From: Dictyoglomus sp.
Lineage (GTDB): Bacteria > Dictyoglomota > Dictyoglomia > Dictyoglomales > Dictyoglomaceae
Direction: 5' to 3'
Length of the DNA: 64,000 nt
Assembly: GCA_025060475.1 (NCBI GenBank)
Contig: JANXBZ010000008.1
Span: forward strand, 1-64,000
Part shown: piece by piece, positions 1 to 64,000 of the stretch
Layout of the letters: every line of letters begins with the position of its first letter
How positions within the stretch are numbered: the stretch's first letter is position 1
Notes under the pieces: generated by a model
Seen by the model: the letters and a program-made list of their open reading frames with translations, nothing else
Database searches by the model: none
Told to the model about the DNA's origin: nothing
Position numbers and translations under genes: made by a program

Positions 1-113
1 CTCCTGAGCCTCCTGAACCTCCCGAGCCTCCTTGGCCTCCTGATCCCATAGTTCTTTACTATCATTATTATTCTTATTGTACTCCAGGTTCTAAAAACTC
101 TATCTCTCCATGA
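1..113 (+). CDS. C-terminal end of a protein with a Pro-Glu repeat tail (partial)
   Basis: Reading frame 3 is open from the left edge and ends at TGA 111-113. The translation starts with PEP-PEP-PEP-type repeats (three PEP units, then PWPPDP), followed by a short Tyr-rich stretch (LYYHYYSY) and a closing segment ending NSISP. The stop overlaps the ATG of the next gene in an ATGA arrangement, which is how most genes in this window are joined and is the main reason to call it coding. It is therefore probably the last part of an upstream pilus-operon gene, perhaps another minor pilin. The opposite strand would read Gly-Ser-rich, but nothing there is positioned like a gene. Function cannot be given from this fragment. 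Confidence 0.6.
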   Translation, partial: PEPPEPPEPPWPPDPIVLYYHYYSYCTPGSKNSISP

Positions 114-508
114 AAAAAGGTCAAGTTCTTGTTGCAGTTTTGTTAATATTTGTTATACTCAGCTTAGTTATGGCTGGAATTCTTAATATTTTGGAAGGAA
201 ATATAAAAAAAGTGGAAGCCCAAAAGGGAGAAAAACAAGCTCTTTACCTTGCAGAAGGAGGAGCAGAAATTGCCATTCATAGTTTAATTTGGTTTGATCT
301 TTCCTCTGGAACCTATACTTTTTCTGGAGTTATAACTCAAACGGATTTTTCAGGAAGATATACTACCACTTTATTTTGGAATAATCCCAATTTTGAAATA
401 TTATCTATTGGAACCGTCGATCTTTGGACAAGAATATTGGATATAGAGGGAGTAAGAAGTGGAGTATATCCCTATTCCCTAACTATAACTTTATGGAGTG
501 AGGAATAA
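110..508 (+). CDS. PilX-like minor pilus / pseudopilin protein
   Basis: A 132-residue protein with one N-terminal hydrophobic helix (about residues 5-27) preceded by MKKG. This resembles a prepilin-peptidase site (cut after Gly4), but residue +5 is Ala rather than the usual Glu. After the helix comes KQALYLAEGGAEIAIHSL, a pattern common in PilX-type minor pilins (a repeated A-E-G-A-like patch). The rest is a small beta-rich extracellular domain. It overlaps the preceding gene by 4 bases and directly abuts the PilM-PilN gene, so it belongs to the pilus assembly operon. It probably acts in the inner membrane/periplasm as a minor component of the pseudopilus. The PilX relation rests on the N-terminal pattern only. 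Confidence 0.6.
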   Translation: MKKGQVLVAVLLIFVILSLVMAGILNILEGNIKKVEAQKGEKQALYLAEGGAEIAIHSLIWFDLSSGTYTFSGVITQTDFSGRYTTTLFWNNPNFEILSIGTVDLWTRILDIEGVRSGVYPYSLTITLWSEE

Positions 509-1906
509 ATGCTTAGTTTTCATTGGGTTGGTGGAAAAATAAGGGTTTTGGAAAGTACTTGGGAAAAGAAAACTTTAAAAATTAAAAATTCCTTTGTAAT
601 AAAGATAGAAGAGGAGTTATGGAGAAGGGGAGAGATAGATAAAATCATACCTATTTTAAAGGAACATATGGAAAAGAATAACATTAAAGAAAAAAATTTA
701 CATGTTACCTTGGAAACAAAGGAATTTTGTCCCAGAATAATGGAATTTCCTAAGATGCCCTTAAAAGAGCTGAGGGAAAATATAATAGATGAGCTAGAGG
801 AACTTATCTCATTTAGAGAAGAAACAACAGAATTAAGTTTTTCTATTATTTATCAAGATAAGGAAAAGATCAAACTATTAGTATTAACATATCCCAAAAA
901 TATTTTAAGTCAATGGAAGGATATTTCTCAAGAATTAAACCTTAGATTAAAATATATGGAATTTTCATCCCTTTCATCCCTTAGAGGCTTAGCTTATGAA
1001 AATTATGACTTTTCAAAGAATCTTTGCGTTTTATATGTAGGACATGATATCTCTGATATTTACATTTTTAATAAAGGTAAGATTTGGGGAATATATAACA
1101 TGAGCATTGGATCATCAGATTTTTCTTTTTATGAAAATCTTACTATAAATACTAGTTTTCTCTCTTATATTGATGAGATAAGAACTTATCTTTCTACTTT
1201 TCCCTTTGATTTGAATGAAATTGTAATAATAGGTGAGGATGAAAGTTCCATTCCTTTATTAGATCAGATTCAGGAGGTTTTTTCAGACCTTCCCATAAGT
1301 TTAAACAAGAATATATGGCTTACAAGTATTGGAGTTTCTATTGATGTTCATAAATATTTATTAATTCCCTCTTTAAATCTTATTGGAAGGGAAAAATTTA
1401 TCATTAAATTTGAGAGAGAAGAGATTTTAAAATCTCTTCTTGCGGGAATTTTAGCTCTTATAATTATTTTTTCTGGAAATTTATATATAAATCTACAGAT
1501 AAATGAAATAAAAAGAGAAAGATCTATCTTAGAGCAGACTCTAATTCAGAGAAGAGGAGAAGTAGAAGAGCTAAGAAAAGTTGTGGAAGAGAGAATCTCC
1601 GTAAATGAGGGGCTAAAAAGTTGGATAGAAAATTTAAATTATAACAAAATTTTATCACCCTCTTATTTTCTAAAAGATTTATCAAGAATTATTCCTACAA
1701 ATGTTTGGTTATCGGATTTGGAAGTCTCGGAAGATAATAAAATATCATTTCTTGGTTATAGTCTCGATAGTGAAGGAGTTGCAGACTTTTTAATTTCCCT
1801 TTCCTATTCAAATATTTTTAAAGATGTAAGCCTACAGAATTCAAATCTAGTAGATATTGGGAATAAAAGTGTCCAAAATTTTAAAATTTTGGCGGTGATA
1901 AAGTGA
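509..1906 (+). CDS. Fused PilM-PilN (GspL-like) pilus assembly protein
   Basis: A 465-residue protein that joins two pilus platform proteins. Residues 1-300 resemble the actin-like cytoplasmic PilM/GspL-N fold, with an ASKHA-like nucleotide strand near 174-192 (LYVGHDISDIYIFNKG) and a second near 238-245 (VIIGEDE). A single membrane helix follows at about 309-326. A coiled coil then leads to a PilN-like periplasmic ferredoxin-like domain (about 385-465). In most type IV pilus operons PilM and PilN are separate, whereas GspL of type II secretion has the fused layout. It starts one base after the stop of the preceding gene and shares a GTGA overlap with the PilO gene. The assignment is by architecture and context, since sequence identity in this family is low. 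Confidence 0.7.
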   Translation: MLSFHWVGGKIRVLESTWEKKTLKIKNSFVIKIEEELWRRGEIDKIIPILKEHMEKNNIKEKNLHVTLETKEFCPRIMEFPKMPLKELRENIIDELEELISFREETTELSFSIIYQDKEKIKLLVLTYPKNILSQWKDISQELNLRLKYMEFSSLSSLRGLAYENYDFSKNLCVLYVGHDISDIYIFNKGKIWGIYNMSIGSSDFSFYENLTINTSFLSYIDEIRTYLSTFPFDLNEIVIIGEDESSIPLLDQIQEVFSDLPISLNKNIWLTSIGVSIDVHKYLLIPSLNLIGREKFIIKFEREEILKSLLAGILALIIIFSGNLYINLQINEIKRERSILEQTLIQRRGEVEELRKVVEERISVNEGLKSWIENLNYNKILSPSYFLKDLSRIIPTNVWLSDLEVSEDNKISFLGYSLDSEGVADFLISLSYSNIFKDVSLQNSNLVDIGNKSVQNFKILAVIK

Positions 1907-2454
1907 AAAAAATAGATGTATTAATATTTTTTTTAATACTTTTATTGGGAAGTATAATTTTTTTAATACCTTCTTATTCCAACTTGGTGAGGGAAGAAAG
2001 AAATTTAAGATCTGTAAGAAAAGAGATGTTGGATATTATAGATGAATTAAGTAAGCTGAAGGATACTCTTAATAGATTATCAAAGGAGAGAGAAGATCTT
2101 CTAATAGAAGGAAAAAGAAAAGCCTTTGATAAAAGAGGTTTTTCTATTTTTCTTAAGGAACTTGCAGTTTTACTAAAAAAACATAAAATATTATCCTTTT
2201 CCATAATACCGGAAGAAGTTCAGGATGTACAAGGTCTTCCAGAAAAATTTCCTCTAAAAATAAAAAGACTTCCTTTGAATTTTCAATTTGTTGGAAGATA
2301 TCAAGGATTATTAACCTTTTTTCAGGATCTTGAATTACAAAATTATCCCATAAGATTTTTAAGTTATAAAATTACCCATTTAAATGCAGATTCTAATAAG
2401 TCCTTACTAAATTTTACGGGAAGGATTGAAATTTATTTATTAGAGGAGGAATAA
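1903..2454 (+). CDS. pilO: PilO-like pilus assembly protein
   Basis: A 183-residue protein starting at a GTG that overlaps the previous TGA (GTGA). Residues 6-24 form a single membrane helix, 25-68 a strongly charged coiled coil, and the rest a small alpha/beta periplasmic domain with the segment RFVGRYQGLLTFFQDLE-like (here QFVGRYQGLLTFFQDLE). That segment is the PilO signature of a 'G.Y..l..Fl..L' core. PilO pairs with PilN in the inner-membrane alignment complex linking the cytoplasmic motor to the secretin side. Its place directly after PilM-PilN and before PilP is the canonical order. The call rests on fold features plus gene order. Confidence 0.75.
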   Translation: MKKIDVLIFFLILLLGSIIFLIPSYSNLVREERNLRSVRKEMLDIIDELSKLKDTLNRLSKEREDLLIEGKRKAFDKRGFSIFLKELAVLLKKHKILSFSIIPEEVQDVQGLPEKFPLKIKRLPLNFQFVGRYQGLLTFFQDLELQNYPIRFLSYKITHLNADSNKSLLNFTGRIEIYLLEEE

Positions 2455-2456
2455 AG

Positions 2457-2999
2457 ATGAGGGAAAAGATTTGGGGAGGTTTAATCCTTATTACTGCATC
2501 TTTATCTATTTCATTAAATATTTATACTTTAATAAAACAGAAGGAGAAATTTTATAACTTCGATAATGAGATTCCTGCAAAACCCGTATCTTATATAGAA
2601 GAAGAGAAAACTTTAGATCAAGATAAAAAGGAAATTAAGAACTTAGTTAAAGCAGAATTGAAAGAAATAAAAAATCTAAAACTGGGAAGAATGGATCCCT
2701 TTGAGCCTTTGATTAAAGAAGAAAAAGAAGAGAAGATAATATCCCCAAAAATTGTTTATACTTCAAATATAAAATATGAAGAAAAGAAAGAATTATTAAA
2801 AGAACCACCATATCTTCTAAGAGGAATACTGGAAGGAGATAAAAAATTAGTCATTTTAGAAACAAAAGACGAGAATAGAAGTTTTGTTTTAGAAGAGGGA
2901 GACAAAATAGAAGGATTTAAATTGGAAAAAGTAAATTCCCTTGAGAGAAAGATTATTTTGAAGGATTCTAAAGGAAATACCTTTACAATCAGAATGTAG
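2457..2999 (+). CDS. PilP/GspC-like pilus assembly protein
   Basis: A 180-residue protein with an N-terminal membrane anchor (about 7-24), a long charged linker, then GRMDPFEPL at 77-85. This matches the 'G.rDPF.P' motif that precedes the beta-sandwich (HR-like) domain of PilP and GspC. The C-terminal domain (116-180) contains LRGILEG and a repeated 'VILET / FVLEEGDKI' beta pattern, as in PilP. The protein normally links the PilNO platform to the PilQ secretin. No secretin gene follows here: the operon ends and runs into an opposing prepilin operon, with an 11-base overlap of the two 3' ends. A good ribosome-binding site (GAGGAGG) lies upstream of the ATG. Confidence 0.7.
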   Translation: MREKIWGGLILITASLSISLNIYTLIKQKEKFYNFDNEIPAKPVSYIEEEKTLDQDKKEIKNLVKAELKEIKNLKLGRMDPFEPLIKEEKEEKIISPKIVYTSNIKYEEKKELLKEPPYLLRGILEGDKKLVILETKDENRSFVLEEGDKIEGFKLEKVNSLERKIILKDSKGNTFTIRM

Positions 3000-3720
3000 C
3001 AGGAGATAATGTAATTGTTGCAGTTCGTTCCCTTTGAGTGTTTCCAATTCTTCTCTTCGCTTTTATACTAATATCTACTAATTGCACCTTTCTTCCAGAA
3101 GTATAATTGGCAGGGGTTAATTCAAAATAGGAATAAACATTACTATGTCCTGGAATAAGATCAAGATATAAATATTTCACTATGAACCCATCACTATCTA
3201 TGTAATCAGTTAAGAGAATAGGTTTTTGGGTTGATGTAAAGGTAAAACTATTTCTTAGATTTGTAATATTTCCTGAGGAATAAGTGGGAGTCCAAGAAAG
3301 ATCAATGGAATATTTTAATAAGAATCTCGCGTTAGGATTTGCTGAATCATATAAGGATCCTGTTCTCTGTCTTGTTATGTAAATATTAAATCTATAAATA
3401 TTACTTCTTATAGGAATAGCTAAGACTAAGGCTTGACTTCCCGTAATAAAAGATGTAAAGGTTCCAAATCCATAGTTACTTCCTGAGTTGTCTTGTAAAT
3501 AAATAGTAAATCCTGGTGTATAGATTACTGATGCCTTTAATATATCAGAATTTAAGTTAGAAATTGCTAGAGATACTCCCCTTTCTAGCTCACTGTCAAT
3601 TCTATTAATTAAAACATCCCTTTGAATACTTAGCCAAATTTGAATTATCACTACCAAAACTATTGATAATATGGTCATTGATATTAGTAACTCAACTAAT
3701 GAAAGTCCTTTATTTTTCAT
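2989..3720 (-). CDS. Type IV prepilin-like protein with full cleavage motif
   Basis: A 243-residue protein with a classic class III signal: MKNKG, then LSLVELLISMTILSIVLV, giving cleavage after Gly5 with Glu at mature position 5 and a hydrophobic helix of about 20 residues. The remaining 210 residues form a Ser/Thr/Tyr-rich extracellular domain consistent with a GspJ/PilW-like minor pilin. It is the last gene of a four-gene minus-strand operon and overlaps the opposing PilP gene by 11 bases at the 3' end. It is the only prepilin-like protein in this operon that keeps Glu5, so it could be the one that nucleates or joins the pilus in the normal way; that last point is inference. Confidence 0.75.
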   Translation of the reverse strand: MKNKGLSLVELLISMTILSIVLVVIIQIWLSIQRDVLINRIDSELERGVSLAISNLNSDILKASVIYTPGFTIYLQDNSGSNYGFGTFTSFITGSQALVLAIPIRSNIYRFNIYITRQRTGSLYDSANPNARFLLKYSIDLSWTPTYSSGNITNLRNSFTFTSTQKPILLTDYIDSDGFIVKYLYLDLIPGHSNVYSYFELTPANYTSGRKVQLVDISIKAKRRIGNTQRERTATITLSPATF

Positions 3721-3724
3721 ATAA

Positions 3725-4297
3725 TTACTCTCCAGGACTTGGATTTTGAATTATTTCAGTTAATTCTGCTAAAGGATTTTCGAATCTTTTTATATATCCA
3801 GAACCCGATGGTTCTCTATGTCTTATTGTATCTATATAATCTCCCTGAGAATTTGCATAATAGATTCTTATAGTTATTCTTTTCGCTACTACTTTATTCT
3901 GATTAGGAGGGGGAGGAGTTAGATTTTTTATCAAAAACTGTTGGGCATATTTTGCTCTACCATTTATTAATATGTTTCCTACAAAATTTGTATATACCCT
4001 TTGAGAGGGTTGTTCTGCTGGGATTGCAGGTCTTACATTGGGAATTGCAGGAGAAGCGGGAATAGCAGACCATTTATCATTCTCAATTAAATTATCAAAA
4101 TTTGCTTTTACTTGTGCCCATATTTTTAGGTTTTCTAACTGATCTCTTATTATTCTATGAGCTTCCATTCTATCATTTACTCTTTTTTTCATTATATATC
4201 CCATTAATACCGCATTAGTTGCTCCTACAAAGACTACAAGAAGAATACTCATTAAAACCATTAAACTAATTAGAGAAAATCCCTTTTCTCCTTTCAT
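3725..4297 (-). CDS. Prepilin-like minor pilin lacking Glu5
   Basis: A 190-residue protein beginning MKGEKGFSLISLMVLMSI. The Gly6-Phe7 junction looks like a prepilin peptidase site followed by a hydrophobic helix, but mature position 5 is Ser instead of Glu. The soluble part contains a proline/alanine-rich repeat-like patch around residues 75-95 (IPASPAIPNVRPAIPAEQ), then an ordinary mixed domain. It lies four bases upstream of the next prepilin gene. It is likely a minor pilin of the same apparatus; loss of Glu5 is known for tip pseudopilins such as GspK, but I cannot assign it to a specific family. Confidence 0.65.
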   Translation of the reverse strand: MKGEKGFSLISLMVLMSILLVVFVGATNAVLMGYIMKKRVNDRMEAHRIIRDQLENLKIWAQVKANFDNLIENDKWSAIPASPAIPNVRPAIPAEQPSQRVYTNFVGNILINGRAKYAQQFLIKNLTPPPPNQNKVVAKRITIRIYYANSQGDYIDTIRHREPSGSGYIKRFENPLAELTEIIQNPSPGE

Positions 4298-4315
4298 TTT
4301 ATAACCCCCCTAAGT

Positions 4316-4573
4316 TTATTCCACAATAATTTCCGAAGGAGGCATCATTTCATACATCTTCTTTACTCTTTCCTCTTTTGTCTCTTCTTTTTGTGGTATC
4401 TCAGTTGTTTCTTTTAATACTTCGGGAGTTATCTCTATTTCTTTATTTAAACTCTCCTCAATATTAATTTTATTTGATGATTCTTGAGACTTATGTGATT
4501 TATAATTAAAAGCTAAAATTATAATTAAAATTAAGACTATGACAAAGAGTATATGAAATTTTTTAATTTTCAT
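4316..4573 (-). CDS. Small single-pass membrane protein, unknown
   Basis: An 85-residue protein with a short basic N-terminus (MKIKKF), one strong membrane helix at about 7-23, and a hydrophilic, Glu/Lys-rich tail of 60 residues ending in PPSEIIVE. I do not recognise a family. It starts one base after the long PilX-like gene and is followed within 20 bases by a prepilin gene, so it is transcribed with the pilus genes and is probably an envelope accessory factor. The tail is low complexity and likely disordered. Expression as a protein is supported only by spacing and by the sensible membrane topology. Confidence 0.5.
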   Translation of the reverse strand: MKIKKFHILFVIVLILIIILAFNYKSHKSQESSNKINIEESLNKEIEITPEVLKETTEIPQKEETKEERVKKMYEMMPPSEIIVE

Positions 4574-4574
4574 T

Positions 4575-6287
4575 TTATTCCCACTTTTCCTCCCAATTTT
4601 CTATTTTTATCCATCTTGGATCCTCAATTCTTCCTTCTCGAAGTAGAGTTCTTCCTGTTGTTGGGAAGAAGGGTGGAGCATATCCATCTCTCATTCGATA
4701 GTCATACCAAAATTCTCTTCCATATCCAGTTCTTGGAGTTCCTCCCGATCCAAAAGTTCCAAAAGCTCCATAGAAGTTTGAGATTATTCCTCCTGTAAGA
4801 ATAACATCTCCTTGAGGGGATCGAGTATTATAGTTTGCTACTTGAACTACACCTTGGGGAGCCATTAATGTGGCATCAATTTCAAAATCTAAATCAGGAT
4901 CAGAGGGGTCCGCATCGGTATGATTAGAGACAGGATCTATTAATATGTTTCCACTTTCCGAAAGGATTCCTAAAATATTTACTGCATTAGGATTAGTTAA
5001 AGGATTATCTTGATATCTTATGTGATTAGTAATTGTAATGTTATTGCGGGCACATAATGTTATTCTTTGATTCCTTTGGATTGTTCCGCTTACACTATTT
5101 ACTTGTCCATTAACATATATAACTCCATTGGGAATTCTATTTATTTCGATAGTATTTGTTCCTACTCTTACAAAGGTTTTATTTTGAGTCTCATCAATAG
5201 TAAAAACATAAGTAGTATTTCCTTGAGTAATAGTATATACTGCTCTATTTTGAGAATCTAAACCAAAATTAATATCTACGTTTCCCTGGATATATATTCC
5301 TCCACCATTTAATATGGTTTGAGTATATATTCCATTTGGTGGAGGATCGTTATTTACAGGTAATCCTAACATTTGTCTTATATATTGGTTCCTTTGATTT
5401 TCATTGGGAAAAGTCCCTGTATAGGTTCCTCCCAGAGATGCAGAAAGTTGGGTATCGGTACTTGGAGGAAGATTAATTTGGGGAGCATTTCTTATAAATC
5501 CTCTCTGGAATATAGGAGTAGCGTAGGGAGGATTACTATCTGCATTCAGTCGTATATAGGAAGTAGCAGTATAGAAAAGAGCAGTACTTGCAGAAGAGGA
5601 GACCTGATCTGTAAAGGTAGGTGTATAGGCAAAGGCAAATTCAGTATTAGAATGTACAGGACCACGGAAAATAGTCCTTGACGTAAACCATACCGTGCTT
5701 CCGTCAGGCAAAGTATGATTATTAGTGAATAAGGCAAAACGAGCAAAATTTTCCACAAATACTGATCCCTCTATCCTTCCTCTTGTAGTTATGGTTAAAC
5801 TTAATCTTGGATTATAATTTACCTTATATCCCCTTGAAGTTATTGTATATACATAAGTATAAAATACTCTTGTTGTTATTCCTGAAACATCAGTGGAATA
5901 ATCTAAAAGAGAAAAGGTATAACTTAAGATTGTATACGAAGTTGTGGGATCAGGAAATTGAGTCTGATTGTAAATTTCAGAAATATCTTGAGATAAATTA
6001 CTTGGAGAAAGAAGATTCCTTAAAAAATCTTGAGTAATGTCAGAAATTCTTCTTCGTGGTATTTCTTCCTGTATTTTCCAGTGAGCAATAGATAAAACAT
6101 TTTTTATTCCTGCCTGAGTAGCATTTAGTACCTGATCTCTTGCCTGATCTCTTCTTACAAAAAAGTTTTCATTAATTGTAGAGGTTAGAAGAAGAAAAAC
6201 AAGAGAAGTTATAAGAAAACCAAAGGTTATTGCTGTGATAAGAGATAAATCCCCTTTTTCTTTTTTATTTGAGGGTTTTGTTTTCAT
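4575..6287 (-). CDS. Large PilX-like pilus-associated envelope protein
   Basis: A 570-residue protein with a basic N-terminus, a hydrophobic helix at about 14-38 (LSLITAITFGFLITSLVFLL), and then DQVLNATQAGIKNVLS, reminiscent of the Ala/Gly patch after the helix in PilX-type proteins. Most of the protein (residues 100-570) is a Thr/Asn/Gly-rich extracellular region with beta-strand periodicity, including TGGIISNFYGAFGTF near the end. Such layouts occur in PilX/PilY-associated and DUF4900-like thermophile proteins; the exact family is uncertain. It is the first gene of the minus-strand pilin operon, with its own promoter at 6325-6353. The start has an SD-like GGGGGTG 9-10 bases upstream. Confidence 0.6.
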   Translation of the reverse strand: MKTKPSNKKEKGDLSLITAITFGFLITSLVFLLLTSTINENFFVRRDQARDQVLNATQAGIKNVLSIAHWKIQEEIPRRRISDITQDFLRNLLSPSNLSQDISEIYNQTQFPDPTTSYTILSYTFSLLDYSTDVSGITTRVFYTYVYTITSRGYKVNYNPRLSLTITTRGRIEGSVFVENFARFALFTNNHTLPDGSTVWFTSRTIFRGPVHSNTEFAFAYTPTFTDQVSSSASTALFYTATSYIRLNADSNPPYATPIFQRGFIRNAPQINLPPSTDTQLSASLGGTYTGTFPNENQRNQYIRQMLGLPVNNDPPPNGIYTQTILNGGGIYIQGNVDINFGLDSQNRAVYTITQGNTTYVFTIDETQNKTFVRVGTNTIEINRIPNGVIYVNGQVNSVSGTIQRNQRITLCARNNITITNHIRYQDNPLTNPNAVNILGILSESGNILIDPVSNHTDADPSDPDLDFEIDATLMAPQGVVQVANYNTRSPQGDVILTGGIISNFYGAFGTFGSGGTPRTGYGREFWYDYRMRDGYAPPFFPTTGRTLLREGRIEDPRWIKIENWEEKWE

Positions 6288-6324
6288 TATAATTACACCC
6301 CCAAAAGTTGTGTTAATTTTTCAT

Positions 6325-6353
6325 ATTATAACATGATTTAAAAAAATTGTAAA
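6325..6353 (-). promoter_or_regulatory. Promoter of the minus-strand pilin operon
   Basis: On the minus strand, TTTACA (plus 6348-6353) and TATAAT (plus 6325-6330) are separated by exactly 17 bases, a near-consensus housekeeping promoter. It lies about 38 bases upstream of the ATG of the PilX-like gene. Confidence 0.7.
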
Positions 6354-6393
6354 AAATTTTTTGTGATTTTAAAGAGATAAAGGGAAAAACTTT

Positions 6394-6468
6394 TGGTGGA
6401 GGCGATGGGATTTGAACCCACGACCTCTTGCATGCGAAGCAAGCGCTCTCCCGCTGAGCTACGCCCCC
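6394..6468 (-). tRNA. tRNA-Ala (anticodon CGC)
   Basis: The minus strand folds into a complete cloverleaf: acceptor GGGGGCG pairing with CGCCTCC (one G-T pair), D arm GCTC/GAGC, anticodon stem CTTGC/GCAAG with loop TTCGCAT, T arm GTGGG/CCCAT with TTCAAAT, discriminator A and an encoded CCA (plus 6394-6396). The anticodon CGC (plus 6434-6436) reads GCG, an alanine codon that should be rare in such an AT-rich genome. It has its own promoter upstream. No other RNA gene adjoins it. Confidence 0.97.
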
Positions 6469-6481
6469 ACAACCCTAAATA

Positions 6482-6510
6482 AGTTTATCCATTATCCATA
6501 TTGTTGTCAA
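6482..6510 (-). promoter_or_regulatory. Promoter of tRNA-Ala
   Basis: On the minus strand, TTGACA (plus 6505-6510) is followed after 17 bases by TAAACT (plus 6482-6487), with the tRNA 5' end 13 bases further on. The perfect -35, good spacing and short distance make this a convincing stable-RNA promoter. Confidence 0.75.
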
Positions 6511-6551
6511 ACTTAGTTTGTTCTGAAATAAAATTTTTAATCTTTTGGTCG

Positions 6552-6557
6552 TATAAT
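6552..6557 (+). promoter_or_regulatory. Probable -10 element for the efflux ATPase gene
   Basis: A perfect TATAAT lies 29 bases upstream of the first start codon of the ABC ATPase gene. No clear -35 is seen at 16-18 bases, so this is a weaker assignment. Confidence 0.4.
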
Positions 6558-6585
6558 TAAGAAGTTAAAAATTTTTGGAAAGGAT

Positions 6586-7305
6586 GTGATAAAGGAAATG
6601 GAAGATATATTGATTCTTGAAGATGTAGTGAAAATTTACAAAATGGATGGAGTGGAAACTGTTGCTTTAAGAGGAGTATCTTTAAAGGTTAGAAAAGGAG
6701 ATTTTATCGCAATAATGGGACCATCAGGATCTGGAAAATCAACAATGATGCATATCATGGGATGCCTTGATAGACCTACATCGGGAAAAATATATTTTGA
6801 AGGGAGGGATGTTTCAGAACTTTCTGATAATGAACTGGCTGAGATAAGAAATAAGAAAATAGGATTTGTTTTCCAAAGCTTTTATCTTCTTCCAAGATAT
6901 ACAGCAATTCAAAATGTAGAACTTCCTTTAATATATCAAGGTGTTTCTCCAAAGGAAAGAAAAGAAAAAGCAAGAATAATCTTAGAGAAAATGGGGTTGT
7001 CTGATAGAATAAATCACAGACCTACTCAGCTTTCAGGTGGAGAACAGCAGAGAGTTGCTATAGCAAGGGCTCTTATTATAAATCCTGTTATTCTTCTTGC
7101 GGATGAACCTACAGGTAATTTGGATAGTAAGTCAAGTCATGAAATAATGAATCTTATTAGCAAACTTCACAAAGAGGAAAAAATAACTATTATTTTAGTA
7201 ACCCATGAGAGAGATATTGCGGAATATGCTGAAAAGATTGTTCGTATGCATGATGGAAGAATAGTTGATATAGAAGATAATAAAAGGGAGATCAGTCATG
7301 TATAG
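6586..7305 (+). CDS. MacB/LolD-type ABC transporter ATP-binding protein
   Basis: A 239-residue ATPase of the MacB/LolD class. Walker A is GPSGSGKST near residues 45-53, the signature [15 protein letters not shown] lies near 145-160, Walker B is [14 protein letters not shown], and the H-loop is in VTHERD. The segment [22 protein letters not shown] is typical of this class, which powers three-part export or lipoprotein release by mechanotransmission rather than classic import. The frame is intact from GTG 6586, and ATG 6598 is an equally plausible start. Its natural partners directly downstream (TolC, MacA and MacB homologues) are all broken, so it is an ATPase without a visible permease here. 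It could serve another permease elsewhere, or be the next gene to decay. Confidence 0.88.
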
Positions 7306-8831
7306 GAGAATTCTCATCTTCTTATTCAAAGATCTCCATTATGGCAAATATATCAGGCTCAATTTGAAAATGCTCTTCAGAGCTATAATTTAGCTCAGAT
7401 ATCCTTTAAACCTCAATTATCTATACAAGGAGGATATGGTTATACAAAAGATGGAAAAGAAGCAAATACTGGAAGTCTATCTCTTAACTATTCTCAAATT
7501 CTTTTTCCTTTTGGAAAGACAGGAATTCAACGGGAATCAAGTTCTATAGATTTAGAGCAGGCTAAAAATAATTTAAGATCAAATTATCTAAATCTTTACC
7601 TTGCTCAAGAAAGATTAGAAATTTTAGAAGATAGTTACAAACTTGCAGTAAGAAGAAGGAAAATAGCTGAAAAACAATTTAATAATAAAACTATTACAGA
7701 GACTAATTTACTTGATTATAAACAAAGAGAAAAGCTTTCTGAAATAAATCTTAACTCTGCAAAAAATAATTTAGAAATTGCTTAGAAAGCATTGGAAAAA
7801 ATTCCTGTAAAATTAGATATTGCTTTTGAGCTCTTTAATGAAAAACCTGAAGACCTATTGAATATCCTATTTTAGATGGTGGAAATAAGAATATAAGTTT
7901 AAAAAAGGCTGAACTTTCATTAAGCTCAGGAAAATGTTAAACAAAAACAGCTTAATTTGGAACAAAAGATAAAATATGAATTAGGAAACGAAAAAGAAAG
8001 ATTCTATAACTTTAATTCTCTCATTAAAGCAGTCAGAGTTTAGTGCAAAACTTGAAAATTTGAGGTTTAATAATACGAAACTTCAGGTAATCCAGAGTGT
8101 AAGAAATGCCTATTTTTCTGTTCTTGAGGCGAGAGCTCAATTGAAGCTTTTTCAAAAACAGGTAGAGCTTGCAAAGGAACAATTAGAAGCAGCAAAAATT
8201 AAATTTCAATTGGGAAATACCACATCTTTAGATGTTCAACAAGCGGAGATTAACTATCTCTCCACTCAGAATAACTTAAAATCAGGTATGAACAGTTTAA
8301 ATATTTTGTGGAGTCAATTTTGTGAGACCTTAGGAATTTTTCCTATGGAAAATTTGAAATTACAAGAATTACCAATATTAACTCTTAATTTAAAATTGGA
8401 TGACTTATTAGCTATAGCTAATGTAGAGTTTTACGAGCTTCAAGTAAAACTTTATGATAATGAATATACTCCAAAATTTCAGTTAATAAATGTAAAAAAT
8501 TCCCTTGAAAGTGCAAAAATTATCTTTACCCAATCTCTAAATAATGCAAAAATAACTATATCTCAAAGATTAGACCAACTAAACCTTAGTTTAGAAAACC
8601 TTGAAATTGAGAAGAGAAATTTAGAACTTGCAAAGGAAAATTATAGAATTGCAAATATAAGATTTTTCATCAGGATTTATAATAAAGCTTAATCTAATGA
8701 ATTATGAAATAAATATAATAAAGGCAGAAAATTCTTACTATTCTGCATTACATACCTATTGGAAAAATTTAGATAGTCTTTCTTTGGCAGTAGGAAGGGC
8801 ACTGTACGAAGGGGGAGAAACTAAAAAATGA
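7298..8831 (+). pseudogene. TolC-like outer-membrane efflux protein, broken
   Basis: The remains of a TolC-family gene are readable in pieces. ATG 7298 overlaps the ATPase stop and gives a signal-like [10 protein letters not shown]. The reading then moves to the frame of 7327, which gives SPLWQIYQAQFENALQSYNL, a classic TolC repeat start; the mature N-terminus is missing. That frame hits TAG at 7783 and again at 7873. The next pieces are readable from 7866, from 7924 (ending TAG 8041), from 8036 to about 8665, and finally to TGA 8829-8831, where the normal TolC-like end is seen (LDSLSLAVGRALYEGG). So there is one clear nonsense mutation and at least four frameshifts. The terminal TGA still overlaps the ATG of the next pseudogene. 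Confidence 0.85.
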
Positions 8832-9973
8832 TAAAAAAAGATTAGTTTTTATATTATTAATAGCTTTAATTGCAGGAGGTGAAATCTGGCTTCTCTTTGG
8901 GAGAGCTCAAAATAAAAATACAAAAAGTGAGACCATATCAATCTATAAGGTGAGAAGGGGAGACCTTCTCATCTCTGTGTCTGGAAGTGGAAGATTAGAA
9001 GCAGGAAGAAGTCTTGATATTGTAAGTAAGGTGGGAGGTACAGTTATATATGTAGTAGAAGAGGAAAAAAGGGTGAAAACTGGAGAAATATTGGTAAAAT
9101 TAGATCCATCGGATTATAAAAATTCTTATGAAAGTATAAGACTGAGTTTTGAGAATGCAAAACTCAATTATGAAAAGGCAAAAATAAATTATGAAATTCA
9201 AAAAAGACAATTGGAACAGGATTTGAGAAATGCAAAAATAAAATGCTAAAAAGAATCTAGAAAGGGCAGAGGAGTTATTTAGAAACGGTATAATAACTCA
9301 AAATGATCTTGATGCTATTAGAAACACCTTTGAAAAGTCAAAAAATTCCTTTGAACAAGCGGATTTTAATTATCAATTAGCTAAAAATAATTATGAAATA
9401 AAGATCAAGAGTTTGGAAAAGAATCTTGAAGGGGCAAAATTATCTATGGAACAATCAAAACTAAATCTTACCAATGCAGAGGAAAATCTTAATAATACTA
9501 TTATAAAAGCACCCTTTTCAGGAATATTCGTAAATATCAGTGTAAAATTGGGAGATATTATTACGAGTAATAGAACTCTATTTACATTACTTGATACTAC
9601 AAATGTAGAGTTAAATCTTGAAGTAGATGAGACTGATATAGGAAAGGTATCTGTAGGTCTTCCTGTAAGGATTTCCTCTGATGCTTTTTCTGAAGAAATT
9701 TTGAAGGAAAGGTTATAAGAATCTCTCCCACCGCAACTATATCAAATAATATTCCCATATTTAAATTTAAAAAGTAGGAATGAGTGCAGATGGAGATATT
9801 ATTTTGTTAGAAAAAAGAAATGTTCTTATTGTTTCTCTTAAAGCTATCCAGAAAACAGGAAGAGGAAATTATGTTGAAGTATTAAAGGTGATTCTTCCGC
9901 TACCTCTTCAACTACAACTCAACAAGGGAAGCCTGAAGTAAGAATAGGGGTTCCTGGTTTCTTAGGTAGGTGA
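8828..9973 (+). pseudogene. MacA/HlyD-like periplasmic adaptor, broken
   Basis: The remnant of an RND/MacA-type membrane fusion protein. From ATG 8828 the frame is lost after four codons in a run of seven A (8833-8839). One more A would restore an N-terminal membrane anchor (RLVFILLIALIAGG) running into the intact segment 8950-9249, which carries RRGDLLISVSGSGRLEAG and the first lipoyl half. A second shift near 9240 opens the coiled-coil hairpin and second lipoyl half (APFSGIFVNISVKLGDII). Further shifts occur near 9690, 9770 and 9890. The C-terminus (VRIGVPGFLGR) ends at TGA 9971-9973. Each piece matches the MacA layout in order, so this is decay of one gene and not several small genes. Confidence 0.85.
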
Positions 9974-9978
9974 TAGGA

Positions 9979-10326
9979 ATGTTCATAGAAATAATTAAAA
10001 TGGCTCTTCACAGTTTTTCTACAAATAAATTGAGAACATTCCTTACTACTCTTATTTCTCTTGGGGAGGGAACAAGGGTTTCCATTGAGAGACAATTTAC
10101 AACTTAGGTTCCAATCTTCTTACATTAATTCCAAGATTTGGAAGAGGGGTTGGTCTTGTTAGAGAAGCTCCTCGAAGTTCCATTACCAATGATGAATTAT
10201 GAAACTCTTTTAAAGGAACTTGATTCTAATAAGATTATCGCAATTGTTCCTTATGCTCAAAGAAATGATCAAGTTAAATATAAAGCGGAGAATACAAATA
10301 CTCAAAGAGTAAAGATCAGTCTTTAA
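9979..10326 (+). pseudogene. MacB-like permease, truncated and frameshifted
   Basis: ATG 9979 opens the typical MacB/FtsX-type N-terminus (FIEIIKMALHSFSTNKLRT, then FLTTLISLGEGTR). About ten residues of the first membrane helix are missing between TLISLG and EGTR. A stop in this frame at about 10105 is bypassed in another frame that continues NLGSNLLTLIPRFGRG, and a further shift reaches ELDSNKIIAIVPYAQRN up to the TAA at 10324-10326. The remaining periplasmic domain and the three C-terminal membrane helices, roughly two thirds of a MacB permease, are absent. The remnant cannot form a channel. Confidence 0.8.
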
Positions 10327-10347
10327 AACCCTTTTACCATTTAGACT

Positions 10348-10374
10348 GGAATAAAATTATATATTAATAGTCTA
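10348..10374 (+). promoter_or_regulatory. Candidate ECF-sigma promoter of the envelope-stress operon
   Basis: GGAATA (10348-10353), a 16-base spacer, and GTCTA (10370-10374) resemble the GGAAC..GTC layout of promoters used by ECF sigma factors. The site lies 40 bases upstream of the Spy-like gene, the first gene of an operon encoding such a sigma factor, so autoregulation is plausible. This was found by eye from one site only. Confidence 0.4.
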
Positions 10375-10413
10375 TTAGAACTAGAAAATCTTAATAAGGA
10401 GGAAGGTAAAAAA

Positions 10414-11070
10414 ATGAGTAGGATAAAAATTCTATTAAGCTTTATATTAGCATTTTTATTATTATTTTCTCTTACCTATGCTTTTTCGAGGGATAGATTT
10501 CAAGACAGATTAAGGGTAAGAGTTCTTAGGCCCTTTGTTGTTGAAAAACCTTTTACTTCAAAGCCCACTATAAAATTACATTCCTATTTTTCTGAAGAAA
10601 TTAGAAAATTAATAGCGGAAAGAAACAAATTATGGTTTGAATTAAGAGAACTTCTAAGGGATAAACAATTAAACTTGAGCAAAATAGAGGAAAAAGCAAA
10701 GGAACTTCAAAGATTAGAGGAAGAAATTTCTAAAAAAATTCAAGCAAGTTTTTTGGAAAGCCTATCGAAGAATCTCAATTTAACAAAGGACCAAGAAAAT
10801 AGTGTTAAAAAAATTCTTGAGAGTTATAATGATAAATTAGAGACTTTAAGAAGGGATTTAAAGGGAAAAAATATTGAATTAAAAACCATTGATCCAAAGG
10901 ATAAAGAGAAGATATCAGCAAAGAAGAAAGAAATAGCAGAGATTTTGAGGAAATTAAGTGATACAAGAAAACAGTTAATAGAAGAAATAAAAAAGATTTT
11001 AAGTGAGGAACAGAGGAAGAAGCTGGATAAATATTTTAAATTTAGATTCCATCCTTGGGGTAAACTATGA
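10414..11070 (+). CDS. Spy/CpxP-like periplasmic protein
   Basis: A 218-residue exported protein with a signal peptide or anchor at about 1-23 (ILLSFILAFLLLFSLTYAFS) followed by an almost wholly helical, Lys/Glu-rich domain. Around 115-122 it has NLTKDQENSVKKIL and near 205 ILSEEQRKKLDKYF. These resemble the paired LTxxQ motifs of Spy/CpxP/ZraP-type periplasmic chaperones and stress sensors. It has a strong ribosome-binding site (AAGGAGGAA) and its stop shares an ATGA overlap with the ECF sigma gene, so the two are co-expressed. By analogy it would bind misfolded envelope proteins or sense stress for the sigma/anti-sigma pair. Sequence similarity in this group is low. Confidence 0.65.
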   Translation: MSRIKILLSFILAFLLLFSLTYAFSRDRFQDRLRVRVLRPFVVEKPFTSKPTIKLHSYFSEEIRKLIAERNKLWFELRELLRDKQLNLSKIEEKAKELQRLEEEISKKIQASFLESLSKNLNLTKDQENSVKKILESYNDKLETLRRDLKGKNIELKTIDPKDKEKISAKKKEIAEILRKLSDTRKQLIEEIKKILSEEQRKKLDKYFKFRFHPWGKL

Positions 11071-11723
11071 GTAGAGAAATAGAAAAAAGTTTGGAGCTTA
11101 ATAATGTTTCCTCTCAGCTCGATTCTCCTTTAGGCTGGGAGGAAAAGACTAATTTATCAGATAAAGCATTAATATCTTTAATTAAGTCTGGAGATAGAGA
11201 AGCTTTTAATATTTTAGTTAAAAGATATGAAAAAAAAGTTTTTAATATTTTATATTTACAATTAGGTCCCATAAGTGATTTAGAGGATTTAGCGCAAGAG
11301 GTTTTTATAAAGATATTTAAGAATATAAATAAATTTAGAGGGGAAGCTCAATTCTCAACATGGCTTTACAGGATTGTTTTAAATCTTAGTTATGACTACA
11401 AGAGAAAAAATAAAAATATCTTTTCTTTAGATGAAAATATTGATTACGAAAGTGAGGAAACTTTTGAAAATATTTTACCTACTTCAGAGGAAGATCCAGA
11501 AAAAGTCTTGGAGAGATTAGAGGTTCAAAGAAAAATAAGAGATGCTATAAAAGGTTTATCAAAAGAGTATCAAGAAGTAATAATATTAAGAGAATTTGAG
11601 GGTTTATCCTATGAAGAGATAGCAAAGGTTCTAAACTGTCCAGTAGGAACAGTAGAATCTCGATTATTTAGAGCAAGAGAAGAGCTTAGAAAGAAACTAA
11701 TAAAGGAGTGGAAAGAGTCGTGA
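11067..11723 (+). CDS. ECF-type RNA polymerase sigma factor
   Basis: A 218-residue sigma-70 family protein with only regions 2 and 4. Region 2 covers about residues 45-115, including DLEDLAQEVFIKIFKN and FSTWLYRIVLNLSYDYKR (the -10 recognition and melting part). Region 4 covers about 150-212, including YQEVIILREFEGLSYEEIA and the helix-turn-helix GTVESRLFRAREELRKKL. The layout matches SigE/SigW-like ECF factors. It overlaps the Spy-like gene by an ATGA and the anti-sigma gene by a GTGA. It probably directs its own operon from the GGAATA/GTCTA site upstream. Confidence 0.92.
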   Translation: MSREIEKSLELNNVSSQLDSPLGWEEKTNLSDKALISLIKSGDREAFNILVKRYEKKVFNILYLQLGPISDLEDLAQEVFIKIFKNINKFRGEAQFSTWLYRIVLNLSYDYKRKNKNIFSLDENIDYESEETFENILPTSEEDPEKVLERLEVQRKIRDAIKGLSKEYQEVIILREFEGLSYEEIAKVLNCPVGTVESRLFRAREELRKKLIKEWKES

Positions 11724-12148
11724 AATGTAAAGAAGCAAAAAGATTGATTTCTCTATATATTGACGGAGAAATTCCTCCTGATAAGAGGTTTGAATTGGAG
11801 GAACATCTGAGCAATTGTTTTTATTGTAAAAGAGAGTTAGAAGAACTAATATTTATAATTAGAGAAATTCACAAGCTTCCTAAAGTAAAATCTTCTCTTA
11901 ATTTTGTTGATAGCCTTTGGTATAGATATCAGGAAGAAAAGACAAGACAAAGGAGTTTTAAAAAGCTAATTTTTATTGTGAGCCTAGTTTTTACTTTGAT
12001 ATTTATTTTCCTTTTATCTCAAAAGATTTGGATTCCTAAATCAGAACCTCAAGAATTGCAAACTTTCTATGAAATCCATAGTAAGTGGAAGAGAAATTTC
12101 ATCTTTGAAGAACCCTTTGTGGATTTTGTTTTGTATCAGAATAGATAG
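11720..12148 (+). CDS. Zinc-type membrane anti-sigma factor
   Basis: The N-terminal domain carries the anti-sigma zinc signature H-x3-C-x2-C (HLSNCFYC) together with an upstream Cys in MKCKEAKRL, as in zf-HC2/RsiW-type anti-sigma factors. One membrane helix follows (about residues 75-98) and then a short external tail of 45 residues. I chose GTG 11720, which overlaps the sigma stop as GTGA and has GGAG 11 bases upstream. An upstream in-frame GTG at 11708 has no spacing for a ribosome-binding site. It should hold the ECF sigma at the membrane and release it on envelope stress; the protease that would cut it is not identified, though the M50 protease at 59840 is a candidate. Confidence 0.88.
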   Translation: MKCKEAKRLISLYIDGEIPPDKRFELEEHLSNCFYCKRELEELIFIIREIHKLPKVKSSLNFVDSLWYRYQEEKTRQRSFKKLIFIVSLVFTLIFIFLLSQKIWIPKSEPQELQTFYEIHSKWKRNFIFEEPFVDFVLYQNR

Positions 12149-12153
12149 GAAAG

Positions 12154-13122
12154 ATGAAAAAAATAATTTTTGTTATTCTAATTATTTCTTTTTCTTTTTC
12201 TCTCTCGACTTTTGATATTCTTCAAGAGGCTTTAGAAAAAGATGGCAAGATCTCTCTTCAGGGAATAGAAATAAATATTTTTTACGATGAAAATGGGATG
12301 CCTAAAATTTCTATCTCAAGAGTAATATATGGAGGAAATTATAAGTTAAGAAGGGAATATCTAGCTCCTTCACTCTTTCTGGGAAGAATAATTATTGATG
12401 ATGGAGTTAAAAAATTTGAATACATTCCAAATCTCAGAAGATTAATTATTTCCACTTCAGGCTTTATAAATGATTCTAGAGAAATAAAAAAAAGGATAGA
12501 GCTTATTAAAAAGAACTATAAAATTCTAAATTTGGGGATAGAAACTATAACGGATAGAAAAGCAATAGTAATACTATTGGTTTCAAAATATACCAATTTG
12601 CCTGTTCTTAAATTGTGGATTGACATAGAAACTTATTTTATCCTAAGAAAGGACAAATACAACAGTGATGGAAAACTACTTTCTAGAACCTTTTTTAGTG
12701 AGATTAAATATGGAGAATCCTATCCTAATTCTCTTTTTAAGCCCGATCCTCTATGGAAAACAGAGAATGTTATTAATGAACCTATATTTAAAGAAATTGA
12801 TATTAAAAGTTCTGGAGAGATACCCTTAGAACTTCCCTTGGGATATGTTTTAGAAAAATTGTTTTTAATTCCTCAAGTAGAAGATTTTATTATTTACTAT
12901 TATAGATATACTGATGGTTTAAATACTTTATCTTTCTTTAAAACAAATATTCCTTTAAAGAAGATTAGGGAACCAATAAAAGTAGGTAGCTTTAAAGGAA
13001 TGTTAGAAGAGTCTCTTTTTTGGAAATCTTTTATGTGGCAGGATGAAATCTGGACTTATTTCTTAATTGGAGATATTCCTTATAATAAAATTGAAAATTT
13101 TCTGAAAAAACTCTTTCCTTGA
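12154..13122 (+). CDS. RseB/MucB-like exported regulator of the sigma pathway
   Basis: A 322-residue exported protein with a signal peptide (KKIIFVILIISFSFSLS). Residues 20-200 read like the LolA/RseB beta half-barrel, with alternating strands such as NYKLRREYLAP, KKFEYIPNLRRLII and a late PVLKLWIDIETYFILRKDKY. The latter matches the RseB/MucB and outer-membrane-lipoprotein-sorting 'W.D..t....k.d.y...G' pattern. Its place directly after the anti-sigma gene fits RseB, which binds lipoproteins or lipid signals and protects the anti-sigma factor from cleavage. The last 92 bases overlap the opposing glycosylase gene. Confidence 0.7.
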   Translation: MKKIIFVILIISFSFSLSTFDILQEALEKDGKISLQGIEINIFYDENGMPKISISRVIYGGNYKLRREYLAPSLFLGRIIIDDGVKKFEYIPNLRRLIISTSGFINDSREIKKRIELIKKNYKILNLGIETITDRKAIVILLVSKYTNLPVLKLWIDIETYFILRKDKYNSDGKLLSRTFFSEIKYGESYPNSLFKPDPLWKTENVINEPIFKEIDIKSSGEIPLELPLGYVLEKLFLIPQVEDFIIYYYRYTDGLNTLSFFKTNIPLKKIREPIKVGSFKGMLEESLFWKSFMWQDEIWTYFLIGDIPYNKIENFLKKLFP

Positions 13123-13735
13123 TAAAACAGCTTCCTTTACATAATTTACATTTTCTTTTTCCATGTTCCACTATTAAAGCATGATATTCATTAAATAATT
13201 GATATATTGGAAAAAGAAAATTTTGAAATAAACTTTGCCATTGTTCATAGGATAACGAAAATTCTAAAATACCAAGACAAGAAAAAATCTTTCTTGTGTA
13301 GTTATCAATAACGAAAACAGGTCGGTTAAAAGCATATAGAAGAATAGAATCAACTGTTTCTTTTCCCAAACCAGAAATTGATAAGAGTTTTTCTCTCAAG
13401 AGAAAAGTGGTTTCTTTCGAAATTTTGTCAAGTTTTCCGTCATAGGATTTAAATAGAAAATCTAAAAAATTTTTAATCCTTCTTGCTTTTATTTTATAAA
13501 AGCCACAGGGTCTTATTAAATCTTCTAATTTTTCAAGGGAAATATAATACAATTTATCGGGATCAAGAAGTTTTTTGTTTTTAATGTTGGCTATAGCTTT
13601 TTCTACGTTATTCCAGTTAGTGGCTTGAGTTAAAATTGCACCTATAATTACTTCAAAGGATGAATCTGCAGGCCACCAGTACTGAGGACCATATTTTTCA
13701 AATAATATTTTAAAGATTTCCTCTATGAGGTTCAA
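13031..13735 (-). CDS. MagIII-like (endonuclease III family) DNA glycosylase
   Basis: A 234-residue HhH-GPD DNA glycosylase. The N-terminus (PQYWWPADSSFEVIIGAILT) matches the 'WWP...FE...GaiLTQ' start of the endonuclease III-related subgroup that includes Helicobacter MagIII. The helix-hairpin-helix is SISGLGKETVDSILLY, with the catalytic Asp region in VFVIDNYTRKI. The Lys that makes Nth a lyase (GVGRKT) is Glu here (GLGKET), as in MagIII-type enzymes, so it should be a monofunctional 3-methyladenine glycosylase. The C-terminal Cys pattern is reduced (KCKLCKGSC). The C-terminus overlaps the RseB-like gene by 92 bases, unusually much, and the 4-base overlap with purH ties it to that operon. 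Confidence 0.8.
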   Translation of the reverse strand: MNLIEEIFKILFEKYGPQYWWPADSSFEVIIGAILTQATNWNNVEKAIANIKNKKLLDPDKLYYISLEKLEDLIRPCGFYKIKARRIKNFLDFLFKSYDGKLDKISKETTFLLREKLLSISGLGKETVDSILLYAFNRPVFVIDNYTRKIFSCLGILEFSLSYEQWQSLFQNFLFPIYQLFNEYHALIVEHGKRKCKLCKGSCFIKERVFSENFQFYYKEYLQLRNKSRFHPAT

Positions 13736-15225
13736 TGCCTAAAATGTCTAATATTTATCATAACTAGTATAATTCCTAATTCTTCTGCTTTTTTAATGAC
13801 TTCCTCATCTCTTATAGAACCAGAAGGTTGAATAATTGCCTTTATTCCATATTTTCCTGCCAATTCTATGGAGTCAGGAAAAGGAAAGAATGCATCTGAG
13901 GCAAGATATGCATCTTTTGCCTTTTCTCCTGCTTTTTCTAAGGCAATTTTTACTGAGTCGACTCGATTCATCTGTCCTGCCCCAATACCAAGAGTAGTTT
14001 TATTCTTACTTACTACAATGGCGTTGGATTTTGTATGTTTTACTACTTTTAGTGCAAAAATAAGTTCTTCTAAATCTTTTTCATTGGGTTTTTTAGAAGT
14101 TTTGACTTCATATTCATTTATAAGAGAATTATTAAATTCTTGAATTAGAAATCCTGTTTTGAGGGATTTTATCTCCCATGGATTTTTATTATCTTCTTTA
14201 TATATAAGTACCCTTAAATTCTTTTTCTTTTCAAATATTTTTCTTGCAGATTCAGTAATATTCTTTGCAATAATAACTTCAAAAAAGTATTTACTCATTT
14301 CTATTGCACATTCATCATCTATGGTAAAATTACAGGCGACAATTCCACCGTATGCAGATATGGGATCTGACTCGTATGCTTTTCTAAAGGCAGATACTGG
14401 ATGGGAAGACTCGGAAACACCACAAGGATTATTATGTTTTATAATTGCACAAGCAGGTTCTGAAAATTCTATTATTAAATTCCAGGCGGAATCTAAATCC
14501 AAGAGATTATTATAGGAAAGCTCCTTTCCTTGTAGTTTTTCCCAAGGCATTTTTTGATAAGGAAGAAGATAATAACTTGCCTTTTGATGAGGATTTTCTC
14601 CATATCTTAAGTCTAGTTCTTTTTTTAAAGAAATATTTATAATATCAGGAAAATCATTAGAAAGGAAATTTGTTATAATTTGGTCATAGAAACTTGTATA
14701 AGAAAAAGCCTTGATGGCCAGTTTCTTTCTGAATGTTTCATCTATTTGATTGTTTTTAAGTCTTTCTATTACTTCTTGATAGTCTTCAGGTGAAGAAATT
14801 ACTAACACATAGGGATAATTTTTAGCACTTGCTCTTAAAAGACTAACTCCTCCAATATCAATATTCTCTAAAACCTCTTCCATAGTAACGTCTTTCTTTT
14901 TTATTACTTCAGAAAAGGGATATAAATTACAGACTACGATATCAATTAAAGGAATATTATTCTTGCGGAGTTCTTCTAAATCTTCTTCTTTGTTTCTTCG
15001 TGCTAAAATTCCTGCAAAAATTTTAGGGTGTAATGTTTTTACTCTTCCTCCAATTAGTTCTGAAAAACCAGTAAATTCAGAAATTTCGTGAACAGGAATA
15101 TTTTCTTTTAATATTTCCTTTGCAGTAGAATGAGTAGCTATAATTTCATATCCTAAGTTATATAATTCTTTTGCAAAATTTCTTATTCCTTCTTTATTAT
15201 ATACACTAATTAAACACCAAGGCAT
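13732..15225 (-). CDS. purH: Bifunctional AICAR transformylase / IMP cyclohydrolase
   Basis: A 497-residue PurH, close to the usual 510-530. The N-terminal cyclohydrolase (MGS-like) domain begins LISVYNKEGIRNFAKEL and includes GGRVKTLHPKIFAGIL. The transformylase domain includes LRYGENPHQKASYY and the catalytic Lys-His in IIKHNNPCGVS. It catalyses the last two steps of purine synthesis to IMP in the cytoplasm. No other pur gene is near. It lies three bases after the bifunctional nuclease gene and overlaps the glycosylase start by 4 bases, so the three form one operon. Confidence 0.96.
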   Translation of the reverse strand: MPWCLISVYNKEGIRNFAKELYNLGYEIIATHSTAKEILKENIPVHEISEFTGFSELIGGRVKTLHPKIFAGILARRNKEEDLEELRKNNIPLIDIVVCNLYPFSEVIKKKDVTMEEVLENIDIGGVSLLRASAKNYPYVLVISSPEDYQEVIERLKNNQIDETFRKKLAIKAFSYTSFYDQIITNFLSNDFPDIINISLKKELDLRYGENPHQKASYYLLPYQKMPWEKLQGKELSYNNLLDLDSAWNLIIEFSEPACAIIKHNNPCGVSESSHPVSAFRKAYESDPISAYGGIVACNFTIDDECAIEMSKYFFEVIIAKNITESARKIFEKKKNLRVLIYKEDNKNPWEIKSLKTGFLIQEFNNSLINEYEVKTSKKPNEKDLEELIFALKVVKHTKSNAIVVSKNKTTLGIGAGQMNRVDSVKIALEKAGEKAKDAYLASDAFFPFPDSIELAGKYGIKAIIQPSGSIRDEEVIKKAEELGIILVMINIRHFRH

Positions 15226-15228
15226 AGT

Positions 15229-15711
15229 CTATTGTTTCTTAAATTCCTCAGGATTTATATTTTGCAAAAATTTTTCTAATTCCTCATCAGAAGCATATTC
15301 TTCAATAATACCTGCTTCATCAAAAACTTGAGACTCTACATATATGGGGGACTGTGTTCTCAAAGCAAGAGCCATAGCATCACTAGGTCTTGAATCAATT
15401 TCAATAACTTTATCTCCATCTTCAAGAAAAATAGTTGCATAAAAAGTTCCTTCTTTTAAACTGTGAATCAATATCTTTTGTACTTTTATTTTTAAATTAT
15501 CTAAAATATTTTTAATTAGGTCATGAGTTAGAGGCCGAGGAGTACTAACTTTTTCAAGAGCAATGGCAATGGCATTTGCTTCAAAGGGACCAATCCATAT
15601 AGGAAGTAATTTTTTTCCTTCTTTTTTTTCTTTTAAAACTACTACAAATTGATTTGTCTGAGGATCTAAATTTAAACTTAATATATATGCTTCAAGCATC
15701 ATTATAATCAC
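15229..15711 (-). CDS. Bifunctional nuclease (DUF151) family protein
   Basis: A 160-residue protein of the BFN/DUF151 family. It shows the typical 'lPIWIGpfEA.AIa.ale' segment (here LLPIWIGPFEANAIAIAL) and the signature IDSRPSDAMALALRTQSPIY. Plant and bacterial members are reported to have nuclease activity, and in Thermotoga a structure is known; the physiological role is uncertain. It is the first gene of the operon with purH and the glycosylase, with a promoter at 15733-15761 and a GAGGTG ribosome-binding site. Confidence 0.88.
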   Translation of the reverse strand: MIIMMLEAYILSLNLDPQTNQFVVVLKEKKEGKKLLPIWIGPFEANAIAIALEKVSTPRPLTHDLIKNILDNLKIKVQKILIHSLKEGTFYATIFLEDGDKVIEIDSRPSDAMALALRTQSPIYVESQVFDEAGIIEEYASDEELEKFLQNINPEEFKKQ

Positions 15712-15732
15712 CTCTTTTTTACTTTTTACTTT

Positions 15733-15761
15733 ATCTTACCTTAAATCTCTTTCTTTGTAAA
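15733..15761 (-). promoter_or_regulatory. Promoter of the DUF151-purH-glycosylase operon
   Basis: On the minus strand, TTTACA (plus 15756-15761) and TAAGAT (plus 15733-15738) are spaced by 17 bases, 22 bases upstream of the start codon. It is divergent from the EamA transporter promoter. Confidence 0.6.
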
Positions 15762-15767
15762 TCATGT

Positions 15768-15773
15768 TATAAT
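15768..15773 (+). promoter_or_regulatory. -10 element giving a nearly leaderless EamA transcript
   Basis: A perfect TATAAT ends only 9 bases before the ATG at 15783, so transcription would begin within about 3 bases of the start codon. No ribosome-binding site is visible. This is consistent with leaderless translation. Confidence 0.5.
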
Positions 15774-15782
15774 TTCAGTCAT

Positions 15783-16670
15783 ATGATTAAAGGGAAAGAA
15801 ATAAAAGGGATATTTATATTAACTTTAGTAACTTTAATATGGGGAAGTACCTTCTCTATGTCAAAAATATCTCTCCAGTACGTATCGCCTATAATTCTGC
15901 TTTCATTAAGATTTACTCTTGGTACTATTTCTCTTTTTGTTTATCTCTTATTTTTTTCAAAAAATAATTTTAAAATAACAAAATCAGGAATAATTTTGGG
16001 TGTTATAAATTTTTTAGCTATTGCCTTTCAAACCTTTGGTTTAAAATATACATCTGCAACAAAAACAGCCTTTATTACAGGGATCTCTGTCCTTTTTGTT
16101 CCTTTTGGTGAAAAAATTTTATTTAAGAATAAAATATCTAAAAATGTTTGGATAGCGGTAGTTTTAGCTATTTTAGGACTTTTCTTTTTAACAGTTGATT
16201 TTAAAGAGCTGTCAGAGATAAATATAGGAGACTTTTTAGTTCTTTTATGTGCTATTACCTATACATTGCAAATTCTTTTTATCTCCTATGTTGTCCATAA
16301 AGCGGATATATCTAATCTTGCCTTTGTAGAATTATTAATAACATCTCTTCTATCATGGTTCTTTGCTATTCCAGAGATATATAATTTATCTTTTGAAAAT
16401 TTAGTTTTTGCTTTTCCTCCTATTTTATATCTTGGAATAATCGCTACTGCTTTAACTTTAACTTTACAGCTTTTAGGACAAAGATATCTCTCTCCATCTA
16501 AATCTGCAATAATCTATAATCTTGAACCTGTTTTTGCTTTTTTATTTGCAAGAATTTTTTTGAATGAAAGATTAAAAATAGGGCAGGGGATAGGAGCGAT
16601 TTTAATAATTCTTTCTCTTTTCCTATCCCTGCCTCAATTTTCTATTTTAAATAAGAAGAAAAGGGGATAA
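15783..16670 (+). CDS. EamA-family (DMT) membrane transporter
   Basis: A 295-residue protein with about ten membrane helices in two repeated five-helix EamA units. The first begins TLVTLIWGSTFSMSKISLQY (the usual 'W.s.f...k' opening), and the second begins near residue 150 with LVLLCAITYTLQILFIS and ends with EPVFAFLFARIFLNERLKIGQG, the E-P-x-x-A...E hallmark. Substrates of this family are metabolites, often amino acids or nucleosides, and cannot be inferred here. Its 3' end overlaps the opposing RibU gene by 29 bases. Confidence 0.9.
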   Translation: MIKGKEIKGIFILTLVTLIWGSTFSMSKISLQYVSPIILLSLRFTLGTISLFVYLLFFSKNNFKITKSGIILGVINFLAIAFQTFGLKYTSATKTAFITGISVLFVPFGEKILFKNKISKNVWIAVVLAILGLFFLTVDFKELSEINIGDFLVLLCAITYTLQILFISYVVHKADISNLAFVELLITSLLSWFFAIPEIYNLSFENLVFAFPPILYLGIIATALTLTLQLLGQRYLSPSKSAIIYNLEPVFAFLFARIFLNERLKIGQGIGAILIILSLFLSLPQFSILNKKKRG

Positions 16671-17163
16671 CTTTAGTTAGAATATAAGTCAAGAAAGAAT
16701 TTATTCCTGCTTTTATTAAATTAAAGGGAATAATTACAGGAACTATTAAAGCCAAAACTTCTTTAACGGAAACCCCAAGATAAATTGGAGTAAATATTAA
16801 ATTTGCAATGGACATTACTCCTGCCATAGATAGAGTCCCTAATATGAGAGGGATTTCCAATTTTTTCATTCTTTTAAAGAAAAGGCCAGCAACACTAATT
16901 AAAGTTCCTGTAGCAATAAAATGCATCAGGGCACCAATGGGACCACCTTGTCCTGTAATCAATGCCATAAGAATTGATACAATTAGAGTTGCTAATAATC
17001 CTTCAAATACTCCTATATAGAGAGCAACAATTAATAAAGGAATATCTCCTGGATCGTATAAAAGATAGGAAGCTTGGGGAAGAATTGGGAAATAGATGGT
17101 GATAGATAAAATTAAGGAAATACCAGTAAACAGCGATACTAATACTAGTTTTTTAGTACTCAT
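16642..17163 (-). CDS. ribU: Riboflavin transporter, ECF S component (RibU type)
   Basis: A 173-residue, six-helix membrane protein with the layout of ECF-transporter substrate-binding components (PF12822-like). It starts MSTKKLVLVSLFTGISLILS and carries DPGDIPLLIVALYIGVFEGL in the second and third helices, a pattern typical of RibU-like proteins. The gene follows an FMN riboswitch and its terminator, which identifies the substrate as riboflavin/FMN. No energising EcfA/EcfT genes are in the window, so it would use a shared module encoded elsewhere. The 3' end overlaps the EamA gene. Confidence 0.88.
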   Translation of the reverse strand: MSTKKLVLVSLFTGISLILSITIYFPILPQASYLLYDPGDIPLLIVALYIGVFEGLLATLIVSILMALITGQGGPIGALMHFIATGTLISVAGLFFKRMKKLEIPLILGTLSMAGVMSIANLIFTPIYLGVSVKEVLALIVPVIIPFNLIKAGINSFLTYILTKVIPFSSYLK

Positions 17164-17192
17164 CTTATCTAACCTCCTTTAAAAAAATTTAT

Positions 17193-17225
17193 TAAAAAAA
17201 AGCCCCAAGGTAAAAACCTTGGGGC
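17193..17225 (-). terminator. Riboswitch-controlled intrinsic terminator
   Basis: On the minus strand GCCCCAAGG and CCTTGGGGC form a 9-bp perfect stem with a short loop (plus 17202-17225) followed by about nine T. It lies between the FMN riboswitch and the ribU start, as expected for an FMN-off switch. Confidence 0.9.
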
Positions 17226-17251
17226 AACTTTTTCTTCTTCAAAAATTTAAG

Positions 17252-17411
17252 CTACCTTCTCCCATCCGGACTTTACCGTCGGCTCTGGATTCTCACCAGA
17301 TCTGCAAGCTTTTCGCTTGCTCGCAGGCTTAGATACCCTCTAATTAGGGTATCATCACTGCCGGTCGGGAATTGAAGGTATTAAAACCTTCTCACCCTGC
17401 CCCGAAGGTAG
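17252..17411 (-). promoter_or_regulatory. FMN riboswitch (RFN element)
   Basis: The minus strand carries the conserved RFN blocks in order: GGGGCAGGGTGA, CCGACCGGCAGT, AGCCTGCGAGC, GATCTGGTGAGA, CCAGAGCCGACGGT and AGTCCGGATGGGAGAAGG. Its closing P1 stem pairs CTACCTTC (plus 17404-17411) with GAAGGTAG (plus 17252-17259). One variable arm is an extended GATACCCT/AGGGTATC stem. The switch senses FMN and, with the terminator just downstream, should turn off ribU when FMN is plentiful. It may be read through from the degV operon or have its own promoter, which I could not find. Confidence 0.95.
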
Positions 17412-17435
17412 TTTACCTTATTTGAAGTCAATTTT

Positions 17436-18326
17436 TTAAATTTCTAAGGAAAGTTCAGAAGGATAAGCTACAACTCCTACCGTTCCTGGTCCACCATGAA
17501 CACTTAATGCTGCACCTAGTTTTGATATTATAACATCCTTTACTGCAAATTTTTTTGAAATTTCTTCTTTTAATTTTTCTAGTTCATTATATACTCCTGC
17601 ATGTACTAAACCAAGATTTAATAAGGTTTTTTCTTTAAAAAATTCCTGCATAAGACTTACAATTCTTTTATAGGCCTTTAATCTTCCATGAGCTTTATCT
17701 AATGCAAAAATTACTCCTTCCTCATCAATAGAGAGTATAGGATTAATATTTAAAGCTTCTGCTAAAAGAAATTTTGCTTTGCCGATTCTTCCTCCTGCTG
17801 CTAAATATTTGAGAGTATCACTAGTTAAAGCATGAAAAATTCTTTTTCTTAATTTTTTAATATGCTCTATAGTTTCTGGAATCTTCCAACCTTTTAAAGA
17901 TGCCTTTGCTGCTTCCATCACTAAAATTCCTGTACCAAGAGATACAGATTTGGAATCAAAAACCTCTATTTCTGCTTTTGGATTTTCCTCTTTTATTATA
18001 TTTTTGGCATTAAAAGCAGACTGAAAAGCTCCACTTCCCCAAGAAGTTATGTGAATACTTAAAATTGATTTTCCCAAATCTATAAGTTTTTTAAATAACT
18101 CATAATATTCTCCAACTCCAGGGCATGCAGTCTTAGGTAAGTTATTCACATTGTTTTTTAAATATTCCCAAACTTCTTCTGAAGTAATATCTACTTTCTC
18201 TTTGTATTCTTTATTATTCATATGTATATAATAATGGACAATATTTATTCCATATTTTTCTACTAATTCATCGGGAATATCAGAAGTTGTATCTGTTATC
18301 ACACTGAAACTTTCTTTTGTTTCCAC
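17436..18326 (-). CDS. DegV-family fatty-acid-binding protein
   Basis: A 296-residue DegV protein. The N-terminal opening VITDTTSDIPDELVEKYGI is the family hallmark (TD..SD.p......). The lipid-pocket segments include HITSWGSGAFQSAF and the Ser in ILSIHITS. The C-terminal part (ALTSDTLKYLAAGGRIG) is the typical 'L.yL.kGGRi' motif. Relatives bind fatty acids and, as FakB, pass them to a FakA kinase for phosphorylation; the substrate here cannot be fixed and no fakA is adjacent. It follows nadD with a 26-base gap. Confidence 0.88.
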   Translation of the reverse strand: METKESFSVITDTTSDIPDELVEKYGINIVHYYIHMNNKEYKEKVDITSEEVWEYLKNNVNNLPKTACPGVGEYYELFKKLIDLGKSILSIHITSWGSGAFQSAFNAKNIIKEENPKAEIEVFDSKSVSLGTGILVMEAAKASLKGWKIPETIEHIKKLRKRIFHALTSDTLKYLAAGGRIGKAKFLLAEALNINPILSIDEEGVIFALDKAHGRLKAYKRIVSLMQEFFKEKTLLNLGLVHAGVYNELEKLKEEISKKFAVKDVIISKLGAALSVHGGPGTVGVVAYPSELSLEI

Positions 18327-18352
18327 TTTAACCTCCTAAGCTATATTTTTCA

Positions 18353-20234
<1,882 letters not shown>

Positions 20235-20489
20235 TTATTGAATTGGTATCACATTAACTATCTTTTTTCCTTTTTTAATGGAAAATTTTACAATTCCAGG
20301 AGCTAAGGCAAAAAGAGTATGATCTTTACCCATTCCAACATTTAATCCAGGATGAAATTTTGTTCCCCTTTGTCTAATAATAATGTTTCCAGGATATACA
20401 ATTTCATCCTGAAATTTTTTAACTCCTAACCATTTAGGATTACTATCCCTTCCATTTCTGCTTGCTCCACCAGACTTTTTATGAGCCAT
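20235..20489 (-). CDS. rpmA: 50S ribosomal protein L27
   Basis: An 84-residue L27. It starts directly with [20 protein letters not shown], so it lacks the cleaved N-terminal extension seen in many Firmicutes and needs no Prp protease. L27 sits at the peptidyl-transferase centre. It lies between L21 and obgE with short gaps. Confidence 0.98.
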
Positions 20490-20502
20490 TTATATCACCT
20501 CT

Positions 20503-20817
20503 TTATTGAATTTCAATATTTTGAATTGCTAATCTTGTAAAGGGTTGTCTGTGTCCATATTTTCTTCTATAATGCTTTTTTCTTTTAAACTTAAAAACTA
20601 TTACCTTAGGATATTTATCCTGTTTTAAAACTTTTGCAGTAATTTTTACTCCCTCTAAATAAGGCTTTCCTATCAATACTTCGCCATCTTTATTTAAAAG
20701 AAGAATTTTATCTAAGATAACCTCTTCGCCCTCTTTTGCATTTATCTTTTCCACCTCAATTATACTTCCAACAGACACTTTATACTGTTTTCCTCCTGTT
20801 TCTACAACTGCAAACAT
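20503..20817 (-). CDS. rplU: 50S ribosomal protein L21
   Basis: A 104-residue L21 with the standard opening FAVVETGGKQYKVSVG and the basic stretch KFKRKKHYRRKYGHRQPFT near the C-terminus, which contacts 23S rRNA. It is the promoter-proximal gene of the L21-L27-obgE-nadD-degV operon. No YsxB-like protease gene intervenes between L21 and L27, in keeping with the short L27. The ribosome-binding site is a strong GGAGGGA. Confidence 0.98.
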   Translation of the reverse strand: MFAVVETGGKQYKVSVGSIIEVEKINAKEGEEVILDKILLLNKDGEVLIGKPYLEGVKITAKVLKQDKYPKVIVFKFKRKKHYRRKYGHRQPFTRLAIQNIEIQ

Positions 20818-20866
20818 CTATTCCCTCCTTCAAATTTATTTTTCTTATGTAAAATTCAGACAATAC

Positions 20867-20896
20867 AATTTATCATTTTAAAAATCTTTTTGTCAA
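20867..20896 (-). promoter_or_regulatory. Promoter of the rplU operon
   Basis: On the minus strand, TTGACA (plus 20891-20896) and TAAATT (plus 20867-20872) are 18 bases apart. The predicted start is about 43 bases upstream of rplU, leaving only a short leader. Confidence 0.65.
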
Positions 20897-20973
20897 GATT
20901 AATTTTAGAATTAATGATGTCCCTTGAGATAATCTTAAAAATTTTTTAAACTTTTATCTTATAAATCCTATGA

Positions 20974-20979
20974 TATAAT
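20974..20979 (+). promoter_or_regulatory. -10 element of the rpmB / V-ATPase operon
   Basis: A perfect TATAAT 44 bases upstream of rpmB. The -35 position (20951-20956, CTTTTA) is weak. It is divergent from the rplU promoter. Confidence 0.5.
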
Positions 20980-21023
20980 TGACAGAGTAATAAAGAAAGA
21001 GATAAAGAAGGGAGGAATATAAT

Positions 21024-21215
21024 ATGTCAAGAAAGTGTGATATTTGCGGAAAGGGTCCTTGGGTAGGATTACAAGTGAGCCATTCCCATAGAAGGACCAA
21101 AAGAAGATGGCTTCCAAACATTCAAAAGGTTAAAGCAGTGGTTAATGGAAAAATTACAACTCTAAAGGTTTGTACGAGATGTCTTAAAGCAGGAAAGGTA
21201 GTAAGGGCAGTGTAG
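21024..21215 (+). CDS. rpmB: 50S ribosomal protein L28 (zinc-binding form)
   Basis: A 63-residue L28. It begins [20 protein letters not shown] and keeps two CxxC pairs (CDIC and CTRC), which is the zinc-binding form of the protein. A strong GGGAGGA ribosome-binding site precedes it. The V-ATPase operon begins only four bases after its stop, so L28 heads that transcript. Confidence 0.97.
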
Positions 21216-21219
21216 CGCC

Positions 21220-21540
21220 ATGGGAGAAAAAATTAAGGATATCATAGATTTTATAGTAGAAAAGGAAAAAGAGATAGAAAATAGCATTGAATCTGCTAAG
21301 AATTACTGGTCCTCCTGGCTTCGAAATGAGATTTTTCGTTGGGAAGAAGAAGAAAGAAGGATAATGGAAGATTTTGAGAAATATTTAGAAGAATTTTCAG
21401 AAAAGAAAAGATTAGAAATAAAACAAAAAGAAGAATTATTAGAGAAAGAATTTCAAAGACAAAAAGAGGAATATAAGAAGAAATTAGAAAAAAATTATTC
21501 AAAAGCTTTAGAATTTTTATGGAAAAAGCTTGGAGAATAA
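21220..21540 (+). CDS. V/A-type ATPase peripheral stalk subunit (H/G-like)
   Basis: A 106-residue, almost entirely charged, helical protein (long runs of Glu/Lys/Arg) beginning GEKIKDIIDFIVEKEKEIEN. The length and heptad-like pattern fit the small stalk subunit that pairs with subunit E in Thermus and Enterococcus V/A-ATPases. Its position, first and directly before subunit I, is exactly that of the stalk subunit in those operons. Sequence alone is not diagnostic because coiled coils diverge, so context carries much of the call. Confidence 0.75.
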   Translation: MGEKIKDIIDFIVEKEKEIENSIESAKNYWSSWLRNEIFRWEEEERRIMEDFEKYLEEFSEKKRLEIKQKEELLEKEFQRQKEEYKKKLEKNYSKALEFLWKKLGE

Positions 21541-21543
21541 GCT

Positions 21544-23499
21544 ATGGCAATTGTTTCTTTAAAAAGATTTTGGATTGCAGTTTCTAAAGAGAATGAGGAA
21601 AAATTAGTATCTTTACTTAAAGATTATTCTCTAGTTCACTGGGAGGATCTTTCTCCTGAAGAATCTTCTCTAGACTCTGAATTTTCAGTTATTATAAATA
21701 AGTTAGAAGAAATAATAAAACTTCTTTTTAAAATTTTTCCTGAAAAGAGGGGTTTTTTAGAAGGGTTTTTTGGAGGAAGACCTGAAATATCGAAGGAGGA
21801 ACTAGAAAAATTAAGAAAAGAAGTTAATTGGGAAGATTTATATAAGAAAGCAAAAAATATAGAGAGGTCATTGATTCTATTAGAAGAAAAGGAAAAATTT
21901 CTTCAAACTTTATATGAAGAAACTCTCTATTGGGAAGATTTAGATGAATCCTTAGATTTTTCAAGAAATTTAAAAAGATTTTTGTTTTATAGCGGTAGTT
22001 TTTTAAAAGAAAATTTTGAGAAATTTAAAGAAGAATCCAGGGAAATATTAGATAGAGGCTGGATAAAATATTGGGAAAAAGAAAAGCAAATAAAATGTAT
22101 CTTTATAGTTCTAAAAGAAGATAAGGATAAGATAGAAAATCTATTGCAAAAATATAAATTTGAGTTTCATAGAATTCCATACTTACGAGGAAAACCTTCG
22201 GAAAATATAGAGAGAATAAAGAAATATTTTGAAAAATTAAGAAAGGAATTAGAAGAAACCTTAGAATCCGCAAAGGAACTCTATGACAAAAAACACAATT
22301 TATTAGCATGGTATGATTATTTTTATATAAAATCTCAGGAAAAAAATTTTAAAAATTTTAGTTTTGATAGTAAATATTTTGTAGTTTATTCTGGATGGAT
22401 TCCTACGAAAATTAAGGAAAAATTTGTTAATGAATTGAAAGAAAAACTTGGAGATTTCGTTTGGGAAGAAAGAGAGCCTTTACCTGAGGAAGAGCCACCT
22501 GTTCTTCTTGAAAATCCTAAAATTTTTAAACCCTTTGAATTTTTAACAAAGCTTTATGGTTTACCTCCATATAGGGCTTTAGATCCTACGCCTTTTACAG
22601 CTCCCTTCTATCTCCTTTTCTTCGGAATTTGTGTTGGAGATTTTGGTTACGGTTTATTACTTCTTCTTTTCTCTTTATGGATAAAGAAAAAATTTAAACC
22701 TGAAGGCTCTGCTAAAGAATTAATGGATTTACTTTCAGTCCTAAGTATTCCTTCTATAATTGTAGGAATAATTACATGGAGCTTTTTTGGAAATCAGATA
22801 TTTTTAGGACCTGATGGAAAATTTCTTGGAGTTCTTCCCATAATTAATCCCTCGGTAGATTTGATAAAAGCCTTGAGTATAGCTTTGCTTATTGGAATAG
22901 TTTCTCAATTTTATGCTTTAATATTAAGATTTATTTCTTCTTGGAAAAAGAGAGATTATGAATCTGCATTATTTGATGCACTTTTATGGATTATCTTTTT
23001 AGGCTCTATATTGTTCTATGTTTATTCAAGATTTCAAAATATCTCTTCATTGGGTCTTATTAGATATCTACTAGTGCTGAGTCTAATAGGCTTAATTTTA
23101 ACTCAAGGTAGAGAATATAAGGGAATTGTAAGAATTATTGTAGGTTTGATAAGTATTTATGGAATATTAGGGGGATATGGGATAACCTCTTTTATAGGAG
23201 ATATTCTTTCCTACTCTCGTCTTTTTGCTCTCAATTTAGTAAGTTCAATTTTTGGATTTGTTATTACTCAACTTTCTGAGATGGTAGGAAACATTCCTTT
23301 TCTCGGATGGATCTTGTTTAGTATTATCTGGATTGCAGGACAACTTTTAAATTTCATTTTAAGTGTGTTAGGCGCTTTTGTTCATTCTACTCGTTTACAA
23401 TTTCTTGAGATTTTTGGTAGATTTTATTCATCCGGCGGAAGAAATTTTAAGACTTTTAAAATAGATGGAAAATACTTTAAACTAAAAGAATCAAGATAG
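21544..23499 (+). CDS. ntpI: V/A-type ATPase membrane subunit I
   Basis: A 651-residue homologue of subunit a/I. The first 320 residues are a cytoplasmic coiled-coil arm, and the second half has about seven to eight membrane helices. These begin in LDPTPFTAPFYLLFFGICVG (the usual 'P......dPT.fmapfy..FFGm..GD.gYg' motif; note GDFGYG just after). The conserved region SRLFALNLVSSIFGF near residue 565 contains the Arg needed for ion release to the ring (SYSRLFAL). It forms the ion half-channels and the stator with E and H. Overall length and motif order match the family. Confidence 0.93.
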   Translation: MAIVSLKRFWIAVSKENEEKLVSLLKDYSLVHWEDLSPEESSLDSEFSVIINKLEEIIKLLFKIFPEKRGFLEGFFGGRPEISKEELEKLRKEVNWEDLYKKAKNIERSLILLEEKEKFLQTLYEETLYWEDLDESLDFSRNLKRFLFYSGSFLKENFEKFKEESREILDRGWIKYWEKEKQIKCIFIVLKEDKDKIENLLQKYKFEFHRIPYLRGKPSENIERIKKYFEKLRKELEETLESAKELYDKKHNLLAWYDYFYIKSQEKNFKNFSFDSKYFVVYSGWIPTKIKEKFVNELKEKLGDFVWEEREPLPEEEPPVLLENPKIFKPFEFLTKLYGLPPYRALDPTPFTAPFYLLFFGICVGDFGYGLLLLLFSLWIKKKFKPEGSAKELMDLLSVLSIPSIIVGIITWSFFGNQIFLGPDGKFLGVLPIINPSVDLIKALSIALLIGIVSQFYALILRFISSWKKRDYESALFDALLWIIFLGSILFYVYSRFQNISSLGLIRYLLVLSLIGLILTQGREYKGIVRIIVGLISIYGILGGYGITSFIGDILSYSRLFALNLVSSIFGFVITQLSEMVGNIPFLGWILFSIIWIAGQLLNFILSVLGAFVHSTRLQFLEIFGRFYSSGGRNFKTFKIDGKYFKLKESR

Positions 23500-23511
23500 G
23501 AGGTAAAGGGT

Positions 23512-23985
23512 ATGTTAGGATTAGCTATTGCCTTAATTGGGGCTGCTTTAGGTGCGGCTCTTGCTGCTGCTGGCTCTGGTAAAGGAGTTGGAATTGCAGG
23601 AGAATCAGCTGCTGGAGTTTTAGCAGAAAAGCCAGAGCTTTTTGGAACAGTGTTGATTCTTCAAGCTCTTCCAGGAACTCAGGGTTTTTATGGTTTTATT
23701 TCTGCTTTTTTAATCTTATTAAGATTGGGAATTCTTGGGGGAAAATTGCCAGAGTTAACTATCGAACAAGGCCTTTTAGTTTTTGCAGTTAGTATTCCTA
23801 TAATGTTTGGAGAATTTGTTAGTGCCATATGGCAAGGAAGAGCTAGTGCAGCAGCATTACAGATGGTAGCTCAAAAACCTGAGACTTCGGGACAAGCAAT
23901 TATTATCCCTGCATTAGTTGAGACTTATGCTATTCTTTCTTTAATAACTTCTATAATATTCTTATTCTATGGAGTGAAAATATAA
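23512..23985 (+). CDS. ntpK: V/A-type ATPase proteolipid subunit K, duplicated hairpin, Na+-type
   Basis: A 157-residue four-helix proteolipid made of two fused hairpins. The first pair holds ALPGTQGFYGF and the second carries the ion-binding Glu137 in PALVETYAIL. Residues equivalent to the Enterococcus hirae NtpK sodium site are all present with the right spacing: Leu53, Thr56, Gln57, Gln108 (in IWQGRASAA) and Glu137; the first hairpin has no Glu. This predicts one Na+ site per four-helix subunit and hence Na+ coupling. The GGAGG ribosome-binding site is strong, in keeping with the high copy number of this subunit. Confidence 0.93.
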   Translation: MLGLAIALIGAALGAALAAAGSGKGVGIAGESAAGVLAEKPELFGTVLILQALPGTQGFYGFISAFLILLRLGILGGKLPELTIEQGLLVFAVSIPIMFGEFVSAIWQGRASAAALQMVAQKPETSGQAIIIPALVETYAILSLITSIIFLFYGVKI

Positions 23986-24549
23986 ATGGGTTTAGATAAG
24001 ATTGTAGAAAGATTAGCAAAGGAAAAAGAGGAAAAAGTTTTAGAAATTAAAACTAAGACAGAAAAAGAATTGGAAAAAATTTTGAAAAAAAGAAAGGAAG
24101 AACTTGAACTTTGGAAGGAAGAAAGAAAGAAAAAAATAGAAGAAGCTTTATTGAATGAAGAAAATATTGCGTTAGCAAAAAAGAGACTACAATTTAAGGA
24201 TGAATTATCTTTATTGGAAAACCAGATGATTTTGAGATTAAAAGAAGATGTTTTAAATAAGTTTCTTTCTCTTAATAAAGAGGAATATCAAAAGTTCTGG
24301 GAGAGACTTTTGAGTAAAGAAGGAATAGAATCAGGAGAGATTATCTTAGCGAAAGGAGAAGAGAAATTAGACATAAAAGAACTTTGTGAAAAATTTAAAT
24401 TAATTTATAAAGAAGAAAGATATGAAGGAAAAGCAGGATTAATGGTTAGAAAAGGAAATATTATCGAAGACTTAACTCTGGAAAATATTATTGATGAAAA
24501 AATAAAAGAAAATATTTTAGAGTTGGCAAAAATATTACGAGGGGAATAA
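23986..24549 (+). CDS. ntpE: V/A-type ATPase subunit E
   Basis: A 187-residue stalk protein. The first 90 residues are a highly charged helix (KILKKRKEELELWKEE), followed by a compact alpha/beta head near 110-185, the usual E-subunit layout. It starts on the base after the proteolipid stop. It should pair with the small H/G-like subunit encoded at the front of the operon and hold the catalytic head to subunit I. Confidence 0.85.
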   Translation: MGLDKIVERLAKEKEEKVLEIKTKTEKELEKILKKRKEELELWKEERKKKIEEALLNEENIALAKKRLQFKDELSLLENQMILRLKEDVLNKFLSLNKEEYQKFWERLLSKEGIESGEIILAKGEEKLDIKELCEKFKLIYKEERYEGKAGLMVRKGNIIEDLTLENIIDEKIKENILELAKILRGE

Positions 24550-25470
24550 ATGAGTTATCAAAAATATCTTTTCATATCTACTAACTTAAAAGCAAGAACT
24601 TCAAAATTTATAGAATCTACTCTCTTTTCATGGCTTAAGGAGGCAGGATGGGAAGAAATTGAGGATTGGTTAAAAAATTCTCCTTACAATTTTCTACTAG
24701 ATAGAGAAGATTGGGATAAAGCCTTATGGGAGAATTTGAATAAAGAGCTTCAAGATATAAGGAGAAGTGTAAAGGATGATGTTTTTGAAAGTTTACTTCT
24801 GTGGGATTTTTACTTTCATAATTTGAAAGCTTCTATACATCAAGTTAGTAAAGAAATTGATGAAGAAGTCTTTTATCCAGTAAATTTTACAAGTAGATTT
24901 TACAAGGAATTTAAATCTATCTATCCAAAAGCTATAAAAATTTGGGAAGATACAAATGATGCTTTTGAATTAGATTTATTTTTAGATTTACAAAATATTT
25001 TAACTTCTGAAAAGTTTCTTGAAAATTTAAGGAATAAAAATGTTTATTCTTTCTTCTCATTTCGAAACAAGTTACTTCTTGTAAAGATTCTTTATAGAGC
25101 AAAAATTCTAGAAAAAAGTTGGGAAGAACTTGAAAAATCTGGAATCTCTCAAGTTAAATGCGGTATTAATATAAGAAATTTGTATTTATCTTCTATAGAA
25201 GATTGGTTAGAAATTTTCAGCGGAGAATATAGGGATTTTTTGAAGAAATTACTTGACAATGAAGAAGATATTGATTTTTTAATTAGAAAATATATTTATG
25301 TTTTTTTAAAAAAGAATTTTTCGAGAGTAATAAGTGGTCCTGAAGTAGTTTTATATTATTTTTATAACAAGTACTTGGAAGGCGAGGAATTAATCTCTAT
25401 TTTAAAATTGAAAAAGAACAAAATTCCAAATATCTTATGGGAAAAGAGGTTTCTTAAGATAAATGTCTGA
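24550..25470 (+). CDS. ntpC: V/A-type ATPase subunit C (d-like)
   Basis: A 306-residue, helix-rich protein. The C/d subunit is poorly conserved, but length (usually 320-350), all-helical composition with many Trp/Lys/Glu, and position between E and F match. The 'RAKILEKSWEELEKSG' and 'DFLIRKYIYVFLKK' segments are family-like. It forms the socket joining the central shaft to the K ring. It overlaps subunit F by 8 bases. The call relies mostly on operon order. Confidence 0.78.
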   Translation: MSYQKYLFISTNLKARTSKFIESTLFSWLKEAGWEEIEDWLKNSPYNFLLDREDWDKALWENLNKELQDIRRSVKDDVFESLLLWDFYFHNLKASIHQVSKEIDEEVFYPVNFTSRFYKEFKSIYPKAIKIWEDTNDAFELDLFLDLQNILTSEKFLENLRNKNVYSFFSFRNKLLLVKILYRAKILEKSWEELEKSGISQVKCGINIRNLYLSSIEDWLEIFSGEYRDFLKKLLDNEEDIDFLIRKYIYVFLKKNFSRVISGPEVVLYYFYNKYLEGEELISILKLKKNKIPNILWEKRFLKINV

Positions 25471-25795
25471 GGGGAAAATTGCTATTATAGGTTTTAAGGA
25501 TTTGATAGAGATTTTTAAAATTTTCGGAGTAGAAACCTTTAGTGTAGAAAATGATATTCAAGCCTTAAATGTGTTTGATAATCTCTCAGAAAGAGATTAT
25601 AAGCTTATAATAATTTTAGAAAGTGTTTCCCAAAGAGTTTTAGAACAAAAAACAAAAAAGAGAATTCTTATTCTTCCTGATACTTTTTCCAATTTTAATT
25701 TAGGAATGGAAATTATAAGAAAGAATATTGAAAAGGTATTAGGAGTAGATATTCTATCTGAAGGAGAGGGATACTATGAAAGGAAAAATTATTAG
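25463..25795 (+). CDS. ntpF: V/A-type ATPase subunit F
   Basis: A 110-residue protein starting [20 protein letters not shown], matching the F subunit opening 'iaviGd.d.v.gFrl.Gv'. A later [12 protein letters not shown] corresponds to the typical 'iilite.ia..i' strand, and [11 protein letters not shown] replaces the usual P-x-I-P end of the Rossmann-like core. It is a rotor subunit with D. It overlaps both C and A. Confidence 0.85.
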
Positions 25796-27545
25796 AGTAG
25801 CAGGCCCCTTAGTTATAGCAAAAGGTCTTACTGATGTTAAGATGTACGAGATGGTGAGAGTAGGAGATCTTGAACTATTTGGAGAGATTATTGGTTTGGA
25901 TAGAGATACTGCAGCAATTCAAGTTTATGAAGAAACTCAAGGAATAGGTCCCGGTGAGCCTGTATACCCCTTAGGAGAACCTCTAAGCGTAGAATTAGGT
26001 CCTGGTATTATTGGACAGATATATGACGGAATTCAAAGACCTTTGAATCAACTTGCTTTAAAAACGGGAGATTTCTTAAGTAGAGGAATATCTCTTCCTG
26101 CTTTAGATAGAGAAAAAAAATGGGAATTTGAGGCAAGAGTTAAGAAAGGAGAATATGTCGAGGGTGGAGATATTTTAGGAGTTGTGCAAGAAACTTCTGC
26201 TTTAGAACATAGAATTCTTTTACCTCCTTATCTTAAAGGAAAAATTTTAGATATTAAAAGTGGAATTTTTACAGTAGAAGAAGTAATAGGAATTCTAGAA
26301 GATGTGAAAGGAAATAAGGTAGAATTGAAATTAATGCATAAATGGCCAGTGAGATATCAAAGACCTATAAAGGAGAAAAAACCTCCTACTATTCCCTTAA
26401 TTACAGGTCAAAGGGTTTTGGATACTTTCTTCCCTTTAGTTAAAGGCGGAACTGCTTGTGTTCCAGGGCCTTTTGGAAGTGGAAAAACTATCATTCAACA
26501 TCAATTAGCAAAATGGGCGGATACAGAAGTAGTAGTGTATATCGGTTGTGGAGAAAGAGGAAACGAAATGACAGAAGTTCTTATAGAATTTCCTGAATTA
26601 AAAGATCCAAGGACAGGAAAACCTTTGATGGAAAGAACAGTATTAATTGCTAATACTTCGAATATGCCTGTTGCTGCAAGGGAAGCATCGGTTTTCACAG
26701 GTATAACCATTGCAGAATATTTTAGAGATATGGGATACCATGTATCATTAATGGCGGATTCTACCTCTCGTTGGGCGGAAGCTATGCGAGAAATTTCTGG
26801 AAGATTAGGAGAGATGCCAGGAGAAGAGGGATATCCTGCATATCTTGCCTCAAGAATTGCATCTTTTTATGAAAGAGCTGGTCTAGTTCACTGCCTAGGT
26901 AAGGATGGAAGGATTGGATCTATAAGTATTATTGGGGCAGTATCACCTCCTGGAGGAGACCTTTCAGATCCTGTAGTTCAAGCGACTTTAAGAGTTACAA
27001 AGGTGTTCTGGGGATTAGATGCTCGATTAGCTTTTGCAAGACATTTTCCAGCTGTAGATTGGCTTATAAGTTATTCTCTTTATGTAGATCCTGTTTCAAA
27101 ATATTGGAGTGAAAATGTAGCGAAGGATTTATATGAGTTAAGACAAAATGCAATGGCTATTTTACAGAGAGAAGCAGAACTTCAGGATATTGTAAGACTT
27201 GTAGGAATGGAAGCTTTATCATCTCAAGATAGATTAACTTTAGAAACTGCAAGATCTATTAGAGAAGATTTTCTGCATCAAAACGCTCTTCATGAAGTAG
27301 ATACTTACACTTCTCCTAAAAAGCAGTATCTTATGCTAAAGAATATTATTAATTTCCATAGAAAAGCAAGTAAAGCTTTAAATTCAGGAATAGAATTAGA
27401 AACTATTTTAAAACTTCCTGAAAGAGAAAAAATCTCTCAAATGAAATATGTGCCAGAAAAGGAGATACATAAATTAGAAGAGCTCATAGAAATAATAGAT
27501 AGGAGATTTGAGGAATTAAGGGAGGGAATAAAACAATATGCCTAA
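25776..27545 (+). CDS. ntpA: V/A-type ATPase catalytic subunit A
   Basis: A 589-residue catalytic subunit of the full V/A length. Residues 1-70 form the beta barrel ([15 protein letters not shown]), followed by the A-type non-homologous insert. The Walker A is GPFGSGKT at 231-238, and the catalytic Glu lies in [33 protein letters not shown] is the classic B-box. It hydrolyses or makes ATP in the cytoplasmic head with subunit B. Overlaps of 20 and 8 bases with F and B keep translation coupled. Confidence 0.98.
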
Positions 27546-28911
27546 GGAATACACTTCGGTTTCAAAAATTAGTGGACCTTTAGTTTTTGTAGAAAATATT
27601 GAGAATGTTAAATATGGAGAATTAGTAGAAGTAAAATTAAGTTCGGGTGAAATAAGGCAAGGACAAGTTCTTGAAGCTTCGGAAGGTGCAGCTTTAATTC
27701 AAATGTTTACTAGCACCCAGGATTTATCTCTTCAGGGAATGAGAGTAAAATTCTTAGGACATGTTTTAGAAATAGATCTTTCTCCTGCAATATTAGGAAG
27801 AACTTTTGATGGTTTAGGAAGACCAAGAGATGGGGGGCCTGCTATAATACCTGAGAAAAAGAGAGATATAAATGGGAGTCCTATAAATCCATATTCTCGT
27901 GCGTATCCTTCAGAGTTTATTCAGACAGGTATTTCTGCTATTGATGGAATGAATACATTAGTAAGGGGACAAAAATTGCCTATTTTTTCAGGTTCAGGAC
28001 TTCCTCACGCTACCCTAGCAGCTCAGATTGCAAGACAAGCAAGACTTTTAAATGAAGAAGAGAAATTTGCGGTAGTTTTTGGAGCTCTTGGTATTACCTT
28101 TGAAGAAGCAAACTTTTTTATAGAAGAATTTAAAAAAACAGGAGCATTAGAAAGATCAGTTTTATTTATAAATCTTGCAGACGATCCAGTAATTGAAAGA
28201 ATTGCAACTCCAAGATTTGTTTTGAGTTGTGCGGAATATTTAGCTTTTGATTTGGATATGCATGTTTTAGTAATACTTTCTGACATGACAAATTATGCGG
28301 AAGCATTGAGGGAAATTTCTGCTGCCAGAAAAGAAGTTCCAGGAAGAAGAGGATATCCAGGATATCTTTATACGGATTTAGCTACGTTGTATGAAAGAGC
28401 AGGGAGAATTAAAGGAAAGAAAGGCTCTATAACATTAATACCTATTCTTACTATGCCTGAAGATGATAGAACTCATCCAATCCCTGATCTTACAGGATAT
28501 ATCACTGAAGGACAGATTTTTTTAAGCAGAGAGCTTCATAGAAGAGGAATCTATCCTCCTATTGATGTTTTACAATCTCTTTCTCGATTGATGAGAGGAG
28601 GAATAGGTGAGGGAAGAACAAGAAAAGATCATGGAGATCTTTCAAACCAATTATATGCAGGATATTCAAGAGGAGTAGAGGCAAGAGAATTGGCTGTTGT
28701 CTTAGGCGAATCTGCATTAACAGAAGAAGATATTTTATTTTTAAAATTTGCTCAAGAATTTGAAGAAAAATTTATAAAACAAGGAGAATATGAAAACAGA
28801 AGCATATTTGAAACTTTAAATCTAGGTTGGAAATTATTAGGTATGCTTCCAAAGAGCTCCTTAAAGAGAATAAGACCAGAATATTTAGAAGAATTCTGGG
28901 GGAAAGTATAG
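27538..28911 (+). CDS. ntpB: V/A-type ATPase regulatory subunit B
   Basis: A 457-residue non-catalytic partner of A. It has the B-type motif [19 protein letters not shown] where A has the P-loop, so the nucleotide site is not catalytic. It also has [20 protein letters not shown] and [13 protein letters not shown], both strongly conserved in B subunits. It overlaps subunit A by 8 bases and is followed after one base by D. Confidence 0.98.
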
Positions 28912-28912
28912 T

Positions 28913-29518
28913 ATGCCACTAAAGGTTAATCCTAATAGAATGGAATTATTAAGGTTAAAAAGAAGATTAGCGGTAGCTCGGAGAGGACATAAGCTCCTCG
29001 AAGATAAATTAGAAGGTTTAATTCAAAAATTTATGGAAGAAGTAAAAAATTATAAAGAATTAAGAGAGGAAATATCAGAAAAATTCTTATCTTTTTTATC
29101 CCTTGGATGTTTCACTTATTTAAGAATCCCTTCATTTATTTGGAGGGACTTAGTGTTGATAAATGAAGGAGAGACTCTTCTTAGAGAAAAAATTGTAAAA
29201 GAAATGAATATTCCTGTTTCTATATTGAATATAGAAAATGTTTATGTTCCCAAATATAGTTTTATTGAAACACCTGAAACTCTAGATCATTTAGTTTTTC
29301 GTTGGAAAGATCTTTTAGAAGGATTAATAAACTTGGTAAACAAAGAAAGAGAGCTCTTAGCTCTTTCCGAAGAAATTGAAAAAACTAAAAGGAGAGTGAA
29401 TGCGTTAGAATATAAGCTTATACCGCAAATTGAAGAAACTGTAAAATATATTACTACGAAACTTGAAGAGTTAGAGAGAGGTAATTTTATAAGACTTCTT
29501 CGACTAAAAGAATCTTAA
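28913..29518 (+). CDS. ntpD: V/A-type ATPase rotor subunit D
   Basis: A 201-residue protein with two long helices at the ends, as in the central shaft. The start PLKVNPNRMELLRLKRRLAV matches the 'v.PTR..ll.lk.rL..A..g..LL..K' signature, here as NPNRMELLRLKRRLAVARRG and HKLLEDK. A late KTKRRVNALEYKLIPQI fits the conserved 'kt.rrVNaLE.v.iP.l' segment. Its stop shares a base with the alr start. Confidence 0.95.
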   Translation: MPLKVNPNRMELLRLKRRLAVARRGHKLLEDKLEGLIQKFMEEVKNYKELREEISEKFLSFLSLGCFTYLRIPSFIWRDLVLINEGETLLREKIVKEMNIPVSILNIENVYVPKYSFIETPETLDHLVFRWKDLLEGLINLVNKERELLALSEEIEKTKRRVNALEYKLIPQIEETVKYITTKLEELERGNFIRLLRLKES

Positions 29519-30642
29519 TGATAAATAAATTAGCATGGAAGGAAATAGATTTATCCTCTCTTTTTCATAATCTTTCTATTCTAAAAAATAAAGTAGGAAA
29601 GAATGTAGAAATTATTCCTGTAGTTAAAGCAGATGCCTATGGGCATGGAGCAAGGCTAATTAGCAGATTTTTATCCAAAAATGGAATTAGAATATTTGCT
29701 GTTGCTATAGTTGAAGAAGGAATAGAACTTAGAAATTACGGAATAAGAGAGAAAATTCTTGTTCTTTCTCCTCAATTTGTAGAATCCATTTCTTATTTAG
29801 TAAATTATAATTTAACTCCTGTTGTTTCTTCTCTAGATTTCTTGCATGCCCTAGGAGAATATACTTTTTCTAAAAATATTGAATTTTCCTTTCATTTAGG
29901 AATAGATACGGGTATGGGGAGGGAAGGAATAATAATTAAGGATTTAGATAAAATTTTAAAAATAATTGAAAAATATCCTAATTTAAAATTAGAAGGTCTA
30001 TCTTCTCATCTTTCAAGCTCTGAAGATAAGCTTGACCCATATAATGAAAAACAGGGAGAAATATTTGAAAAGGCTTATAATAAGTTAAGAAACTTAGGCT
30101 ATAATATTTTTTGCCATTTTGCAAATACAGGAGCTATCTTTAATTTTCCAGAATTTTTTTATCATGGAGTAAGACCTGGAATTGCCCTTTATGGATATGG
30201 AGATAAAGATTTAATCCCTGTAATGTCTGTAAAGGCAAAAATTACGTTGATAAAATTAGTTCCAGAAAACTGGGGGATTGGTTATAACCATACCTATATG
30301 ACAAAATCCCCTACATTAATTGGCTTAGTTCCCCTAGGATATGCGGATGGATATAGAAGAGATTTTTCAAATAAAGCTTATGTAATAGTAAAAGATAAAT
30401 TATTTCCTGTTATTGGCAGAATATCTATGGATCAATTTGTGATAGATATATCCTCTGATCCATCTATAAAGGTAGGAGATATAGTTATAGTTTTAGGACG
30501 AAGTGGAAACTTAAATATAGATGCTGAAAAGCTCTCATCTTTAGCAAATACTATACCCTATGAGATATTAACTACTTTTGGTATGGCAAAAAGATTAGGA
30601 ACAATTTATAAATTTGAAGGAAAAGTTATTGAAGAGATTTAA
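29518..30642 (+). CDS. alr: Alanine racemase
   Basis: A 374-residue PLP enzyme. The cofactor Lys is in VVKADAYGHGA near residue 38, and the opposite catalytic Tyr is likely in GYNHTYMT (residues near 258). RISMDQFVIDIS is the conserved C-terminal domain segment. It makes D-alanine for peptidoglycan. It is joined to the V-ATPase operon by an overlap of one base (TAATG), so it is probably co-transcribed, though functionally unrelated. Its 3' end overlaps the opposing CCA fusion gene by 17 bases. Confidence 0.95.
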   Translation: MINKLAWKEIDLSSLFHNLSILKNKVGKNVEIIPVVKADAYGHGARLISRFLSKNGIRIFAVAIVEEGIELRNYGIREKILVLSPQFVESISYLVNYNLTPVVSSLDFLHALGEYTFSKNIEFSFHLGIDTGMGREGIIIKDLDKILKIIEKYPNLKLEGLSSHLSSSEDKLDPYNEKQGEIFEKAYNKLRNLGYNIFCHFANTGAIFNFPEFFYHGVRPGIALYGYGDKDLIPVMSVKAKITLIKLVPENWGIGYNHTYMTKSPTLIGLVPLGYADGYRRDFSNKAYVIVKDKLFPVIGRISMDQFVIDISSDPSIKVGDIVIVLGRSGNLNIDAEKLSSLANTIPYEILTTFGMAKRLGTIYKFEGKVIEEI

Positions 30643-33151
30643 AAATTTCTCTTACATAGCTAATCTCGTCTTCTCTGTTTTTCAATTTTCCTTCCAAGTA
30701 TCCTATAAATAAGTTTTTTAATATTTCTCCAACAATCTTTCCTTCTTTTACTCCTAAATTAATAAGATCTTTTCCCTTTAAATATGGAACTTTTTTCTCT
30801 TTAAGCTCTTTTATTTTTAAAAAAAGTTGAGATTTTTCTTTATTCTGAAATGTTAAACTTAAAAAGAAGATCAATTCTATAGGAAGATCAATAATTTTAT
30901 CTAAAGTTTTTCTATCCAGTTCTTTGTCAATGAATTCAAAATAGTTATTTATTAAGAATATAACTTTATGGGAAAAATGATAATCTTTAAGCCAAGCTAT
31001 AGCTTTGTCTCTTTCTATTTCTCTTAAAAGATTTAAAATTTGTAAATTAATCTGATCTAATTTTTTCTCCTTTCGAATTTCCATATTTATTTCTTCAAAA
31101 TTTGAGGGTAAATTCTTTCTTGGAAGAAGAAAGGGAAGAGCTTCTAGTTCCTCTAATCTTTTCCAAATCTTTTCGGGTTCGGGTTCTTTTAATATTAACA
31201 AAATTTCTTCTTTTATTCTTTCTTTGCTTAGTTTCTTTAAGAATCCTTGATCAATAGCATTTTTTAATAATTCAAAGGTTTTTTCTTCAAAGGTAAAACC
31301 TAATCTTTTTTCTAATCTTATTCCTCTTAGAATTCTTGATGGATCTTCTATAAAACTTAGATTATGCAAGACTCTTAATTCCTTTCTTGATAGATCTTCA
31401 AGGCCACCAAAAAGATCAATAATTTCAAGCCATCTATCATGGTTCAAAGAAAGTGCTAAAGTATTTATGGTAAAATCTCGTCTTTTCAAATCTAACCAAA
31501 AGGAACTCTTTTCTACATGGGGTAGTGCCCCAGGAGCAGGATAATATTCCTGTCTCGCACTAGCTATATCAATTTTATTACCGTTTTCTAATATAATTTC
31601 TGCAGTCCCAAATTGTTCATAAACTCTAATTTTTCCTTTAAGCTTACCTAATAGACTGTTAAGAAATGGTTTTACATCTCCCTCTATTACAATATCCAAA
31701 TCCATACTCGGATATTGTAGTAACAAATCCCTCACAAATCCTCCTACAGCATAAACAGACACGTTAAGTTGAGAAGAAATATTTTTAATATTTTGTAATA
31801 TTTCCCACCAAAAGGAATTTCTAAGAAGATTCTCAGAAAGAATAGCAGTACTTCCTAAAGGTAAAGGTAAATGATTTTTCATAAAGTGAAACTTCAATAT
31901 GTCTTGTCTTGTAATTATTCCTAAAACTTTATCATCCTTTACCACAGGGACTCTTCCAATATCTTTCTCTATAAGTAGTTGTTCTACAAAAGATAATGGT
32001 GTATCTGGATCTACTGTTATTACAGGTTTGGACATAAAAGATTTAACTTTTCTTTTTGATAATTTCATATTTATAGCCTTTTCTATATCTCTTCTGCTAA
32101 TTATTCCTACTAATTTGCCATTTTCCAATACACATAATCCTCCATATCCATATCGGGTCATAATCTTGTGAGCTTCAGAAACAGTAGTTTCTGGAGTTAT
32201 GGTCTCTACTGGATAAGACATAATATTCTTAGCTAGAAAATTATATGGTAAAAACTTCTTAAGTTTTACCCTTAAGTAATTTTCTATTTCAGCTAGTTCT
32301 TTATTAGTTAAGACTATTGTAGAAGCTGTGGGATGGCCTCCAGGATTAAATTCTTTAAGTAGCTCTAGAAGATTTATTCTTATAGTTCTTGATCTTCCCA
32401 TTAGATATATTTTTTCTTTAATTTTCAAAAGGATGAACAAGGCATCAGCATTTTTTTCGTCCAATAATGCATGAGCTAGAATAGAAAGCCCTTCTATATA
32501 TTTATCTTTTTCTAAGGAAACCAGGAGGATTTTATAGCCACTTATATCTTCTTCTTTTGCATTTTGAATTAAATCATTTAACAAAGCTCTTTGTTCATCA
32601 GTTAGTCTTTCTCTGTTGTAATAGTTAATAATATTTAAGTTTGCACCTCTTTCTAAAAGATAGGCACATATTTTAAGATCCCTTGGGGTAGTTGTAGAAA
32701 AGGTAAAACCACCTGTGTCTTGATAAATTCCAAGAGAGAAAATTGTGGCTTCAATTGGATCTATTGGTATATTATTTTTAATAATTAATTCTACTAAGAG
32801 GGTTGTAGTAGCTCCAACCTCTTCAATATATTCTTTATCTCCTTTAATATCTCCTGATTTATGATGGTCATATATCTCTATATATGGCTTTTCATCTTGT
32901 AAAAGTAATTTCTGAAATTCTTTTTCTAATCTATTTAGCCAGTGATTATCTACTAAAATAACTTTTTCTACTTTTTCTGGGGGTTTTTCCTGAAATTTTA
33001 AAAAGTCTTTATATAAAGAATAAAATTCATAAACTTTTCTTTCCATGCTTCTACTTGGTACAGCCCATGCTTGAGGGAAAAGCTTTTTAGCTGCATATAA
33101 AGAAGCTAGTGCGTCAAAGTCTAAATAATTATGAGAAAATATTACTTGCAT
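30626..33151 (-). CDS. DHH - CBS - tRNA nucleotidyltransferase/poly(A) polymerase fusion
   Basis: An 841-residue, multi-domain protein. Residues 1-140 form a DHH phosphoesterase domain (FSHNYLDFDALAS, IYDHHKSGD with DHH at 95-97); 200-300 a DHHA1-like domain with GGH at 271-273; 307-425 two CBS repeats; 465-600 a class II nucleotidyltransferase (GGFVRD at 470-475, then DLD at 484-486, RRDFTINTLAL); and a C-terminal RNA-binding region (DPSRILRGIRLEKRLGF). Such fusions are known in other thermophiles and act in tRNA 3' end maturation, often as A-adding enzymes. Whether this one adds CCA or only A cannot be told. It is the last gene of the argS run and overlaps the thiouridylase-like gene by 10 bases. 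Confidence 0.9.
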   Translation of the reverse strand: MQVIFSHNYLDFDALASLYAAKKLFPQAWAVPSRSMERKVYEFYSLYKDFLKFQEKPPEKVEKVILVDNHWLNRLEKEFQKLLLQDEKPYIEIYDHHKSGDIKGDKEYIEEVGATTTLLVELIIKNNIPIDPIEATIFSLGIYQDTGGFTFSTTTPRDLKICAYLLERGANLNIINYYNRERLTDEQRALLNDLIQNAKEEDISGYKILLVSLEKDKYIEGLSILAHALLDEKNADALFILLKIKEKIYLMGRSRTIRINLLELLKEFNPGGHPTASTIVLTNKELAEIENYLRVKLKKFLPYNFLAKNIMSYPVETITPETTVSEAHKIMTRYGYGGLCVLENGKLVGIISRRDIEKAINMKLSKRKVKSFMSKPVITVDPDTPLSFVEQLLIEKDIGRVPVVKDDKVLGIITRQDILKFHFMKNHLPLPLGSTAILSENLLRNSFWWEILQNIKNISSQLNVSVYAVGGFVRDLLLQYPSMDLDIVIEGDVKPFLNSLLGKLKGKIRVYEQFGTAEIILENGNKIDIASARQEYYPAPGALPHVEKSSFWLDLKRRDFTINTLALSLNHDRWLEIIDLFGGLEDLSRKELRVLHNLSFIEDPSRILRGIRLEKRLGFTFEEKTFELLKNAIDQGFLKKLSKERIKEEILLILKEPEPEKIWKRLEELEALPFLLPRKNLPSNFEEINMEIRKEKKLDQINLQILNLLREIERDKAIAWLKDYHFSHKVIFLINNYFEFIDKELDRKTLDKIIDLPIELIFFLSLTFQNKEKSQLFLKIKELKEKKVPYLKGKDLINLGVKEGKIVGEILKNLFIGYLEGKLKNREDEISYVREIFKSLQ

Positions 33152-34143
33152 GTTATATTATATTTTAAAAAATCTAAATTTTCTTTTAAGAGTTCTCTTA
33201 CTAATAAAATCTCTTCCTTGTAGAATGTTTTATATAAAACAGGTATTTCAGGATCCATTTTATGATCGCTATAATATGCAGCTATTTTTGCAATAAATTC
33301 TTTATCTTCTTTTTCTTTTATGATCTGATCAGGAACTAAGACTAAAGCACTTGGTTCCTTTGCTTTAAATAAAGTGTCCTGTTCGCTAAAAAAGCTTAAT
33401 AATTTTTCATTTTCATCCTTATTTCTACCTATAATTAATTTTATATTATTGGATAATCGAAAATGTCTACCGATTTTTAGTAATTCTAAGTCTCTTCTTG
33501 TTATATTTTCTTTATTCTTTAATAAATCTAGTAATTTCTTAGAAAAGAGTTTCTCTGTTAAAAGACATCCTCCAGAAGGAGTTGGTATTTCCTTTAATCC
33601 TATATTTCTTGCCAATTCTAATTGTATTTTTCTTGATCTTCCCTTAATACCAAGAAGTTTTTCTCTTTCTACTAAACCTTCTCTTTCAGGTTTTGTTATG
33701 GGTAGAAGTTTTGCGGAAAGGGGTCTTAAAACATAGTCTTCTACTCCTGAATATTTTGCTACAATATTTAGAGAATTTATATTTTGGGACATAGGTCTTT
33801 CTCCTAAAACTTCTCCTGTGATTATAAAATCTCCTTCATATTTTTTCATTAGTTCAAAACTTTTTTTAAGCATAAGAGCATGACAATCTATACAAGGGTT
33901 CAGATTTTTTCCGTATCCATATTTAGGATTTTTAAGTATATCTAAATATTCTTCAGTTATGTCAATTATTTCTAAAGGAATATTTAAAAACTTTGAAGCT
34001 TTTATTGCTTTTTCTGAACTAAAAAAGGGAGTAGTAAAGTTAATTCCAATGACTTCGATTTTCTGTTGTAATATTAACCAAACGGCCAAGATACTATCTA
34101 ATCCTCCTGATAATAGAGCTAAAGCTCTGGCTTTCTTTTTCAT
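33142..34143 (-). CDS. PP-loop tRNA thiolation protein (MnmA/ThiI-like)
   Basis: A 333-residue protein with an N-terminal PP-loop ATPase motif, LLSGGLDSILAVWL, in residues 10-23. Two Cys regions follow that resemble the thiouridylase pair: NPCIDCHALM near 85 and GGCLLTE near 195. In MnmA the two Cys relay sulfur to the wobble uridine; ThiI relatives make 4-thiouridine. The C-terminal 100 residues (AAYYSDHKMDPEIPVLY) look like the NFACT-R-like tail found on a ThiI-like subgroup. Its overlap with the nucleotidyltransferase fusion supports a tRNA role. Choosing MnmA or ThiI needs alignment. Confidence 0.72.
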   Translation of the reverse strand: MKKKARALALLSGGLDSILAVWLILQQKIEVIGINFTTPFFSSEKAIKASKFLNIPLEIIDITEEYLDILKNPKYGYGKNLNPCIDCHALMLKKSFELMKKYEGDFIITGEVLGERPMSQNINSLNIVAKYSGVEDYVLRPLSAKLLPITKPEREGLVEREKLLGIKGRSRKIQLELARNIGLKEIPTPSGGCLLTEKLFSKKLLDLLKNKENITRRDLELLKIGRHFRLSNNIKLIIGRNKDENEKLLSFFSEQDTLFKAKEPSALVLVPDQIIKEKEDKEFIAKIAAYYSDHKMDPEIPVLYKTFYKEEILLVRELLKENLDFLKYNITCK

Positions 34144-35201
34144 AAATTATCCACTGTTTCTTGGTCTAATTTTCTAATCACTTCTAAAATTAAATTTTTA
34201 GCAAATAAAAAATCATCTAGATGGATAATACTTCCATGAGAATGAATATATCTTGCAGGAACACCTATAACAATAGATGGTACTCCTTTAGCGTTTATAT
34301 GAATTCTACCACCATCGGTTCCTCCTCTTTCCAAGGTGGAAAACTGTAATGGTATATTTAAAGATTCTGCTGTCTCAATAAATAATCTTTTGAGATTCAC
34401 ATTAGGAATCATAGTTGCATCATAAAGAATTAAGGAGGGTCCATTTCCTAAAGATATAGGTTTTTCTTGATTAATTCCAGGAACATCAGTGGCTATATCT
34501 GATTCTAGTATAATTCCTACGTCAGGATTTACTAAGTAAGAACTTGTGGTTGCTCCCCTTAAACCTACCTCTTCTTGAACAGTAAAACTTACATATACTG
34601 TATTAGGATGCTTAATGTTATTTAATTCCTTAAGTATTTCTATTCCTAATGCGCATCCTATTCTATCATCCCATGCTTTTCCTAATAGATACTTTTTATT
34701 AAATAAAGGAGTAAATTCACTTTGGGGAATTATAGGATCTCCTGGTAAAACTCCCATTTCTTTTACTTCTTCTTCACTTTTTGCTCCAATATCAATATAC
34801 ATGTCTTTCTTTTCTACAATCTTTTTTCTTTCTTCTTCTGTTAATATATGAGGAGGTTTTGATCCTATTACTCCAATAATATCTCCTTTGCTGGTTTTAA
34901 TTATTACCCTCTGAGATAACAATACTTGATCCCACCACCCACCTAATGGTAGAAATTTAATGAATCCATCTTTTGTGATACTTTTTACTATGAATCCTAT
35001 TTCATCCATGTGTGCGGACAACATTATTTTAGGAGAGTCCTTTTCTCCTTTCTTTCTTATAATTAAACTTCCTAATCTATCCTCTAATGTTTCTCCAAAG
35101 GGTTCAGCATATTTTCTAATTACTTCTCTTACTTCTTTTTCATATCCAGGAATTCCACCCACCTCTGAAATTTCTTTTAACATTTTCATTAACTCTTCCA
35201 T
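34140..35201 (-). CDS. M42-family metallo-aminopeptidase
   Basis: A 353-residue peptidase of the M42 (glutamyl aminopeptidase / FrvX / tetrahedral TET) family. Metal ligands appear in SAHMDEIGF (His, Asp), WDDRIGCALGIEIL (bridging Asp), VQEEVGLRGA (catalytic Glu-Glu), a later EDS-like ESDIA, and the terminal SHG His (ARYIHSHGSI). DGGRIHINAKGVPSIVIGVP is the family signature. It probably trims peptides after protein degradation in a large oligomer. It overlaps the PP-loop gene by 4 bases. Confidence 0.93.
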   Translation of the reverse strand: MEELMKMLKEISEVGGIPGYEKEVREVIRKYAEPFGETLEDRLGSLIIRKKGEKDSPKIMLSAHMDEIGFIVKSITKDGFIKFLPLGGWWDQVLLSQRVIIKTSKGDIIGVIGSKPPHILTEEERKKIVEKKDMYIDIGAKSEEEVKEMGVLPGDPIIPQSEFTPLFNKKYLLGKAWDDRIGCALGIEILKELNNIKHPNTVYVSFTVQEEVGLRGATTSSYLVNPDVGIILESDIATDVPGINQEKPISLGNGPSLILYDATMIPNVNLKRLFIETAESLNIPLQFSTLERGGTDGGRIHINAKGVPSIVIGVPARYIHSHGSIIHLDDFLFAKNLILEVIRKLDQETVDNL

Positions 35202-35206
35202 TTTTT

Positions 35207-36415
35207 CTAGTCTCCTTTCTCCAATATCTCTATAGGATATCCTTCTTCTTTTATTTTATCAACCAACCTATATATTTGAGAAAAATCTTTTGTTTCCAAG
35301 GTGATATCAACGGTTGTCTCTCCTATAGGGAAAAGAGGATTCGCTCTATCTTGATGAATTGCTACTATATTTGCTTTCTCTTTTGCGATTATGTCTAATA
35401 TTTTTGAGAGACGACCTGGTGTATCTAAAACTCTTATACGCAAATGGACTAATCTTCCCGAATGAATTAATCCATATTCGAGAATTCTTGAGAGTAAACT
35501 TACATCAATATTTCCTCCACTTAAGATTAAAACAATTCTCTTTTCTTTGATTTTTTGATAATTTTTTAATAATGCAGATAAAGAAACAGCTCCTGCTCCT
35601 TCTACCAAGGTCTTTGCTCTTTCTAATAAAAAAAGAATTCCTTGAGCAATCTCCATTTCATCTACTAAAAATATATCATCGAGATACTTTTCTAGTATTT
35701 CTTTTGTTAGTTCTCCTTCTTTTTTCACTGCTATACCTTCTGCAATAGTCGATGTAGGTTTATTTTCTATTTTTATATTTTTAAATCTTTCATAATATGA
35801 AGGAAAAGCAGAAGTTTGAACACCATAGATTTTTATTTTAGGATTTTGTTCTTTTACTGCGATGGATATTCCACTTGCTAATCCTCCACCCCCTATAGGA
35901 ACTATTATTGCTTCTAAATCTGAAAGTTCCTTAAGAATTTCTAAACCAATAGTTCCTTGGCCTGATATAACTAATGGATCGTCGAAGGGATGAATGAACA
36001 CTAAATCTTCTTCTCTTGCTTTTTTTAAAGCATAGTCATAAGCTTCATCGTATATAGAGCCATAGAGAATTACATTAGCAGAATAATTTTTTGTGGAAAT
36101 AATTTTAACTAAAGGAGTGTTTTCAGGCATTATAATAGTTACTGGTATAGAAAATAATTTTCCTGCAAAGGCAACTCCTTGAGCATGATTTCCTGCAGAA
36201 GATGCAATTACTCCTTTAATTTTTTTATCTAGTCGACTAACATAGTTAATAGCACCTCTTATTTTGAAGGAACCAGTCTTTTGAAAATTCTCATACTTTA
36301 AGAATACTTCTTTTTGAGTCATTTCACTAAAAGTTTGGGAAAAAGCCAAAGGAGTCTTGTGAATCCAAGGAGATATTCTTTCAATAGCCTCTTTAATATC
36401 TTTTAAACTAATCAT
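35207..36415 (-). CDS. Threonine dehydratase with C-terminal ACT domain
   Basis: A 402-residue, fold-type II PLP enzyme. The cofactor Lys lies in FQKTGSFKIRGAINYV near 50-65, and the phosphate-binding tetraglycine in PIGGGGLASGIS. A C-terminal ACT domain (about 325-402, RIRVLDTPGRLSKILDII) is present as in the Firmicutes/Thermotoga-type catabolic threonine dehydratases, and shorter than the double-ACT IlvA of enterobacteria. It deaminates threonine (or serine) to 2-oxobutyrate for isoleucine or for energy. Regulation by amino acids through ACT is likely but not visible. Confidence 0.93.
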   Translation of the reverse strand: MISLKDIKEAIERISPWIHKTPLAFSQTFSEMTQKEVFLKYENFQKTGSFKIRGAINYVSRLDKKIKGVIASSAGNHAQGVAFAGKLFSIPVTIIMPENTPLVKIISTKNYSANVILYGSIYDEAYDYALKKAREEDLVFIHPFDDPLVISGQGTIGLEILKELSDLEAIIVPIGGGGLASGISIAVKEQNPKIKIYGVQTSAFPSYYERFKNIKIENKPTSTIAEGIAVKKEGELTKEILEKYLDDIFLVDEMEIAQGILFLLERAKTLVEGAGAVSLSALLKNYQKIKEKRIVLILSGGNIDVSLLSRILEYGLIHSGRLVHLRIRVLDTPGRLSKILDIIAKEKANIVAIHQDRANPLFPIGETTVDITLETKDFSQIYRLVDKIKEEGYPIEILEKGD

Positions 36416-36418
36416 TTT

Positions 36419-37282
36419 TTACCTCAGAATTAAAAATCCTTTGTTAGTAAATCCACATATTCTTATTTTACATCCTTTTATATAAGAAGAAATTTTTTCT
36501 TTTGCTATATTTAAATCCTTTTTGTTTTCAAATAAAGCAAAAATACTTGAGCCTGTTCCTGTTAGAGAAACATATGGTGTAAATTCTAATAACTTTTCTT
36601 TTATATCTTTTAATAAAGGATAGATTTTAAAAACAATATTTTCAAAAAAATTATAAGGTGTTGATATTTTATTATCTTTAACTTTTTTTATAACATAATC
36701 CCAATCTAAGTGGCACCCTAATATTTTCGGATCAATCTGAGAATATATATGTTTTGTATTAATTCCAAATGGGGGAGTAATCAAAAGAACAAGATAATTA
36801 GATAGATTTGGAAGTTTTGTTACTTTTTCACCCTTTCCCTCTACTAAGGAGGTTCCACCATATAAAAAAAAGGGAATATCAGAACCTAAGTTTATAGCAA
36901 TATTAGAAAGTTCTTCTCTCTTAAGCCCTGCCTTTGATAAAAAATTTAGAGCAAATAGGATACTACAAGCATTAGAGCTTCCTCCTCCTAAGCCTCCTTG
37001 AATTGGAATTCTCTTTAAGTGATAAACATATAAACCTATTTTTATTTCCGTTTTTTCAATAAAACTCTTATAAGCTTTATATATTAGATTCTCTTCTAAA
37101 GGAATGGAAGAATAATTAGACTTTAGTATAAAATAAGGGTAGGGTAAAGGATTTACCAATAAAAAATCCGAGAGATCAATATTTTGTAAAATTATTTTTA
37201 CATTATGGTAATTATCTGGTCTTTTATCTATTACATCGAGGAATAAAGTAATTTTAGCATAGGAGTAAATTTTTAGCATCAT
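36419..37282 (-). CDS. ispE: 4-diphosphocytidyl-2-C-methyl-D-erythritol kinase
   Basis: A 287-residue GHMP kinase. The N-terminal catalytic Lys is in YSYAKITLFLDV, the ATP motif GGLGGGSSNACSILFALN follows, and the C-terminal GTGSSIFAL is the third GHMP motif. It performs the fourth step of the MEP isoprenoid pathway; ispD and ispF are encoded at 54587 and 55246. It begins inside the ksgA 3' end (29 bases overlap), the same ksgA-ispE neighbourhood seen in Firmicutes. Confidence 0.96.
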   Translation of the reverse strand: MMLKIYSYAKITLFLDVIDKRPDNYHNVKIILQNIDLSDFLLVNPLPYPYFILKSNYSSIPLEENLIYKAYKSFIEKTEIKIGLYVYHLKRIPIQGGLGGGSSNACSILFALNFLSKAGLKREELSNIAINLGSDIPFFLYGGTSLVEGKGEKVTKLPNLSNYLVLLITPPFGINTKHIYSQIDPKILGCHLDWDYVIKKVKDNKISTPYNFFENIVFKIYPLLKDIKEKLLEFTPYVSLTGTGSSIFALFENKKDLNIAKEKISSYIKGCKIRICGFTNKGFLILR

Positions 37283-38108
37283 ATTCTAAAAGATAATTAC
37301 TTAAATCAATATATTTTTCTAAGGGAAGATTTTCTGCTCGCTCTTTAAGATCTATATTTAATTTTTTAAAAAACTCTTCTAAGGGATAGGAAGGAAATTC
37401 CCTCTTTAAATTATTTAAAAGAAATTTTCTTCTATATTTAAAAGCAGATCTTATAACTTTAAAAAATATCTCTTTATTCTTAATTTTATCAAGACTGGGG
37501 GAATATTTGAATTTTAATAAGAGAGAATCTACTTCTGGAATAGGAAAAAAGAAATGGGAAGGTACAGGGCAAATTATTTCTACTTTATAAGTCAATTGCA
37601 ATAAAAGAGATAAGGGACTGAATCTTTTATTTCCTGGTTTTGATATAAGTCTTTCTGCCATTTCCTTTTGAAGCATAAGTATCATTAAGTCCGCATAAGG
37701 ACCCTTCTTTAAGTATTCACCAAGAAAGCTTCCTGATAGATAATAAGGTAAATTTCCAAAAATTTTAAAAGGCTTTTCAATGATAGAATCTATATTTATC
37801 TTTAATATATCGTCTATTATTATCTCTACATTGTTAAACTCTTTTGTAAACTCTTTTAAAATTTTTTCAAATCTTTTGTCAATTTCTACAGCGATAACTC
37901 TTTTAGAATATTTTGCTAATTCAATGGTTAAAGTTCCAATCCCCGCACCGATTTCTAAAACCAAATCTTCCTTTCCTAATTCTCCATGCTCTATAATTTT
38001 TTCTACAATATTTCTATTAATTAAAAAATTTTGCCCTAAACTTTTTTTTAAATAAATTTTATTCTTGCTAAGAATTGAAATTAATATTTCCTTATTTGTT
38101 AGATCCAT
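37254..38108 (-). CDS. rsmA: 16S rRNA (adenine-N6)-dimethyltransferase
   Basis: About 284 residues. KSLGQNFLINRNIVEKI opens the family, SAM binding is at LEIGAGIGTLTIELA, and the catalytic NLPY appears in FGNLPYYLSG. It dimethylates A1518 and A1519 of 16S rRNA. An upstream TTG would add three residues, but I place the start at the ATG (plus 38106-38108), one base after the upstream stop. It overlaps ispE. Confidence 0.96.
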   Translation of the reverse strand: MDLTNKEILISILSKNKIYLKKSLGQNFLINRNIVEKIIEHGELGKEDLVLEIGAGIGTLTIELAKYSKRVIAVEIDKRFEKILKEFTKEFNNVEIIIDDILKINIDSIIEKPFKIFGNLPYYLSGSFLGEYLKKGPYADLMILMLQKEMAERLISKPGNKRFSPLSLLLQLTYKVEIICPVPSHFFFPIPEVDSLLLKFKYSPSLDKIKNKEIFFKVIRSAFKYRRKFLLNNLKREFPSYPLEEFFKKLNIDLKERAENLPLEKYIDLSNYLLEYDAKNLLLC

Positions 38109-38109
38109 T

Positions 38110-38955
38110 TCAACCAATTCTTTCTAAAATATAAACTGTTATTTTTCTTCTTCCAAAATTTATAACTTCTCTTCTTGTAGGAAAGAGCAAATCAATCCTA
38201 TATCTTTTAATTGCTCCTCCTGTGTCTCCTGCAATAGCAAATCCATATTTAGGAATATATAAAGGTGTTCTTAAGGGAATATATCTTGGATCTACTGCAA
38301 CAACTCCTCTTACTGCTCTCCATCCAAGAGCAGTTATATCATCTACACCATTTCCTTCCCATGGATGATAGGCTGTTGCAGTTAAAATTAAAGTTTTCTT
38401 CAATCTAAAGGTTGCAGAGGAAAGTTTAAGATTTTTTAATATGGGAGATGTTATTTCATAAATTGTAGGTTTTTTTTCAACTATTACTTTTCTATTTAAT
38501 AAGGTTTTTCTTGATAGCCTATCATTTATATATAATATTTTCCATTCTTCTTCTATTTTTCCTTCTCTTCCTATCTGTATTTTTCTTTCTTTATAATCCT
38601 TGCCGTAATAGACTTTAAAAATAATGTCAGGTTTTTCTGTAATATAACTTTTGACTTTTTTTTCCTCGATTCTATCAATTCGGATTGTTTTAAGATAGGG
38701 AGTAATAGGACTTCTTGCATGAGGAGTTATTCTATCCTTTTTATTTATCTTTATATTATTCTCTTTAATAACTTCCCATACAAAATTTGCTTTAGTTTTT
38801 ATTTTTTTTATTTTCTTGTTTCCATCTATTATTGTTATTTCTTGTGGAGATTTAATTAATCTCGCTGGATTAAAATAAAAATCACTAATTACTCCGTTCG
38901 TATTTCCTATCAACAAGTTAATGGTTAAAATAATAAAAAGAATATTTTTTCTCAT
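38110..38955 (-). CDS. Exported DUF348 / G5 / 3D-domain cell-wall protein (YabE/Rpf-like)
   Basis: A 281-residue exported protein with a short signal peptide (ILFIILTINLLIGN). Residues 36-110 look like one or two DUF348 repeats (ITIIDGNKKIKKIKTKANFV). A G5-like segment follows near 120-165. The C-terminal 3D domain carries three conserved Asp in VAVDPRYIPL, GDTGG and YRIDLLF. Members act on peptidoglycan, as in B. subtilis YabE or Rpf-related muralytic proteins. The order here with ksgA and ispE matches the Firmicutes yabE-ksgA-ispE neighbourhood, with rnmV lacking. Confidence 0.87.
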   Translation of the reverse strand: MRKNILFIILTINLLIGNTNGVISDFYFNPARLIKSPQEITIIDGNKKIKKIKTKANFVWEVIKENNIKINKKDRITPHARSPITPYLKTIRIDRIEEKKVKSYITEKPDIIFKVYYGKDYKERKIQIGREGKIEEEWKILYINDRLSRKTLLNRKVIVEKKPTIYEITSPILKNLKLSSATFRLKKTLILTATAYHPWEGNGVDDITALGWRAVRGVVAVDPRYIPLRTPLYIPKYGFAIAGDTGGAIKRYRIDLLFPTRREVINFGRRKITVYILERIG

Positions 38956-40169
38956 TTTGGTATCACCTTTTTGAAAAAGTGTTTTCCAACTCTTAAAACT
39001 ATAGGTCTTTCAATAGTTAATTCTAAATTAGAATCTAAAATTCTTTCCCCATCAATTTCCACTGCTCCTTGAGATATTAATCTTCTTGCCTCACTATTAC
39101 TTTTTACAGCACCTATAACATTTAGAAGTTTTACAATCCAAATTTTTTTCTCATCTAATATATATTCCTCTATTTCCTCAGGCAATCCTTTTTGTCGAAA
39201 TACTCTATTGAACTCTTCTTCTGCTTCTATACTTTTTTCTTCCCCATGATATATTCTTACAATCTCTCTTGCTAATCTTGCTTTTGCATCTCGAGGATGA
39301 ATAGTACCGTTTTTTAAACCTTTTTCTATTCTCTCTATTTCATTCTTAGGTAAATCTGTTGCTAACTGGAAATACCTAATTAATAGTTCATCAGGAATAG
39401 ACATTATTTTACCGTACATATTATTAGGAGATTCTGTAATTCCTACGTAGTTTCCAAGACTTTTACTCATTTTTTGTTTTCCATCGAGTCCTTCTAATAT
39501 GGGCATAAGCATAGCAACTTGTGGTTCTTGACCAAATTCTTTTTGAATCTCCCGTCCAACTAATAGGTTAAATTTTTGATCTGTTCCTCCTAATTCAATA
39601 TCTGCTTTTATGGCAACAGAGTCATAGGCTTGTAGTAATGGATATAAAACTTCATGAAGAAATATGGGCTTATTTTCTTTAAATCTAAGAGAAAAGTCAT
39701 CTCTTTCAAGAATTCTTGCAATGGTGTATTTAGAAAGAAGATTTATTACATCTTCTAATTTCATATTTCCAAACCATTCTTCTTGATATCTAATTTCTGC
39801 TTTTGATATATCTAAAATCTTTCCAACTTGTTCTTGATATGTTAGAGCATTTCTTTTAACTTGTTCTGGAGACAAAGACTTCCTTGTTTCGGATCTTCCC
39901 GATGGGTCTCCTATTCTTGCAGTGAAGTCGCCAATTATAAAAATTACCTGATGCCCTAACTCCTGAAATTGTCTCATCTTTCTTAATACTACTGCATGCC
40001 CTAAATGTAAATCAGGTGCTGAAGGATCTGCTCCTAACTTTACTCTTAGAGGTCTTCCCTCTTTTCTTGCTTTTTTAATTTTTTCTTCCAATCCATCCTC
40101 TGGAATTATTTCCACAGTATTATCCATTAATATAGAGAGTTCTTCTTCGATACTTAAATTTTTAGTCAT
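38952..40169 (-). CDS. tyrS: Tyrosyl-tRNA synthetase
   Basis: A 405-residue class I synthetase. The HIGH-like motif is in PDLHLGHAVVLRKMRQ and KMSKS in GKQKMSKSLGNYVGI. The C-terminal S4 domain (NSEARRLISQGAVEIDGERI) is present. GDFTARIGDPSGRSETRK is diagnostic for the TyrZ/long subgroup of TyrRS. It overlaps queT and the 3D gene by 4 bases each, leaving no space for a T-box leader, so control must come from farther upstream. Confidence 0.97.
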   Translation of the reverse strand: MTKNLSIEEELSILMDNTVEIIPEDGLEEKIKKARKEGRPLRVKLGADPSAPDLHLGHAVVLRKMRQFQELGHQVIFIIGDFTARIGDPSGRSETRKSLSPEQVKRNALTYQEQVGKILDISKAEIRYQEEWFGNMKLEDVINLLSKYTIARILERDDFSLRFKENKPIFLHEVLYPLLQAYDSVAIKADIELGGTDQKFNLLVGREIQKEFGQEPQVAMLMPILEGLDGKQKMSKSLGNYVGITESPNNMYGKIMSIPDELLIRYFQLATDLPKNEIERIEKGLKNGTIHPRDAKARLAREIVRIYHGEEKSIEAEEEFNRVFRQKGLPEEIEEYILDEKKIWIVKLLNVIGAVKSNSEARRLISQGAVEIDGERILDSNLELTIERPIVLRVGKHFFKKVIPK

Positions 40170-40651
40170 CTTTTCACTCCCATTCCAAAGAATTTTTCTT
40201 TAATAGATGGATTCCTTTGTATATAGAGTAAAATAGGAAGACCAATTAAATAAGTCACTACTGCTTCTCCGATAGCAATATAGAGAACGTTTAATAAATA
40301 AGGAAGTTTAAAAAATAAATGAAGATATAGACTTACTCCTAGAGCATTTACTATAATAGGCGGAAGGGGAGCAAGATATATTCTTGGCATTTTATAGGTT
40401 AAATATCCTGCAATTAAGGTGAAAAGACTTCCAAAGATGACATCAATCCAGCCTGCAGGGCTAAAGAAATTTGCTATAAAACATCCTATAAATAATCCTG
40501 GAATTGCTAAAGGATCTATAAAAGGAAATACTGTAAGAAATTCTGAAATTCTAAATTGTATGGGACCATAGCTTATCGTACTAAATATTAGAGTTAAAAC
40601 AACATATATAGTTGCATATATTGTTATTCTTGTTAAAATTTTTGGAGACAA
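40166..40651 (-). CDS. queT: QueT-family ECF transporter S component
   Basis: A 161-residue protein with about five to six membrane helices. The opening TRITIYATIYVVLTLIFSTI leads into YGPIQFRISEFLTVFPFIDP, the QueT-family hallmark ('g.iQfRisE.L...p'). The PxGW-like FSPAGWIDVIFGSLFTLIAG fits too. The family imports queuosine precursors. No queuosine biosynthesis gene is nearby and there is no preQ1 riboswitch, since the gene begins inside the upstream Roadblock gene (19 bases overlap). The EcfAAT energising module is not in this window. Confidence 0.87.
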   Translation of the reverse strand: MSPKILTRITIYATIYVVLTLIFSTISYGPIQFRISEFLTVFPFIDPLAIPGLFIGCFIANFFSPAGWIDVIFGSLFTLIAGYLTYKMPRIYLAPLPPIIVNALGVSLYLHLFFKLPYLLNVLYIAIGEAVVTYLIGLPILLYIQRNPSIKEKFFGMGVKR

Positions 40652-41001
40652 AGGGTCACCTCCTTTTGAATCTTTTTCAATTTTCTTCTTATAGATTTAT
40701 TTTTCAAAGAAGCTGCAATTAAAAGTAAATTCATTTCCTCCACTTGAAAAGGAATTATAATAATCTTTTCTGAATTTCCATTTAAGGATAATTCTTGAAT
40801 TTTATCATTTTTTAGAGAACTTTCAAATAAATTCTTACTTTCTTTATAAATTATAGATATAAAAGCTCCTAATATTTCTGAAAGATTATCTTCTAAACTA
40901 CTTTTTAAAACTAACCCCTCAGAAGAAGTAAGAATTAAAAAGGAAAGGTTTTCTTCTTTACATTTATTTGAAAAATCATATTCTAATAGGCTGGAACTCA
41001 T
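40633..41001 (-). CDS. Roadblock/LC7-like small protein
   Basis: A 122-residue protein with a probable Roadblock/longin fold: alternating helix and strands around FLILTSSEGLVLKSSLEDNL (the typical 'l.s.dG..l..s' strand), then SEKIIIIPFQVEEMNLLLIA and a closing helix. Roadblock proteins bind or regulate small GTPases such as MglA, which powers gliding and pilus polarity in some bacteria. No partner GTPase is in the window, although pilus genes are. The fold call is by pattern only. Confidence 0.5.
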   Translation of the reverse strand: MSSSLLEYDFSNKCKEENLSFLILTSSEGLVLKSSLEDNLSEILGAFISIIYKESKNLFESSLKNDKIQELSLNGNSEKIIIIPFQVEEMNLLLIAASLKNKSIRRKLKKIQKEVTLCLQKF

Positions 41002-41010
41002 ATTAACCCC

Positions 41011-41562
41011 CTATAACTCTAATTCTCTTGCAATACTTTTCATCGCGGACAATCCTATACTTATAAACTCTTCTAGATTTAATCCAAGTTCTTCACAAGA
41101 TTTTATCTGTTCTCTATTTGCTCCTCTTGCAAAACTTTTTTCTTTAAATTTTTTTAATATGAATTCAGTATTAAGAGGTTCCAATTTCTTCTCAGGATGG
41201 ACCAAAGCAGAAGCCACAATTAATCCTGTAAGAGGATCAACAGCGTATAAAGCTTTTGCTAATAGAGTATTTCTAGGATATCCATGAATCTCATTATGAG
41301 CTTTTATTGCTTCTATCATCTCCATGGGAAGATCATAGGATTTTAATATATCTTCAGACAAAAGGCTATGTTTTTCTGGTTCTTTTTCTGTTAATTCATA
41401 ATCAATGTCATGAAGAAGACCTGTTAATCCCCAAAGCTCTTCGTCTTCTTTAAGATGATTTGCAAGAGCTTTCATTATGGCTTCTGTAGCTAACATATGT
41501 TTAATTAAATTAGTGCTTTTTATGTATTTTTTTACTAAACTTAGTGCTTCTTCTCTTGTCAT
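41011..41562 (-). CDS. HD-domain hydrolase
   Basis: A 183-residue HD-family protein. The metal-binding residues are visible as HMLATEAIMKALANHL, LLHDIDYEL (HD) and later AIKAHNEIHG and VDPLTGLIVASALVHP (terminal Asp). This matches the single-domain, HDIG-type hydrolases that act on nucleotides or phosphorylated metabolites. The substrate is unknown. It sits between the MBL-fold gene and the Roadblock gene, with gaps of 12 and 9 bases. Confidence 0.87.
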   Translation of the reverse strand: MTREEALSLVKKYIKSTNLIKHMLATEAIMKALANHLKEDEELWGLTGLLHDIDYELTEKEPEKHSLLSEDILKSYDLPMEMIEAIKAHNEIHGYPRNTLLAKALYAVDPLTGLIVASALVHPEKKLEPLNTEFILKKFKEKSFARGANREQIKSCEELGLNLEEFISIGLSAMKSIARELEL

Positions 41563-41574
41563 ACTCCTCCTCCA

Positions 41575-42213
41575 TTAATAGGGTAAAATCCATACTTCAG
41601 TAGATTGAGGTAAATTTTCTTTATTAACCTCAATTTCCTTATCAGTTAGTTTTTTAATAGGATATTTTATGATCGAAAGAAAATTTTCTAAAGGAGCTAA
41701 ATCAAACTTTAAATTAGCAGTCTTATAATGCATTGGAATTACAATTTTAGGATTAACTTTTTCTATAATTTCTATGGCCTGCTTAGCATCGATAGTATAT
41801 ACTCCTCCAACTGGAACACAAAGTACATCTATTTCTCCTAATTTTTCTACGTCTTCCTTTGTTAAAATATGTCCTAAATCTCCAAGATGGGCAATTTTTA
41901 TTCCATCTATTGTGAAAACAAAAATTCGATTTTCTCCTCTTTTAGAACCTAAAGATTCATCATGATATGAACTGATGCTTTTTATTTTTATTCCTAATTC
42001 TTCTCTATCTACGATTTCTTTTAAAGTTATAAATTTACCTTTTAAAAGATTCACTGCATTATGGTCAAAATGTTCATGACTTGTAGTAACAATATTAGGT
42101 TCCACATCAGGAATAGGATATCCTACTGAAATATCAAAGGGATCTGTTAAAACTTTTATTCCCTCCTTATTTGTAAGTAAAAAACAGGCATGTCCATACC
42201 ATCTTATTTTCAT
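41575..42213 (-). CDS. Metallo-beta-lactamase-fold hydrolase (UPF0173-like)
   Basis: A 212-residue enzyme. WYGHACFLL at the N-terminus, then the zinc motif SHEHFDHNAV (HxHxDH), HLGDLGH and PMHYKT identify the UlaG/UPF0173-like MBL group. These small enzymes hydrolyse phosphodiester or lactone bonds; physiological substrates are mostly unknown. It follows argS by 15 bases and precedes the HD gene. Confidence 0.9.
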   Translation of the reverse strand: MKIRWYGHACFLLTNKEGIKVLTDPFDISVGYPIPDVEPNIVTTSHEHFDHNAVNLLKGKFITLKEIVDREELGIKIKSISSYHDESLGSKRGENRIFVFTIDGIKIAHLGDLGHILTKEDVEKLGEIDVLCVPVGGVYTIDAKQAIEIIEKVNPKIVIPMHYKTANLKFDLAPLENFLSIIKYPIKKLTDKEIEVNKENLPQSTEVWILPY

Positions 42214-42228
42214 TTCTTTCCCCTCCCT

Positions 42229-43881
42229 CTACATTTTTTCGGGTGAAGAGATTCCTAATATCTTTAATCCATCATTAATAATAATTCTAACACAGTCTAC
42301 TAGGTTAAGTCTTGCTAAGGTTAATTCTTTATCTTGAGATAATACTCTGCAAGAGTCATAAAAGGCATGAAAAGCTGTAGCAAGATCTAAGAGATAATGA
42401 GGTAAAAGATGGATTTCTAAAGTTCTTGCAATATCTCTTAATTTGTCAGGATATCTCATTAATAAGATTAAAAGTTCTTTTTCTTTTTTATTTTTTAATA
42501 AACTCAAATCCGCAAAATCTAAATTTCTTAAGTCTATTCCCCTTTCTTCTGCTTGTTTTAAAATACTACAACATCGTGCATGAGCATATTGGACATAATA
42601 AACTGGATTATCATTTGCTTGTTTTTTTGCTAATTCAATATCAAAATCTAGTTGACTATCTGCACTTCTTAATAAGAAGAAAAATCGAATAGGATCTTTA
42701 CCTACTTCCTCTTGAACTTCTTCTAAAGTTATAAAGTCTCCTGTTCTTTTTGAAATCTTAACTTCCTCTTTTCCTCGAAGAAGTCTTACCATTTGAACTA
42801 AGATTACATCTAAAATTTGGGGTGAATATCCAAGAGCTTGTAAAGAGGATTTCATTCTTTGTACATGAGCATGATGATCTGCTCCCCAGACATCTATTAT
42901 CCAATCAAATCCTCTCTCAATTTTGTTTAGATGATAGGCAATATCTGCTAAAAAATAAGTAGGAGAACCATCTCTTTTTATTAAAACCCTATCGCTTTCA
43001 TCACCAAACTTTGTCGAAGAGAACCAAATAGCAGAATCTTTTTTGTAAATATATCCATTTTTATCAAGAATTTCTAAGACTTCTTTTAATTTTCCTTCTT
43101 TATGTAGACTTTTTTCACTAAACCAGCAGTCATACTCTACCCCGAAATTTTGTAATGTTTTTTTAATATTTTCTAACATTTTTCTTAGAGCATATTCTTT
43201 AAAAAACTCTTTTTTTTCTTTTTCATTCATTGCATTAATTTTATCTTTCTCTCTTAAAAGTTCATAAGCTAAGTCTTTAAGATATTCACCTTTATATCCA
43301 TCTTTTGGAAATTCATAATCTATTCCCTGAATCTCTAAGTATCTTGCATATAGAGACTCTCCTAAAAGATCTATTTGATTTCCTGCATCATTTATGTAAA
43401 ATTCTTTTTCTGCGTACCATCCTATTCTTCTAAAAAGATTTGCAAGAGAATCTCCAATCACTACTCCTCTTGCATGAGCAATGTGCATCGGTCCTGTAGG
43501 ATTTATACTTCCAAACTCTACTTGTATTTTTTTGCGAGTATTAGGAGTCTTTACGAAGTTTTCTAAATCCTTTCTGATATAATACATAACCTCTGTTAAT
43601 ATCTTATGAGAAACAAAGAAGTTAATAAAACCTGGCCCTGCTATTTCTACCTTCTCAAAAATGTTCTTTACTGTAAGCTTATCAATTAATCGATAGGCTA
43701 TTTCTAAAGGAGGTTTTTGATTTTTTTGTGCTAGTAACAAAGGAATAGGAGTGGCATAATCTCCATATTCTTTTTGTTTTGGTACTTCAACTATTAACTC
43801 AATACCATTAATATTTAGACCCTCACTCTCTAAGTTTTTAAGAGCGTCTTTTAAGATCTCTATAATTTTTTCTCTTACCAT
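42229..43881 (-). CDS. argS: Arginyl-tRNA synthetase
   Basis: A 550-residue class I synthetase. The HIGH-like motif is in PTGPMHIAHARGVVIGDSL, and the KMSKS counterpart in EVKISKRTGDFITLEE. A C-terminal DALR anticodon-binding domain is seen at HYLLDLATAFHAFYDSCRV. The N-terminal additional domain (first 100 residues) is present. It heads a run of 13 minus-strand genes with its own promoter at 43913. The ribosome-binding site is GAGGT. Confidence 0.96.
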   Translation of the reverse strand: MVREKIIEILKDALKNLESEGLNINGIELIVEVPKQKEYGDYATPIPLLLAQKNQKPPLEIAYRLIDKLTVKNIFEKVEIAGPGFINFFVSHKILTEVMYYIRKDLENFVKTPNTRKKIQVEFGSINPTGPMHIAHARGVVIGDSLANLFRRIGWYAEKEFYINDAGNQIDLLGESLYARYLEIQGIDYEFPKDGYKGEYLKDLAYELLREKDKINAMNEKEKKEFFKEYALRKMLENIKKTLQNFGVEYDCWFSEKSLHKEGKLKEVLEILDKNGYIYKKDSAIWFSSTKFGDESDRVLIKRDGSPTYFLADIAYHLNKIERGFDWIIDVWGADHHAHVQRMKSSLQALGYSPQILDVILVQMVRLLRGKEEVKISKRTGDFITLEEVQEEVGKDPIRFFFLLRSADSQLDFDIELAKKQANDNPVYYVQYAHARCCSILKQAEERGIDLRNLDFADLSLLKNKKEKELLILLMRYPDKLRDIARTLEIHLLPHYLLDLATAFHAFYDSCRVLSQDKELTLARLNLVDCVRIIINDGLKILGISSPEKM

Positions 43882-43912
43882 TTTTTTACCTCTTTTTTTT
43901 AATAATGCTTAA

Positions 43913-43918
43913 ATTATA
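43913..43918 (-). promoter_or_regulatory. -10 element of the argS operon
   Basis: A perfect TATAAT on the minus strand, 31 bases upstream of argS. The -35 at 17 bases (AGAATT) is weak. It is the only promoter candidate I could find for the whole 13-gene run down to 30626. Confidence 0.45.
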
Positions 43919-43962
43919 TCTAAAATATACTCCAGAATTCTATCTAAGGCAATAATAAAACA

Positions 43963-43989
43963 TTGACTTTATATCTTCATAACTATAAA
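43963..43989 (+). promoter_or_regulatory. Promoter of uvrC, nearly leaderless
   Basis: TTGACT (43963-43968), a spacer of 15, and TATAAA (43984-43989); the uvrC ATG follows 11 bases later. No ribosome-binding site lies upstream of the ATG, so transcription probably starts within a few bases of it. Confidence 0.5.
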
Positions 43990-44000
43990 ATCTTATTAAA

Positions 44001-45794
44001 ATGAAGGAAGAAATTTTAAAAAGTAATTTATATGAAAAAGCAAGTTTATTTCCTGATGCATCGGGAGTATATATCTTTAAGGATGCACAAGGGAAAATTA
44101 TTTATGTTGGAAAATCTAAATCTTTGAGGAAAAGAATTCTCTCTTATTTCAAAGAAAGCTCTCCTAAAAGTCTCCTTCTTCTCAAGAAAGCTCAGGATTT
44201 AGATTACATAATAACAGATTCTGAGACAGAAGCTTTCATATTAGAAGCAATCCTTATAAAAAAATACCGACCAATATATAATGTTCAATTAAGAGATGAT
44301 AAACAGTATCCTATATTAAAACTAACATTAAATGAACCCTTTCCTCGTTTAATAATGGTAAGAAGAATTGAAAATGACTCTGCGAAGTATTTTGGTCCTT
44401 TTCCTCAGTCAGGTACTGTAAGAGAAACTATTTCCTTAGTTAAAAAAATTTTTAATCTCAGAAGTTGTTCGTGGGATTTACCTAAAAAAGCACCTAAGAG
44501 GCCTTGTATATATTACGATCTTAAAAGGTGTTATGCTCCTTGTCAAGGATATATTTCTCAGGAAGAGTATAAGAAAATTGTTGATGAGGTTATTTTATTC
44601 TTAGAAGGTAAGTATCAAAGACTCATAGATAATCTAACAGAAAAAATGAATTCTGCAGTCTCAAATTTAGAATTTGAAAAAGCAATAAAGTATAGAGATC
44701 AAATAAAATATCTCCAAAATCTTTGGGAAAAACAGAAGATTGTTACCTTTAACAAAGAGGATAAGGATCTTATTCAAATTTATATTGAAGAAGAATCTGC
44801 TAAGGTTCTTGTTTATTTGATAAGAGAGGGAAAATTAATAGAAAAAAGGATAAATACTCTGAAGATACCTTTAGAGTATGAAAAAAAGGAAATAATATTG
44901 AGTTTTTTAACGCAGTATTATTCCCAAAGAGAAGTTCCTGATGTTGTAATTGTTCCCTTAGATTTAGGGGAAGATAAAGAAGAAATAGAAAAGTTTCTGT
45001 CCAAAAAAAGAAAAAATAAGGTTTCTATTAGAGAACCTATTGGAGAGGAAATAGAACTGTTAGAAATGGCACTTAAAGATTTAAGTATTCTTGGGATAAA
45101 AAGGGATAAAATATGGAATGAGCTATTTGAGCTCCAGAAGTTATTTAATCTAGAGAGTATTCCACTTTGGATTGAAGGATATGATATATCAAATATACAA
45201 GGTAAAGAAGCAGTAGGTTCTCGAGTAGTTTTTTATAAAGGCTTACCTTATAAAGAAAAATATAGGAGATATAAAATTAAAATAACAAATGAAGAACCAA
45301 ATGACTTTTTGATGCTTCAGGAAGTAATAGAAAGAAGACTTAAAGATACTAAAGATGAAATTTCAGATATTATTCTGATAGATGGAGGAAGAGGACAGCT
45401 TAATGCAGTCTTAGAAGTATTTGAAAGACTAAATATAAAACCAAAGTTCTTAATAGCTCTAGCAAAAAGAGAGGAAGAAATCTATATTCCGAATAGAAAA
45501 GAATCTATTAAGTTGAATAAAGATTCTCCCGCTCTTCATATATTGCAAAGAGTAAGAGATGAAGCTCATAGATTTGCCTTAAATTATCATAGAACATTGA
45601 GAACAAAAAAATTATTAGAAAGTAAATCTTTGGAAATTAAGGGATTAGGAGAAAAAAGATGGAGAATTTTAATGGAAAAATTTCAGTCCTTAGATAAAAT
45701 GAAAAAAGCCCCAAAAGAGGAATTTCTAAACATAAATGGAATTCCTAAGAGTTTAGGAGAAAGGATTTATCAATATTTACATGATCAACATTAA
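44001..45794 (+). CDS. uvrC: Excinuclease ABC subunit C
   Basis: A 597-residue UvrC. A GIY-YIG nuclease opens the protein (GVYIFKDAQGKIIYVGKSKS, residues 20-40). The UVR domain near 205-235 has FEKAIKYRDQIKYL. The C-terminal RNase H-like nuclease contains IEGYDISNIQGKEAVGS with the catalytic Asp. Tandem HhH motifs (IKGLGEKRWRILMEKF) close it. It makes both incisions in nucleotide excision repair with UvrAB, which are encoded elsewhere. It is separated from pdxS by a 70-base gap with a new promoter. Confidence 0.97.
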   Translation: MKEEILKSNLYEKASLFPDASGVYIFKDAQGKIIYVGKSKSLRKRILSYFKESSPKSLLLLKKAQDLDYIITDSETEAFILEAILIKKYRPIYNVQLRDDKQYPILKLTLNEPFPRLIMVRRIENDSAKYFGPFPQSGTVRETISLVKKIFNLRSCSWDLPKKAPKRPCIYYDLKRCYAPCQGYISQEEYKKIVDEVILFLEGKYQRLIDNLTEKMNSAVSNLEFEKAIKYRDQIKYLQNLWEKQKIVTFNKEDKDLIQIYIEEESAKVLVYLIREGKLIEKRINTLKIPLEYEKKEIILSFLTQYYSQREVPDVVIVPLDLGEDKEEIEKFLSKKRKNKVSIREPIGEEIELLEMALKDLSILGIKRDKIWNELFELQKLFNLESIPLWIEGYDISNIQGKEAVGSRVVFYKGLPYKEKYRRYKIKITNEEPNDFLMLQEVIERRLKDTKDEISDIILIDGGRGQLNAVLEVFERLNIKPKFLIALAKREEEIYIPNRKESIKLNKDSPALHILQRVRDEAHRFALNYHRTLRTKKLLESKSLEIKGLGEKRWRILMEKFQSLDKMKKAPKEEFLNINGIPKSLGERIYQYLHDQH

Positions 45795-45802
45795 AAAATT
45801 TT

Positions 45803-45840
45803 TTGACAAAATTAATCAAAAGGAGTATATGATGTATAAT
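45803..45840 (+). promoter_or_regulatory. Promoter region of pdxST-clpC operon
   Basis: TTGACA (45803-45808) and two possible -10 boxes: TATATG (45826-45831, spacer 17), or the perfect TATAAT (45835-45840) using TTAATC (45812-45817) as the -35 with a 17-base spacer. Which start is used cannot be decided by eye. A strong AAAGGAGG site lies upstream of pdxS. Confidence 0.55.
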
Positions 45841-45864
45841 CTAATTTGGAAAGGAGGTTAAGTC

Positions 45865-46752
45865 ATGGAAGTTATAGTAGGAAATGAAAAAGTAAAAAGA
45901 GGACTTGCTCAAATGTTAAAAGGAGGAGTAATAATGGATGTTACTAACGCAGAACAAGCAGAGATAGCTGAATCTGCTGGAGCTGTCGCCGTTATGGCTT
46001 TAGAGAGAGTTCCTGCAGACATAAGAGCTCAAGGTGGGGTAGCTCGTATGGCAGATCCCAAAAAAATAAAAGAAATTATGTCTGCAGTTAGTATTCCTGT
46101 AATGGCTAAGGTAAGAATTGGCCACTTTGTAGAAGCTCAAATTTTAGAAGCTCTTGGTGTTGATTTTATAGATGAGAGTGAAGTTTTAACTCCTGCTGAT
46201 GAAAAGTATCATATTAATAAACATTTATTTAAAGTCCCTTTTGTTTGTGGAGCGAGAGATTTAGGTGAGGCTTTAAGAAGAATTGCAGAGGGTGCTGCAA
46301 TGATTAGAACAAAGGGAGAAGCAGGAACAGGAAACGTAGTTGAGGCAGTAAGACATATGAGACAAATTATGGACGAAATAAGATCTTTAGCTCTTATTCC
46401 TGAAGAGGAATTGGTTACTAAAGCAAAAGAATTAGGAGCGCCTCTAGATGTCTTAATAGAAACAAAGAAATTAGGAAGACTTCCTGTGGTTAATTTTGCA
46501 GCTGGTGGTATTGCAACTCCTGCTGATGCTGCATTGATGATGCATCTTGGTGCTGATGGGGTTTTTGTTGGTTCTGGTATATTTAAATCTAAGGATCCAA
46601 AAAAGAGAGCAAGAGCAATAGTCTTAGCTGTAACATATTATAATGATCCTGAAATTCTTGCAGAGATATCTGAAGATTTAGGAGAACCTATGCATGGAAT
46701 TGATGTTAGACAACTTTCCGAAAAAGAATTACTACAAATAAGAGGTTGGTAA
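45865..46752 (+). CDS. pdxS: Pyridoxal 5'-phosphate synthase subunit PdxS
   Basis: A 295-residue synthase subunit. Substrate lysines are in [10 protein letters not shown] and [11 protein letters not shown], and the opening [20 protein letters not shown] is the family hallmark. With PdxT it builds PLP from ribose 5-phosphate, glyceraldehyde 3-phosphate and glutamine in a 24-subunit complex. It starts the long operon that runs to the right edge. Confidence 0.98.
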
Positions 46753-46757
46753 GAATT

Positions 46758-47327
46758 ATGAAGATCGGAATTTTAGCTCTTCAAGGTTCAGTAGAAGAAC
46801 ATAAGAACAGCTTAGAAAAATTAGGTATAGAAAATATATTAGTGAAGAAAGCAAAAGATTTAGATATTATTGATGGATTAATATTGCCAGGTGGAGAAAG
46901 TACTACTTTTGTACACATATTGAAAAATATGGAGATTTTTGAATATCTTAAGGAAAAAATTAAAAAAGGACTTCCGGTTCTTTCTACTTGTGCTGGTTTG
47001 ATAATTCTTGCAAAACGAATTGAGAATCATCCTGATCAAAATTCTCTAAATATCTTGGATATTACAGTTTCTCGTAATGCTTATGGGCGTCAAAGGGAAA
47101 GCTTTATAACATATCTATCTATTCCAATATTAGGAGATGAACCTTTTGAAGCAGTCTTTATCAGAGCTCCAAAGATAGTTAAAGTTGGAGAGAAAGTTAA
47201 AGTTCATGCAGTTTTTCAGGAAAATCCTGTTTTTATTGAAGAGGAAAATGTTCTTGGACTTACTTTTCATCCTGAATTAACTAATGATTTAAGAGTTCAT
47301 AAATATTTTCTTAGTAAAATTGGATAA
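46758..47327 (+). CDS. pdxT: Pyridoxal 5'-phosphate synthase glutaminase PdxT
   Basis: About 189 residues. The start [19 protein letters not shown] is the family's standard N-terminus, so ATG 46758 is chosen over an upstream TTG that overlaps pdxS. The Gly-Glu motif PGGESTT, the nucleophile Cys in [10 protein letters not shown], and the His-Glu pair in TFHPELTND are all present. It feeds ammonia into PdxS. Confidence 0.97.
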
Positions 47328-47329
47328 AA

Positions 47330-47788
47330 ATGTTTTGTCAAAATTGTGGTAAGAACCCTATTGAATTGATTATAGAAATAACGGATGGTGATAAAAGAGA
47401 AAAATTATCACTTTGTCGGCATTGTTTCAAGGATTATTATAAAAAATTTTTAAAAGATGCTTTTAAAGATTTATTACAAATTATAGAAGAGAAATTCTTT
47501 AAAGACAATGATTATTGTTTATACTGTGGAAGAAGTTGGAAAGAAATTGAGGAAAGTAAAGAGGTAGGATGTGTAAATTGTTATAAGATTTTTAGAGAAA
47601 GATTAAATGGGATTTTAGAAAAGATTTTTGGAAAGAAAAAATATAAAGGAAAAGCTCCAAAGTTATCAGGAGAAAAAAGGATGGAGATTTTAAAGAATAA
47701 GATATTACTCTCAAAAGCAATCGAAGAAGAAAATTATGAAAAAGCAGCAGAGATTAGAGATTATTTGAAAAAACTAAGAAAGGGTTGA
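47330..47788 (+). CDS. mcsA: McsA-like zinc/UVR protein
   Basis: A 152-residue protein with four CxxC zinc motifs (CQNC, CRHC, CLYC, CVNC) and a C-terminal UVR-type segment (AIEEENYEKAAEIRDYLKKL). This is the McsA architecture. In Firmicutes it activates the McsB arginine kinase and helps regulate CtsR and deliver substrates to ClpC. Here it precedes mcsB and clpC, but there is no ctsR. It begins two bases after pdxT. Confidence 0.9.
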   Translation: MFCQNCGKNPIELIIEITDGDKREKLSLCRHCFKDYYKKFLKDAFKDLLQIIEEKFFKDNDYCLYCGRSWKEIEESKEVGCVNCYKIFRERLNGILEKIFGKKKYKGKAPKLSGEKRMEILKNKILLSKAIEEENYEKAAEIRDYLKKLRKG

Positions 47789-47790
47789 AA

Positions 47791-48834
47791 ATGAATGAGA
47801 TAATATTTAAATATCTTGGATGGCTTAGAGAGAATAATCAATATAGAGATATTTTTGTGAGGACAAAAATCCGCCTAATAAGAAATGTGGCGGATTTTCC
47901 TTTTCCTAAGCAAGCAAATAATATTAAAAAGAAAGTTTTTCTAAATAGAATAGAATGGTTACTTAAAAATAGTGATGTTTTTGACGGATTTAATCTAATT
48001 TCTTTTGATAAGACTTCTTCAAAGATTAAATATTTATTTTTAGAAAAGGGCTTTCTTAATAAAGATCTTAAAGAGGATGGAAGAGGTATATTAGTTAATA
48101 AAAAAGGAGATCTTAGTATATTAATAAATGAAGATGATCATTTTCAATTGCAAAAACTCAGCTCTGGTTTTGAATTTGAAACCTCTTTTAATCAACTTTT
48201 TGAATTAGAAGACAAACTTTCAGAATACTTTAATTTTGCTTTTGATTCCCAGATAGGTTATCTTACATCTTATCTAGAAAATCTTGGATTTGGAATAAGA
48301 ATAAATTTCTGGGTTCATCTACCTGGACTATTCCAGGAAGACGAGATTTCTAAATTAGTAAAATCTTTTAGATCCTCGAGGGTACAAGTGAAAGAGGTTT
48401 ATAAAGAAGAAGATTATCCTATTGGAAATGTATTTGAGATTACTATAAACGAAGGTTTATCTACAAAAGAGCGACTTACTTCAAAAGTAAATAAGATTGT
48501 AGAAAAATTAGTAACTAAGGAGAAAGAAGCAAGAAATAATTTGTTAAGAGAAAGAAAAATTATTATTGAAGATACTGTTTATAAATCTCTAGGGCTTATA
48601 AATTATAGTAAACTTTTAAGTTTCAGAGGAGCGTGGGAATTATTATTTAATCTAAGATTAGGATCTTCATTGAATATTATATCTATTCCTTTAAAATTGA
48701 TAGACGTTCTTTTAATTTTTATTCAGCCAAATCATATTCAAATAAGATATGACAAAGAGTTAAGTTCTCCAGAAATGGAAATTTTAAGAGCAAATTTATT
48801 GCGTGATGTTTTCAAAAGTTATAAAATATCATAG
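47791..48834 (+). CDS. McsB-like protein arginine kinase, active site degraded
   Basis: A 347-residue homologue of McsB, recognised by position after mcsA and by family segments: KIRLIRNVADFPFPKQ (usually SSRxRLARN), INEDDHFQL (usually NEEDH), IGYLTSYLENLGFGIRI (usually GYLTxCPTNxGTGxR), LFNLRLG and a C-terminal LRANLLRD. Key residues look altered: the catalytic second Glu of NEED is Asp115, the CPTN loop reads SYLEN (160-164), the usual RGlYGE region lost its Arg, and the phosphoarginine-reading RDxxRA is MEILRA. It may be a pseudokinase that acts only as an adaptor. I chose ATG 47791 (AAGGG six bases upstream) over TTG 47785. Confidence 0.85.
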   Translation: MNEIIFKYLGWLRENNQYRDIFVRTKIRLIRNVADFPFPKQANNIKKKVFLNRIEWLLKNSDVFDGFNLISFDKTSSKIKYLFLEKGFLNKDLKEDGRGILVNKKGDLSILINEDDHFQLQKLSSGFEFETSFNQLFELEDKLSEYFNFAFDSQIGYLTSYLENLGFGIRINFWVHLPGLFQEDEISKLVKSFRSSRVQVKEVYKEEDYPIGNVFEITINEGLSTKERLTSKVNKIVEKLVTKEKEARNNLLRERKIIIEDTVYKSLGLINYSKLLSFRGAWELLFNLRLGSSLNIISIPLKLIDVLLIFIQPNHIQIRYDKELSSPEMEILRANLLRDVFKSYKIS

Positions 48835-48862
48835 GGAAGTGTATTGAGGAGGTGTATCTTAT

Positions 48863-51313
48863 ATGATGGATAAACTAACGCAAAGAGCATATAGGGTGCT
48901 ATTGTTAGCACAAGAGGAAGCACGACGTTTGAACTATTCCACTGTTGGAACAGAGCATATTCTATTGGGACTAATTCGCGAAGAAGGGGGAGTTGCTGCT
49001 CAGGCTCTTATTAACTTGGGTTTAGATCTTAACTATCTAAGATCAGAAATTGAACGTCTAATTGGCCGTGGAGATGGAACCTCTTATGGTGCACTTCCCT
49101 TTACTTCTCGCGCTAAAAAAGTCTTAGAATATGCATCAGAATCTGCTCAGGAACTAAATCATAATTATATTGGAACAGAACATCTTCTTTTAGGGCTTTT
49201 AAAAGAAGGAGAAGGAGTTGCTGCACATGTATTAGAAGGAATGGGTGTAAGACTAGAAGATGTGACTATCGAAATTCTAAAAATTCTAGGGGAACCTATC
49301 GAACCTCACAGATTGAGAAATAGATCCCTTTCCACATCTCGTAAGAGAAGACCTATCACTGCAACTTTAGATGAGTTTGGAAGGGATCTTACCCAATTAG
49401 CAAGACAAGGAAAATTGGATCCTATAATCGGTAGAGAGAAAGAATTAGAGAGAATAATACAAATTCTTAGTAGAAGAACTAAGAATAATCCTGTACTTAT
49501 AGGAGAGCCCGGTGTAGGAAAAACTGCAATTGTAGAAGGATTAGCCCAAAAAATTGTTATGAATGAAGTTCCTGATGTACTTTTAAACAAAAGAATTATT
49601 GCTCTTGACATGGGAACAATAATTGCCGGAACAAAATATAGAGGTGAGTTTGAAGAAAGAATGCAAAGAATTATTGAAGAAGTAAAAATGTCGAAAGACA
49701 TTATTCTATTTATAGATGAAATACATACATTAGTTGGCGCAGGAGCTGCGGAGGGAGCTGTAGATGCAGCAAATATTTTAAAACCTTCGCTTGCAAAAGG
49801 AGAAATTCAACTTATAGGAGCTACTACTCCTACCGAATATAGAAAATACATTGAAAAAGATGGTGCCTTAGAAAGAAGATTTCAACCTGTAAGGGTAATG
49901 GAACCTACATATGATGAAACCATTCAAATTCTTAAAGGGTTAAGAGAAAGATATGAGAACTTTCATCATGTTAGAATTCCTGACGAGACTATAGAAGAGG
50001 CTGTTAAACTTTCAGTGAGATATATTAATGATCGTTTTCTCCCTGATAAGGCTATTGATATCATAGATGAAGCATCTGCAAGGGTAAGACTTACAAGACC
50101 AAAGTCTTCTGCTCATAGTAATTTGGAAAGAGAATTAGAAAGGATAAGAGAACAGAAGGAAATTGCTATAAGAAATCAGAATTTTGAAAAAGCAGCTCAG
50201 TTGAGAGATGAAGAGAGAAAATTAGAAGAATATATTAGAGGCTTTTTAAATTCCTCAACCATATCCGAGAGAGTGGTAACCCCAGAAGACGTAGCACAAG
50301 TTGTGTCTGCCTGGACAGGAATACCTGTGGCTCAGTTGTTAATTGAAGAAAGAGAAAGACTCTTAAGAATGGAAGAAGAATTGCATAAAAGAATTATAGC
50401 TCAAGATGAAGCTGTAAAAGTAGTATCTAAGGCAATAAGAAGATCTCGTTCAGGAATTAAAGATCCAAAAAGACCTATAGGAGTATTTTTATTTCTTGGT
50501 CCTACAGGTGTTGGAAAAACAGAATTAGCAAGAGCTTTAGCAGAGTATCTCTTTGGAAATGAAAATGCTCTCATAAGATTAGACATGTCTGAATATATGG
50601 AAAAACATAGTGTATCAAGATTAATAGGTGCTCCTCCAGGATACGTAGGATATGAAGAAGGAGGACAATTGACAGAAAAAGTCCACAGAAGACCCTATTC
50701 AGTAGTACTTTTTGATGAGATAGAAAAGGCTCATTCAGATATCTTTAATGTATTATTGCAAATTATGGATGATGGACAATTAACGGATGGTCACGGAAGA
50801 AAAGTTGACTTTAAAAATACTATCTTAATAATGACTTCTAACTTTGGAGCAGAATACTTTAAACAGGAATCTACTCTTGGTTTTGCATCAAAGGAAGATA
50901 GGGAGAAGTCATTTGAAAAGACAAAGAATCTTATAATGAGTGAATTGAAGAAATATTTCCGTCCTGAATTTTTAAACCGTTTAGATGAAATTGTATTTTT
51001 CCATCCATTATCAAGGGATGATCTAAGAAATATTGTAGATCTACTTCTTAAACCTGTTGCAGGAAGATTATTAGAGAAAAAGATTATTCTTGAAATAGAT
51101 GAAGAAGTTAAAAACTTCTTAGTAGATAAGGGATATGATCCTTTCTATGGTGCAAGACCTTTAAAGAGAACTATTCAAAACTATGTGGAAGATCCCTTAG
51201 CAGAACTTCTTCTTGAGGGAAAATTTAAAGAAGGAGATACAATAAGAGCTGAATTAAATAAAGAAAAGAATAAAATAGAATTTAAGAAAGGATCCTTGGT
51301 AGCTAACAGATGA
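48863..51313 (+). CDS. clpC: AAA+ unfoldase ClpC
   Basis: An 816-residue Clp/Hsp100 protein. The N-terminal domain has two Clp-N repeats (TEHILLGLIREEGGVAAQAL, TEHLLLGLLKEGEGVAAHVL). AAA1 has GEPGVGKTAIVEGLA with pore loop KYRGEFE. A UVR-type middle domain contains NQNFEKAAQLRDEERKLEE. AAA2 has GPTGVGKTELARALAEY, pore GYVGYEEGG and a final D2-small domain. This is the ClpC form, which feeds ClpP and depends on adaptors such as McsAB or MecA. It has GAGGAGG eight bases upstream. No CtsR or CIRCE operator is seen. Confidence 0.97.
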   Translation: MMDKLTQRAYRVLLLAQEEARRLNYSTVGTEHILLGLIREEGGVAAQALINLGLDLNYLRSEIERLIGRGDGTSYGALPFTSRAKKVLEYASESAQELNHNYIGTEHLLLGLLKEGEGVAAHVLEGMGVRLEDVTIEILKILGEPIEPHRLRNRSLSTSRKRRPITATLDEFGRDLTQLARQGKLDPIIGREKELERIIQILSRRTKNNPVLIGEPGVGKTAIVEGLAQKIVMNEVPDVLLNKRIIALDMGTIIAGTKYRGEFEERMQRIIEEVKMSKDIILFIDEIHTLVGAGAAEGAVDAANILKPSLAKGEIQLIGATTPTEYRKYIEKDGALERRFQPVRVMEPTYDETIQILKGLRERYENFHHVRIPDETIEEAVKLSVRYINDRFLPDKAIDIIDEASARVRLTRPKSSAHSNLERELERIREQKEIAIRNQNFEKAAQLRDEERKLEEYIRGFLNSSTISERVVTPEDVAQVVSAWTGIPVAQLLIEERERLLRMEEELHKRIIAQDEAVKVVSKAIRRSRSGIKDPKRPIGVFLFLGPTGVGKTELARALAEYLFGNENALIRLDMSEYMEKHSVSRLIGAPPGYVGYEEGGQLTEKVHRRPYSVVLFDEIEKAHSDIFNVLLQIMDDGQLTDGHGRKVDFKNTILIMTSNFGAEYFKQESTLGFASKEDREKSFEKTKNLIMSELKKYFRPEFLNRLDEIVFFHPLSRDDLRNIVDLLLKPVAGRLLEKKIILEIDEEVKNFLVDKGYDPFYGARPLKRTIQNYVEDPLAELLLEGKFKEGDTIRAELNKEKNKIEFKKGSLVANR

Positions 51314-51328
51314 AAAAATGAGAATTGA

Positions 51329-52693
51329 ATGGTGAAATTAAAGATAAAGTATATTTGTCAAGTATGTGGATATGAATCTATAGGATGGCTAGGACGATGC
51401 CCTAATTGTAATACTTTCGGATCTTTAATTGAAATTAAAAAAGAAGAAAATATAATAACTGATGAAATAAAAAAAGATATAAAAACCTTTTTAATTGATG
51501 AAATAGTTTCTGAAGAAAATAAAAGATTAAAAAGTGGATTAAAAGAATTTGATGATCTCTTAGGGGGAGGTATAGTTCCTGGTTCTTTAATTCTTTTAGC
51601 AGGAGAACCTGGTATTGGAAAATCAACTTTACTTCTTCAATTAGCTTTTTCTTTAGAGGAGAGAGGATTTCCTGTTTTATATGTTTCAGCAGAAGAGTCT
51701 TTATCTCAAATAAAATTTAGAGCAGAAAGAATATCAAATACTATTCCTTCAGTAAAGTTTCTTCCTGAGAATCAATTGGAAAATATCTTAGAAGTATTAA
51801 AATCTAATAATTTTTCAGTAGTTATAATAGATTCAATTCAAACAATTTATTCTAGCAATATTTCTACTTCACCAGGAGGAGTTGTACAAGTAAGAGAATG
51901 TACTATAAATCTTATGAACTTTGCTAAAAGCACTGATACTGCAATTTTTATTGTAGGGCATATTACTAAAGAAGGAGATATAGCTGGTCCTAAAACTTTA
52001 GAACATTTAGTAGATGTAGTGTTATACTTAGAAGGGGATAGGTATCAAGAATTAAGAATCTTGAGAGCCATAAAAAATAGATTTGGTCCTACAAACGATC
52101 TTGCTCTTTATGAAATGAGAGATTCAGGACTTAAAGAAATTTTAGATATATCAAAAAAACTTTTAGAGGAAAGAAGTAAGAATATTTCTGGTTCTTTGGT
52201 GGTTCCAATTATAGAAGGAGCAAAGCCAATATTAGTTGAAATTCAATCTTTAATAAGTAGAAGTAATACTACTTTTCCAAGAAGGATTAGTATTGGCATT
52301 GATATAAACAAATTAGCTTTAATTCTTGCTATTCTTGAAAAAAAATTAAACTTAAAATTACAAGACAAAGATGTATTTTTTAATGTAGTTGGGGGAATAA
52401 AAATTAATGAGCCTGCAGTAGATTTAGGAGTTGCTTTTTCTATATTCTCTTCATATTATGATATTATATTTCCTGAAGATATGGTTGTAATCGGGGAATT
52501 GGGGTTAGGAGGAGAGGTTCGAGCGGTGGGAAATATTGAAAAAAGATTAAAAGAAGCCCAAAAATTAGGATTTAAAAAAGTAATTCTTCCTAAAACTAAA
52601 CTAGAAAAGACTTTTGATAGTCTTATATTATTTCCTATCTCAAATCTTCATGAAGGAATAAAAATTGTTTGGGGGAATAAATGGCTGAGCTAA
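51329..52693 (+). CDS. radA: DNA repair protein RadA
   Basis: A 454-residue RadA (Sms). The zinc finger CQVCGYESIGWLGRCPNC begins at residue 10. Walker A is GEPGIGKSTLLLQLA, and the RadA-specific KNRFG motif is in AIKNRFGPTNDLALYEM. The C-terminal Lon-like domain (about 280-454) includes GGIKINEPAVDLGVAF. It helps branch migration in recombination. It overlaps disA by 13 bases. Confidence 0.97.
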   Translation: MVKLKIKYICQVCGYESIGWLGRCPNCNTFGSLIEIKKEENIITDEIKKDIKTFLIDEIVSEENKRLKSGLKEFDDLLGGGIVPGSLILLAGEPGIGKSTLLLQLAFSLEERGFPVLYVSAEESLSQIKFRAERISNTIPSVKFLPENQLENILEVLKSNNFSVVIIDSIQTIYSSNISTSPGGVVQVRECTINLMNFAKSTDTAIFIVGHITKEGDIAGPKTLEHLVDVVLYLEGDRYQELRILRAIKNRFGPTNDLALYEMRDSGLKEILDISKKLLEERSKNISGSLVVPIIEGAKPILVEIQSLISRSNTTFPRRISIGIDINKLALILAILEKKLNLKLQDKDVFFNVVGGIKINEPAVDLGVAFSIFSSYYDIIFPEDMVVIGELGLGGEVRAVGNIEKRLKEAQKLGFKKVILPKTKLEKTFDSLILFPISNLHEGIKIVWGNKWLS

Positions 52694-53739
52694 AGAAATT
52701 TGCTATTGGTGCTATTAAAACTGTTGCTCCTGGAACCCAATTGAGAGAGGCTTTAGAACAAATATTAAAAGCTAAGACAGGAGCTCTTATAGTTATTGGT
52801 GATTTAGAAAAGATTAGACCATTAATGAATGGGGGTTTTCCTTTAGATATTGATTTTTCCCCTAATAAACTTTATGAACTTTCAAAGATGGATGGAGCTA
52901 TTATTTTAAGTAAAGATTGTAAAAAAATTCTTTTCGCAAATGTTATTCTTCTTCCAGATTCTAATATTCCGTCCCAAGAGACAGGGGCAAGACATGCAAC
53001 TGCAGAAAGAGTAGCGCGACAAACAGGACAATTAGTTATTAGTGTATCCCAAAGAAAAGATACTATTACTCTTTATCAAAATGACTGGAAATACATATTA
53101 AGAGATGTAGAAGAAATTTTAGCAAAAGCAACACAAGCTCTACAGACTTTAGAAAGATATAGAAGTGTATATGATGAATTTCTTCAGAGATTAAACGCTT
53201 TAGAGATAGAAAATCAAGTTACTCTTTTAGAAGTTCTTTTATTCTTGCATAGAATGGGAATGCTTTTAGCTATAGGAAAAGAGGTAGAAAATTATCTTAT
53301 TGAATTAGGCTCAGAAGGAAGATTAATAGAACTTCAGCTTGAGACTTTGTTAGCAGGAGTTTCTGAAGAAGGACTTTTAACAGTAAGAGACTATTCAAGA
53401 ATTAATGAAGATTATGAGAATGTTTATAAAAATCTTTTAAATAACTTTAAAGGAGATTTTCAAAGTTTTTCTATAATTGCTGGAGAAATAATGGGTTATA
53501 CAAAAAAGGAAATTGAATTAAATATTACTGTTGTTCCACGAGGATATAGACTTTTAAGTAGATTATCTTTTATTCCTAATAATATTATGGAAAATCTTGT
53601 AAAACATTTTGGTGTTTTGCCGCGAATTCTTGAAAGTTCTGTAGAAGATCTTGATAATATTGAGGGAATAGGGGAGGTGAGAGCAAAAAGGATTAAAGAA
53701 GGTTTAATAAGACTTCGAAAATCTGCTTTAATCATTTAA
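52681..53739 (+). CDS. disA: Diadenylate cyclase DisA, with altered RHR motif
   Basis: A 352-residue DisA. The DAC domain has DGAIIL at residues 71-76 and ETGARHATAERVARQTG at 100-116. The usual RHR triad reads RHA (104-106), so the second Arg that contacts ATP is replaced by Ala. A helical linker and a C-terminal HhH DNA-binding domain follow (VEDLDNIEGIGEVRAKRIKE). In other bacteria DisA scans DNA and makes c-di-AMP. It overlaps radA, as in Firmicutes. Confidence 0.94.
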   Translation: MAELKKFAIGAIKTVAPGTQLREALEQILKAKTGALIVIGDLEKIRPLMNGGFPLDIDFSPNKLYELSKMDGAIILSKDCKKILFANVILLPDSNIPSQETGARHATAERVARQTGQLVISVSQRKDTITLYQNDWKYILRDVEEILAKATQALQTLERYRSVYDEFLQRLNALEIENQVTLLEVLLFLHRMGMLLAIGKEVENYLIELGSEGRLIELQLETLLAGVSEEGLLTVRDYSRINEDYENVYKNLLNNFKGDFQSFSIIAGEIMGYTKKEIELNITVVPRGYRLLSRLSFIPNNIMENLVKHFGVLPRILESSVEDLDNIEGIGEVRAKRIKEGLIRLRKSALII

Positions 53740-53787
53740 TTTTTGTTTATATTCCTTTTATATATTTTTTTGGAGGAATGATTTTTT

Positions 53788-54597
53788 ATGAAAAAAGAAG
53801 TGAAGTTATTATTAGCAACAAATGTTTTTCCTTTTTTAGGTTTAGTTATTATATCTTTATGGAGCATATTTGGGGGAAATAAGAATGTGTCCTTATATTT
53901 AACACTATTTTTTTTCTTCCTTTTTGTTTTAGGTTTTTATCTTTTTTACATTAAAAGGGGAATTTTGTCTGATATTTTTAATTTTCCATCGGTAAAGATT
54001 TTAGATACCAGTGTGATTATTGATGGAAGAATTGTAGATATTTTGAAAACTAATTTTATAGAGGGTAAGATTGTAATTCCTCGTTTTGTACTAAAAGAAT
54101 TGCAACAATTAGCGGATTCTTCAGAGTCTCTAAAAAAGAACAGAGGAAGATATGGCTTAGATAATTTAAGTAAGATAAGAAAAGAATTAGAGGATCAAGT
54201 AGTAATTATGGAGAAAGATTTTGCTAATATTCATAGTGTGGATTCAAAACTTGTAAAACTTGCAAAGATGTTAAATGGAAAAATAGTCACAAATGATTAT
54301 GGATTAAACAAATTAGCAAAAATAGAAGGAATAACTGTTTTAAATATAAACGAATTGGCTAATGCTCTAAAACCTATTTATTTACCAGGAGAAGAATTAC
54401 AGTTAAGTATACTTAAAGAAGGAAAAGAAGTAGGACAAGGGGTAGGATATTTAGAAGATGGAACTATGGTTGTGGTTGAGAATGGAAGAAAATATATTGG
54501 TTTTACTGTGAAAGTTGTAGTAACAAGTGTTTTCCAAACTGCTGCAGGAAGGATAATTTTTGCAAAAATAAAAGAGGAAAAGAAACTTGGACAATAA
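53788..54597 (+). CDS. PIN-TRAM domain membrane protein (YacL-like)
   Basis: A 269-residue protein. Two N-terminal membrane helices (about 8-28 and 34-53) are followed by a PIN nuclease domain opening [18 protein letters not shown] (catalytic Asp), and then a C-terminal TRAM RNA-binding domain (about 210-265). The order after radA and disA and before ispD is that of B. subtilis yacL. The role is likely RNA cleavage at the membrane but is not established in detail. GGAGGA is the ribosome-binding site. Confidence 0.92.
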
Positions 54598-55276
54598 AAT
54601 TTTAGGAATTCTTTTAGCGGCAGGAAGAGGTGAGAGATTTGGAAAGGAAGATAAGCTTCTCCAAGATTTAATGGGGAAGCCAGTTATATATTATTCTCTT
54701 CAAATTTTAGAAAAAACTGATGAAATTGATGAGATTGTAGTAGTAAGTAATAAGGAAAAAATAGATGTATTAAAAAGACTTGTAAAAGAATGGAGCTTTA
54801 AAAAGATTAAAGATATAATAGAAGGAGGAAAAGAACGACAAGATTCTGTATATAATGCCTTAAAGCTCTTCCCTCTCTACGAGTATGTTCTAATTCACGA
54901 TGGTGCAAGACCTTTAGTAACACAAAGATTATTAAAAAGAATTATTCATGAGGGAATAGAAAAAAAAGCAGTTGTTTCTGGTATTCCTGTTAAAGATACC
55001 ATTAAGTTAATATCCTCTATGAAGGTAGAGAAAACTCTTCCTCGAGAGAAATTATGGCAGATTCAAACCCCTCAATTTTTTGAATATTCATTGATATTGA
55101 GAGCTCACGAAAAAGCAAGAAAGGACAATTTTTATGGGACCGATGATGGAATATTAGTAGAAAGATTGCCTTATCCTGTATATGTTGTTGAAGGAGAACC
55201 TTGGAATATAAAGATAACAACAAAGGAGGACTTAGATCTTGTTCGATGTTTAATGGAGAGAAAATTTTTAGAATAG
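54587..55276 (+). CDS. ispD: 2-C-methyl-D-erythritol 4-phosphate cytidylyltransferase
   Basis: A 229-residue IspD. The nucleotide motif [17 protein letters not shown] begins at residue 9, HDGARPLV appears near 103-110, and the C-terminal [15 protein letters not shown] is standard. The start is TTG 54587, inside the PIN-TRAM gene (11-base overlap). It makes CDP-methylerythritol in the isoprenoid pathway. Confidence 0.95.
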
Positions 55277-55752
55277 GATTAGGTTATGATATTCATCCCT
55301 TCTCTGAAGGAAGAAAATTATTTTTAGGAGGCATAGAGATCCCCTATCAAAAGGGATTAAAAGGACATTCCGATGGGGATGTTCTCATTCATGCAATCAT
55401 GGATGCTCTACTAGGAGCTATAGGTCTTCCTGATATTGGTTTTTTCTTTCCTAATAATGAAACATACAAAGACATAGAAAGTATACTTCTTTTGAAAGAA
55501 GTTTTAAAAATGGTTGAAGAGAGAGGATTCAAAATAGAAAATATTGATGTAGTAGTTATTGCGGAAGAACCTAAAATTCTTCCTTATAGAGAGAAGATTA
55601 TTTCAAATTTGGCTTTTCATCTTTCTATCTATAAGGAAAACATAAATATAAAGGCAACTTCTAATGAAGGAATTGGTTTTATAGGAAAAAAAGAAGGTAT
55701 AGCAGTTTTGGCGGTAGCTTTATTATCAAAGGAGAAAAAATATGCAGGATAA
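55246..55752 (+). CDS. ispF: 2-C-methyl-D-erythritol 2,4-cyclodiphosphate synthase
   Basis: About 168 residues. IspF signature segments are GLGYDIHPF (metal Asp-His), GHSDGDVLIHAIMDALLGA and KATSNEGIGFIGKKEGIA. ATG 55246 is chosen because family members begin a few residues before RIGLGYDIH; an upstream TTG at 55201 would add 15 residues that overlap ispD. Separate ispD and ispF genes overlap by 31 bases, so translation is coupled, in contrast with the fused IspDF of some bacteria. Confidence 0.94.
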   Translation: MFNGEKIFRIGLGYDIHPFSEGRKLFLGGIEIPYQKGLKGHSDGDVLIHAIMDALLGAIGLPDIGFFFPNNETYKDIESILLLKEVLKMVEERGFKIENIDVVVIAEEPKILPYREKIISNLAFHLSIYKENINIKATSNEGIGFIGKKEGIAVLAVALLSKEKKYAG

Positions 55753-56464
55753 AATTTACGGAAGAAATACTGTTCTTGAAGCATTAAGGGGAAACATAAG
55801 TATTAACAAAATTTTTATTTACAAAAACATTCATAAAGATAAAAAAATTTTTGATATTTTAAATTTAGCAAGAGAAAAAGGAATTCCTGTTCAATATGTA
55901 GAAAAGGAATGGCTCAATCGAGAGAGCAATGGTAAATCTCAGGGAATTTTAGCTTATATTTCTCCAATAAAATATTATACCTGGGATGATATTTTAAAAT
56001 CTTTAAACCTTTCAAAAGATTTCATTGTAGTTTTAGATCATGTTCAAGATCCTCAAAATTTAGGTTCAGCTATAAGAACATCAGAGTTTGGAGGGGCAAA
56101 AGCTCTTGTTATACCAAAAACAAGATCTGCTCAAATCTCTTCTGTAGTTTTTAAAGCATCCTCTGGAGCCTTAAGCTATTTACCTATAGTAAGGGTTTCT
56201 AATATCTCTCAGTTTCTTAAAAACTTAAAAGAACAAGGATGGTTTGTTGTCGGTGCTGATTTAGATACTGACTTGTTATATAATGAAATAAAATATAAAT
56301 TTCCTTTGGCTCTAGTTATTGGAAGCGAAGGAGAGGGATTACATAGAGTAGTGAAACGAGAGTGTGATATATTAGTTAAGATTCCCAAATTTGGAAAAAT
56401 AGATTCTCTTAATTTGTCTGTTGCTTTAGGGATATTAATTTATAAGATAAGGGAAAATCTATGA
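55742..56464 (+). CDS. rlmB: TrmH/SpoU-family rRNA 2'-O-methyltransferase
   Basis: A 240-residue RlmB-type methyltransferase. The N-terminal substrate-binding domain starts YGRNTVLEALRGN. The knotted SPOUT domain carries LDHVQDPQNLGSAIRTSEF (motif 1), VIGSEGEGLHRVV (motif 2) and DSLNLSVALGILIY (motif 3). In E. coli RlmB methylates G2251 of 23S rRNA; here the exact target is inferred. It overlaps ispF by 11 bases and the recombinase by 4. Confidence 0.94.
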   Translation: MQDKIYGRNTVLEALRGNISINKIFIYKNIHKDKKIFDILNLAREKGIPVQYVEKEWLNRESNGKSQGILAYISPIKYYTWDDILKSLNLSKDFIVVLDHVQDPQNLGSAIRTSEFGGAKALVIPKTRSAQISSVVFKASSGALSYLPIVRVSNISQFLKNLKEQGWFVVGADLDTDLLYNEIKYKFPLALVIGSEGEGLHRVVKRECDILVKIPKFGKIDSLNLSVALGILIYKIRENL

Positions 56465-57351
56465 GAGAAATATTAGAAGATTTTCTATTCTATTTAAAAT
56501 ATGAGAGAAGTTTATCTTTAAACTCATTTATATCTTATAAAAAGGACATTTCTGACTTTATTGAATTTCTTGAAAGAAACAATATTAAGCTTGAAGACTT
56601 TAATAGAAAAATATGGCAAGATTATTTAGAAAATTTATATTCTAAATATAATCCAAAATCCATTTCTCGAAAAATCTCTGCAATTAGAACCTTTTTTAAA
56701 TTTTTAACACGAGAAGAATACATAAAAAAGAATTATGCAAATCTTATTACTTTACCAAGAATACCTCAGTATCTACCTTCTTTCTTAGAAGAAAATGAAG
56801 TTTTGAATTTTTTAAGTCTTCCTGATCCTACAACGCCGTTAGGTAGAAGAAACCAGGCAATATTGGAAGTGTTATATGCAGGAGGTTTTAGAGTATCAGA
56901 ACTTGTGAATCTAAATTTAGAAGATATAGATTTAAAAAAAGGCCTAATTAAGTGTTTAGGAAAAGGAGATAAAGAAAGGATTGTTCCCATTGGTGACTAT
57001 GCAAGGGAAAGCTTAGAGAAATATTTATGCATAAGGATGTATTTTAAACCTAAAGAAGATGAAAAAGCATTGTTTTTAAATAAATTAGGTAAAAGAATAA
57101 GTAGGCAAGGAGTATGGTTAATCATTAAAAAATATGAAAAAATTTTAAATCTTCCTAAAAAAGTTTCTCCTCATACTTTTAGACATAGTTTTGCAACTCA
57201 TCTTCTGTCTAATGGAGCGGATATAAGAATTGTTCAAGAACTTTTAGGTCATTCCAATATCTCTACCACACAAATTTATACTCACATAACATCAAATAGA
57301 TTGCATGAAGTTTATAAAAAATTTCATCCATTATCCAGGAGAACGAAATGA
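56461..57351 (+). CDS. xerD: XerC/XerD-type tyrosine recombinase
   Basis: A 296-residue recombinase with the Xer size and layout. The N-terminal SAM-like domain precedes the catalytic domain with R in [12 protein letters not shown] in [11 protein letters not shown]-x-x-R in [13 protein letters not shown] in LLGHSNIS and nucleophile Tyr in TTQIYTHI. The core is complete. It should act on dif for chromosome dimer resolution. No phage or integron genes are near, so a mobile integrase is unlikely. XerC versus XerD cannot be told. Confidence 0.87.
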
Positions 57352-58517
57352 AAAGGGTTATTCTAATAATATTAGATGGGGTAGGAATAGGAGAACTTCC
57401 TGATGCTTACAAGTATAATGATCAAGGAAGTAATACATTGGCAAATATTGCAAGTGTAATAGGGGGATTAAGTCTTCCAAATTTAGAGAGACTTGGTCTT
57501 TCAAATATCCATCCTATTCTTGGAATTAAGCCTCAAGAAAAGCCTCTTTCTTATTTTGGAAAGATGGCAGAAAAGTCTCCAGGGAAGGATACCACTACAG
57601 GTCACTGGGAAATTGCAGGTTTAATTCTAGATAAACCTTTTCCCACATATCCTAATGGTTTTCCAAAGGAAATTATAGAGAAATTTGAAAGAGAAATTGG
57701 AAGAAAAATTTTAGGAAATTATAAGGCTTCAGGAACCGAAATTATAGAAAGCTTAGGTGAAGAGCATATGAAAACTGGCTACCCAATAGTTTATACTTCT
57801 GCAGATAGCGTTTTTCAAATAGCAGCTCATGAAGATATTATTCCTATTGAAGAACTTTACAGAATGTGTGAAATTGCAAGGAATATATTACAAGGAGAAC
57901 ATGGAGTAGCAAGAGTAATAGCGAGACCATTTTTAGGAAAAAAAGGAAATTTTTATAGAACTCCAAGAAGAAGAGACTTTTCTTTACCACCTCCCAGAAA
58001 AACATTATTGGACTACTTAAAGGAAAAGGGAAAAGATGTTATTGGAATTGGGAAGATTGAAGATATTTTCGCAGGAAGAGGACTTACGTTAAGTCTACAT
58101 AGTGATAATAATAAGGAAGGAATGGAGAATATTATAAAAGCTATGAAGATTTTAAAAGAAGGAATGATATTTGCAAATCTTGTTGATTTTGATATGGTTT
58201 ATGGTCATAGAAATAATATAGAGGGATTTGCTAAAGCACTGGAAGAATTTGATGGATTTCTTCCACAAATAATGTCATTATTAAAAGATGAAGACATGTT
58301 AATAATTACTGCAGATCATGGATGTGATCCAACTACGGAAAGTACTGACCATTCTCGGGAATATGTACCTTTGTTAATATATTCTCCAGGTTTTTTAAAA
58401 TCGGGTTTCTTAGGGATACAGTCTTCTTTTTCAAATCTCGGAAAGACTATTGCGGATTATTTCAAAATAGAGGAAAATGAATTAGATGGAGAAAGTTTTC
58501 TAAAAGAGTTAATATGA
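57348..58517 (+). CDS. deoB: Phosphopentomutase
   Basis: A 389-residue alkaline-phosphatase-superfamily mutase of the usual length. The metal-binding N-terminus is [17 protein letters not shown], the catalytic Thr segment [11 protein letters not shown] is near 80-90, and the C-terminal ligands lie in [20 protein letters not shown]. It interconverts (deoxy)ribose 1- and 5-phosphates, linking nucleoside phosphorolysis to the pentose pathway. It overlaps the recombinase by 4 bases and precedes the phosphorylase that supplies its substrate. Confidence 0.96.
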
Positions 58518-58527
58518 GGGTAAGGTT

Positions 58528-59829
58528 ATGAGAATGGTGGATATCATAATAAAAAAGAGAAATGGAGAAAAATTAAGTAGAGAAGAGATCGAATTTGTTG
58601 TTGATAAATATCTAAAAAATGAAATTCCAGACTATCAGATGTCTGCACTTCTTATGGCGATATATTTTAAGGGAATGGATGAAGAGGAAACATCGGTCCT
58701 TACAGAGATTATGGCAAATAGTGGTAAAATTATTGATCTAACAGAAATCCCTGGAATAAAAATAGATAAACATAGTACTGGAGGAGTTGGTGACAAAACG
58801 ACTTTAGTATTTGCTCCTTTAATAGCCTCATATGGGTTTCCTATAGCAAAGATGTCAGGAAGGAGTCTAGGTCATACTGGAGGAACAATAGATAAATTGG
58901 AATCTATTCCTGGTTTTAGAACAAATTTAACTCTTAAAGAATTAATTAATCAGGTAAAGAAAATTGGAATATCTATTGTGGGACAGACAGAAAATTTGGT
59001 TCCTGCGGACAAAAAGATATATGCTTTAAGAGATGTAACTGGAACTGTAGATTCTATACCTTTAATTGCTAGTAGTATTATGAGTAAAAAAATTGCAGGA
59101 GGTTCTGATATTATAGTATTAGATGTAAAGGTTGGAAGGGGAGCTTTCATAGATTCTATTGATAAAGCAGAAGATTTAGCGTTATTAATGGTAAAAATTG
59201 GTAAAAGATTAAACAAGAAAATCTCTGCGGTAATATCTGATATGAATGAACCTTTAGGAAATGCTGTAGGAAATTCTTTGGAAGTAATAGAAGCTATAGA
59301 AACTTTAAAAGGAAAAGGACCTTCTGATTTAAAAGAGCTAGTTATTAATCTTGGAATTCAAGTAGTTTTATTATCAGGTAAAGAAAAAGATGAAGAAAAA
59401 ATTAGAAGAGATTTAGAGAAATTACTGAATGAAGGTCTTGCCTTAAAAAAATTTAGAGAGTTAATAAGGGCTCAAGGAGGAAATGATGAAGTTATTGACA
59501 ATTATAAATTGTTTCCCCAAGCAAAGATTCAAAAAGAGATTTTTTCTAGGGAAGAAGGGTATATAACTAAGATGGATGCATATCTCATTGCAAAGAGTGT
59601 TATCCTTTTAGGAGCAGGAAGAGATAAAAAAGAAGATATAGTTGATCTTTCTGTTGGAATAAAGTTACATAAAAAGCTAGGAGATAAAGTTTATAAGAAT
59701 GAGCCTATTGTTACTTTCTTTGCCAATGATCCTTCGAAATTAGCTTTGGCACAGGAAGTTTTTAAAGAAGCATATGAGATTGGAGAAGAAAAAATTAATA
59801 AAAAACTAATTTTAAAGGTTATAAAATAG
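58528..59829 (+). CDS. pdp: Pyrimidine-nucleoside phosphorylase
   Basis: A 433-residue nucleoside phosphorylase. DKHSTGGVGDKTTLVFAPL is the phosphate-binding hallmark, and the family segment GRSLGHTGGTIDKLESIPG follows. The C-terminal Asn-rich DPSKLALAQEVFKEAY fits. It splits uridine or thymidine to the base plus sugar 1-phosphate, which the mutase just upstream then uses. The gene lies 10 bases after deoB. The choice between PDP and DeoA cannot be settled by eye. Confidence 0.93.
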   Translation: MRMVDIIIKKRNGEKLSREEIEFVVDKYLKNEIPDYQMSALLMAIYFKGMDEEETSVLTEIMANSGKIIDLTEIPGIKIDKHSTGGVGDKTTLVFAPLIASYGFPIAKMSGRSLGHTGGTIDKLESIPGFRTNLTLKELINQVKKIGISIVGQTENLVPADKKIYALRDVTGTVDSIPLIASSIMSKKIAGGSDIIVLDVKVGRGAFIDSIDKAEDLALLMVKIGKRLNKKISAVISDMNEPLGNAVGNSLEVIEAIETLKGKGPSDLKELVINLGIQVVLLSGKEKDEEKIRRDLEKLLNEGLALKKFRELIRAQGGNDEVIDNYKLFPQAKIQKEIFSREEGYITKMDAYLIAKSVILLGAGRDKKEDIVDLSVGIKLHKKLGDKVYKNEPIVTFFANDPSKLALAQEVFKEAYEIGEEKINKKLILKVIK

Positions 59830-59839
59830 GAGGAAATTT

Positions 59840-60445
59840 ATGATTTTTAGTATTGGCAGTTTTCAAGAGTTTATATGGAGATTAATGGCAATATTATTCG
59901 CAATTACAATTCATGAATTCTCTCATGGAAAGGTTGCGGAATGGGAGGGAGATCCGACTCCTCGTCTTTATGGTCGATTAACATTAAATCCTTTTGCTCA
60001 TATTGATCTTATAGGATTTTTAATGTTGATTCTTTTTAGATTTGGATGGGCCAAACCTGTTCCTGTAAACTTTTATAATCTGCGAAGAGGGAAAAAAAGT
60101 GTAATATTGGTTTCTTTGGCAGGTCCATTATCAAATATAATCTCTGCTTTTTTGTTAAGTATTCTTTTGAGAATTGATTTAAATCTTCCTACGAACCTCA
60201 TAAATTTTGTTATAGAGATGGCTATTTTAAATTTATATCTTGGAATTTTCAATCTCATTCCTATTCCTCCTCTAGATGGTTCTCATATTCTGGAATCTCT
60301 ACTTCCTTATTCCTATAGACATTATTTTGACTTCTTAAGCACTTATGGCTTCTTTATCTTAATTATTTTGATTTCTACAGGAATTCTTTTAAAAATAATT
60401 TACCCTATTTTATATTTTTTTGTTTATCTTTTAGGGCTTTTTTAA
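59840..60445 (+). CDS. M50-family membrane metalloprotease
   Basis: A 201-residue site-2-type protease with six helices. The active-site HEFSH in AITIHEFSHGKVAEWEG and the third ligand in FNLIPIPPLDGSHI are intact. RYGRLTLNPFAHIDLIG-like text matches the YwhC/RseP-like small group without a PDZ domain. It is encoded after pdp and cannot be linked to a substrate, but the ECF anti-sigma factor at 11720 is a natural candidate. Two other genes in the window lie on quite different operons, so that is inference only. Confidence 0.92.
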   Translation: MIFSIGSFQEFIWRLMAILFAITIHEFSHGKVAEWEGDPTPRLYGRLTLNPFAHIDLIGFLMLILFRFGWAKPVPVNFYNLRRGKKSVILVSLAGPLSNIISAFLLSILLRIDLNLPTNLINFVIEMAILNLYLGIFNLIPIPPLDGSHILESLLPYSYRHYFDFLSTYGFFILIILISTGILLKIIYPILYFFVYLLGLF

Positions 60446-60451
60446 TATAAT
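60446..60451 (+). promoter_or_regulatory. Possible -10 element before trpS
   Basis: A perfect TATAAT lies 43 bases upstream of trpS in the widest gap (49 bases) on this side. The -35 (TTTATC at 60423-60428) is weak. Confidence 0.35.
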
Positions 60452-60494
60452 CTTATTGAAAAAAAAATCCCATCTTATATGGAGGAGATTTTAA

Positions 60495-61487
60495 ATGAAA
60501 ATAGGAAGAATTCTTTCAGGCATGAGACCAACAGGAAAACTACACTTAGGTCATAGATTAGGAGTTTTAGAAAATTGGGTAAAATTACAAGATTCCTATG
60601 AATGTTTTTTTGAAATAGCAGATTGGCATGCGCTTACTACTCATTATAGAGAAACAGATACTTTAAAAGATAATATATTCCAAATGGTTTGTGACTGGTT
60701 ATCGGTGGGTATTGATCCAAATAAAAGTGTAATTTTTAGACAGTCAGACATTACGGAACATAGTGAGCTTTTTATCTTATTTTCCATGTTTGTTCCATTG
60801 CCTTGGCTTGAGAGAAATCCAACTTATAAGGAACAATTAAGAGAATTAGAGGGAAGAGATCTTTTTACGTATGGATTTCTAGGATATCCTGTTCTTCAGG
60901 CAGCAGATATTCTTATATATAGAGCGGATACTGTTCCCGTAGGTGAAGATCAACTGCCCCATTTGGAACTTACTAGAGAAATAGCTCGTAGATTTAACTA
61001 TTTTTATAAACCTATATTTCCTGAACCTCAAGCAAAACTTTCAGATATACCAGCATTAATAGGAACTGATGGAAGGAGGATGCATAAAAGTTATGGTAAT
61101 ACAATACCTCTTGATGTTGACGAGGATGGGTTAAGAAATATTGTAAAAAATATGGTGACTGATCCTGCAAGGATAAGAAGAAGTGATCCAGGACATCCTG
61201 AAGTTTGTCCTGTATTTGCATATCATAAAATATTTAATATTGAAGAATGTGATTTTATATATAATGCATGTAGAACAGCAGAAATAGGTTGTGTAGATTG
61301 TAAAATGAAACTCTTTGTAAAATTGAATGAATTTTTAAGCCCTGCTCGAGAAAAAAGAAAATACTATGTAGAACATCCAAAAGAAGTGTGGGATATTGTT
61401 TACGAAGGTAATAAAAAAGCAAAGGAAGAAGCTCAAAAAACTATGGATTTAGTTAGAGAGGCAATGGGGATAAAGATTTGGAAATAG
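60495..61487 (+). CDS. trpS: Tryptophanyl-tRNA synthetase with Fe-S-type cysteine motif
   Basis: A 330-residue class I synthetase. The HIGH-like motif is in GMRPTGKLHLGHRLG. The KMSKS motif is RMHKS (residues 195-199), a substitution at the second position. Cysteines at 238, 252, 259, 266 and 269 include C-x20-C-x6-C-x2-C, close to the C-x22-C-x6-C-x2-C that binds a [4Fe-4S] cluster in Thermotoga maritima TrpRS. The cluster there stabilises anticodon binding. GGAGGAG is the ribosome-binding site. Confidence 0.95.
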   Translation: MKIGRILSGMRPTGKLHLGHRLGVLENWVKLQDSYECFFEIADWHALTTHYRETDTLKDNIFQMVCDWLSVGIDPNKSVIFRQSDITEHSELFILFSMFVPLPWLERNPTYKEQLRELEGRDLFTYGFLGYPVLQAADILIYRADTVPVGEDQLPHLELTREIARRFNYFYKPIFPEPQAKLSDIPALIGTDGRRMHKSYGNTIPLDVDEDGLRNIVKNMVTDPARIRRSDPGHPEVCPVFAYHKIFNIEECDFIYNACRTAEIGCVDCKMKLFVKLNEFLSPAREKRKYYVEHPKEVWDIVYEGNKKAKEEAQKTMDLVREAMGIKIWK

Positions 61488-62131
61488 TGTATAATCCTTT
61501 CTATATATTAAAAGAGATTATTAGTGAAGAGATTAATCCAAAAGGCTTTCCATTGAAAAGAATTATTGAACAATATCAAAGTTTAGATAAAGAAAGATGG
61601 AAAGATTTAGATCTTACTACCTATTTTTTGGATGTAATTATAGAAGTTTTAGAGATTAAAATAAAAACTCTTTTCCCTCAAGAAAAAAAAGAGAGAGAAA
61701 AAACAGAAAAAAATATTTTAGTTAATGAAAGTAAATGGAAAAAAGTTAGAAAATATTTAGAAGAAAAAGAAGAGAAAGGAATAAGGGTTTTTTTTAGAGA
61801 GAAAAATAATGAGATTTTTTTAGATGAAAAGGAAAAAATAAATATAACACAAATTTATTTAATTTGGTTAAAATCTAAAGAAAATAAGATTAATACTATT
61901 GATTTTCCAAGAGAAATATATAAGATTGAAGATAAGATGGAAGATATATTAAAGAAAACTAAAAATAAAATTCCTTTTTCAGAAATTGTGAGAGGGTTAT
62001 CCAAAATAGAAATAATATATTATTTTCTTGCTTTATGTGAATTAATAAAACAAGGAAAGATTAAAGTTTATCAGAAGGATTTTTATGATGAAATTATTCT
62101 AGAAAGGAATTTTGATTATGCGAGAGTATAA
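61478..62131 (+). CDS. scpA: Segregation and condensation protein ScpA
   Basis: A 217-residue kleisin. The N-terminal helical domain that binds SMC and the C-terminal winged helix (FSEIVRGLSKIEIIYYFLALCELIKQG) are present, and the middle is charged. The gene starts at TTG 61478, inside trpS (10 bases overlap). Together with ScpB it closes the SMC ring. The sequence is shorter than most ScpA (240-270), but the C-terminal 'iv..FlalLeL.k.g' motif is clear. Confidence 0.87.
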   Translation: MEIVYNPFYILKEIISEEINPKGFPLKRIIEQYQSLDKERWKDLDLTTYFLDVIIEVLEIKIKTLFPQEKKEREKTEKNILVNESKWKKVRKYLEEKEEKGIRVFFREKNNEIFLDEKEKINITQIYLIWLKSKENKINTIDFPREIYKIEDKMEDILKKTKNKIPFSEIVRGLSKIEIIYYFLALCELIKQGKIKVYQKDFYDEIILERNFDYARV

Positions 62132-62624
62132 GAATTTCTTGAAAAAACAAATAGAAGGCTTACTCTTTATTTCTAATAAACCTATAAGTTCTTCTGAGTT
62201 AGCAAAATTTCTAAAAATAGACGAAAAAGAAATATTAGAAATATTGGAAGAATTAAAAGAAGATTATAAAGACAGGGGAATAAATTTATACAAAATAAAT
62301 GGAAAATATGAATTTGGAACATCTCCTGATATTTCGAGTATTTTAGCGAAATTTCTAAAGGAAAAAAGAGAAAGACTAAGCAAACCTGCTCTTGAAACCT
62401 TAGCAATTATTGCATATCATCAACCTATAACAAAAGGGGAGATAGATATATTAAGGGGTACAAAAAGTGATGGAGTTATTTATAATTTATTAGAAAAAGG
62501 ACTAATTAAAATTGTTGGAAAAAAAAATATTCCTGGGAAACCATTCCTTTATGCTGTTTCTGAGAAATTTTATAAATATTTTTTAATTGAAGAGGAAAAA
62601 AATTTAAAAGAAATTGAGGATTAA
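62118..62624 (+). CDS. scpB: Segregation and condensation protein ScpB
   Basis: About 168 residues with two winged helices. Family segments include LLFISNKPISSSELAKFLKI, TLAIIAYHQPITKGEIDILRG (the ScpB signature) and VIYNLLEKGLIKIVGK. ATG 62118 is preferred over TTG 62112 because AAAGGA lies nine bases upstream. It overlaps scpA by 14 bases, and the pair would be translated together. Confidence 0.94.
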   Translation: MREYKNFLKKQIEGLLFISNKPISSSELAKFLKIDEKEILEILEELKEDYKDRGINLYKINGKYEFGTSPDISSILAKFLKEKRERLSKPALETLAIIAYHQPITKGEIDILRGTKSDGVIYNLLEKGLIKIVGKKNIPGKPFLYAVSEKFYKYFLIEEEKNLKEIED

Positions 62625-63326
62625 ATGACAACTCTTGGAGAATTACTTAGAAAAGAGAGAGAATCTCAAGGCAAAGATTTAAGACAAATTGCCCTGGAGT
62701 TAAAAATCTCTTCTCGATATTTAGAAGCTTTAGAAAAGGATAAATTTGATGAGGTTAATCTTGCAGATATCTATAAAAAGGGAATAATCAAAAAGTATTC
62801 TAGGTATCTAAATATCGATGAAAAACTTGCTCTTGATTTGTATGAACAACAATACGAGAAACCTATTTTGGAAGAAAATAAAAAAGAAGAAAAAAAAGAA
62901 CAAACTTTTATCTTTTTTATCTATATAATCGTAGGAATTATTATTCTTACCTCTATCTACATTGTTCATAGAAGTACTTCAAACCTAAAACTTTCTTCTA
63001 CCCCTCATACATATACCTATCCTACCTTTACAGAAATTATAAAAGAAAGTCATACTCCAACTATAGTTTCTGAAATTTCTAAAGAAAAACAGAAATTAAG
63101 TCATAATATAAAACTCGTTGCTCATGATAGAACGTGGTTAAGAGTATTTTATGACAATAATATTGTCTTTGAAGGAATATTATTAAAGGGAGACGTGAAG
63201 ATTTTTACCTATTCTTATCTTGATCTTCATATAGGAAATGCAGGAGGAATAGAAATCTTTTATGATGATAAAAGTTTGGGAATATTGGGCAAGAAAGGAG
63301 AGGTAATAATTAAAAGAGTACCATGA
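62625..63326 (+). CDS. RodZ-like cell-shape protein
   Basis: A 233-residue, single-pass protein. The N-terminal HTH_25 helix-turn-helix (LRKERESQGKDLRQIALELK) is about 70 residues, one membrane helix lies at about 100-118, and the C-terminal domain (160-233) looks like DUF4115 with RTWLRVFYDNNIVFEG. This is the RodZ layout, which couples MreB to the cell wall; no MreB gene is in the window. It starts on the base after the scpB stop and shares an ATGA overlap with rimO. Confidence 0.85.
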   Translation: MTTLGELLRKERESQGKDLRQIALELKISSRYLEALEKDKFDEVNLADIYKKGIIKKYSRYLNIDEKLALDLYEQQYEKPILEENKKEEKKEQTFIFFIYIIVGIIILTSIYIVHRSTSNLKLSSTPHTYTYPTFTEIIKESHTPTIVSEISKEKQKLSHNIKLVAHDRTWLRVFYDNNIVFEGILLKGDVKIFTYSYLDLHIGNAGGIEIFYDDKSLGILGKKGEVIIKRVP

Positions 63327-64000
63327 AGAAAGCACGAATTATATCTTTAGGATGTGCCAAAAATTTAGTAGATACTGAGATATTAATGGGAATGTTAAAA
63401 GAAAAGAATTACGATTTTACACCTTACGAGGAAGATGCAGATTTGATTCTTATAAATACCTGTGCTTTTATATCTCCAGCTTTAAAGGAAACAGAGGAAA
63501 ACATTTTAGGACTTAAAAAATATAAGACATTAGGGAAAAAAATAATAGTATGTGGATGTTATGTAGAAAGATTTAAAGATAAATTAAAGGAAAAATTTCC
63601 CTTTGTAGATCTTTTTATTGGGCCTGGAGAATATCAAAATTTTTCCCTTTATCTTGAAAATTCAGATTCTCAAAATATATTTTCAAGTTTTGCCTCGAAT
63701 TTTCTGTATACTGCTGATTATAAAAGATTTCACATAACTCCTAGACATTGGACCTATGTAAAAATTTCTGAGGGATGTAATAATCTTTGTAATTATTGTA
63801 CAATCCCTTATATTCGAGGTCCCTTAAGAAGCAGACCCATTGAAGATATAAAAAAAGAGGTAAAAGTTTTAATAAATAATGGAGTAAGAGAAATAAATTT
63901 AATTGCTCAGGATACTACAAGATATGGAGAAGATATCTATGGGAGACCATTCCTTTTGAATCTCTTGAAAACCTTGGATGATATTCCTGGAGATTTTATG
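63323..64000 (+). CDS. rimO: Ribosomal protein S12 methylthiotransferase RimO (partial)
   Basis: The first 226 residues are in the window and the gene runs off the right edge. KKARIISLGCAKNLVDTEIL is the standard start, with cluster Cys in LGC, NTC and VCGC, and the radical-SAM motif CNNLCNYC near 160-167. RimO adds a methylthio group to Asp of ribosomal protein S12. VDTE and SLGC rather than 'TyGCQ' separate it from MiaB. ATG 63323 overlaps the rodZ-like stop (ATGA). Confidence 0.95.
   Translation, partial: MKKARIISLGCAKNLVDTEILMGMLKEKNYDFTPYEEDADLILINTCAFISPALKETEENILGLKKYKTLGKKIIVCGCYVERFKDKLKEKFPFVDLFIGPGEYQNFSLYLENSDSQNIFSSFASNFLYTADYKRFHITPRHWTYVKISEGCNNLCNYCTIPYIRGPLRSRPIEDIKKEVKVLINNGVREINLIAQDTTRYGEDIYGRPFLLNLLKTLDDIPGDFM

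Follow-up and report, generated by a model that had tools for sequence, protein, structure and literature searches.

A putative McsB pseudokinase in the mcsA–mcsB–clpC operon of a hot-spring bacterium related to Dictyoglomus

The mcsA–mcsB–clpC locus

The window, i.e., the complete stretch of 64,000 nucleotides analysed here, derives from a hot-spring bacterium related to Dictyoglomus, whose genome (G000) has a size of 1.72 Mb and is 99.6% complete. Positions 44001–54597 of the forward strand carry a collinear series of uvrC-like, pdxS, pdxT, mcsA, mcsB, clpC, radA, disA, and PIN-domain-like genes, the order of which matches the sister genus as far as disA; some of these gene names are backed by a family search, and the others are presumptive assignments from the sequences. 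The genes upstream of mcsA (45865–47327, +), which we take to be pdxS and pdxT, are in synteny with the sister genus, and their ORFs were matched by BLAST to genomes of the genus and of the Dictyoglomus side. mcsA (47330–47788, +) encodes 152 amino acids with four CxxC zinc cysteine pairs and a UVR motif, all intact. The mcsB homologue (47791–48834, +, stop codon included) begins 2 nt past the mcsA stop and encodes 347 amino acids from an ATG at 47791 with no internal stop, a TTG two codons upstream being also possible as start. It is followed after a further 28 nt by clpC (48863–51313, +; 816 amino acids), with radA and disA beyond. The operon arrangement of mcsA, mcsB, and clpC is thus present, and the statement of the first-pass annotation that mcsB is flanked by intact mcsA and clpC holds. 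Elsewhere in the window, an FMN riboswitch (RF00050, 106 bits) lies at 17250–17413 (−), upstream of the minus-strand ORF 16642–17163.

The ORF product matched the phosphagen kinase domain PF00217 (E = 9e-34), and its best PDB match was Geobacillus McsB (6fh1, E = 8e-44; also 8gqd, E = 2e-33). An AlphaFold (AF2) model had a mean pLDDT of 95.2 and a pTM of 0.91 and was aligned by Foldseek to B. subtilis McsB (6tv6) with a TM-score of 0.93 and to McsB of the McsA complex with a TM-score of 0.84, in line with the earlier claim that the fold segments remain. The NCBIfam protein arginine kinase equivalog scored 249.5 bits against a cut-off of 385. We rejected NCBIfam cut-offs as an activity test because the kinase-intact sister also falls below (342 bits), while a Chlamydia-like McsB without any scored catalytic residue passes NF002191 (L203 copy, 548 bits against 381). 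By predicted fold and operon the protein is a member of the McsB family, and by its defining residues it is placed outside the arginine kinase class.

Degeneration of the active site and loss of ywlE

Residues were called from an alignment to Geobacillus McsB and 102 active McsBs. Nine catalytic positions were scored, in arginine kinase numbering R124, R126, H185, E225, R229, C271, R280, R309, and E314; the roles of Arg280 and His185 are those generally assigned in arginine kinase. Roles of Glu225, Glu314, Cys271, Arg124, Arg126, Arg229, and Arg309 follow PMC11075012. Only three of the nine are kept in the window McsB, namely the equivalents of R126 (R28), R280 (R170), and E314 (E206), and alignment to characterised McsB and to orthologues from the family did not restore an active-site set. 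At residues 24–28 (47860–47874, +) SSRIR is replaced by RTKIR, in which the first ATP-phosphate Arg (R124) is Lys26 and the second (R126) is retained. EKH reads EKG at residues 85–87 (48043–48051, +), with Gly87 in place of the adenine-site His (H185), and NEEDHxR reads NEDDHFQ at residues 113–119 (48127–48147, +), with Asp115 for the catalytic Glu (E225) and Gln119 for the phosphate-binding Arg (R229). The SCPTN loop is SYLEN (residues 160–164; 48268–48282, +), its catalytic Cys (C271) being Tyr161 and its Thr Glu163, while VRGxYGE (VRGTYGE in Geobacillus) has become VKEVYKE (residues 200–206; 48388–48408, +), with Lys201 for the Arg (R309), Glu202 for the Gly, and the second catalytic acid (E314) kept as Glu206. 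The allosteric phosphoarginine (pArg)-binding motif RDxxRA (RDVRRA in Geobacillus), which corresponds to the pArg-receptor residues R337/D338 of B. subtilis (PMC8370763), reads MEILRA at residues 329–334 (48775–48792, +). The first-pass annotation had named Asp115, the SYLEN loop, the missing Arg of RGxYGE, and MEILRA, each of which the alignment to Geobacillus McsB bears out; the replacements by Lys26, Gly87, and Gln119 go beyond that reading.

Seven Dictyoglomaceae genomes were compared: the window genome, its congeners G001 and G002, and four genomes of the sister genus on the Dictyoglomus side (G003–G006). All nine catalytic positions are kept in the four Dictyoglomus-side genomes, compared with one to three in the three genomes of the genus. 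Gone from all three are the Arg of SSR (Lys), the His (Gly), the Arg of DHxR (Gln), the catalytic Cys (Tyr or Ser), the Arg of RGxYGE (Lys or Val), and the RD of RDxxRA (MEILRA, MEILRA, and IEILRA), and each of the three has acquired a Glu in the CPTN loop. G001 has Asn at the sites of both catalytic acids (NENDH, YKN), so that the position of Glu206 is not conserved either and no acid is invariant among the three proteins. Asp115, which opened the earlier argument, is the least telling sign of kinase loss, because its site is D, N, and E within the genus. Among 56 positions that are at least 90% conserved in the 102 active McsBs, the same 20 are lost in all three genus members, compared with 6 on the Dictyoglomus side. 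Chance or sequencing error was rejected as the source of these losses because three species have them in common. The seven Dictyoglomaceae sequences group together in the McsB tree (SH-aLRT 96) and the three degenerate ones form one clade (100); by this topology, the predicted loss of the kinase is therefore placed within the Dictyoglomaceae, at the base of the genus.

The arginine phosphatase gene ywlE is present in all four kinase-intact genomes and absent from all three degenerate ones. Searches with PF01451 matched a single protein in each genome of the genus and two proteins in most genomes of the sister genus. The extra protein of the sister genus is YwlE, with the signature C(T/S)GNTCRSPMAE and B. 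subtilis YwlE (4kk3, E = 5e-26) as best PDB match. Kinase-intact genomes carry ywlE between sua5 and rpiB, presumptive names assigned from the sequences, and at this junction the gene is cleanly deleted in all three genus genomes (L044, L045, L046) as compared with the sister locus L047. The junction is otherwise collinear with G003, comprising three upstream genes that end in the Sua5-type gene, rpiB, and two genes after it. The remaining PF01451 protein of the genus is of ArsC type (signature CTHNSARS), although its TIGR02691 score of 136 bits is below the curated cut-off of 174; it was rejected as a substitute eraser, as the sister genus has its orthologue in addition to YwlE. Because the kinase is damaged and ywlE deleted in the same three genomes, the writer site and the eraser of phosphoarginine were lost together in one lineage.

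A second arginine kinase of the PF00217 family as replacement was rejected: the family was single-copy in all seven genomes by profile search, and therefore no second member exists there. CtsR, the absence of which the first-pass annotation had counted in favour of a rewired system, is missing from every one of the seven genomes, also from those four that have an intact kinase and YwlE, while it was detected in the control Lactococcus lactis. Being absent on either side of the kinase-loss split, it is uninformative on the change in kinase and ywlE, and this argument was dropped. The phosphoarginine pockets of the ClpC N-terminal domain were likewise rejected as a readout of system loss, since the domain hardly differs between the two genera; perhaps they are kept because MecA and similar adaptors, as well as the resting state of ClpC, also make use of them (PMC12583610).

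Genus mcsB is under purifying selection. A Goldman-Yang codon model gave an omega of 0.097 (2ΔlnL against omega 1 = 229), compared with 0.065 for sister-genus mcsB, and pairwise omega between G000 and G001 was 0.10–0.19; these values are rough because synonymous sites are near saturation against G002, but that they lie well away from 1 is certain. mcsB is nevertheless the fastest-evolving among eight neighbouring genes (NG86 omega), which is consistent with some relaxation. Each of the three species has a full-length copy of the gene, although identity falls as low as 52%. Of the positions conserved in the sister genus, 77 vary in the genus, 32 are fixed there to another residue, and 73 have one and the same residue on both sides. 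The gene thus combines lineage-wide loss of catalytic residues with purifying selection, the two features by which we recognise a pseudokinase. Together with the deletion of ywlE and the intact predicted fold, they uphold the earlier pseudokinase call, and arginine kinase activity of the genus McsB has very probably been lost. Decay of a functionless gene kept by operon position alone, to which the rapid evolution of mcsB and its 77 newly variable positions could be assigned, is highly improbable given the full-length reading frames, the low omega, and the 32 differently fixed and 73 unchanged positions.

Putative function of the McsB pseudokinase

Genus McsB resembles the kinases of B. subtilis, Geobacillus stearothermophilus, and Staphylococcus aureus in its position after mcsA and before clpC, its two-domain fold (TM-scores of 0.90–0.93), its McsA-contact loop, and its dimerisation domain. 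Unlike these it is without the catalytic Cys, the catalytic Glu, the ATP-site Arg and His, and the RDxxRA pArg pocket, and its genomes are without ywlE and ctsR, although a YwlE beside McsB kinases is typical rather than universal. The McsB of the sister genus Dictyoglomus has 38–41% identity to genus McsB, lies in the same operon, and is also without ctsR, but it has all nine catalytic residues, an intact RDxxRA, and ywlE in the genome.

Active McsB marks damaged proteins by arginine phosphorylation, YwlE takes these marks off again, and ClpC belongs to the machinery that degrades proteins. The gene is preserved beside its usual partners and therefore probably encodes a non-enzymatic helper of ClpC. 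With its kinase site, pArg site, and ywlE lost, we consider it most likely that this pseudokinase is a non-catalytic, McsA-linked scaffold or adaptor of ClpC, a combined reading that we hold as probable. In the genus ancestor, the active site and the allosteric pArg site would have been lost and ywlE deleted, and cells of the genus would no longer write or erase pArg via McsB and YwlE. The pseudokinase would have retained the McsB fold, the McsA-contact loop, and the operon position, would form the usual complex with McsA that binds ClpC without phosphorylation, and could either bring misfolded substrates to ClpC or set or gate its activity. The McsA zinc finger uses a loop of McsB to position the catalytic Cys (PMC12467219). 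The equivalent of this loop, FDSQIGY (residues 151–157; 48241–48261, +), is retained in genus McsB although the Cys is gone, and the partnership with McsA is predicted, with good confidence, to persist. ClpP is encoded in all seven Dictyoglomaceae genomes, and the retention of McsA, ClpC, ClpP, and the loop would fit the rewiring to pure adaptor work that the first-pass annotation had suggested. A positive adaptor function as such is somewhat better than an even bet. A working model is offered by MecA and MdfA, phosphorylation-independent adaptors that attach to the ClpC N-terminal domain and thereby activate ClpC without pArg (PMC12583610); the likeness would be one of mode of action only, and no sequence similarity is claimed. 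The resting state of ClpC is relieved by partners that bind its N-terminal domain, which MecA does without pArg (PMC12583610).

In B. subtilis, activation of ClpC and substrate delivery by McsB are reported to need McsB kinase activity (PMC5506225), so that a kinase-free adaptor would depart from the known system. Either a bypass of this dependence evolved in the genus, or its McsB would be a brake or an McsA stabiliser. That the pseudokinase delivers no substrates and only stabilises McsA, or keeps ClpC or McsA inactive in the manner of ClpC-bound McsB in unstressed B. subtilis, is the strongest of the alternatives, albeit an unlikely one. The conserved loop and operon agree with it, as does the finding that McsB of unstressed B. 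subtilis is ClpC-bound and translationally coupled to ClpC (PMC5506225), whereas a brake and an adaptor are equally compatible with the purifying selection and with the complete fold being kept. Less probable still, and in our view improbable, is an enzyme in disguise, i.e., a divergent arginine kinase that works via Asp115 and Glu206, or else a transferase whose chemistry or substrate is new. Arginine kinases mutated in only one catalytic base retain part of their activity, Asp115 could in principle be the base, Glu206 and Arg170 are still in place, and several Arg sites are occupied by Lys. Such an enzyme would nevertheless have to operate without any acid invariant in the genus, with both acids Asn in G001, with the Cys and the equivalents of Arg229, Arg124, His185, and Arg309 replaced throughout, and without ywlE. 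The pseudokinase may still bind nucleotide, given the remaining Arg28, Arg170, and Glu206 and several exchanges of Arg for Lys.

The kinase and adaptor roles of McsB in helping ClpC have been difficult to tell apart, since the second requires the first in B. subtilis (PMC5506225). A natural McsB without kinase site that occurs with McsA and ClpC, next to a sister genus with an active kinase, makes this question directly testable.

Degenerate McsB in other bacterial groups

Among 389 diverse genomes surveyed, 146 had a PF00217 match, and the nine catalytic positions were scored in 147 genomes. The distribution was two-peaked: 106 genomes keep eight or nine positions, and 32 with readable alignment keep at most five. 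Flanks were read at 20 low-scoring loci (19 degenerate and G031, with 7/9). There, mcsA was adjacent or fused at 19 and clpC next door at 8. In two genomes, McsA and degenerate McsB are fused in one protein of 541–558 amino acids (L213:5268–6944, G119; L212:4846–6471, G243), which would support a permanent McsA–McsB complex without catalysis; these fusions also lend weight to the stabiliser alternative, as they suggest that what has been conserved is the binding of McsA. Like genus McsB, the degenerate McsBs elsewhere keep zero to five catalytic positions, adjoin mcsA, retain the McsA loop, and mostly lack the YwlE signature. They differ in lying on separate branches of the McsB tree, and the Chlamydia-like mcsAB are away from clpC. 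Parsimony gave seven independent losses, a rough count as several branches of the tree are long, and similar loss of the kinase seems, as far as residues tell, to have occurred among several further groups of bacteria.

None of the nine catalytic positions is kept in the Chlamydia-like McsBs (L203:5314–6384 and L204:5185–6270; G241 and G352, genomes of 1.0–1.1 Mb). The gene order at L203 is rpsB-tsf-pyrH-frr-tRNAs-mcsA-mcsB-tRNA-secretin, with the tRNA order recurring at L204, which fits the tRNA-flanked mcsAB reported for Chlamydia (PMC10128030). Annotation of these proteins as protein arginine kinase is probably wrong as to activity, in contrast to the planning of an McsB-directed phosphoproteome in Chlamydia work (PMC11708050).

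The YwlE signature was detected in 65 of the 106 genomes with intact McsB and in 3 of the 32 with degenerate McsB (Fisher p = 1.3e-7; p = 1.5e-6 without Dictyoglomaceae), counts that are to be read against a genome background of about 9% for this short signature (reversed control) and many real YwlEs missed. A phylogeny-aware test had four independent supported pairs, with 2.1 pointing the same way and 0 the opposite way (p = 0.5), and the link between YwlE absence and degeneracy is suggestive only because phylogenetically independent contrasts are too few. No account of McsB pseudokinases came up in the literature searched, which comprised open-access papers and is for this reason weak evidence of absence.

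We give an even chance to the possibility that McsA and pseudo-McsB constitute a recurrent, phosphorylation-independent ClpC adaptor module that arose several times, Chlamydia included, and often without YwlE. If so, many proteins annotated as protein arginine kinase would be non-kinases; presence of McsB is not to be equated with presence of arginine phosphorylation. As a second supported case in the McsB tree, the G184 sequence (L080; 5/9, RRRERNRNK) pairs with the intact McsB of G062 (SH-aLRT 96), and the YwlE signature occurs in neither genome.
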